From the NCBI GenBank assembly GCA_030429925.1, contig JAUIGQ010000015.1:1-32953 (forward strand): a stretch of 32,953 bases of DNA. Direction: 5' to 3'. The notes below the pieces were generated by a model. That model saw nothing but the letters and a program-made list of their open reading frames with translations, searched no databases and was not told where the DNA came from. Every line of letters begins with the position of its first letter. Position 1 is the stretch's first letter. Shown piece after piece: positions 1 through 32,953 of the stretch. Position numbers and translations under genes: made by a program. This DNA comes from Bacteroidia bacterium. Lineage in GTDB: Bacteria; Bacteroidota; Bacteroidia; Flavobacteriales_E; Vicingaceae.

Positions 1-794
1 TTGTAACCTAAGCCCAACAATAAGAGCGCACCAAATGGGTCACCTGCTAGCTCACCACAAATACACACAGGTACTTGATACTGGTGGCAAACATCATGAA
101 TTTGTTTTAACGCCAACAACACGGCAGGATGCATGGATTCATAGACATCCGCAACACGGGAATTGTTCCGATCGACGGCCAACAAATATTGCGTTAAGTC
201 GTTGGTACCGACAGAAACGAAGTCCACACGGTGCGCAATAGCGGGTAGCAAGTACACCATTGAAGGCACTTCGATCATTACACCGATCTTGGGATCACCG
301 ATTTTTATATTTTTAGAAATTAATGCCTGCTTTTCTTCCTCGAATATTTTTTTTGCTTCTAAGATCTCCGAAACAGAAGAGATCATCGGCAAAACAATAT
401 TGATTTTATGCTCAAAAGAAGCCTGCAAAATTGCTCTGATCTGGGTTCGAAATTCTGTTTTTTCTGTAAGGCTCAAACGAATTCCCCGTAACCCCAAAGC
501 CGGATTCGATTGTCTATCACCAATTTCTTTGTCTAGCTGGTCGATACTTAGATCAAATGTTCGAATATTTACTCCATTTTCACCGACGATCTTTCCTATT
601 TTGCTGTAATTTTCAATCTGTTCTTCTTCGCTTGGATATTTGTTTGCCCCTTTGAAAAGATATTCGGAACGATAAAGTCCAACTCCTTTCGCACCATAGG
701 TTTCTGCTTTTGCAAAATCAATTGTCAAATCCAAATTTGCACGAATAATTATTTCGTGACCGTCGAGTGTTTTTGTTTCTTCATCAAACTTTTC
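1..794 (-). CDS. PTS Enzyme I family (PtsI/PtsP-like) PEP-binding domain, fragment cut at both ends
   Basis: Enzyme I takes phosphate from phosphoenolpyruvate in the cytoplasm and passes it to HPr or NPr. Reading the minus strand from about 794 to 3 gives about 264 codons with no stop. They contain the family landmarks in order: GLYRSEYLF, NPALGLRGIRLSL, PMISS, GVMIEVPS, SVGTNDLTQYLLAVDR, MHPAVL and the active-site cysteine motif CGELAGDP. This is most of the C-terminal TIM-barrel domain. The last ~40 residues lie beyond the window, and the N-terminal HPr-binding and phospho-histidine part is missing at the junction near 790. The frame stays open antisense to the photolyase up to an ATG at 860, but that stretch has no Enzyme I character. 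The AVDRNNSRVA segment resembles nitrogen-type PtsP of Proteobacteria. A complete PTS is unusual in this bacterial group, so the piece looks foreign. Family call is secure; the subtype is not. Confidence 0.85.
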
Positions 795-1985
795 ATTTTC
801 GACAAGAATATCCTTGACGATCTTGAGGATAGAAAAGACCCTAGGCTCACTTTTATTCATCAAAATATTGCAGAAATCAATCAGCAGTTAGAAGCCAAAG
901 GTTCCTCAGTTCATACATTTTATAGCAAGCCTCTCTCAGCCTTTAAAGAGCTCATGGAGCAGTTTGATGTGAAAAGGGTCTATACTAATGAAGACTATGA
1001 GCCCTATGCCATCGAAAGAGATAGGCAAGTATCAGAGCTATTGAGCTCAAAGGGAGTGGATCTCAGATCATATAAAGATCAAGTGATCTTTGCAAAAGAG
1101 GAGGTGGTAAAGGATGATGGTAATCCTTATCTGGTATATACTCCATATAGCAAAAGGTGGTTGAGCCAGTTGGAGGAGAAAGACTTAGAAGACCATGGGT
1201 CTGGCTTGGATCATGATAATTGGCATCAGGGTAAGAAAGAGATCCATTCACTCGCTGACTTGGGTTTTGAAGAGTCTGAGATAAAGTTTCCCGACCACAA
1301 TTTAAGTAAGGGCACTCTAGACACATATTCAGATGAGCGTGATATCCCTTCAAAAGATAGTACATCCCGCTTGGGAATTCATTTGAGATTTGGGACCATT
1401 AGTATTCGAAAGCTTGCAAGAAGAGCAAGGAAGCATAGTGAGACCTTCTTAAAGGAGTTGATCTGGAGAGAGTTCTTCATGAGTATTCTCTATCATTTCC
1501 CCCATGTTGTTGAAGCGAATTTCAACTCAAAATACGATTCGTTGAAATGGAGGAACAATGAAGATGATTTTAAAAGGTGGAAAGAGGGGAAAACAGGCTT
1601 TCCATTGGTTGACGCAGGGATGAGAGAGCTGAATGAAACTGGATTTATGCACAACAGGGTCAGAATGTTGGTGGCTAGTTTCTTGACCAAGCATCTTTTG
1701 ATCGATTGGAAGTGGGGGGAAGCTTATTTTGCTCAAAAACTTCTTGATTATGAGCTTGCCTCGAATAACGGAAACTGGCAATGGGCTGCCGGAACAGGAG
1801 TTGATGCACAGCCCTATTTTAGAGTTTTCAACCCTCATTCCCAACTGAAGAAATTTGATCCGCAAGAGATCTATGTAAAAAAATGGGTTCCTGAATACAA
1901 TAGTTCTGAATATCCTGAACCTATGGTAGATCACAAAGATGCAAGGCAAAGGGCTATCTCTACTTATAAGGAGGCCCTTAGTTAG
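756..1985 (+). CDS. phrB: Deoxyribodipyrimidine photolyase (CPD type), 5'-truncated
   Basis: Cytoplasmic flavoprotein that splits UV-induced pyrimidine dimers using blue light. Genuine photolyase sequence begins about position 789 (LFIFDKNILDDLEDRKDP), which in intact relatives sits about 35 residues after the start. The Rossmann-fold opening (typically FWFRRDLRL) is absent, and the first dozen codons after the GTG at 756 are antisense Enzyme I sequence and not a natural N-terminus. Downstream the FAD domain is complete: TSRLGIHLRFG, LIWREFF, the FPLVDAGMRELNETGFMHNRVRM helix region, DYELASNNGNWQWAAGTG and PYFRVFNP. The 3' end overlaps the convergent SRPBCC gene by 8 bp. A protein without the N-terminal strand and antenna part would probably not fold properly; the intact gene may exist in the real genome if the join is artificial. 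Confidence 0.88.
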   Translation: MTVECFCFFIKLFIFDKNILDDLEDRKDPRLTFIHQNIAEINQQLEAKGSSVHTFYSKPLSAFKELMEQFDVKRVYTNEDYEPYAIERDRQVSELLSSKGVDLRSYKDQVIFAKEEVVKDDGNPYLVYTPYSKRWLSQLEEKDLEDHGSGLDHDNWHQGKKEIHSLADLGFEESEIKFPDHNLSKGTLDTYSDERDIPSKDSTSRLGIHLRFGTISIRKLARRARKHSETFLKELIWREFFMSILYHFPHVVEANFNSKYDSLKWRNNEDDFKRWKEGKTGFPLVDAGMRELNETGFMHNRVRMLVASFLTKHLLIDWKWGEAYFAQKLLDYELASNNGNWQWAAGTGVDAQPYFRVFNPHSQLKKFDPQEIYVKKWVPEYNSSEYPEPMVDHKDARQRAISTYKEALS

Positions 1986-2442
1986 TCTTTTCCCCAAAAA
2001 GATCTTTGATCACTTCCTCTCTATGATTGAAGATGCCTTCCAGTTGATTCTTTATAAAAATGGAATGTGCAAGTTTCCCAAGTATGCCCAAAGGCAACTT
2101 ATAGAAAACCATATCTTTCATTAGAACACCTCCTTTTGTTTCTTCAAAATGATGTTCGTGGTGCCAAAGTGTATATGGACCGGATCTTTGCTCGTCAATG
2201 AAAAATTTACCCTCATTGATCTTGGTGATCTCAGTGATCCATTCAAGCTTTTTGCCCAAAAGAGGACTGACCGTATAGCTGATCATCATTCCTTCATACA
2301 TTGAATCTATATTATTGGGAGAGGTGATCTGAAAATTCATATAATCAGGAGTGATCACAGATAGATTACGTGGACTTGAAAAAAAATCCCAACAGGTTTT
2401 CAGGTCTGTTGGAACTAGGATCTCTTTTTCTAAATAATACAT
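1978..2442 (-). CDS. SRPBCC-fold protein (polyketide cyclase/cell-division-inhibitor-like)
   Basis: A 154-residue protein opening MYYLEKEILVPTDLKTCWDFFSSPRNLSVITPDYM, the usual start of SRPBCC/COG4276-type proteins: a β-strand, then a helix ending in FF.SP.NL..ITP. It continues with YTVSPLLGKKLEWITEITK, FIDEQRSGPYTLWHHEHHFEE and GGVLMKDMV. These form a hydrophobic ligand cavity in the family; the ligand is unknown. No signal peptide or membrane segment, so it is cytoplasmic. Its 3' end overlaps the photolyase end by 8 bp, and it is divergent from the SDR/DUF2867 gene 49 bp away. I recall these three families as frequent neighbours in Bacteroidota, which suggests a role in light or oxidative stress, but nothing here shows the activity. 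Confidence 0.82.
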   Translation of the reverse strand: MYYLEKEILVPTDLKTCWDFFSSPRNLSVITPDYMNFQITSPNNIDSMYEGMMISYTVSPLLGKKLEWITEITKINEGKFFIDEQRSGPYTLWHHEHHFEETKGGVLMKDMVFYKLPLGILGKLAHSIFIKNQLEGIFNHREEVIKDLFGEKTN

Positions 2443-2491
2443 TCTCTCTAAAATAATTCAAACAAGGTGTTAGAGATATTGTTTGTCTTAG

Positions 2492-3940
2492 ATGAAAGTA
2501 TTACTAACAGGCGCTAATGGATATATTGGCAAGAGGTTATTGCCGATCCTTTTAGACAAGGGTCACGAGGTAACTGCTGTTGTAAGAGACATCAATACCT
2601 TTCAGAATAATACTTTCAAGAGTGAAAGATTAAGAATTTTTCAAGCTGACTTCTTAAAGCCGAGCACTCTGGAAGCTCTACCTCGGGAAATTGATGTTGC
2701 TTTCTACCTGATTCACTCCTTAAGCAATAATGCAGATGAGATCTCGAAGATGGAAAGAAGCATTGCTGAGAACTTCGTTAATTATATAGACAGCACCAAT
2801 GCTTCCCAGGTTATATATCTGGGAGGTATTAGTAACGATGATCGACTATCGGAGCATCTTACATCTCGCTTGATGACCGAGTCAATACTTTCTAACTCAA
2901 CTATCCCATTGACTGTTTTAAGAGCAGCCATCATCATTGGTTCAGGAGGAGCATCCTTCGAGATCATTAGAGATCTTGTAGAAAAACTACCTGTAATGGT
3001 TGCACCTAAATGGCTGAACACCAAATGTCAGCCGATTGGTGTAAGGAATGTGATCCACTATCTGTCTGAATCAATTGGGAATGAAAAGCTATACGGAAAG
3101 ACCTTTGATATTGGCGGCCCTGAAGTTCTGACCTATAAGGAGATGCTTTTAAAGTTTGCTGAGGTTAGAGGAATGAAGAGGTATATTCTTACGATACCTG
3201 TCATGACGCCTAGACTGTCTTCTTATTGGCTATACTTCGTAACCTCTACCAGTTACCAGATCGCCATCAATTTGGTTGATAGCATGAAGAATGAGGTGAT
3301 TGTTAAGAAGAAGGGAATTGAAGAGATGATTCCACAAGAATTGATGTCCTACAAGGACAGCGTGAACTTAGCATTTAAAAGGATAGAGCAGAACATGGTT
3401 GTATCTAGTTGGATCGATACTCAGATCAATCATTCTGAACAAAAATCTCTCAACCATTATATTCAAGTTCCTCAGCATGGAACCTTCAAGGATCTCAAAG
3501 TGCTTTCTTTTCCAAAGACCAATTCAGATGATGTATTAGAAAATATTTGGTCAATTGGAGGAGATAGGGGATGGTATTATGGTAATTGGCTCTGGAAGAT
3601 CAGAGGGTATTTAGACAAGTTAGCAGGAGGAGTTGGATTGAGAAGAGGTAGAAGGAGTCCAAACAAGATCAATTCAGGAGATTCTTTGGATTTTTGGAGG
3701 GTACTATTAGCCGATAAAGAAGAGAAGCGACTCTTGTTGTTTGCTGAAATGAAACTACCGGGTGATGCTTGGCTAGAGTTCAAGATCATTAGTAAAGACA
3801 ATGAACAGGATCAACTCGTCCAAACGGCAACCTTTCGTCCAATTGGATTATTAGGAAGGCTTTATTGGTATGCGGTATTGCCATTCCACCTTTTCGTTTT
3901 CAGGAATATGATCAAGAATCTTGTTGAATATAGACATTAA
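2492..3940 (+). CDS. NAD(P)-binding SDR-like protein with C-terminal DUF2867 domain
   Basis: A 482-residue protein. The N-terminus MKVLLTGANGYIGKRLLPIL carries the GxxGxxG dinucleotide-binding loop of atypical (NmrA/epimerase-like) short-chain dehydrogenases. The fold continues with FYLIHS, VIYLGGIS, VLRAAIIIGSGGASFE and PIGVRNVIHYL. The catalytic YxxxK pair is not evident, as is usual for atypical SDRs. From about residue 335 to the end the sequence (IWSIGGDRGWYYGNWLW, LDFWRVLLAD, LPGDAWLEFKI, FRPIGLLGRLYWY) matches the DUF2867 domain often fused to such proteins. The substrate is unknown. It is divergent from the SRPBCC gene with 49 bp between the starts, so they may share a regulatory region. 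Its stop lies only 6 bp from that of the convergent ABC gene. Confidence 0.88.
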   Translation: MKVLLTGANGYIGKRLLPILLDKGHEVTAVVRDINTFQNNTFKSERLRIFQADFLKPSTLEALPREIDVAFYLIHSLSNNADEISKMERSIAENFVNYIDSTNASQVIYLGGISNDDRLSEHLTSRLMTESILSNSTIPLTVLRAAIIIGSGGASFEIIRDLVEKLPVMVAPKWLNTKCQPIGVRNVIHYLSESIGNEKLYGKTFDIGGPEVLTYKEMLLKFAEVRGMKRYILTIPVMTPRLSSYWLYFVTSTSYQIAINLVDSMKNEVIVKKKGIEEMIPQELMSYKDSVNLAFKRIEQNMVVSSWIDTQINHSEQKSLNHYIQVPQHGTFKDLKVLSFPKTNSDDVLENIWSIGGDRGWYYGNWLWKIRGYLDKLAGGVGLRRGRRSPNKINSGDSLDFWRVLLADKEEKRLLLFAEMKLPGDAWLEFKIISKDNEQDQLVQTATFRPIGLLGRLYWYAVLPFHLFVFRNMIKNLVEYRH

Positions 3941-3946
3941 GCCTAG

Positions 3947-5683
3947 CTAGGCTCTGAGATAATGTATCTTAGGGATAGAATCCACTAGCATTTGAGTATA
4001 AGGGTCTTTCGGTGAATGATAGAGTTGATCAGCCTCTCCTTCTTCAACAATTTTACCTTCCTTCATGACCATTACACGATCAGACATATATTTAATAACT
4101 GATAGGTCGTGGGAAATGAAGATATAGGTGAAATTGTGCTTAGACTTTAATTCATTCAGAAGATTAAGTACCTGTGCTTGAACCGATACATCCAATGCGG
4201 AAACAGATTCATCACATATTATGAATTTAGGAGAAAGACCAATGGCCCTTGCAATACAAACCCTTTGTCTTTGTCCTCCGGAAAATTCATGAGGGTATCT
4301 GCTGTATTGATCAGCTGTTAATCCAACCGTTTCCATTAAATCGATCACCCTCTCCTTCCTTTCCTTGGAGTCAGATCCAATTTTATGAACCTCCATTGGT
4401 TCTCTAATGATCTCACCAATGGTCATTCTTGGATTCAGAGATGAGTATGGATCTTGAAAGATGATCTGCATATCCCTTCGGAAGGGCCTCATAGCATTTT
4501 CATCTAGCTTGCAAAGCTCATTACCCTTGTAATAGACACTTCCTGAACTAGCTTTGATCAATTGGAGGATGGTTCTTCCCAAGGTGGTCTTCCCGCAACC
4601 TGATTCACCAACCAATCCGAGTGTTTCTCCTTCTTTAACTTCAAAAGAAACATTGTCAACTGCCTTTACATAACCAACAGTTTTCCTGAATACACCTTTT
4701 TGAATTGGGTAGTATGTTTTAAGATCACTGACTTTAAGAATTGTATCGGCCCTATTGATCTTCTCAAGGCTGGCAACTCTTTCACTCTGTCCCACTTTAA
4801 GGGAGCTCAATTTGCTTTCAAAGGAAGGGTCGTTCATAAAATCACTGACTGTTGGCAGCTTAATCAACCTATGATCCTCCGGCGGTCTGCAAGCGATCAA
4901 CCCTTTTGTATATGGATGTTGGGGCTGTGTAAAGATATTCTTTGCAACTCCTTCTTCTAAAAGTTCTCCATTCTTTAAAACAACAATTCTGTCTGCGATC
5001 TGAGCAACAACTCCCAAGTCATGAGTGATAAAGATGACGCTCATATCCAGCTTTTTTTGGAGCTCTTTGATCAAAGAAAGGATATCTTTCTGAACGGTAA
5101 CATCAAGTGCTGTTGTTGGCTCATCTGCAATTAACAGTTTGGGCTTGCAGCAGATTGCCATAGCGATCATTACCCTTTGTTTTTGTCCACCCGAGATCTG
5201 ATGAGGGTAACTGTCATAGATCGATTCAGGGCGTGGTAGCTTGACCTCTTCAAACCATCTGATCGTTTCTTCTTTGGCTTCCTTTTTATTCAAACCCATA
5301 TGTAATCGGAGGGCTTCAGCAACTTGCTCACCACACTTTATAACCGGGTTTAAAGAAGTCATGGGCTCTTGAAAGATCATGGCAATTTCACTTCCCCTTA
5401 TCTTTTGCAGCTCTCTTTCTTTCATCTGAAGAATGTCTTCCTCAGAGTCTCTGCCATAAAAATTTATTTGACCACCCTTAATAATTGCATTGTTTGGGAG
5501 GAGTCCAATAGTACTAAGAGAAGTTAGAGATTTTCCGCTCCCTGATTCCCCAACTACTCCCAAGCATTCTCCTTTTCTAATATTGATATTTAGTTTTTTG
5601 AGAACTTCTTTGTATTTCCCTTCGGACTTAAATCCCAGACTCAAATCCTTTATCAGCAGAAGATTGTTATTGGATTGGGTCAT
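3947..5683 (-). CDS. Fused two-domain oligopeptide/dipeptide ABC transporter ATPase (DppD-DppF type)
   Basis: This 578-residue protein holds two complete ABC ATPase units and would energise a peptide or nickel-type importer at the inner membrane. Unit 1 has Walker A GESGSGKS at residues 45-52, signature ISGGQKQRV and Walker B LLIADEPTTALD. Unit 2 has GESGCGKT, FSGGQRQRV and FIICDESVSALD. Each unit ends with the oligopeptide-family extension (QPQHPYTKGLIACRP; SPKDPYTQMLVDSIP). The fused arrangement resembles YejF/GsiA. No permease or binding-protein gene is adjacent, so the membrane partners must be elsewhere. The ATG overlaps the exonuclease stop by 4 bp (ATGA), indicating translational coupling. 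Ends 6 bp from the convergent SDR gene. Confidence 0.93.
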   Translation of the reverse strand: MTQSNNNLLLIKDLSLGFKSEGKYKEVLKKLNINIRKGECLGVVGESGSGKSLTSLSTIGLLPNNAIIKGGQINFYGRDSEEDILQMKERELQKIRGSEIAMIFQEPMTSLNPVIKCGEQVAEALRLHMGLNKKEAKEETIRWFEEVKLPRPESIYDSYPHQISGGQKQRVMIAMAICCKPKLLIADEPTTALDVTVQKDILSLIKELQKKLDMSVIFITHDLGVVAQIADRIVVLKNGELLEEGVAKNIFTQPQHPYTKGLIACRPPEDHRLIKLPTVSDFMNDPSFESKLSSLKVGQSERVASLEKINRADTILKVSDLKTYYPIQKGVFRKTVGYVKAVDNVSFEVKEGETLGLVGESGCGKTTLGRTILQLIKASSGSVYYKGNELCKLDENAMRPFRRDMQIIFQDPYSSLNPRMTIGEIIREPMEVHKIGSDSKERKERVIDLMETVGLTADQYSRYPHEFSGGQRQRVCIARAIGLSPKFIICDESVSALDVSVQAQVLNLLNELKSKHNFTYIFISHDLSVIKYMSDRVMVMKEGKIVEEGEADQLYHSPKDPYTQMLVDSIPKIHYLRA

Positions 5684-6402
5684 TTTATTATTCTGATCTC
5701 TTTTTTGAGAATTGGTTTTTCTCCCATATACTTTAAGAGCAGTTGAGCAACAGCTAAGGTATCACTTTGACAATATTCAACAATTCTATCGATGTTCTTT
5801 TCTTTATAATACACTTCCGATACCTGACTTCCATCCATATCATTTTTAGGGGATTCGATATTGAATAGCTTACAGAGTAATTTTAGAGAAGTATAACTTT
5901 TAAAATCACCAAACTTCCAAAGATGCATAGTATCCAGGTGCTGAACCTCCCAGGGTTTTCTCCCGGCTATATCCAGAAGATGGGGGAGGTTTAAGCTATT
6001 GATCAATATTCTTCTAGATAAGTAGGGGAAATCAAACTCCTTCCCATTGTGAGCGCATAGAAGGTACTCAGAGCCCTTATAGAACTTGTCTAAGATCAGG
6101 ATCAATTCTTTTAGTAGAGTTGTTTCATCATGTCCACTAATCGACTTTAATCTGAACTCTCTTTTTGTACCTTGAAAGGAAAAGAGTCCCATCGAGACGC
6201 AAATCACCTTTCCGAATTCGGCATATATTCCGGCACGGCCGTAGAGCTCTTCGGGAGTTGTTTCCTCTTCAGAACGAATGAAAGAGGCTTTGTGGTCCCA
6301 AAGTTCTTTCCACTGTTCATCTAGTTTTGAATGATCCTCAGCTTGAGGAACGGTCTCAATATCCAGAAATAAAACTTTGCTTAGATCTATCTGTTTAAGC
6401 AT
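5680..6402 (-). CDS. 3'-5' exonuclease, PolB-exonuclease-like (DnaQ/RNase H fold)
   Basis: A 240-residue single-domain nuclease of the 'predicted 3'-5' exonuclease related to PolB' type. Exo I is LFLDIETVPQ with the Asp-Glu metal ligands, Exo II is LLCAHNGKEFDFPYL (NGxxFD), and Exo III is IVEYCQSDTLAVAQLLL (YCxxD). All catalytic acids are present, so it should be active on DNA or RNA ends in the cytoplasm. The segment EELYGRAGIYAEFGKVICVSMG is typical of this subfamily. It lies 34 bp downstream of the SpoIIE-phosphatase gene and overlaps the ABC ATPase start by 4 bp, so it is probably cotranscribed with both. No functional link to the transporter is apparent. Confidence 0.9.
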   Translation of the reverse strand: MLKQIDLSKVLFLDIETVPQAEDHSKLDEQWKELWDHKASFIRSEEETTPEELYGRAGIYAEFGKVICVSMGLFSFQGTKREFRLKSISGHDETTLLKELILILDKFYKGSEYLLCAHNGKEFDFPYLSRRILINSLNLPHLLDIAGRKPWEVQHLDTMHLWKFGDFKSYTSLKLLCKLFNIESPKNDMDGSQVSEVYYKEKNIDRIVEYCQSDTLAVAQLLLKYMGEKPILKKEIRIIK

Positions 6403-6436
6403 GGTAAAAAAGGGCTTTCTTATCTAAGATAGTGAA

Positions 6437-8227
6437 TTAAACCCTAACACCAATAACCAAGATATCATCAACTTGCTCCTCTTCTTGCATCCAGTCGAAG
6501 AGGGATTCTTTCAAGCCTTCTCTTTGCTCAGATAGGTCTTTATTGGAGAGTTCTATAAGCAGGTCTCTAAACCTCTTATACATAAATTTCTTTCCTCTAG
6601 GTCCACCGAATTGATCAGCGTAGCCGTCTGAGAAGATATAGATCTGATCGCCTTTTTGAAGCTGGATCTTATTGTTGGTAAACTTATTTTCTGCATCATT
6701 GACAAAGGACCCAATTGGAAACTTGTCGGCTTTTATTTGCTCAATATCACCGTCTCTAAGCAAGTATAATGGATTAAATGCCCCTGCGTATTCTAGTTCA
6801 AGACTTCCTTTCTTCAATGAACAAATTGCCACATCCATTCCATCTTTGCTGGTAGAATCTGCATCTTTTTGATGCAGAGTTTCAGTGACACCTTTGTTCA
6901 GGTGGTTTAGTATCTCTGCAGGACTAGATCCACCAGAGGTGATAATTGCTTGCTTCAATTGATTGTATCCAACGATAGACATAAAGGCACCGGGCACTCC
7001 ATGTCCTGTGCAATCCACAGCAGCAAAGAAAACTTTTTCATCTGTTTCACCCAACCAATAAAAGTCTCCACTTACAATATCCTTCGGCCTATAAAGAATA
7101 AAGGAATCCGGTAAAAGTTTTCTTACATAGCTTTCCGGAGGTAGAATTGCCTCTTGGATTTTCTTGGCATATTTGATACTATCAGTAACTTGAACGAAGT
7201 ATTCTTCGATCTGCATTCTTTGCTGATTGATCTCTTCTTTTTGCTTGACTACCTCTGCAGTTCGTTGTTTTACTTTTTCTTCTAGGATCCTCTCATTTTC
7301 AGCAAGATCATCACGCATCTTAAGCAATGCATGCCCTAAAGAATCCTTGGAGCTGAGAGGTTGATATTCTTTCTCAAAATTACCGGCACCAACAGCATTG
7401 GCAAAGTCTTTAGTTCTTTTCAGGCCAGATACAACATTGTTCATTGCAGCTGTCATTTCACCGATCTCATCATTTCCCTCTTTCATTTTACCTGCAGGGA
7501 ATACACCTCGACCAAGTTTTACTGCAACTTTCTTTAGTCGGATGATAGGATCAACAATTGTCTTAGTAGTATAGAATGCGATCACAATTCCAATGATGAT
7601 AAGAGCATTACCAAGATAGACCACTAGCATTTCCAAGCTATCAAAAGACTTGAACATACTAGCTGTATGTGAATCAGCGGCTTCCTTTTGAAGGATGATA
7701 AGGTTGTTTAGCTGACTCATCGCCAAATAGGTAAGACGATAGATTTCTCCTCCCTCTTCTATACTTCCATTTGCATTAAGAACTGCAAATGGATTTTCTT
7801 CATAATCTTCAAAGGTTTGAAGCATATCAATAACATCAATGGTCTGTTGATGAAAGAGAAGTTCAATTGTCTCGTAAAGGTTCTGAAGGGAATCTTGATG
7901 CGGATCTGGCCAGTTGAGTGAGAGTTGCTTGATTTTCTTCTTTAACTCAGGATATTCTTCTCTTCGAAAGTTAATCAATCGCTCTTTGTCTTCATGATGC
8001 TTAAAAGCACCAACCCATGTTTCTAGAAACAATCTGGACTCAAGAATGCTAAATTTAAGCTCTTGAAGGGCTTTTACTGAAGGAGTATTGATACTGTTGA
8101 TCTCGTCATTGATCCTCTTACTTTCACTGAGAGTAAAATAGGTCGTAACGAATACAATCATGGTAAGAACGATTAGAATACCGAAGCCGGTACCTATCTT
8201 CTTTCCGATTGTAAATCTGATCTTCAT
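6437..8227 (-). CDS. Membrane sensor with HAMP, coiled coil and SpoIIE/PP2C-type serine phosphatase
   Basis: A 596-residue inner-membrane signalling protein. TM1 is about residues 12-30 (GTGFGILIVLTMIVFVTTY). A ~160-residue periplasmic helical region follows, then TM2 about 200-220 (LVVYLGNALIIIGIVIAFYT), a HAMP linker (DPIIRLKKVAVKLGRG), a coiled coil (NERILEEKVKQRTAEVV), the linker SIKYAKKIQEAILPP, and a PP2C/SpoIIE domain. The phosphatase metal ligands are visible: VSGDFYW, DCTGHGVPGAFMS, SDGYADQFGG and QVDDILVIGV. It should dephosphorylate serine or threonine on a partner, often an anti-sigma antagonist, when a periplasmic signal arrives; no such partner is nearby. It is third in a tight operon after the YfiR-like and TPR genes (14 bp gap). 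Confidence 0.92.
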   Translation of the reverse strand: MKIRFTIGKKIGTGFGILIVLTMIVFVTTYFTLSESKRINDEINSINTPSVKALQELKFSILESRLFLETWVGAFKHHEDKERLINFRREEYPELKKKIKQLSLNWPDPHQDSLQNLYETIELLFHQQTIDVIDMLQTFEDYEENPFAVLNANGSIEEGGEIYRLTYLAMSQLNNLIILQKEAADSHTASMFKSFDSLEMLVVYLGNALIIIGIVIAFYTTKTIVDPIIRLKKVAVKLGRGVFPAGKMKEGNDEIGEMTAAMNNVVSGLKRTKDFANAVGAGNFEKEYQPLSSKDSLGHALLKMRDDLAENERILEEKVKQRTAEVVKQKEEINQQRMQIEEYFVQVTDSIKYAKKIQEAILPPESYVRKLLPDSFILYRPKDIVSGDFYWLGETDEKVFFAAVDCTGHGVPGAFMSIVGYNQLKQAIITSGGSSPAEILNHLNKGVTETLHQKDADSTSKDGMDVAICSLKKGSLELEYAGAFNPLYLLRDGDIEQIKADKFPIGSFVNDAENKFTNNKIQLQKGDQIYIFSDGYADQFGGPRGKKFMYKRFRDLLIELSNKDLSEQREGLKESLFDWMQEEEQVDDILVIGVRV

Positions 8228-8241
8228 TGGGGGGTTTTTCT

Positions 8242-9147
8242 TTATTCAGAACCACTATCTGAACCACCACCTAACTCGGAATCAAGAGCTTCTAACTCTT
8301 TCTTGTAGAATTCTGACTTTTCAATATCATTCAAGCTAAAGTAGATCCCTTGCAGTCCAATGAGATTTTCTCTCTTCTTGGGATCCAATTCATAAGCCTT
8401 AAGCATATAAGGCAATGACTTTTTGAAAAGTACGATGATGCGATCTTGAACCTCGTTCAATTGCTCGAGATCAAGACTGTAGTCCATATTATTTACAATG
8501 TCAACACCTTGGTTGTAGTATAGAATTCCCATATTGTAGTTTGCACTAACATTATTAGAGTCTACTTCCAGTATTTCATTGTATAGTTCAATTGTTTTAT
8601 TGTAATATTCTTGTGCGTCAGTTGAGTCTTCTTCAGCTAGTCTACTATAAATTGTTGCTAGAGCTAGATTGAAAATGATGTCCTTATCCTTGAAGTCCGT
8701 TCCTGGATAAGCAGTAGATATGATTTCCTTATAGAATTTATAATTACTTAATGCCTTTTTATATTCTGTATCATTTAAGGTAACGGCTGCGTGATTATAA
8801 ACAGTTTCTGCCAGATACTTCATGTTCTTTCGCGAGCTTTCAGAATAAGTCCCATCTGGTTCGAGCTCTATGGACTTTTTAAAGCTTTCTACGGCAATGA
8901 TCCTGTATGGAGATTGCTTCATATCAGGTTCTCTTTGCTTGAACAATTCCTTGTAAATGTTTCCTTTGTAATAGAAGGTAGACGCTTTGTCTTTGAAGAG
9001 GGTATCTTCAATTGCAGCATCGATCAATTCCTTCGCCTTATCCAATTCTCCCATCTTCAAATTGTATAACGCATTGGTAAGCTTGTTCTGGCTCAAGCCC
9101 ACCTTAGTTACAAGGAGTAAGATCAGTATGGTGGTTATCTTTCTCAC
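8242..9147 (-). CDS. Exported TPR-repeat protein
   Basis: A 301-residue protein with an N-terminal signal peptide (MRKITTILILLLVTKVGLSQ, cleavage probably just after LSQ). Helical tetratricopeptide-type repeats run through the body, for example ALYNLKMGELDKAKELIDAAI, YESFKKSIELEP-like segments, NNVSANYNMGILYYNQG and SLPYMLKAYELDPKKRENLIGL. Such repeats mount protein contacts in the periplasm. The start is GTG at 9147; the ATG overlapping the yfiR-like stop leads straight to TGA, so GTG is the only workable start and sits 1 nt after that stop. This spacing implies coupled translation. The C-terminus is a Gly/Ser/Asp-rich tail (ELGGGSDSGSE). Its position between a YfiR-like protein and a membrane phosphatase suggests it helps relay a periplasmic signal. 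Confidence 0.87.
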   Translation of the reverse strand: MRKITTILILLLVTKVGLSQNKLTNALYNLKMGELDKAKELIDAAIEDTLFKDKASTFYYKGNIYKELFKQREPDMKQSPYRIIAVESFKKSIELEPDGTYSESSRKNMKYLAETVYNHAAVTLNDTEYKKALSNYKFYKEIISTAYPGTDFKDKDIIFNLALATIYSRLAEEDSTDAQEYYNKTIELYNEILEVDSNNVSANYNMGILYYNQGVDIVNNMDYSLDLEQLNEVQDRIIVLFKKSLPYMLKAYELDPKKRENLIGLQGIYFSLNDIEKSEFYKKELEALDSELGGGSDSGSE

Positions 9148-9148
9148 A

Positions 9149-9685
9149 TTAATTAACTAATACAGCCAAGTTTTCTAGAACAGATGCGACCTTTAGGTTA
9201 CGCTGCTCTATGTTAGCTTTGTTTAATTCAAATTTTTGGCGGCTTCCAACTATAATAAAGTTAATGGCAGCCCCTTGTTTAGCCAATCCTGGCTTTTCTG
9301 TTATAACTAGGGTGCTCTTACCTTTTAAGCTGGTTAAAGCCTTGTTCAATTGGTCTGTACTATCTTCTGGAATATAAAGGATGTGAGGATTCCCTAAACT
9401 CGATGGATCCTCGATATTTCTTATTGAAAACGTCTGATTACTTACTTTCTTAACCTTTGACATTTTATCAAGCTCTTGAAAAAGTGCTTCATTCTCGCCT
9501 AATATACCAATGGTAAACTCACCAGTCTTGTACTCCTCAGGCCATTCAATATACTTTGTGAAATTGTATATGAAAACCGCCTTGATCTTAGCGTTTGTAT
9601 CCACCTTCTGACTAGAAGTACTTGGACTAAACGCAGTACTGACTGAAAAGACTGCCACCAATATTATGCTTACTATTCTTTTCAA
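9149..9685 (-). CDS. YfiR-family periplasmic protein
   Basis: A 178-residue exported protein: signal peptide MKRIVSIILVAVFSVSTAFS, then a single YfiR (DUF4154) domain. Diagnostic pieces are AKIKAVFIYNFTKYIEWPEEY, FTIGILGENEALFQELDKM, PHILYIP, STLVITEKPGLAKQGAAINFI and a C-terminal segment close to the family's INLxxA ending. In Pseudomonas, YfiR is a redox-sensitive periplasmic inhibitor of the HAMP-containing diguanylate cyclase YfiN. No GGDEF protein lies here, and the HAMP protein two genes downstream carries a phosphatase instead. By analogy this protein may gate that phosphatase; that is inference. The domain shows no cysteines, so the disulfide switch of Pseudomonas YfiR is absent. First gene of the operon. 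Confidence 0.88.
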   Translation of the reverse strand: MKRIVSIILVAVFSVSTAFSPSTSSQKVDTNAKIKAVFIYNFTKYIEWPEEYKTGEFTIGILGENEALFQELDKMSKVKKVSNQTFSIRNIEDPSSLGNPHILYIPEDSTDQLNKALTSLKGKSTLVITEKPGLAKQGAAINFIIVGSRQKFELNKANIEQRNLKVASVLENLAVLVN

Positions 9686-9734
9686 TAGCTTGTCAACTAA
9701 GATTATAAAAGTAATAAACTTTTGTAACTAAATA

Positions 9735-9768
9735 CAATTGTAGGCTCTTTGACCTTGTATTTTGCAAA
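9735..9768 (-). promoter_or_regulatory. Candidate Bacteroidota-type promoter of the yfiR-like operon
   Basis: On the minus strand TTTG (9765-9768) is followed after 22 nt by TACAATTG (9735-9742), a 7/8 match to the TAnnTTTG -7 box. It would start transcription about 40 nt before the ATG at 9685. Spacing is slightly long, so this is tentative. Confidence 0.35.
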
Positions 9769-9777
9769 TAAAGCATT

Positions 9778-10182
9778 TTACTTTTTCCTTGTGTTAAATA
9801 GATCTTTATTTTTTCTTCCTCTACTTCCGCCCTTACCTCTTGTTCTACTACCTGAACTTTTTAATCGGCTTCTTGAAACGGTTCGCTTCATTCCAAAAGT
9901 CCTGCCAGGTTTTGCAGATTTCCTGAAAGTACCTGATTGTCTTCTCTTACGTTTAATTAATTTAAATCGTTTCCTTTTGCTCTTATTTAATTTTGCTTTC
10001 GCTCTTCCTTGGAAGGGATTTACAGTACTAAAAAGAGTTGGATTCCTAAATTTTCCGCTAGGAGCACCACTCTTAGATCTACCTCCGCCCCTTGAAGTTG
10101 GACCATGATAGGTCTTGCTGCAAGCAATAAGTAGAAAGAAAATAAGACAAAGGCCTAAGATTTTTTTCAATAGAGCACCCAT
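9778..10182 (-). CDS. Small, extremely basic lipoprotein of unknown function
   Basis: A 134-residue protein with a clear lipoprotein signal: MGALLKKILGLCLIFFLLIAC, lipobox LIAC, lipidated cysteine at residue 21. The mature part is almost entirely Arg, Lys, Ser and Gly, with blocks such as NKSKRKRFKLIKRKRRQSG and SRTRGKGGSRGRKNK, and very few acidic residues. It has no recognisable domain and resembles an intrinsically disordered polycation tethered to the outer or inner membrane. Binding to LPS, nucleic acid or acidic polymer is conceivable, but nothing here proves it. It follows the universal-stress gene by 43 bp in the same direction. Leucine-rich readings on the opposite strand are antisense artefacts. 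Confidence 0.68.
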   Translation of the reverse strand: MGALLKKILGLCLIFFLLIACSKTYHGPTSRGGGRSKSGAPSGKFRNPTLFSTVNPFQGRAKAKLNKSKRKRFKLIKRKRRQSGTFRKSAKPGRTFGMKRTVSRSRLKSSGSRTRGKGGSRGRKNKDLFNTRKK

Positions 10183-10225
10183 TTGGATGTCGCGAAATTA
10201 CCAAAAGCATGCCGCAATCTTGCGA

Positions 10226-11050
10226 TTATTCGTCCATTACTAGTAATGGGATTTCCGTTCTAAAAGACAGCTTATTGGTTATTGACTTGGTAAAAATTCT
10301 TTCAAATAGGCTATGCTTTCTAGCCAACATTGCAAACAGATCAGGCTGTTTGTCATTGATGTAGTTACTCAGTCCATCTATTATGTCTTCATTTGAGCTA
10401 AAATGGATAGAAGTCGGGATGTCCCCTGCCATCTCTTCCAACAAACTAGCTTGCTTGGCTTTTTCTTCAGCAATACTCTCGTCTTGTTGTCGAACTACGT
10501 TTACAAACTCAATGGGTGCATTTGTTATTCTAGCCAACTTGAACAATACTTCCATTTGAATCGGGTCATTGAGTTTCTTTAGATCGGTTGCCATGGCTAT
10601 CTTTTTGATCTCTTTGATCTCTGCATTTTCCGGAATGGCTAGCACCGGGCATTTGGTTGTTTGGATAACCTCCAATGTATTGCTGCCAATAAATATTTCC
10701 TTGATACTAGAGGCGCCTTTAGTTCCCATTACTATCAAATTGGTCCTCTTATCTTCTGCAACTTTTGGGATCAATGGAACAAAACTTCCAACTCTTGAAT
10801 CTATCTTAATATTCAGATGAGCATAACGTTTATCTTCTAATATCTTATTCTTGATCTTATTCAATTCGCTCTCAGAATCAGCCTTCATCCTATCAACCAT
10901 GGATACTAAAAGATTAGACTTGGAATATGGAAGCTTATAACTGTTGAACAATGTAAGGTCGGCGTTGAATAATCTGGCCATTTCAACAGCAAAAGGCAAG
11001 GCCTTTTCTGAATTAGGAGAAAAATCAGTTGGAAATAAAACGTGCTTCAT
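10226..11050 (-). CDS. Universal stress protein with two tandem UspA domains
   Basis: A 274-residue cytoplasmic protein. Domain 1 (residues 1-140) begins MKHVLFPTDFSPNSEKALPFAVEMAR and contains NLIVMGTKGASSIKEIFIGSNT and CPVLAIPE, i.e. the G-x2-G-x9-G(S/T) nucleotide-binding pattern. Domain 2 (about 145-274) begins IKKIAMATDLKKLND and ends with FAMLARKHSLFERIFTKSITNKLSFRTEIPLLVMDE, a weaker form of the same motif (no glycines), so it may not bind ATP. Tandem Usp proteins of this kind are common in Bacteroidota and are induced by starvation or redox stress. A near-perfect promoter lies immediately upstream, between this gene and the response regulator, so it is transcribed separately from the two-component pair. 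Confidence 0.93.
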   Translation of the reverse strand: MKHVLFPTDFSPNSEKALPFAVEMARLFNADLTLFNSYKLPYSKSNLLVSMVDRMKADSESELNKIKNKILEDKRYAHLNIKIDSRVGSFVPLIPKVAEDKRTNLIVMGTKGASSIKEIFIGSNTLEVIQTTKCPVLAIPENAEIKEIKKIAMATDLKKLNDPIQMEVLFKLARITNAPIEFVNVVRQQDESIAEEKAKQASLLEEMAGDIPTSIHFSSNEDIIDGLSNYINDKQPDLFAMLARKHSLFERIFTKSITNKLSFRTEIPLLVMDE

Positions 11051-11069
11051 TCTTCTAAGATGCTATTTC

Positions 11070-11099
11070 CAAATATATAAATTCTAAAGACGAAAACAA
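11070..11099 (-). promoter_or_regulatory. Bacteroidota-type promoter of the universal stress gene
   Basis: Minus strand: TTG (11097-11099), 19 nt, then TATATTTG (11070-11077), an exact TAnnTTTG -7 box at the expected spacing. The predicted start lies about 7 nt downstream, leaving a leader of roughly 12 nt before the ATG at 11050. It sits between the usp gene and the response-regulator stop at 11104. Confidence 0.6.
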
Positions 11100-11103
11100 T
11101 TTG

Positions 11104-11799
11104 CTAATCTACTAATAGCATAAACCCTTTTCCATGGCTATTGATGATCTGAATATCCTTGTCTTCTTTAAAGATCTTTCTCAGTTTGGTAATGTAAACA
11201 TCCATGCTTCTGGAGTTGAAGTAGTTATCGTCACCCCATATTAAATTTAAAGCATCATTTCGATCCACAACTTCTCCCATATACATGCAAAGCACTCTTA
11301 GAAGCTCATTTTCCTTTGAAGTAAGCTTCTTGCCTTCCCCATTCAACTCAATTACTCTTTTATCAGGGTAAAAGGTGTAGTCCTTTATTTTGAACTCCTT
11401 CTTTTGAGCCAAACTTTCTTTCATCTCTTCCACTCTTCTCATGATTGCTTCTATTCTCATGAGCAATACCTCCATACTAAAAGGCTTGGTGATATAATCA
11501 TCTGCACCGGATTGAAATCCTTCTTTAACATCTTCCTCCATACTTTTTGCTGTCAAGAAGATAATAGGGGCTTTGGAAGAGATCTTTCTAATTTCTTTTG
11601 CCAGTGTGAAGCCGTCTTTTTTGGGCATCATCACATCCAGCAGACAAATATCATATTCATCTTCTGTGAATGCTTTGAATCCTGCTTCTCCGTCTTTTAC
11701 CCACCTAACTTTATTGTCTTTGATCATGAGATAATCAGAAAGCATTCTTCCTAAGCTTTCATCATCTTCAACTAATAAAATATTCAAGTTCTTTTCCAT
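11104..11799 (-). CDS. OmpR/PhoB-family response regulator
   Basis: A 231-residue transcription factor. The receiver domain (1-120) has the acidic pair in LLVEDDE, phospho-acceptor Asp55 in ICLLDVMMPKKDG, FLTAK and the conserved Lys in DDYITKPF. The winged-helix DNA-binding domain (about 135-231) contains LTSKENELLRVLCMY, LIWGDDNYFNSRSMDVYITKLRKIF and INSHGKGFML. It is encoded just downstream of its sensor kinase with a 16 bp overlap, so the two are translated together and form a cognate pair. The set-up is like RprXY of Bacteroides. Targets are not visible from the sequence. Confidence 0.95.
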   Translation of the reverse strand: MEKNLNILLVEDDESLGRMLSDYLMIKDNKVRWVKDGEAGFKAFTEDEYDICLLDVMMPKKDGFTLAKEIRKISSKAPIIFLTAKSMEEDVKEGFQSGADDYITKPFSMEVLLMRIEAIMRRVEEMKESLAQKKEFKIKDYTFYPDKRVIELNGEGKKLTSKENELLRVLCMYMGEVVDRNDALNLIWGDDNYFNSRSMDVYITKLRKIFKEDKDIQIINSHGKGFMLLVD

Positions 11800-13382
11800 G
11801 TTCCTTGTTTCTTTAAATATATTATCACTGTGGTGCCTTCACCAGATTTACTTTTCAATTTTAATTCTCCTCCAAACAGTTCAACCATTCTCTTGACATA
11901 GCTCAAACCTAGTCCAAAGCCTTTCACTTCATGTATATTTCCCGTATGAACTCTGTAAAATTTATCAAAGATCTTCTTTTGATCTTCCTTGGAGATACCA
12001 ATTCCATTGTCCTGAATACTCAGTACTAGATTATCACCTTCAACCTTGCTTTCAACCTTAATATGCACCTTTTCCTTGCTGTATTTATTCGCATTGTCCA
12101 ATAGATTGTATAACACATTGGTGAAATGGATCTCATCAATGATCGCTTGATCATTCTCTGCGTTCAAGTTCATTTCCAAATCACCTCCTTTCTTGTCAAT
12201 TTGTATTTTGAAACTTTCGGCTACTTTCTTAACAATTGGATGAACTTCATGAGTACGGAGGTCGATCTTTAACTTAGAAGAGTCCCAAACAGCGCTCTTA
12301 AGGACGTTGTCAACTAATAGAGACAACCGGCTATTTTCATTGGTGATCATCCCAACATATTGTTTTCTTCTTTCCTCTTCAATATTAATTGCCGGGTCGC
12401 TCAAAGCTTCGCAAGCTAAAGAGATGGTAGAGATTGGTGTCTTTAGTTCATGGGTCATATTATTGATAAAGTCATTTTTGATCTGCGACAGTTTTTTCTG
12501 CTTGATAATGGTGGAGAAAGAACCATAGAAAATAAGCGAAAGAATAATTACGATCAAAAAAGAAATAAGAAGTATCCGCCAGCTATTTAGCCAAATAACG
12601 CCTGAACGATTGGGAAAGTATAATAGGATCGTATCACTTTGGATAAAGTAATCATTGGGAAAGAGTTGCAAACTGTACTCAGATTCTTTCATTTCATTTG
12701 AGAACCTGGAATTTTCATAAAAGCTCAATCGTCCGCTTTCTCCATCGAGAATGTCAAAATAAAAAGGAGTATGAATCCCCTTTTTCAATAGCTCAAGCCT
12801 AAATAGTGAGTCGATCTTTGAAGAATCTACTCTTTCGTTGAAATTATTGCTGATCCTAATAAAGGCCAGTTCATTCACAATTTCATTGATCAGGGTAGCT
12901 TTCCTTTTTATTTGGTTTTTTACCAAGCTGTCATTGCCAACAACTGATGGAACAATCCTTGAATTGATTACTCTTTTTTGAGTCTCCCTCATGATGAATG
13001 TGGTGGAGTCATTCCTTTGAGGATTTGGCAACTCTATATTCAATTTGAATCGATCACCCTGGATACTGGCATAGGACTGCTCTCCTTCATTTGGGTTTTT
13101 GGAAAGGGAAGAACTAAGTGGGAAATTTCCTAAACTGACCAAGGAGTCACCTTCATAGTTTTGGAAAGATTCCTCACTGAGCAGTTGGCTGGTAACCTTA
13201 GTGATGGCTTCTTCCTTTTCAAGTTTCTTGATTACCTCTTGCATGGCGGTCATTACTCCTTGGTCGAACTGTTCTTGTTGACTCTTTAAAGAAACTTTGA
13301 TCCAGTACAATTGAAGAGCGATCAAGCAAATTATACTGATGCTTGAAGCAATGATCAAAAAACGAATTCTGCCTTTGTCCAT
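11784..13382 (-). CDS. Transmembrane sensor histidine kinase (RprX-like)
   Basis: A 532-residue inner-membrane kinase. TM1 is about residues 8-28. A ~235-residue periplasmic sensor follows without a recognised domain. TM2 is about 268-288, then HisKA with phospho-acceptor His311 in NNMTHELKTPISTISL, and HATPase_c with N-box LYNLLDNANKYS, G1 LSIQDNGIGISKEDQ, F-box FDKFYRV and G2 GFGLGLSYVKRMV. All catalytic boxes are intact. It should phosphorylate the overlapping OmpR-type regulator. The long periplasmic part suggests it senses an envelope signal, which the sequence does not identify. It is divergent from the aldehyde dehydrogenase gene across a 125 bp gap. Confidence 0.94.
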   Translation of the reverse strand: MDKGRIRFLIIASSISIICLIALQLYWIKVSLKSQQEQFDQGVMTAMQEVIKKLEKEEAITKVTSQLLSEESFQNYEGDSLVSLGNFPLSSSLSKNPNEGEQSYASIQGDRFKLNIELPNPQRNDSTTFIMRETQKRVINSRIVPSVVGNDSLVKNQIKRKATLINEIVNELAFIRISNNFNERVDSSKIDSLFRLELLKKGIHTPFYFDILDGESGRLSFYENSRFSNEMKESEYSLQLFPNDYFIQSDTILLYFPNRSGVIWLNSWRILLISFLIVIILSLIFYGSFSTIIKQKKLSQIKNDFINNMTHELKTPISTISLACEALSDPAINIEEERRKQYVGMITNENSRLSLLVDNVLKSAVWDSSKLKIDLRTHEVHPIVKKVAESFKIQIDKKGGDLEMNLNAENDQAIIDEIHFTNVLYNLLDNANKYSKEKVHIKVESKVEGDNLVLSIQDNGIGISKEDQKKIFDKFYRVHTGNIHEVKGFGLGLSYVKRMVELFGGELKLKSKSGEGTTVIIYLKKQGTWKRT

Positions 13383-13507
13383 AACTGATTGAACCTACGA
13401 AGATATAGTGAATTCAAACTGTTGCGTCATCCTTAACACAAATTAACAGGCCTTAGCTATAGCGTCAAACCCTTCTTTTTTTAGCTATTTTTATTCAAAA
13501 TTTTAAG

Positions 13508-14956
13508 ATGTTCAAGATTCGAAACTATATCAATGGTGAGCTACTTCCACCACTGTCAAATTCCTATATAGACAATTATGAGCCAGCAAGAGGGGAAGTT
13601 TATAGTTTGATCCCTAGATCATCTTCTGAAGACCTTAAGCTGGCCATTGATGCAGCAAAGGAAGCTTTTCCAAAATGGGCTGCCACTTCTAAGGAGGTGA
13701 GAAGTGACTTTATGAGAAAGATCTCAGAAAGAATAGATGAGCGATTAGAGGAACTTGCAAAGGCTGAATCTAAAGATAATGGGAAGCCTCTTTCACTAGC
13801 CATGAAAGTGGATATACCAAGAGCATCCAAAAACTTCAATTTCTTTTCCTCTGCAATTAAGCATTTTGAATCTGAATCTCACTTCATGGAGGAGGGGGTA
13901 CTGAATTATACTTTGAGAAGTCCAATTGGAATTGCAGCTTGTATTTCTCCTTGGAACTTACCTCTTTATCTTTTTAGTTGGAAAATCGCTCCAGCTATTG
14001 CAGCCGGGAACTGTGTTATAGCAAAGCCCTCAGAAATTACTCCAATGACAGCTTATTTACTTTCAGAGATCTGTCAAGAAGTTGGTTTGCCAAAAGGAGT
14101 ATTGAACATTTTGCATGGATACGGTCATGAAATTGGAAAGGAAATGGTTGCTCATGATGACATCTCCATCATTTCATTTACCGGTGGAACAAAGACAGGA
14201 GAAGATATCGCTTCTATTGCAGCACCAAAGTTCAAAAAATTATCTCTGGAGTTGGGTGGTAAGAACGCATCCATGATCTTCTCAGATTGCAACTATGAGA
14301 AAATGCTCAAGACAACCCTTCGATCAGTTTTTGCCAATCAAGGTCAGATATGCTTGTGCACTTCCAGATTACTTGTTCAAAGAGATATATATGAAAAGTT
14401 CAAGGCCGACTTTGTAAAAGGAGTAAAAGGGTTGAAGGTGGGAGACCCCAATGATCCAAATACAGATCAGGGTGCAGTGGTTTCAGAACAACATTTCAAA
14501 AAGGTACTTTCTTACATTGATCTTGCTCAACAAGAAGGTGGAACAGTTCTGTGCGGAGGTAAAGCCAAGGATCTATCATCAGAGGGAAAAAATGGATGGT
14601 TTATAGAACCAACTGTTATTGAAGGCTTGGATCATTCTTGCAGAACCAATCAAGAGGAGATCTTCGGACCTGTTGTTACCATACAGCCCTTTGATAAGGA
14701 AGAGGAGGCTTTGGAGCTTGCAAATTCAACTAAGTATGGACTAGCATCTGTTGTATGGACGGAAAACCTCAGCAGAGCTCAAAGGCTGGCAACCTCATTG
14801 CACAGTGGGATCTGCTGGATCAACTGCTGGTTGGTGAGAGATCTAAGAACTCCTTTTGGCGGAGTTAAGCAAAGTGGTGTTGGCAGAGAAGGTGGTTTTG
14901 AGGTTCTCAAGTTCTTTACAGAGCCAAAGAATGTTTGTATTCAGTTTGATCGATAA
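13508..14956 (+). CDS. Aldehyde dehydrogenase, ALDH8 / 2-aminomuconate-semialdehyde dehydrogenase-like
   Basis: A full-length 482-residue NAD-dependent aldehyde dehydrogenase. The key residues are present: CISPWNLPLYLFSWK (cofactor site), AKPSEITPMTA, FTGGTKTG, catalytic base Glu248 in LELGGKN, and nucleophile Cys282 in FANQGQICLC. The ending LRTPFGGVKQSGVGREGGF followed by FFTEPKNVCIQ is characteristic of the ALDH8 / 2-hydroxymuconic and 2-aminomuconic semialdehyde dehydrogenase branch. That would place it in the kynurenine or catechol meta-cleavage route, but no other gene of those pathways is in the window, so the substrate remains a guess. It stands alone, divergent from the histidine kinase and ending 10 bp from the convergent small gene. 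Confidence 0.9.
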   Translation: MFKIRNYINGELLPPLSNSYIDNYEPARGEVYSLIPRSSSEDLKLAIDAAKEAFPKWAATSKEVRSDFMRKISERIDERLEELAKAESKDNGKPLSLAMKVDIPRASKNFNFFSSAIKHFESESHFMEEGVLNYTLRSPIGIAACISPWNLPLYLFSWKIAPAIAAGNCVIAKPSEITPMTAYLLSEICQEVGLPKGVLNILHGYGHEIGKEMVAHDDISIISFTGGTKTGEDIASIAAPKFKKLSLELGGKNASMIFSDCNYEKMLKTTLRSVFANQGQICLCTSRLLVQRDIYEKFKADFVKGVKGLKVGDPNDPNTDQGAVVSEQHFKKVLSYIDLAQQEGGTVLCGGKAKDLSSEGKNGWFIEPTVIEGLDHSCRTNQEEIFGPVVTIQPFDKEEEALELANSTKYGLASVVWTENLSRAQRLATSLHSGICWINCWLVRDLRTPFGGVKQSGVGREGGFEVLKFFTEPKNVCIQFDR

Positions 14957-14966
14957 GGTTTAAGAC

Positions 14967-15371
14967 TTAAAACTCGAATTTGTCTTCCAAGATATCTCTA
15001 TAATCAACTAAATTGCTGATGGCTCGATAGTATTCAAACCTATCGTGAAAAGAGTCTTCCTCATCCTGTTTTTTCTTCAGCTTTTTGAACCTGGTCTTGT
15101 AAAATTTTTCAAGTGCTTTTTTCTCTTCCGCCCTCAAAGTTGCACCATCGAATTCTTTTATTTCTAGGTCACTAATACTCACCACCTTAGACCCATCAAT
15201 TTGAGATAAATAAGTTTGAATTCTCTTCCTGTGCTCCACTCTTCGAATCTTTCGTGCAAAGTTAATTTCTTTTGATCTTCTAATCCATCTTTTTAGACTA
15301 GTTGTCATTTTATGAAGATGAATATGGTAAAATGTAATTTCAACTGATTTAAGCCAATTTCTAGCTTTCAA
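14967..15371 (-). CDS. Small basic hypothetical protein
   Basis: Not recognised. The open frame gives 134 residues, but the start may be the internal ATG at 15308 (MTTSLKRWIRRSKEINFARK), giving about 113. The sequence is charged and predicted helical, with a basic first half (KIRRVEHRKRI) and an acidic/basic helix later (TLRAEEKKALEKFYKTRFKKLKKKQDEEDSF). It ends YRDILEDKFEF. No signal peptide or membrane segment with the shorter start. Convergent with the aldehyde dehydrogenase (10 bp between stops). The consistent codon use and tight fit between neighbours favour a real gene. Confidence 0.55.
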   Translation of the reverse strand: MKARNWLKSVEITFYHIHLHKMTTSLKRWIRRSKEINFARKIRRVEHRKRIQTYLSQIDGSKVVSISDLEIKEFDGATLRAEEKKALEKFYKTRFKKLKKKQDEEDSFHDRFEYYRAISNLVDYRDILEDKFEF

Positions 15372-15441
15372 CAGTCGAACTGTTAATAGTATATCTCAAT
15401 GAGTAAATGATCAGTTGACTAAGAGAATACCTTTGTTAGCA

Positions 15442-16677
15442 ATGAAGAACATATTACTTATATCTAGCCTATTCTTATCTGTGCTTCTATTGGGCAGTAA
15501 CCCTCAAAAGATGAAGCTCTCTGAGGATGATTTCCAGACCAACTTCAATATTGCCAAGCAACATCTTTCACAGAGAAGAATTGAAAAAGCAATACCTTAT
15601 CTCACTTATTTACAAAAAGAGTTTCCTTCCAATGCCAATCTTAAGTATTTGATCGGTTTGTGTTATGCAGAGTTGAATATTGTAAATCCATTGACCATTG
15701 AATTATTGGAAAAAGCGGCTGAAAAGAGCTCTCTAGATTATGATCCGAATAGCCTAACTGAGAAAAGGGTTCCTGTTTATGTATACTATTATCTCTGTTT
15801 AGCATATGCACAGAATAGAATGTGCGATAAGGCTGAAGAAGCAAGAAGTAAGTTCGAGGAGATCTATCCATACAAGGATCCATTTTATCTGAAGGAGTCA
15901 TCAAGTTGGATAGAAAAGTGCAAAGAGATGGAGGAAGTGCCTGAAGAGGATAGCATTCCTGAGTACCCTGACTTTATTCCTTTTTCATCTGATCAATCAG
16001 GACTGTCAATGGAGGAAATAATTCCAGTGGATTCTTCAAGAGAAGAGCTTAGCTCTAATGAGCAAGCTGCAGCAAAAATAAATATGTATCCGAGTCATGT
16101 TGTTACAAAGCATGTAGAGTATAGCACTGGATTCCCACTATATGGAGTTCAATTGGGAGCATTTAAAGAAGTGGTTCCTGTGGCACGATTCAAAGACTTA
16201 AAGAACGTGGATGCCTTTATGGATAAAGATGGTCTTATAAGGTATGTAGTAGGTCATTTTGGGATTTATTCGCAAGCAGAGTCTTTATTGAAAGTTATCA
16301 AGGAGAAGGGTTATCCGGATGCATTTGTTGTGAATGTCAACAATGCTCGAAAGTTTGCAGATGAGGTGATCAGCATTGATAATGTTAACATCAAAAGAAC
16401 ATTAAAAGGTAAAGTGGAATATAGAATCCAAGTCGGAGCATTTAAAGATGAAGTTCCGGAAGAGTTAGCTGCTATGTATTTGAAGATTGAAGGAATTGAG
16501 GAAGTAAGTGACAAAGAGCTAACCTACTTAACGGTTGGCAAATACAACACATATGAAGAAGCAAAAGCTTATCAGCAAGGGATCAGAGATGCAGGGATCT
16601 CAGACGCTTTTGTGATTGCTTTGAATGAGGGGAAAAAGATCCCGCTTCAGAAAGCAAATAATTATGGTAAGAACTAA
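15442..16677 (+). CDS. Exported TPR plus double SPOR-like repeat protein, first of a tandem pair
   Basis: About 411 residues from the ATG at 15442; the TTG 27 bp upstream is unlikely because the signal peptide MKNILLISSLFLSVLLLGS begins here. After export the N-terminal half has TPR-like helices (FNIAKQHLSQRRIEKAIPYLTYLQKEFPSNANLKYLIGLCYAEL; VYYYLCLAYAQNRMCDKAEEA). An acidic linker follows, then two SPOR-like units, one around YGVQLGAFKEVVPVARF with YVVGHFGIYSQAESLLKVI, the other around YRIQVGAFKDEVPEEL with LTVGKYNTYEEAKAY. SPOR domains bind denuded peptidoglycan glycans, so it may act in the periplasm at the cell wall. The next gene is a paralogue starting 14 bp inside its 3' end. Confidence 0.85.
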   Translation: MKNILLISSLFLSVLLLGSNPQKMKLSEDDFQTNFNIAKQHLSQRRIEKAIPYLTYLQKEFPSNANLKYLIGLCYAELNIVNPLTIELLEKAAEKSSLDYDPNSLTEKRVPVYVYYYLCLAYAQNRMCDKAEEARSKFEEIYPYKDPFYLKESSSWIEKCKEMEEVPEEDSIPEYPDFIPFSSDQSGLSMEEIIPVDSSREELSSNEQAAAKINMYPSHVVTKHVEYSTGFPLYGVQLGAFKEVVPVARFKDLKNVDAFMDKDGLIRYVVGHFGIYSQAESLLKVIKEKGYPDAFVVNVNNARKFADEVISIDNVNIKRTLKGKVEYRIQVGAFKDEVPEELAAMYLKIEGIEEVSDKELTYLTVGKYNTYEEAKAYQQGIRDAGISDAFVIALNEGKKIPLQKANNYGKN

Positions 16678-17902
16678 AATAGCAAGCCTCCTTCTTATTT
16701 TCTCTCTTCTACTGCCGGCTATATCTATGGCAGAGTCCAAATTGAGCAATGAAGAGTTGTTTGACCTTGCTAGGAAGCAACTAGCTAAAAGAGAAATAGA
16801 AGATGCTATTCTTAGTTTGAGAAAATTATATGTGCAAGATAGATCCAATGCCAATATCAATTTTCTTATGGGTGCCGCATATACTGAGCTAACAGCATCT
16901 TCAGATAAAGCGATATACCATCTTAAGAAGGCTGTCAAGCATATAGATGAGTATTACAAAGTAGGCGATTATGATGAGAAAAACGCTCCGGTTCACACCT
17001 ATTATTACTTAACCATAGCCCTTTCAGCAAGAGATGATTGTTCAAAGGCTGCAGCGGCTAATGAGAAATTGAAGAAGTATACATCAATGATCGATCTGTA
17101 CTTCGTAGATGAAGCTGCAAGACATATGCAGAAATGTCCTTATGAGAAGATAGACCCCACCTTTGAAAGTTGGTTGAACTCAAATGAAAAACCTGAAGGT
17201 TATTTGCCCGATAGTTTGCCTGTGGATTCTGCATTTGTTGAAGAAGTTGAAGAAATAGCTATTCCTGCAGATACTATTCTAGCAGATCTAGATAGTTTGA
17301 GGAAAGTGGAACTTGGGGTGGTTACAAGAGAACTTGAATACTCTACATCAGCCCCTTTGTATGGGGTGCAAATAGGAAGCAATACCATGCCCAGTCCTAT
17401 AAGTGCCTATAGTAAGCTAAAGAATGTAGATGTATTTATAGATAAGAATGGAATGGTTAGATATGTTGTTGGTCATTTCTCCTATAAGAAACAAGCTGAA
17501 TCTCTTTTGGTAAAATTGAAGGAAGAGGGTTATAAGGATGCATTCGTAGTAAATGTCAACAATGAAAGAAAGTATTCTAATGAGCTAATTAGCTTTGGCA
17601 ACGTTAATTTAAAGGCAGGGATCAAAGGGGCAGTTGAGTATTATGTTCAATTGGGCGCATTTAGAGATAGTGTTCCTGACTATTTAATGCAGATGTATTT
17701 GACGGTTGATGGATTGAAGGAGCTCCGATATCGAGAGATGACACTAATGACCGTTGGCACTTTTTCTACTTATAAAGAAAGTGTGAAAAAGAAGGAAGAT
17801 CTTCAAAAGTTACCTATAGAAGGTATTCAGGAAGCTTTTATCGTAGCATTCAATAGAGGCAAGAAGATCAGTCTGCAGGAAGCTATCAATCATACAGATT
17901 AG
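16664..17902 (+). CDS. Exported TPR plus double SPOR-like repeat protein, second of a tandem pair
   Basis: About 412 residues from the ATG at 16664 (MVRTKIASLLLIFSLLLPAISMA, a good signal peptide). A longer reading from 16625 adds 13 residues that are merely out-of-frame sequence of the previous gene. The layout matches its upstream paralogue step by step: TPR helices (LFDLARKQLAKREIEDAILSLRKLYVQDRSNANINFLMGAAYTEL), acidic linker, SPOR-like unit 1 (LYGVQIGSNTMP ... RYVVGHFSYKKQAESLLVKL ... DAFVVNVNN) and unit 2 (EYYVQLGAFRDSVPDYL ... MTVGTFSTYKES ... EAFIVAFN). Unit 1 has lost the canonical GAF of VQLGAF (GSN here), so its glycan binding may have changed. The 14 bp overlap with its paralogue indicates cotranslation, and a strong hairpin ends the operon. 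Confidence 0.87.
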   Translation: MVRTKIASLLLIFSLLLPAISMAESKLSNEELFDLARKQLAKREIEDAILSLRKLYVQDRSNANINFLMGAAYTELTASSDKAIYHLKKAVKHIDEYYKVGDYDEKNAPVHTYYYLTIALSARDDCSKAAAANEKLKKYTSMIDLYFVDEAARHMQKCPYEKIDPTFESWLNSNEKPEGYLPDSLPVDSAFVEEVEEIAIPADTILADLDSLRKVELGVVTRELEYSTSAPLYGVQIGSNTMPSPISAYSKLKNVDVFIDKNGMVRYVVGHFSYKKQAESLLVKLKEEGYKDAFVVNVNNERKYSNELISFGNVNLKAGIKGAVEYYVQLGAFRDSVPDYLMQMYLTVDGLKELRYREMTLMTVGTFSTYKESVKKKEDLQKLPIEGIQEAFIVAFNRGKKISLQEAINHTD

Positions 17903-17917
17903 TGGATTTTATCCATA

Positions 17918-17949
17918 AAAAAAGCCCATCTATTTAGATGGGCTTTTTT
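17918..17949. terminator. Bidirectional rho-independent terminator
   Basis: A perfect 14-bp inverted repeat (AAAAAAGCCCATCT / AGATGGGCTTTTTT) with a 4-nt loop, giving a T-run on both strands. It lies between the convergent SPOR-protein operon (stop at 17902) and the Omp28 gene (stop at 17968), so it serves both. Confidence 0.9.
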
Positions 17950-17967
17950 GAATGATCAAAATATTCT

Positions 17968-19029
17968 TTAAGGTACATCTACCTCAATAGCATTTAAGAT
18001 ATTCACTTTGTCTCTTGTTACAAAGATCACAATGCTAAGGTCATCAATAACTGCCTCCCCTTCTCCTCTTCTATTTTGAGGGTGCTCAATAAAGTTCATA
18101 GGGATGGTGTAATTGTAGGTCTTGTTGTATCTGCTTCCTTCAGTTGTAGCTCCGGAAACTTCTTCACCCCACTGACCGGTTAGGTATTCTCTAAGGACAT
18201 TGTTCTGGTAGTATGCAGAGTCATAGAATCCTCCTTGTTGAGGAGTCCAATTAACTTGTAAACTTTTGATATTGTCTTGCAGAATTCCAACGTGGATATA
18301 ATTCTTTTCAGTTTCTTCAGCTGTATAGTAAAGTTCAACTTCAACAGTTAAGTTTCTATTGGCATCAATTTGCACATCAGCACCAATATTAACTGGCGCA
18401 TCCATGGCATTTACTTGAGCAGCTGTATTTCCCCAATGTGTACGACTCATGCCTAGAGGTGGAGAAACATTGGAGTTCAATCCAAAGTCACTTTGAACAT
18501 TTAGTCTGTTCATACTTCCGGATGGGTAACTATTGACTCCTGCTTGAGAGATCAAAGCTGCATCAAATCCGGTTCTGAACTCTGCATAGAATAATGTATC
18601 ATTACCACCATTTCCATTAGGGTAAAGAACACCTCCTGTAGGATTAGCAAAGCTACCACCATGAGTTGCAATGGTTATAAAATTGGTACCTAAGTTTTGT
18701 TCAATGCCTTCAGCGATCCTTGCGCCATCTGGGCAGTATTGGCATTTTACACCGGTAAAGTCTTCCAAAACAGCAACTCTTTTCTGTTTTGCTGTATCAG
18801 CAAGGAAGTTTTGGCTTCCACCGCCGCCGCCGCCATTGCCGCCGCCGCCACCATTACCACTGCCACCTCCATTACCACCGGAGCCATCACCTGGAATCTT
18901 ATCCGTTTGTGGATCATCACCGGTAGCCGTTGGAACAAATTTTGGATTTTCTTCAAATGCTGTATCTTCTGTACAAGCATAAAAGCCCATAGCTAATACC
19001 GCAAAAACACCAATTACTAATTTTTTCAT
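17968..19029 (-). CDS. Omp28-related lipoprotein with thioredoxin-like CxxC
   Basis: A 353-residue exported protein starting at the ATG at 19029 (MKKLVIGVFAVLAMGFYAC). The lipobox GFYAC makes it a lipoprotein; an in-frame ATG 33 bp upstream would spoil the signal. A mature spacer of Thr/Pro-rich residues and a Gly/Asn/Ser tract (encoded around 18820-18885) leads to the Omp28 domain: QKRVAVLEDFTGVKCQYCPDGARIAEGI with a CxxC (CQYC) as in thioredoxin-like folds, then FITIATHGGSFANP, YPSGSMNRL and IHVGILQDNIKSLQVNWTPQQ. Omp28 was described as a surface protein of Porphyromonas, with a possible adhesin role. Function in environmental relatives is unknown; a thiol-redox role is plausible. Confidence 0.9.
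   Translation of the reverse strand: MKKLVIGVFAVLAMGFYACTEDTAFEENPKFVPTATGDDPQTDKIPGDGSGGNGGGSGNGGGGGNGGGGGGSQNFLADTAKQKRVAVLEDFTGVKCQYCPDGARIAEGIEQNLGTNFITIATHGGSFANPTGGVLYPNGNGGNDTLFYAEFRTGFDAALISQAGVNSYPSGSMNRLNVQSDFGLNSNVSPPLGMSRTHWGNTAAQVNAMDAPVNIGADVQIDANRNLTVEVELYYTAEETEKNYIHVGILQDNIKSLQVNWTPQQGGFYDSAYYQNNVLREYLTGQWGEEVSGATTEGSRYNKTYNYTIPMNFIEHPQNRRGEGEAVIDDLSIVIFVTRDKVNILNAIEVDVP
18820..18890 (-). repeat. Low-complexity Gly/Asn/Ser-coding tract in the Omp28 gene
   Basis: Runs of CCG/CCA on the plus strand encode a flexible glycine-rich linker just after the lipidated N-terminus. It is a local GC-rich patch in an AT-rich gene and prone to slippage. Probable role: spacer holding the folded domain away from the membrane. 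Confidence 0.8.
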
Positions 19030-19157
19030 TGTTTTAAAATTATAGCCTCTAAAATTACGCATTTCACTGTTAATAAATCAAATGAGTCAACCAAATTGTT
19101 CATTTGTAAGCTTAGAGACTAAATGGAAGGAGCAAAGGTTGCTTTTAGTATAAATAC

Positions 19158-19186
19158 AAAAGCCCACTCTTTGCAGAGTGAGCTTT
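19158..19186 (-). terminator. Terminator downstream of tRNA-Ala
   Basis: On the minus strand, AAAGCTCACTCT, loop GCAA, AGAGTGGGCTTTT: a hairpin with one mismatch ending in a T-run, 10 nt beyond the 3' end of the tRNA, in the right orientation to end its transcript. Confidence 0.75.
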
Positions 19187-19196
19187 GATGTTGAAG

Positions 19197-19270
19197 TGGA
19201 GAATATCGGAGTCGAACCGATGACCTCTACGCTGCCAGCGTAGCGCTCTAGCCAGCTGAGCTAATTCCCC
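19197..19270 (-). tRNA. tRNA-Ala (anticodon GGC)
   Basis: 74 nt, folds as a full cloverleaf on the minus strand. The acceptor is GGGGAAT paired with ATTCTCC plus discriminator A, including the G3:U70 wobble pair that is the alanine identity element. The D arm is GCTC...GAGC. The anticodon stem is CTACG/CGTAG around loop CTGGCAG, giving anticodon GGC. The T arm is ATCGG/CCGAT with loop TTCGACT. The 3' CCA is not encoded. A perfect -7 box lies just upstream and a hairpin terminator just downstream, so it is a single-gene transcription unit. Confidence 0.97.
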
Positions 19271-19283
19271 TAATTGGAGGGAG

Positions 19284-19291
19284 CAAAAGTA
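19284..19291 (-). promoter_or_regulatory. -7 box of the tRNA-Ala promoter
   Basis: Minus-strand TACTTTTG is an exact TAnnTTTG match ending 13 nt before the tRNA 5' end, so transcription would start about 7 nt upstream of the mature tRNA. No clear TTG/TTTG at 19-21 nt upstream. Confidence 0.5.
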
Positions 19292-19344
19292 TTGAATTGT
19301 TCAAATATGAGTGAAGTTATTTCAATTTTTATCATTTTCGATCT

Positions 19345-20217
19345 GTGAAAGAATTCATTAGCAAGACACTTCTAGAGAAAGAACTTCTGGGAAAGATTGA
19401 TAAGGTTGACTGCATATCGCTGATCTATGGAGGTTCTATAAATGATAGTTATTTAGTTGAACTTGATGGGCAGAAGTATTTTGTTAAGAGCAACAGTAGA
19501 GCTGATATTTCTAATTTCTTCAATGCTGAAAGGAAGGGTTTGGAGCTCTTGTCTTCATCAAAGGGAGTCTCTGTTCCTGCAGTTATCACAATGTATTCGG
19601 AGGGAGATAGTGGAATGCTGGTCTTGGAATATATTGAAGCAGGCAGAGAAACAAGTGACAGCTGGCAAAGATTTGGAAGTGAGCTTGCCGAATTGCATTC
19701 CAATTCTACAGAAGCTTTTGGATTAGAGGAGGATAATTTCATAGGTTCTTTGCCTCAACCCAATAAGCAATATGATAGTTGGGTTGAATTCTTCATTTCT
19801 CAGAGACTAGAGAAGCAGTATGAAATGGCTTCTAATTCCAGGTTATTGGACAGTAGCTTTAGAAAGATGCTTGACCAATTATATGGGCGGTTGGAGGATA
19901 TTATTCCGTCTGAAAAGCCAGCTTTGCTGCATGGAGATCTATGGTCTGGAAATTTTAAGTTTAATAGTAAGGGCGTACCATATATTTTTGATCCTGCTGT
20001 ATACTTTGGCCATCGAGAGGTGGATCTTGCAATGATGCACCTTTTTGGAGGTTTTGATAAACAAATTTTCCAATCTTATAATGAAGTATTCCCCTTAGAG
20101 ACCGGATGGGAAGAGCGTATTGACCTGTTCAATCTCTATCCGCTATTTGTGCATGTGAATCTCTTCGGAGGCTCGTATATTCCTAGATTAGAGCAAGTGC
20201 TGAGAAAATATTTATAG
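19345..20217 (+). CDS. Fructosamine kinase-like protein (aminoglycoside phosphotransferase fold)
   Basis: A 290-residue cytoplasmic kinase of the fructosamine/ketosamine-3-kinase family, which phosphorylates sugars on glycated proteins or free ketoamines so that they fall off. The N-lobe has IYGGSINDSYLVELDGQKYFVKSN with the ATP-site lysine. The hinge is MLVLEYIEAG. The C-lobe has SELAELHS, the catalytic LLHGDLWSGNFKF with Asp198, the metal-binding YIFDPAVYFGHREVDLAM with Asp216, then LYPLFVHVNLFGGSY. All motifs are intact and length is normal. The start is GTG at 19345; I see no better ATG. It lies divergent from the tRNA gene. Confidence 0.92.
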   Translation: MKEFISKTLLEKELLGKIDKVDCISLIYGGSINDSYLVELDGQKYFVKSNSRADISNFFNAERKGLELLSSSKGVSVPAVITMYSEGDSGMLVLEYIEAGRETSDSWQRFGSELAELHSNSTEAFGLEEDNFIGSLPQPNKQYDSWVEFFISQRLEKQYEMASNSRLLDSSFRKMLDQLYGRLEDIIPSEKPALLHGDLWSGNFKFNSKGVPYIFDPAVYFGHREVDLAMMHLFGGFDKQIFQSYNEVFPLETGWEERIDLFNLYPLFVHVNLFGGSYIPRLEQVLRKYL

Positions 20218-20353
20218 TTACTTAAAAAGACCTAAAACCGTTTACTGTGAAATTGCTGCCGCTCACTTGATAATTGCCTCCTCTTGCTGAATCCTTTTGC
20301 AGCAGTCTCTTCATGAGAATAATTTTAATCGATTAACAATTAAAACTATTATT

Positions 20354-21988
20354 ATGAAAAAGTCAATTATTCCTCTCTTAGTAGCCATACTTTTGATTCC
20401 AAGTCTGGCTTTTTCTTCAACCCTACTTTTCTCTGACAATTATAGCACTTTACATACTGCAGGCACTCATAATCTTTCAGGAAGTCTTTCTGTATCTAGC
20501 AATCAGCTGAATTATAATGATCTCGAAAATGGTCAAACGTATAGATATGAAAGAAGTCTCTTAACAACACTTGCTGCTAACGATAAATGGAGAGCTGAAT
20601 TTAAGTTTCGTGTAAATAGTCATACATCTATTAATTATGGTGCTCAGATCTTCATCCTCAATAGCCATTCAGGTGTACATATGAACAATCAAACTTCAGG
20701 CTCTTCAATTTCCGTATGGATGGGAGACCTTCTTGGCTCTAATACAGATCTATTCCTGTTTATTAGAGGAAAGGATGGAAGCACTTTTCATGCTGCTTCC
20801 AGCAAGATTTATATAGATAAGAACACTACCTATTATGCAAGAGTTGAGAGATTAGATATTGATCTTTTTATTCTTGCCTTATATTCTCATGAAGACCGTT
20901 TGCCAAGTCAACTAATTGAAAAAGTATGTTATGTTCCTGATAACAATCAAATTGGAAGCTTTACTACCTTGCAGCATAGTGTCACTTCTTCTACCACACC
21001 GCGATTTTGCAATGGATTTATAGCTGACACGAAGATATGGGATGACCCAAAAGAGTGTTGCGAGTGTGGTCTTGAACCTACATTTACTGTGGATGAAGGC
21101 CCATGCCCAACGGAATTTACATATTCAGTAGACTTTTGTGATGAAACTTACTATATGGGCTCAGTCATGGACTATGACGACGGAAACCATGAATTTACAG
21201 GTTCATCTTCCGGCATGCTATACTATGAATATCCTGCTCATCTTCCTTACTACCCTGAGCTCACTTCATTTGCATATTACTATGATTACCAAACTCAGCA
21301 GTATACCTGCTGCACGGAAACCTATTCTTATCCTGAACCAATTATGCCAGCTATAGGATGTTCGCACGAAAATAATGTATTGGAGTTTCAAGCTGGAGAC
21401 GGCTGTGATGCAACTGCTCAGTTAACATTACTTGGCAGTGACCCAAATTTTATGAGTATTCAAATTCAACATACATCAATAATAACTCCTAGGTCTCTAT
21501 TCTTAGGAGCAGTTGTCGAATATGGAGATGGAAATGTTGCTCATCTTGTTGACTTAAATCAAATATTAATTCATTCATACTGGAATCCGGGAAGGTATAC
21601 AGTGAAATTGACTCTATTTACCATGCAGTTCTTTGGATCATCGTGGCAATGTTGTTCAGATGAGTATACTCTAATTGCTGATTTTAGAATAGGATTACCC
21701 GGCTTTAGAACTTCAAAAGGATTTGATCAAATAGAAGGGGGGCTTGCTGAGGAAGATTACAACTTTGCGGTATACCCTAACCCATTCAATGATCAACTGA
21801 ACATCAGCTTTGAGTCAGAGTCATCTGAGGTAATGGTATTCAATGCTATTGGCGAAATGGTTCAAAGGGTGAACACTATTGGAAAATCAAAATTAGAATT
21901 AGACCTTTCTGATCAACCCAGTGGAATTTACTTTATCAAAGTAAGAACAGGTGAAGAAATCCAAGTAAGGAAGATTGTGAAAGAATAA
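20354..21988 (+). CDS. Secreted protein with T9SS type A sorting domain
   Basis: About 544 residues from the ATG at 20354, where a clear signal peptide begins (MKKSIIPLLVAILLIPSLAFS); an upstream in-frame start would add 19 non-signal residues. The N-terminal ~210 residues look like a concanavalin/LamG-type β-sandwich (WRAEFKFRVNSHTSINYGAQIFIL; TYYARVERLDIDLFIL). A cysteine-rich middle follows (KECCECGLEPTFTVDEGPC, YTCCTE), then a PKD-like segment (VVEYGDGNVAHLVDLNQILIHSYWNPGRYTVKLTLF). The last ~80 residues are the T9SS type A domain (FAVYPNPFNDQLNISF ... QPSGIYFIKVRTGEEIQVRKIVK). It should cross the outer membrane through the type IX system and be released or anchored at the surface. The passenger function is unknown. 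Confidence 0.9.
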   Translation: MKKSIIPLLVAILLIPSLAFSSTLLFSDNYSTLHTAGTHNLSGSLSVSSNQLNYNDLENGQTYRYERSLLTTLAANDKWRAEFKFRVNSHTSINYGAQIFILNSHSGVHMNNQTSGSSISVWMGDLLGSNTDLFLFIRGKDGSTFHAASSKIYIDKNTTYYARVERLDIDLFILALYSHEDRLPSQLIEKVCYVPDNNQIGSFTTLQHSVTSSTTPRFCNGFIADTKIWDDPKECCECGLEPTFTVDEGPCPTEFTYSVDFCDETYYMGSVMDYDDGNHEFTGSSSGMLYYEYPAHLPYYPELTSFAYYYDYQTQQYTCCTETYSYPEPIMPAIGCSHENNVLEFQAGDGCDATAQLTLLGSDPNFMSIQIQHTSIITPRSLFLGAVVEYGDGNVAHLVDLNQILIHSYWNPGRYTVKLTLFTMQFFGSSWQCCSDEYTLIADFRIGLPGFRTSKGFDQIEGGLAEEDYNFAVYPNPFNDQLNISFESESSEVMVFNAIGEMVQRVNTIGKSKLELDLSDQPSGIYFIKVRTGEEIQVRKIVKE

Positions 21989-22016
21989 TTCAGTAGGCTT
22001 TTCTCTTGATTTCTAT

Positions 22017-22040
22017 AAGGGGCGGATTATTCCGCCCCTT
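22017..22040 (+). terminator. Rho-independent terminator after the T9SS cargo gene
   Basis: A perfect 10-bp stem AAGGGGCGGA / TCCGCCCCTT with a TTAT loop, followed by TTCTTATTTT. It lies 28 nt after the stop at 21988 and 17 nt before the ATG of the next gene. Its position argues against the TTG start at 22006 for the kinase gene. Confidence 0.88.
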
Positions 22041-22056
22041 TTCTTATTTTGTCAGT

Positions 22057-24981
22057 ATGTATTCAAAAGCCTGGATATTCTTTCTTTGCTTCATTGGGAC
22101 GGCAACTTTAAATGGCACTTTTGCCCAAGAAGCTGCAGATACAAGTTATTTGTACAAGCATCAGGTTGCTATTCCAAATGCATACGGGCAGATCAATGAT
22201 GTTGTAGTAGATTCCAGTGGTAGGGTCTATATCATTTTTGCAAATAATGTAGTCCAGTATGATGGTGAGAGATATAAGACCTTGATCAAGGTAGATCTAG
22301 TGCACAATGATTTCATCAGAGGAGGAGTCCAAAATGACAAACTCTTTATTTATGATTACTTCGGTAGATTCTTCTATTGTGAAGAAGATAGTATCTACGC
22401 ATATCCATACAATAATCTGCTCGTTGAAAACAATCCTTTTCACGAGTTAATCGACTTCAAAGTAGATTCAGCAGATAACCTCCATGTGTCATTTATCAAT
22501 TCCAGTTATTTGATTATTGACAAAAACGGGAGTCTTCAAAGACCGCTAATTGAAAGGGGTATTCAACCTGCCGGGTATATATGCCTGTTGGATGAGAATA
22601 ACGACCCCTTTTTCATTGGGTCCCAGGCAAGAACTCCAGCTCCTAAAGACACCTTCTTTTTGATGAACTCTTCCTATGAAATGGTTGATAAGGTAAAGGC
22701 TAGTATTAGGAATTATAAGTTGCCATCATCAGGAGTGAGAGCTGGGAAGTACTACCATTTCTCTACCGGCAGGGGACAATTGATCCATTTCAATGAAAAG
22801 AAGATCGAGAAGGTAGAAGAAGTTGGTCCAAAGATCACAAGGCTGTATTCCTCAGGGAATAATGTTTGGGTGAGTCTTTTTGGGGTTGGTGTGCTCAGGT
22901 TTTCAAAGGATTTGGACCTCAGTCAAGATAGAATCCAGTTATATCAAGGGAGGAACTTGATCGCTTCTGCCATTGATTTTGAATCAAACTGTTGGTCTTA
23001 TGAACCCGATGGAAAGGTCTATCAACTAAGTCTGAATCCCCCTTTTTATCTTCCAAAGATTAATAAGATCCTTGTTCAGAAATGGATTTCCTCTATTGAC
23101 CTTTCTGATTCTCTTCTTTTGGTCAACACAAGGGACTCTCTGTTCCAATTCAAGCTGAACAAAGAAGCTCTTTCTGTTTCCAACTTCAAATTACCTCCCT
23201 CTTCAGATAGAGTTCCTAAGATTATCACCAACGATAAGATGATCTATCTGAGCTACAGAGGGGAGCTCTATTCAAAGGAGGTTCAAAGCAGTCAATGGAA
23301 AAAGCTGGAATTGCCTCAAGAGATATTCAAGTTTCACCATGACAATCCGATCTACTTGTACCGCTTGATCATCAACAATGAAAAGAGAGTTTTTGCAACT
23401 CACAATAGATATCTGTTTGAGGTTATCGATCAAAATAAAATTTATGTCTATCCACCTTTTCAACGGAATATCTTTGATGTGTTATCGGCAAATGATCAGC
23501 TGGTTATAAAGACTGAAAGCGACCTACTAGTCGGTTCCGAGGAAGGCTTTGAATCTCTTTACAATACTTTCCCATCACTTAAAGGTAGGCAGCTGAATCT
23601 TTCCAGCACGGGAGAGATCTTATGGATCTCATCTGTCAATGATGGATTGTATTACCTGAAGAATGGCAAACTTGAAGAGTTGAAATTGAAAGGGGCCTCT
23701 ATAACAAATGGCAAGCTGATAGACAGAGACTCCATGGAAGTGTTGTGTATTTCAGATCAAGGATTGATCAGTTTAAAAACCCTTGTAGAAAAGGATTCTA
23801 TAATTGCACAAACTCATCCACAAATACAATTCTTCAACTATTCATTGCATAGCAGCAATAAAGATCAACTAGTTTGGATCAGTAGGGAAGGGGGTTTGCA
23901 TTTTAAAAAGTTTGATGAGCTGTACAATCCAATTGCACCTTGTCCTCCATTGCAGATAGAGTTGTTGATCAACGGAAGGGAAAAGTATAGTGGAACTGGA
24001 GAGATTGACCCATTTCACAATTACCTGCAACTGCGGTTCAAGTCTCAGTTGTTGAGCATTGGAAAGAGCTATCGTTATCGAATCCCGGGAATGATAAATG
24101 ATTGGCATACAACTGATCAAGACCTTGTTCAATTCGCCAATGTAAATAGCGGCAAATATGAGGTTGAGGCACAACAGCGGATGAATAAGAATGCATGGTC
24201 TCGGTCAAATTATTATAGTTTTGAAGTAGGCATACCATTTTTTAAATCCTGGTGGTTCATAGTTTTAATTATAGCTGTCTTTGTAACCATCATATGGTTT
24301 ATTATCAATTGGCAAGTTAGGTTTCAAACACTTCAAAGAGAGCATGAACTAGACCGTTTGCGATCTGAGCAATTGTTATTGCGGTCTCAAATGAGTCCTC
24401 ATTTTATATCCAATGTTCTTTCCTCCCTTCATTATTTGATCTTAAAGAATATGAACAAGGAGGCTGATAAATTTATTTCAAGCTTCTCACTATTGATGAG
24501 AAGGTCTTATCAATACAGTCGTCAGGAGCAAGTTTCCTTGAAAGATGAAATAGAATTCATAGAAGAATATTTACAACTGCAAAAGATGAGACTTGAGGGC
24601 GATCTTGAGTATAAGATCAATAGCCGGGGGATGAATATTACACAAGAGTCTATTCCAACTTTTATTCTCCAACCCATTGTAGAAAATGCCATTCATCATG
24701 GATTAAAAGGGAAAAAAGGTCTAAAGAAGATTGATATTGAGATAGCTTCCTTGAAGCCGGGTGAGATACTGATAAAGGTAGAAGACAATGGAATTGGATT
24801 CTCCAATAGTTTGGGGCATATCTTAAAAGAAAAAAAGGTGAAAAGCAGTTTATTTGTCATTATGGAACGTCTTGAGATCATCAATCAAAGACAAAATGGT
24901 AATTTGGAAATTGAACGAATAAAAAGGTCAGATGATGAATTCACGGTGATCACCCTGAAGATTCAAACCAAGAGAATATGA
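22057..24981 (+). CDS. LytS-type sensor histidine kinase with propeller/Y_Y_Y sensor region
   Basis: About 974 residues from the ATG at 22057 (signal-like MYSKAWIFFLCFIGTATLNGTFAQ). A ~640-residue periplasmic region of repeated β-strands resembles two-component-regulator propellers (VVDSSGRVYIIFANNVVQYDGE; KITRLYSSGNNVWVSLFGVGVLRFS). A Y_Y_Y-like domain follows (LRFKSQLLSIGKSYRYRIPGMINDW), then one TM (about 745-765, WWFIVLIIAVFVTIIWFIINW). The cytoplasmic part is a His_kinase/LytS module with acceptor His782 in LRSQMSPHFISNVLSSLHYL, N-box PIVENAIHHGLKGKKG and G-box VEDNGIGFSN. Most relatives have NPHFLFN at the H-box; SPHFISN here is divergent. It overlaps the LytTR regulator gene by 4 bp. 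Confidence 0.92.
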   Translation: MYSKAWIFFLCFIGTATLNGTFAQEAADTSYLYKHQVAIPNAYGQINDVVVDSSGRVYIIFANNVVQYDGERYKTLIKVDLVHNDFIRGGVQNDKLFIYDYFGRFFYCEEDSIYAYPYNNLLVENNPFHELIDFKVDSADNLHVSFINSSYLIIDKNGSLQRPLIERGIQPAGYICLLDENNDPFFIGSQARTPAPKDTFFLMNSSYEMVDKVKASIRNYKLPSSGVRAGKYYHFSTGRGQLIHFNEKKIEKVEEVGPKITRLYSSGNNVWVSLFGVGVLRFSKDLDLSQDRIQLYQGRNLIASAIDFESNCWSYEPDGKVYQLSLNPPFYLPKINKILVQKWISSIDLSDSLLLVNTRDSLFQFKLNKEALSVSNFKLPPSSDRVPKIITNDKMIYLSYRGELYSKEVQSSQWKKLELPQEIFKFHHDNPIYLYRLIINNEKRVFATHNRYLFEVIDQNKIYVYPPFQRNIFDVLSANDQLVIKTESDLLVGSEEGFESLYNTFPSLKGRQLNLSSTGEILWISSVNDGLYYLKNGKLEELKLKGASITNGKLIDRDSMEVLCISDQGLISLKTLVEKDSIIAQTHPQIQFFNYSLHSSNKDQLVWISREGGLHFKKFDELYNPIAPCPPLQIELLINGREKYSGTGEIDPFHNYLQLRFKSQLLSIGKSYRYRIPGMINDWHTTDQDLVQFANVNSGKYEVEAQQRMNKNAWSRSNYYSFEVGIPFFKSWWFIVLIIAVFVTIIWFIINWQVRFQTLQREHELDRLRSEQLLLRSQMSPHFISNVLSSLHYLILKNMNKEADKFISSFSLLMRRSYQYSRQEQVSLKDEIEFIEEYLQLQKMRLEGDLEYKINSRGMNITQESIPTFILQPIVENAIHHGLKGKKGLKKIDIEIASLKPGEILIKVEDNGIGFSNSLGHILKEKKVKSSLFVIMERLEIINQRQNGNLEIERIKRSDDEFTVITLKIQTKRI

Positions 24982-25694
24982 AGGCACTTATAATTGATGA
25001 TGAGAATTTAGCTGCATTGCATTTAAGAGAGCTGATCAAGCTCAATTGCGATGAGGTAAGTGAAGTGTCGATCTTGAACGAGGCAAGTGAGGTCATTGAA
25101 AAGTTTTCTTCATTGGATATTGACTTGCTTTTCTTAGATATGGAAATGCCTGTGATGTCAGGTTTTGAGTTGCTGAGCAAGCTTGATCTAAAAGACAATT
25201 GCCAAGTTATTGTGGTAACCGCTTACGACAATTATGCATTAGAAGCTTACAAGAACGAAGCAATAGCTTATTTGGTAAAACCTGTTCAAGCTGATGAATT
25301 AAAAAAAGTAGTTAGTAAAGCGGCCCAGTTGAACAATGACCTTAATGAAAAGCTAAACCAAGGCTTGATCACCTCAAATTCAAAGCGCTTAAAGGTCTAC
25401 GACAATGAAGAGTATAATCTATTGGATATAAATTCTTTGGTAAGGCTTGAAGCCAATGGAAATTACACTCATCTGCACACAGAAGATGATTCTTATGTTT
25501 CAACGATCCGACTGGGAACCTATGAATCTCAATTGGCAGATCTTGGTTTCTTTAGAATTCACAGATCTCATCTGATCAACTTGAACTATTTAAAAAAGAT
25601 TGGAAAGGCAAGTGATGCATGTATTACTTTGCAAAACAATGTTACCTTACCCATCTCTTCCATCAAGAGAAATGAATTATTGAGCAAAGTTTAA
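24978..25694 (+). CDS. LytTR-family response regulator
   Basis: A 238-residue partner of the overlapping LytS-type kinase (ATGA, 4 bp). The receiver has IIDDEN, Asp54 in LLFLDMEMPVMSG, VVTAYDNYALEAYKNEAIAYLVKPV with the conserved Lys. The C-terminal LytTR DNA-binding domain (about 135-238) carries LDINSLVRLEANGNYTHLHTEDD, STIRLGTYESQL, FFRIHRSHLINLNYLKKIGK and LPISSIKRNELL. The domain binds paired direct repeats as a dimer; I did not find an obvious such site in this window. The heme-domain gene follows after 4 bp, so it probably belongs to the same transcript. Confidence 0.95.
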   Translation: MKALIIDDENLAALHLRELIKLNCDEVSEVSILNEASEVIEKFSSLDIDLLFLDMEMPVMSGFELLSKLDLKDNCQVIVVTAYDNYALEAYKNEAIAYLVKPVQADELKKVVSKAAQLNNDLNEKLNQGLITSNSKRLKVYDNEEYNLLDINSLVRLEANGNYTHLHTEDDSYVSTIRLGTYESQLADLGFFRIHRSHLINLNYLKKIGKASDACITLQNNVTLPISSIKRNELLSKV

Positions 25695-25698
25695 CGTT

Positions 25699-26151
25699 AT
25701 GCTAAGTAAAATTTTTAAGAAGCTTCCTCTGATCATTGTACTTCTCTTTGCTGTATTGCAAGTAATTCCTAATAATAGACCTGTAAATAAAGAAGCTGAG
25801 GAAACCGACTTTTTAGCTGTAGAGAATATTGATTCTAATGTCGAGATTACCATAAAGAAAGCATGCTATGATTGTCATTCCAACCAAACCAAACACCCTT
25901 GGTATAGCTCTATTGCGCCAATTTCCTGGTGGATCAATGACCATGTTGAACACGGTCGCAAGCATTTGAACTTTTCTGATTGGGGAACTTACTCCAAAGA
26001 GAAAAAAGACCACAAAATAGAAGAATGCATTGAAATGATAGAAGAAGAAGAGATGCCTTTATTCTCTTATCAATTAGCACATTCTGAGGCCAGGTTATCC
26101 GATAAGGAAATACAAGAGCTTTTGACCTTTTTCAATGCTTACCTTAATTGA
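25699..26151 (+). CDS. Membrane-anchored heme-binding domain protein (CxxCH)
   Basis: A 150-residue protein with an N-terminal membrane anchor or signal (LPLIIVLLFAVLQVIP) and a single c-type heme site, Cys56-x2-Cys59-His60 in KKACYDCHSNQTKHPWYSSIAPISWWINDHVEHGRKHLNFSDW. This is the 'haem-binding domain' (PF14376-type) found in many Bacteroidota. It ends with a helix including EEEMPLFSYQLAHSEARLSDKEI. Heme would be attached in the periplasm, so the protein may carry electrons or sense redox state or gas. It starts 4 bp after the LytTR gene and overlaps the convergent LuxR-type gene by 13 bp. The shared operon hints that the LytS/LytTR pair and this protein act together, but that is inference. 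Confidence 0.9.
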   Translation: MLSKIFKKLPLIIVLLFAVLQVIPNNRPVNKEAEETDFLAVENIDSNVEITIKKACYDCHSNQTKHPWYSSIAPISWWINDHVEHGRKHLNFSDWGTYSKEKKDHKIEECIEMIEEEEMPLFSYQLAHSEARLSDKEIQELLTFFNAYLN

Positions 26152-26792
26152 GAAAACTCCTCAATCAAACCGGTTTTGATAGCATATATGGTTAACTCGC
26201 TTGCCGAGCTTACCCCTAATTTTTTGAGAATATTCTTTCTATGAGTGTGAACAGTATGTGGACTTAAGTGTAAAAGTTCTGCAATCTCTTTATTGGTATT
26301 TCCTTGGGCCACTAAGGCAGTGATCTCATTTTCCCGATTAGAAAGAATAGTAGGCTCGCAATTGTCTTCTTCCTCGGAATGAGGCTTGCTTAGAATCAGG
26401 TCTAAGACCTTATTGCAGTAAAATTTTTCACCTTTTGCTATTGAAAAAACAGCATGCTTTATTTCATCCTCATCGCATTCTCTGGTTAAAAAACCCGCAA
26501 CACCATTCTCCATTAAACTAATGGTGTTAGAGGAATTCTCAACCTCAGAGATGATCAAAAACTTCTGCTCCTTGAAATCATTAAGCAGAGCTTTGGCATC
26601 TTCTAGAGAGAAACCAGGCCCGCTGAGTGGGTCCATCACAACCAGATCATAAGTTGTAGTTAATAGAGATGATCTAACTTCCCTGTCGTTCTTAGCTGTA
26701 TCGATCTGATCTATTCCGCCTCCTTCCAATACAGTCCTGAAGCCAGACTGCATCAGCACATTATCATTAGCATGTAGAATATGTAAGCCCAT
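26139..26792 (-). CDS. LuxR/NarL-type response regulator with divergent receiver
   Basis: A 217-residue regulator. The C-terminal LuxR helix-turn-helix (about 150-210) is canonical: PTILSNRENEITALVAQGNTNKEIAELLHLSPHTVHTHRKNILKKLGVSSASELTIYAIK. The receiver is unusual. Phospho-acceptor Asp54 is present (YDLVVMDPLSGPG), but the N-terminal acidic pair is reduced to one Asp (HANDN), and the invariant Lys near residue 104 is replaced by Arg (GFLTREC). Phosphorylation may be weak or replaced by another input. No partner kinase adjoins it, so it is an orphan. Convergent with the heme-domain gene by a 13 bp overlap. Confidence 0.92.
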   Translation of the reverse strand: MGLHILHANDNVLMQSGFRTVLEGGGIDQIDTAKNDREVRSSLLTTTYDLVVMDPLSGPGFSLEDAKALLNDFKEQKFLIISEVENSSNTISLMENGVAGFLTRECDEDEIKHAVFSIAKGEKFYCNKVLDLILSKPHSEEEDNCEPTILSNRENEITALVAQGNTNKEIAELLHLSPHTVHTHRKNILKKLGVSSASELTIYAIKTGLIEEFSQLR

Positions 26793-26817
26793 TATTTAGA
26801 ATCATTCTAAAGAAGGG

Positions 26818-26848
26818 CAAAAGTCTGAATGAAAATCCAATAGAACAA
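26818..26848 (-). promoter_or_regulatory. Candidate promoter of the LuxR-type regulator
   Basis: Minus strand: TTG (26846-26848), 20 nt, GACTTTTG (26818-26825), a 7/8 match to TAnnTTTG. Predicted start is about 19 nt before the ATG at 26792. Confidence 0.4.
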
Positions 26849-26874
26849 TAGGATGGGAATATTTAATATCCTAT

Positions 26875-27654
26875 TTATTTTCCCGAGGACTTTAAATGCT
26901 CTACTTCTGACTTTAAGTCGAAAAGCATTTTGGAAAGGTCAGATAATTCTTGTTTTTCCGTTTTAACTTGATCCAGTTCAAATGAAAGTATAGCCTTTGC
27001 CTCCCAAAGTTCTCTTACCTCATATAAGGGGATCGAATAGGGGTCATAACCTTTATTGTCTGAAGTTAAGTTCAAGATCTCTTTTCTTAGATCAATTTCA
27101 ACTCTCTTAAAAGTTAAGCCGTCATTTTCGGAGACAACTATATATGCCTTTCCGTCTTTAACTGCACGCCAATCATCCTCATATTTTGCTATGATGTAAC
27201 TTCCTGATTGAATTGGCAGCATGCTATCACCTTCTATTTCAAAGGCCCTGAAAGTGCCTTGGTTCAATTGTTCCACCGGCAGTGAGAAGGAAGGTAATTG
27301 ACCTATGAACTCAGCATCTTCCAACCCTTTTAAATAACCTGCGCTGGCCTTTTTTGGCACAAGGCTGATCCGTTCCATATTTTCATTGTCAACCACAATC
27401 GGGAGGATCTGAAGATCTTTTCTTTCCCATTCTGCAAAATCATCTTTCTTTTCTTTAGTGGCCAAGATGAGATCATCTGTGCTGACTTTAAAAAAGGATG
27501 CGATTCTTTTGAGCTTGTCAAATTTGGGCTCAGCTCTCCCTTCTTCATAGGATGCCAAAGTAGCTCGATTGATTCCTAACTTTTCAGCAAGTTGATTTTG
27601 CGTGAGCTCAAAACCTTTTCGTAAGACTTTCAGGTTGTTGCCGAAAATATTCAA
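26875..27654 (-). CDS. XRE-family repressor with LexA/CI-like S24 self-cleavage domain
   Basis: A 259-residue regulator. The HTH is at residues 6-60 (LTQNQLAEKLGINRATLASYEEGRAEPKFDKL). The S24 domain has a candidate Ala105-Gly106 cleavage site in KKASAGYLKG, nucleophile Ser144 in FEIEGDSMLPIQSG and Lys183 in LTFKRVEI, a spacing close to LexA's Ser/Lys pair. The C-terminus is a coiled coil (about 225-259). Such proteins repress their own promoter and are inactivated by RecA-stimulated autocleavage or ligand. The start is TTG at 27654; the upstream frame closes at a TAA two codons earlier, so no better start exists. Three palindromic sites lie in the 79 bp between it and the divergent DUF1883-like gene. 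Confidence 0.9.
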   Translation of the reverse strand: MNIFGNNLKVLRKGFELTQNQLAEKLGINRATLASYEEGRAEPKFDKLKRIASFFKVSTDDLILATKEKKDDFAEWERKDLQILPIVVDNENMERISLVPKKASAGYLKGLEDAEFIGQLPSFSLPVEQLNQGTFRAFEIEGDSMLPIQSGSYIIAKYEDDWRAVKDGKAYIVVSENDGLTFKRVEIDLRKEILNLTSDNKGYDPYSIPLYEVRELWEAKAILSFELDQVKTEKQELSDLSKMLFDLKSEVEHLKSSGK

Positions 27655-27656
27655 TG

Positions 27657-27669
27657 CTAATTAAATTAG
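27657..27669. promoter_or_regulatory. Palindromic operator candidate 1 (CTAATTAAATTAG)
   Basis: Perfect inverted repeat CTAAT-3-ATTAG starting 3 bp upstream of the XRE-S24 start codon. Same pattern as the site at 27674, 17 bp away start to start. Probable binding site of the adjacent XRE repressor. Confidence 0.6.
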
Positions 27670-27673
27670 AATG

Positions 27674-27686
27674 CTAATAATATTAG
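27674..27686. promoter_or_regulatory. Palindromic operator candidate 2 (CTAATAATATTAG)
   Basis: Perfect CTAAT-3-ATTAG repeat that abuts the TATATTTG -7 box at 27687. A protein bound here would block RNA polymerase at the rightward promoter. Confidence 0.6.
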
Positions 27687-27694
27687 TATATTTG
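27687..27694 (+). promoter_or_regulatory. -7 box of the DUF1883-like gene promoter (TATATTTG)
   Basis: Exact TAnnTTTG match on the plus strand, 39 bp before the ATG at 27734. The expected -33 region falls inside operator 1/2 and has no clear TTTG, as might be expected of a regulated promoter. Confidence 0.5.
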
Positions 27695-27714
27695 ATGGGT
27701 AAAGTTAGTATTTA

Positions 27715-27727
27715 CTATTAAAATTAG
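27715..27727. promoter_or_regulatory. Imperfect operator candidate 3 (CTATTAAAATTAG)
   Basis: Same 13-bp pattern with one mismatch, 6 bp upstream of the DUF1883-like ATG. Probably a weaker copy of the sites at 27657 and 27674. Confidence 0.4.
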
Positions 27728-27733
27728 CAAACC

Positions 27734-28090
27734 ATGACTTCTACCGAACATATTTATCATAAGATCAGAGGAAGCTATCCTGGCTATATCGGCATTGAAT
27801 TGCCCAATGATTATAAAGTAATGTTACTAGATGAAGAAAACTTCAATGCTTATAGAAAGGGAATAGAATATCAGGCAATCATTGAAGAAGTGAAGTTCAA
27901 TTATTGCCATTTCAAGAAACCGGTAGAAGGATCCTGGATTATAGTTATTGAAGGAGATGCTACTTATTTTGACCCATCTCGGATCAATGTGATCTACAAA
28001 TCAGTTGACAATCCGGAATTGTCAACAAAATCTTCTGAGCTTATTTTTCCAACGGCCAGCACCACACATCCAGATGCATTTATACGATGA
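27734..28090 (+). CDS. Small DUF1883-like protein
   Basis: A 118-residue cytoplasmic protein without signal peptide. The segment KIRGSYPGYIGIELPNDYKVMLLDEENFNAYRKGIEYQAI with the later FKKPVEGSWIIVIEG resembles DUF1883, whose pattern is V.L.D..NF..Y..G, then a strand, then P..G.W.V.I. That domain is a small β-sandwich of unknown function, sometimes fused to TIR or other effector domains. The match is from pattern memory, so moderate. It is divergent from the XRE-S24 repressor and shares its operator region, suggesting it is a regulated target. Its last 97 bp overlap the convergent secreted-protein gene, and its C-terminal tail after the domain looks non-conserved. Confidence 0.68.
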   Translation: MTSTEHIYHKIRGSYPGYIGIELPNDYKVMLLDEENFNAYRKGIEYQAIIEEVKFNYCHFKKPVEGSWIIVIEGDATYFDPSRINVIYKSVDNPELSTKSSELIFPTASTTHPDAFIR

Positions 28091-28488
28091 TTTGACCTCT
28101 TGTGCAACTCATCTCTCTTGAACTTGATCTTAATGTCGGCCCTTTCCTTTTCATCACTGAAGATCTCCCAATATTTCAAGTCATTGTCCTCAATTGGAAT
28201 GCTCATTAACTCATCAGAGCTGTTCATCACCTCTAATTGAAGATCTCCCAAGTACTCTTGAGCTGATACTAAAATTCTATACTTAGTCCTGGCACTGAGC
28301 TTCATGCTCACTTCAGCAGAATCGCTCCGATACATTTGAGCGACTTTCACTTCTCCACAGTAAGAGAATTCATCCAATGCAGAAAGATCAACTTTCTTGA
28401 CGAAGCTATTACACTGTGAAAAAGTAAGATTGCTTGAGATTTGAAGGAGCAAGCTGAGACTTATTCCTAATATTTTGATTGTTTTCAT
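27994..28488 (-). CDS. Small secreted hypothetical protein
   Basis: A 164-residue protein with a good signal peptide (MKTIKILGISLSLLLQISSNLTFSQ), mature part beginning CNSFVKKVDLSALDEFSYCGEVKVAQMYR. It has two cysteines early and one near the end. The rest is β-strand-like with alternating hydrophobics (TKYRILVSAQEYLGDLQLEVMNSSDELM; ASGCVVLAVGK). No known domain recognised. It is convergent with the DUF1883-like gene and overlaps it by 97 bp. The VVLAVG strand lies in that overlap and looks genuine, so the overlap is probably real and not a mis-extended frame. Confidence 0.68.
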   Translation of the reverse strand: MKTIKILGISLSLLLQISSNLTFSQCNSFVKKVDLSALDEFSYCGEVKVAQMYRSDSAEVSMKLSARTKYRILVSAQEYLGDLQLEVMNSSDELMSIPIEDNDLKYWEIFSDEKERADIKIKFKRDELHKRSNHRINASGCVVLAVGKISSEDFVDNSGLSTDL

Positions 28489-28588
28489 TACCCATCAGAT
28501 TGTTTTGATTAAACGCCGCAAAAGTCCTGAGGATAGGAGTCCTTTTCAGCTACCCCACCCTTAAGAATAACTTAAGTTCAAAACAGTT

Positions 28589-28611
28589 CTCATTAAAATG
28601 CTGTTAATGAG
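28589..28611. promoter_or_regulatory. Inverted repeat upstream of the DUF2256/cry-DASH genes
   Basis: Perfect 8-bp inverted repeat CTCATTAA-7-TTAATGAG, 16 bp before the DUF2256 start. It could be an operator of a light- or damage-responsive regulator, or a leader hairpin. A second short pair AACAG/CTGTT interleaves with it. Confidence 0.4.
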
Positions 28612-28627
28612 CTATACAATTAATTAA

Positions 28628-28774
28628 TTGAAGAAAGGAAACCTTCCGGTCAAGATCTGTATTGTCTGCAAAAGACCCTTCGAATGGAGAAAGAAGTGGG
28701 AAAAGAATTGGGAAAATGTTAAGTACTGCAGCAAGAGATGCGCATCCAATAGAAAAGCAGATATCAATGAGTAA
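28628..28774 (+). CDS. DUF2256 zinc-ribbon mini-protein
   Basis: A 48-residue protein read from TTG at 28628; an in-frame TAA lies directly upstream, so TTG is the only likely start. The sequence is the standard DUF2256 pattern: [37 protein letters not shown], with zinc-ligand cysteines at 11, 14, 34 and 38 and the WRKKWEKNW core. The function is unknown, but this family is well known as a neighbour of DASH cryptochromes and photolyases. Here it overlaps the cry-DASH start by 8 bp, so the two are cotranslated. It is shorter than common gene-calling cut-offs and easily missed; the long frame starting at 28662 for the cryptochrome actually runs over it. Confidence 0.92.
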
Positions 28775-30170
28775 AGCTGTTGTTTGGTTTAGAAAAGATC
28801 TTCGATTGGATGATAATGAAGTGCTTCACAAAGCCATTCAGAATGAAGATGAATTACTCTTTTTCTATTGCTTTGAAGCAAGTGAATTTGGCAAAACTTC
28901 GTTTGGCTTTGCTAAAACAGATTCATATCGTGCTCAATTCTTGATCGAGAGCGTAAGTGATCTGAGACAAAGATTAGCCGGAAAAGGGGTTCAGTTAATT
29001 GTTAGAGTTGGAGAAACAGCTGATCATTTAAAGACTTTAGTAGAACAAAGTGAAGTCGAGAAGATCTATACTTCCAAAGCAATTCATCAAGAGGAGATTG
29101 CTATCCAAGAAAGGGTGGAAGAAATTCCCGGAATCCAGATCGATTATTCATTTGGAAGTACGCTCTACCATGTCAATGACCTACCCCATCATTATAAAGA
29201 CACTCCAAAAGTTTTTACTGCATTCAGAAAAGCAGTTGAGAAGCATTCCAAAGTTAGAAAGTTGATTCCCGAACCATTTGAATTAAAAGCTTCTACCTTA
29301 AAGATAGAAGCAGGAGATATTCCAACATTAAGCAATCTAGGAATAGAAAGAAAAGAAAGGGACCCAAGAGCTGCTACTCTCGCAAAGGGAGGAGAAACTG
29401 AAGCAATGAAAAGGCTAGAAGAATACCTTTTTGGTTCTGAAGCCTTGTCCACTTATAAGGAGACTAGAAATGGATTGTTGGGTGAGAACTATTCCTCCAA
29501 GTTCTCTCTATGGTTGTGGAACGGCTGCATTTCGCCTCGCAGGATCTATTGGGAGATCAAAGAGTACGAGAATCAGATCAAAAAGAATCAATCAACTTAT
29601 TGGCTAGTTTTTGAGTTGATCTGGAGGGATTTCTTTAAGTACATGGCCCTTCAGAATGGAAATCGAATATTTCACTTGAATGGGCTCAAGGAGACTAGCA
29701 ATAATGATTGGTCTACTGATAGAGAAACTTTCGACCGCTGGGCTTCAGCTGAAACAGGCGTACCATTTATTGATGCCAATATGAAAGAGTTGAATCTGAC
29801 CGGATTCATGAGTAATCGTGGTCGACAAAATGTGGCTTCTTTCCTGGTGAAGGATCTTGGTATCGACTGGAGGATGGGTGCAGAATACTTTGAGTCTAAA
29901 CTGATCGATTACGATGTGGCAAGTAACTACGGAAATTGGATGTATATAGCGGGTGTTGGCAATGACCCTAGAGATCGGTACTTCAATGTGATCAATCAAG
30001 CCAAACGATATGACCCCCATGGTGATTATGTGAAATACTGGATACCTGACTTAGCTGATGTATCTGCTGAATATATTCACCACCCTTGGACAGAATCCTC
30101 CTCCTTGTTCAAGGAGCAATCCTACCCTCAACCAATAGTAGAACCAGATTATTGGAAGAAATATTATTAA
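28767..30170 (+). CDS. DASH-family cryptochrome/photolyase
   Basis: A 467-residue flavoprotein from the ATG at 28767 ([20 protein letters not shown], the true conserved N-terminus); starting at 28662 would add 35 residues of DUF2256-overlapping sequence. DASH proteins repair UV dimers in single-stranded DNA and may act as blue-light sensors. Family markers include [76 protein letters not shown] and [10 protein letters not shown]. The FAD-binding core is [54 protein letters not shown], and [24 protein letters not shown]. Full length. Its stop overlaps that of convergent pdeM by 4 bp. Confidence 0.96.
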
Positions 30171-30838
30171 ATGGGCACTACCTTGTCTTCAATAAGGATG
30201 TAGACCGTATCCTGCTTTTTTACCTTCAGGGTATGTAATCCGGTTAGGCTTCCAAAGGCAGGAAGCAGTCCATTGTTCTTTCCAAAATAAAAGCAAGCAG
30301 CCCTATGGCTTTGTCGCCCTTTCCCTTTTAATCGAACTCCGGGATGAATATGCCCTGCAAGATTGTACGACTCTAATGATGTTTCTAATGGTTCATGAGA
30401 CAAAGTAAAAGGAGGAATTTCCAGTTTTTCCTGATGAATGACCAATCCCATTTTTTTATATATCTCCTGATCTAGAATATCATGATTTCCTACCACCAAC
30501 TCAAATTCCACCTCCGGAAATTCATCGACCAGTTCTTCAAAAACCAAACAGTCTTCATTGTATACACTATGAAAAAGATCTCCTAGAAAGATAACCCTCT
30601 TGAGCTCTGGAATCTGAAATAGTTCTCTTAGTTTTTCCCAATTGCTCCTTTGAGAGGAGGAGGGGATAGCAATTCCATTCTTGCGAAAGTGATTTCCCTT
30701 CCCAAGGTGTAGGTCTGCAATCAACAGACATTTGTTTTTGGGCCAATAGATTGCTTTTTGAGGAAGAAGTTGTAGCTCTTCCCCCAGCACTTCTGTAAAC
30801 AAACCTTCTAAACTCAAAAGTCCCATCTGTACATGCAA
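30167..30838 (-). CDS. pdeM: PdeM-type metallophosphoesterase (ligase-associated DNA-repair endonuclease)
   Basis: A 223-residue calcineurin-like phosphoesterase: LLIADLHLGKGNHFRKNGIAIP, VIFLGDLFHS, ELVVGNHD, LSHEPLE, and NLAGHIHPGVRLKGKGRQSHRAACFYFG, giving all metal ligands (DxH, GD, GNHD, H, GHxH). The combination of FRKNGIAIP and HRAACFYF is typical of PdeM, the phosphodiesterase usually found with an ATP-dependent DNA ligase, an Lhr-like helicase and an exonuclease. Those partners are not adjacent here. The start could also be the ATG four codons in. Convergent with cry-DASH by a 4 bp overlap. Cytoplasmic. Confidence 0.92.
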   Translation of the reverse strand: MHVQMGLLSLEGLFTEVLGEELQLLPQKAIYWPKNKCLLIADLHLGKGNHFRKNGIAIPSSSQRSNWEKLRELFQIPELKRVIFLGDLFHSVYNEDCLVFEELVDEFPEVEFELVVGNHDILDQEIYKKMGLVIHQEKLEIPPFTLSHEPLETSLESYNLAGHIHPGVRLKGKGRQSHRAACFYFGKNNGLLPAFGSLTGLHTLKVKKQDTVYILIEDKVVPI

Positions 30839-30877
30839 AAATCGACAAATGAGACTTTTGAATTAAGTTATAGCTCC

Positions 30878-31393
30878 TTATTTCTTTCTTAGTATTGCAG
30901 CAGAGATCAAAGAGATCAAAAAGCCCAGAGGAAGGATTTCAATATAAGTGATAAAGAATCTAGCAATTGGATTTTCATACATTTTCATAAATGCTTCCAT
31001 GCTTTGAACCTGAGCATTGATCTCAGCCTCACTTAAACCGCTTGATTTGATCTTCTCAATTTCTATAGCATTGTATTGAGCCCCAAAGTCAGCGAAGTAT
31101 GTTTCAGATAGCACCATCCAAGTGATTACATAAAGCGTAGACGCGATCAGGGCAATGAGGAACCCAACTTTGAAAGCTTTCCCAAAGGAAATGCTTCCGT
31201 TGTATTCATTATCCCTAATTTTTCTTACTCCAAAGAATATCGAAGTTAGAGCAATGAAGATACCTGCATAGCCAATGTATTCAGCCATGTCCATATCAGC
31301 GGATTCCATATCCATATTGAACATGTTAATTGACATGAAAATGGAGACGATCACTCCTCCTATTAATCCATACTTGATAACAATTGATTTCAT
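30878..31393 (-). CDS. DUF4199 family membrane protein
   Basis: A 171-residue inner-membrane protein with four hydrophobic helices: YGLIGGVIVSIFMSINMF (8-25), EYIGYAGIFIALTSIFFGVRKI (39-60), AFKVGFLIALIASTLYVITWMVL (72-94) and FFITYIEILPLGFLISLISAAIL (about 145-168). The charged loop RDNEYNGSISFGKAFK between helices 2 and 3 (F/S-FGKAFK) is the hallmark of DUF4199, a Bacteroidota family of unknown function. A Met/Asp-rich segment (MFNMDMESADMDMAEYIG) between helices 1 and 2 would face the periplasm and could bind metal, though this is speculation. Same direction as the mannosyltransferase, with an 80 bp gap. Confidence 0.88.
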   Translation of the reverse strand: MKSIVIKYGLIGGVIVSIFMSINMFNMDMESADMDMAEYIGYAGIFIALTSIFFGVRKIRDNEYNGSISFGKAFKVGFLIALIASTLYVITWMVLSETYFADFGAQYNAIEIEKIKSSGLSEAEINAQVQSMEAFMKMYENPIARFFITYIEILPLGFLISLISAAILRKK

Positions 31394-31473
31394 ATTTATT
31401 TGATTTTAGTTGATGGGCCAAAGAGATAAAAATGCATGCAAAACATTCTCACCCGAAAGTATGAAATTGAGAA

Positions 31474-32953
31474 TTAGTCATTTAGTACTACTTCCTCTTC
31501 TCTGATCTTCAGACCTTTTACTCGATATACATGAATGTTATAATTCTTGTTGATCGGGTTCAACCAGTGCATGAGCTTGTCGATAAAACTTGCATCGATC
31601 AGGGTTTTATGTTCCAACTCGTAGATCTCAGAGAGCTTTTCTATCTTTTCATCCATTCCATCATGTTCAACCATAAATACATAGTCAGCTTGGTGGGCAG
31701 AATCCAATTGAGATAACTTTTCAACTACACTATCTGCAGCTGCCATATCGCCAATTTTATAATAGGTTGGATACTCTTCGTAGGCAGTATAGAATACAGG
31801 CATCAAATTGATGTCTCTAGTCCTGCCGGCGGCAAAGATCAAGGTGTTCTTGTTTTCTGAAGGCTCATCTTTTATGTAATACATTGCCTCAACTCTAGAT
31901 CTTTTAGAATATGTAAGTGTAATTGGAACAAGTAAGATGAAATTAATTATCAAAAAAGCCCGCCAGCTATTGGTAAATAGTCTTGGTCGTTTTTTAAACC
32001 AATTGTTTTCTTTCTTCAGTTCTTCAATTCCCATTAATCCTAAAATAGGGAAGAACATCAATACAGGTAAGATGAATCGCTCTTGTTTTCCCGGAAACCA
32101 GGAATGAAAAAAGATGAATAGCAGGAATGGAAATAAGAGGATCATATACTTTTTTCTTGATTCGATCATGCCCCAGGCTAAAAGAAGACTGAAAGGAGGA
32201 ATGAAGATGCCAAGAAAGAGAAGGATAAACTGGTACCAAGGACCGGTAACATACTCAAGCTTATGCTCCATATTGTAATCGAAATAGTTCAAAAGCTTTT
32301 CAAATGGTTCAAAGCCAAAAATGACGGTCTCCAAGATGTAATGGTTTGGAATAATGGGCACCAAAAACCCCAATAGCAACAATGCTGATTCTCTCCATTG
32401 CTTTTGTGATAAGAGATAGATCCCAAGTCCTGCAGAGAAGAAAACACTTTGATACCTTACTGTAAAGGCAATGCTCAAAAGAAATCCGGCAAAGAAAAAG
32501 ATGCTCTTATGCTCCTTTTCCAAATGGCCCTTCAACACCAAGAAAGTTCCTCCCATTAAATAAGGTATGCAAACCACCTCGATGAGGTTCCTTACACTCA
32601 TCATGGGTAATAGCCAGAATATGGCAGCGATCCAGGCCGCCAGTCGTGCTGCCCACTCGGTAGATAACATCCTAGTGATATAGTAGGAGAGCAAAATGAT
32701 TAATAGCGACAAGACCCCATGTATCAGCCTGTTGATCATCATGATATCTTGAGGGTCTTTTACTCCCATCTTTTGAATCCCATCTATCATGAGATACACA
32801 GCATAAGGATAAAGCATACTTCTTTTGCTTTTTTTCTCCTTGAAATTGGGGGTCCAGAAAGTAGATTCTTTATCGTGGATCTTATATCCTGCCTCTGCAA
32901 TGATCTTGAAATGATCATCATATTCGAACGTGTGGTCGGCATCCTCCGGCCCG
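31474..32953 (-). CDS. ALG9/GPI-type mannosyltransferase-like integral membrane glycosyltransferase (5' end outside window)
   Basis: At least 493 residues. The frame is open from the window edge, so the ATG at 32817 is internal. The extra upstream residues (PEDADHTFEYDDHFKIIAEAGYKIHD) fit the acidic HPDE..QI-like first luminal loop of GT22/GT39-type enzymes. About ten membrane helices follow, for example LSLLIILLSYYITRML, FFFAGFLLSIAFTVRYQSVFFSAGLGIYLL and LFPFLLFIFFHSWFPGKQERFILPVLMFFPI. The HSWFPGKQERF element resembles the H...P.KE.RF motif of ALG9-like mannosyltransferases, which use polyprenyl-phosphate sugars. The C-terminal ~130 residues form a soluble domain. The exact substrate is unknown. 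Partial at the right edge of the window. Confidence 0.87.
   Translation of the reverse strand, partial: GPEDADHTFEYDDHFKIIAEAGYKIHDKESTFWTPNFKEKKSKRSMLYPYAVYLMIDGIQKMGVKDPQDIMMINRLIHGVLSLLIILLSYYITRMLSTEWAARLAAWIAAIFWLLPMMSVRNLIEVVCIPYLMGGTFLVLKGHLEKEHKSIFFFAGFLLSIAFTVRYQSVFFSAGLGIYLLSQKQWRESALLLLGFLVPIIPNHYILETVIFGFEPFEKLLNYFDYNMEHKLEYVTGPWYQFILLFLGIFIPPFSLLLAWGMIESRKKYMILLFPFLLFIFFHSWFPGKQERFILPVLMFFPILGLMGIEELKKENNWFKKRPRLFTNSWRAFLIINFILLVPITLTYSKRSRVEAMYYIKDEPSENKNTLIFAAGRTRDINLMPVFYTAYEEYPTYYKIGDMAAADSVVEKLSQLDSAHQADYVFMVEHDGMDEKIEKLSEIYELEHKTLIDASFIDKLMHWLNPINKNYNIHVYRVKGLKIREEEVVLND

Follow-up and report, generated by a model that had tools for sequence, protein, structure and literature searches.

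The window analysed here, a stretch of 32,953 nucleotides on a Vicingaceae-like (Bacteroidota) contig, contained three closely spaced genes that all lie on the minus strand. In reading order they encode a YfiR/HmsC-like periplasmic protein of family PF13689 (9149..9685; 178 aa, TTG start, signal peptide), an exported TPR protein (8242..9147; 301 aa, GTG start) and a 596-aa membrane sensor phosphatase (6437..8227) with the architecture TM1, predicted 4-helix bundle (4HB), TM2, HAMP, coiled coil and SiaA-type PP2C (SpoIIE) domain. The genes are separated by 1 nt and then by 14 nt, and this layout is exactly the one described in an initial annotation of the sequence. The source assembly comprises 2.6 Mb in 193 contigs, the genome being 93% complete, and its nearest named relatives are Flavobacteriales MAGs and Vicingaceae, including the cultured Acidiluteibacter ferrifornacis and a Vicingus serpentipes MAG.

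To our knowledge, the only function characterised for YfiR so far is repression of a diguanylate cyclase. The window protein matched DUF4154/YfiR at E=4.6e-34, its 118 bits passing the Pfam gathering threshold of 24.9, and scored 109.5 bits against NCBIfam NF053591 (TOL_0243 YfiR-like), below the cut-off of 125, and 21.6 bits against NF053586 (YfiR equivalog, sequestration protein), below the curated cut-off of 85. The mature protein has no cysteine, as the initial annotation had stated, and among 78 YfiR proteins encoded in such trios (window included) there were no cysteines in 23, one in 40, two in 13 and three in 2, so that cysteine absence is not a family trait. The further claim that control must differ from the known disulfide switch holds for this protein; the Cys145-Cys152 bond of Pseudomonas YfiR, however, has been described mainly as structural (PMC4655355). 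At one other locus (L120:2951-3679) an extension bearing a lipoprotein-like signal lay N-terminal to the YfiR domain, which is possibly membrane-anchored.

The TPR protein matched Pfam TPR families with E-values down to 2e-5 and TPR-S at 3.8e-6, just over its cut-off, and its AlphaFold2 model (pLDDT 91.6) consisted of an N-terminal signal helix followed by a helical solenoid. All matches in a structure search of the PDB were TPR proteins, generic solenoids only, and no lipobox was found in the sequence. In Pseudomonas, YfiB is an OmpA-like outer-membrane lipoprotein. OmpA proteins beside YfiR were seen only with versions of the locus that carry a histidine kinase, for example where a PD40-OmpA protein, YfiR and a hybrid histidine kinase stand in a row (L111:1924-7158; L121:1914-6738), and at two further kinase loci (L113, L116) the additional gene adjoining yfiR encoded a TonB-receptor-like protein. 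Given these OmpA and TonB-receptor genes in the kinase versions and the OmpA-like nature of YfiB, it is plausible by analogy that the third envelope component is variable and that the TPR protein, conserved in the trio, fills its place here.

The output domain of the third protein was recognised as SpoIIE by Pfam (E=4.6e-20) and by the NCBIfam SiaA model at E=6.5e-71, where the best stretch began at residue 265 and the 239.7 bits remained far below the equivalog cut-off of 700. SiaA (PDB 6k4e) was the best PDB match of the catalytic domain (6440..7042, minus strand) both by sequence (E=1.7e-37) and by fold, with a Foldseek E-value of 4.5e-17, a target TM of 0.87 and 32% identity. The metal site of SiaA involves D457, D474, C475, G477, D600, G601 and D653 (PMC7647112); the counterparts in the window protein are D388, D405, C406, G408, D534, G535 and D587 or D588, all of which were invariant in our phosphatase alignment, the unusual cysteine of the DCxGHG motif included. 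The protein thus combines two TM segments, a PP2C domain that keeps the metal-site residues of SiaA and a HAMP domain that scored just under the Pfam cut-off (E=4.5e-5, 24.1 bits against 25), which are the features taken to define the SiaA type, and its catalytic part is closest to SiaA of P. aeruginosa.

Residues 1-270 of the phosphatase (7418..8227, minus strand) form a putative receptor module. Its periplasmic part lies between hydrophobic segments at residues ~7-36 and ~196-229 and was predicted to be an all-helical 4-helix bundle (AlphaFold2, 19 orthologues, mean pLDDT 79.6).

A GTDB scan with one genome per species and the YfiR alignment as query yielded 80 best loci, selected by similarity to trio YfiRs, and 77 of them keep the order YfiR, TPR, HAMP-SpoIIE on one strand at close spacing, the two gaps having medians of 1 and 25 nt. 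These loci are spread over Flavobacteriales, Chitinophagales and Cytophagales, and the cultured A. ferrifornacis S-15 (L165) carries the trio. Two of the three exceptions (L202, L223) were cut by contig ends, and the third (L234), from the Bacteroidales, had two YfiR genes followed by a 4HB/HAMP protein and no TPR gene. The latter arrangement (L234:2010-5504) ended in a 4HB-HAMP-GAF-PAS protein that has no catalytic domain and may be either a third output type or a truncated kinase. Across 60 related genomes the TPR and YfiR genes were adjacent in nearly every genome having both, and the third gene in the fetched loci of relatives was nearly always a HAMP-SpoIIE gene of ~595 aa, the phosphatase of one genome (G043) sitting elsewhere. 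The neighbourhood survey that had been suggested as a check therefore found YfiR and HAMP-SpoIIE in conserved linkage, and the recurrence of the same arrangement in 77 of 80 loci rules out chance proximity of the three genes. A larger operon that would include the downstream exonuclease and ABC genes or the upstream USP, response regulator and histidine kinase genes was considered and rejected, as these neighbours are common only to closer relatives. Since the genes flanking the window trio (small basic protein, histidine kinase, response regulator, USP and exonuclease) are kept only in closer relatives and the trio persists elsewhere, the trio alone is the conserved unit.

The receptor module also followed YfiR beyond the trio. 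Both were present in 46 of the 60 genomes and neither in 11, with two genomes having YfiR only (G037, G048) and one having the receptor only, the last being a HAMP-only match. With one genome per family the corresponding counts were 12 with both, 2 with YfiR only, 1 with the receptor only and 9 with neither (p=5e-4). Homologous receptors with histidine-kinase output were located near YfiR at L113 (24% identity, E=2e-21) and L116 (30%, E=3e-34). At the level of sequence, the 4HB receptor co-occurs with YfiR whether the output is SpoIIE or a histidine kinase.

Covalent fusions linked YfiR to both types of output. The source genome itself encodes a 621-aa protein (L130:618-2483) in which a signal peptide, YfiR domain (Pfam 9e-17), long coiled coil, TM segment and SpoIIE domain (1.7e-19) form one chain; with 13 other genes, 14 YfiR-SpoIIE fusion genes from this and related genomes were aligned. 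Similarly, a single chain in genome G036 (L141:2963-4774) joins a YfiR domain to a histidine kinase. Within sequence data these fusions are the most direct indication that the YfiR domain and these outputs share one mechanism.

Gene order in three taxonomic orders, the fusions and the receptor co-occurrence strongly support the proposal, made in the initial annotation, that a YfiR input is connected to a phosphatase output. The receiving domain, a predicted 4-helix bundle, differs from what is known of YfiN, and that annotation had not noticed that the phosphatase is SiaA-like and has SiaB/SiaC partners. Sequence comparison establishes the gene order, the fusions, the family of the phosphatase and its catalytic residues, and that SiaB and SiaC are present and in part linked to the trio in operons (see below); from these we consider it fairly probable that YfiR, the TPR protein and the 4HB/HAMP receptor make up an envelope sensor that governs the action of a SiaA-type phosphatase on SiaC. 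The YfiR-like protein would bind, in the periplasm, to the 4-helix bundle of the phosphatase, the TPR protein possibly serving as an accessory or upstream sensor, and the signal would pass through TM2, HAMP and coiled coil to set the activity of the PP2C domain. This domain would most likely strip phosphate from the threonine of a SiaC-family protein, opposing a SiaB-family kinase that would put it there. Because the sensor-controlled PP2C would undo phosphorylation by SiaB, the state of the envelope would set the level of SiaC phosphorylation.

The sign of YfiR action within such a sensor may be different from that in Pseudomonas. It is possible, although we hold it to be the less probable reading, that YfiR acts as a co-receptor, switching the phosphatase on when it binds a ligand, and not as a brake released by a third component. 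Binding-protein co-receptors on helical-bundle sensors are familiar from TorT-TorS, and the predicted 4-helix bundle of the receptor could be compared with the sensor in such a pair. The fusions tether YfiR permanently to a membrane segment, an arrangement more in keeping with a sensor domain than with an inhibitor that can be released, and, as far as they can be read, would lean somewhat towards a co-receptor. In addition, YfiR resembles in structure a domain annotated as ABC in PDB 3LFT (PMC4655355). Against this reading, the one YfiR characterised, that of Pseudomonas, acts as a repressor, and YfiR is not known to bind a ligand.

For the sensor-controlled phosphatase favoured here, the assignment of SiaC as target draws on homology and on relatives, since SiaB and SiaC lie on other contigs than the trio and the source genome has nine further SpoIIE domains. 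This genome contains a SiaB kinase and SiaC with a phospho-acceptor, the SiaB-SiaC pairs being located apart from the trio. The SiaC threonine (T68 in P. aeruginosa) is kept in one source-genome copy (contig C123) and at L172, L217, L226 and L230, the residue being mostly serine elsewhere, and the catalytic glutamate of SiaB (Glu61) is conserved. Three Cytophagales loci (L217, L226, L230) had a YfiR-TPR-SpoIIE-SiaB-SiaC operon with further gaps of ~60 and ~5 nt, at L172 SiaB-SiaC lay directly upstream of YfiR-TPR-SpoIIE, and at L129 a YfiR-SpoIIE fusion was followed by SiaC after 10 nt. At L200, L207 and L218 SiaB-SiaC were found ~3-4 kb upstream on the same strand with opposite-strand genes between, and hence not in one operon with the trio. 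SiaC was present in 42 of 42 trio genomes and in 9 of 18 others, an association (p=3e-6, and 0.009 when each family is represented by a single genome) that is inflated by relatedness, and none was found in the two genomes with kinase-only receptors (G049, G058). SiaC also serves other phosphatases and occurs in genomes lacking the trio (9/18). With ten SpoIIE domains against three SiaC in the source genome, a different substrate such as a STAS protein, an anti-sigma factor antagonist or a kinase is possible, and the absence of linkage between SiaB/SiaC and the trio in this genome points the same way; we nevertheless regard this as unlikely, as among solved relatives SiaA is the nearest, the trio continues directly into SiaB-SiaC at three Cytophagales loci and follows this pair at L172, and no trio genome was without SiaC. 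That the three genes merely share a transcript, their products acting independently and the linkage reflecting shared expression, is very improbable given the YfiR-SpoIIE and YfiR-histidine kinase fusions, the tight co-occurrence of YfiR and receptor across outputs and the close spacing preserved over several orders, even though YfiR also occurs without the receptor in G037 and G048.

SiaC of P. aeruginosa is an activator of the cyclase SiaD (PMC8457831). The 93% complete source genome gave no GGDEF match, neither as a GGDEF output nor as SiaD, so the effector either differs or is missing from the assembly. A GGDEF output for the operon itself was likewise rejected, as the membrane partner carries SpoIIE, and the single class III cyclase of the genome was discarded as SiaC effector because no SiaD-like motif was seen in its sequence. 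SiaC is followed in the Cytophagales operons by a gene (L217:10580-11086; L226:7197-7706; L230:10564-11127) for a coiled-coil membrane protein of 168-187 aa with C-terminal hydrophobic helices, which is a candidate SiaC effector. By eye, its K/R-V-S-D-K-L-Q stretch resembles R80-I81-S82-D83-R84-Y85-Q86 of SiaD, in which S82 and Q86 contact Thr68 of SiaC (PMC8457831). Profile and PDB searches gave no support for this likeness, and as a PDB search with the short motif missed SiaD and hit coiled coils of unrelated proteins, the motif is a lead only. Neither the protein nor its motif, searched as a DNA pattern, had a convincing match in the source genome.

The trio shares with the YfiBNR system of P. 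aeruginosa (YfiN = TpbB) a periplasmic YfiR-family protein, an envelope component and a two-TM HAMP membrane enzyme. It differs in having a PP2C instead of a GGDEF output, a predicted 4-helix bundle receptor unlike what is known of YfiN, a TPR protein without lipobox in place of the outer-membrane OmpA lipoprotein YfiB, and a YfiR with no cysteines (0-3 in relatives) where that of Pseudomonas has two cysteine pairs. With SiaABCD of P. aeruginosa it shares the two-TM HAMP PP2C phosphatase with its DCxGHG active site and the SiaB and SiaC families, present in the genome and in operons of relatives with Thr68 and the kinase glutamate conserved; here YfiR and the TPR protein are added at the input, the N-terminal sensor part has no match to SiaA, SiaB/SiaC are unlinked in the source genome, and no SiaD/GGDEF was found in it. 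RsbU/SpoIIE partner-switch phosphatases also place a PP2C behind a sensory input, with an opposing kinase and a STAS-like substrate, whereas here SiaC (DUF1987) is the likely substrate family and the input lies in the periplasm and involves YfiR. Alternative YfiR outputs are already known to annotators, since NCBIfam NF053591 and NF053592 (sensor histidine kinase near YfiR-like) pair a YfiR-like protein with a two-TM HAMP sensor kinase, and some YfiR-linked kinases contain a homologue of the present receptor module; in contrast, the output here is a phosphatase and the window proteins fall below both cut-offs.

Comparison of the genes thus supports well a new combination of two known systems, in which YfiR-type input is joined to SiaA-type partner switching. 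Among the open-access papers searched we found no relevant one joining YfiR with SpoIIE, PP2C or Bacteroidetes, nor any characterised case, in agreement with the initial annotation, which had called the combination biochemically uncharacterised. If YfiR also gates the phosphatase, one input module would serve at least three kinds of output (GGDEF, kinase and PP2C), and there would be a candidate signal for the SiaBC switch of Bacteroidota. Tentatively, YfiR might be a portable envelope sensor of Bacteroidota with one receptor module, a kinase or SiaA-SiaB-SiaC output and an exchangeable third component (OmpA, TonB receptor or TPR), SiaC acting, where GGDEF is absent, on a non-cyclase effector that could be the coiled-coil protein encoded after it. 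The receptor module, the fusions and the five-gene operons make the question approachable with purified parts.

Elsewhere in the window, inspection by eye identified two photolyase/cryptochrome-like proteins (756-1985 and 28662-30170), the gene for the first adjoining SRPBCC-like and NAD-dependent epimerase-like genes. Two overlapping neighbouring genes for paralogous TPR/SPOR-like proteins (15415-17902), also recognised by eye, appear to have arisen by tandem duplication.
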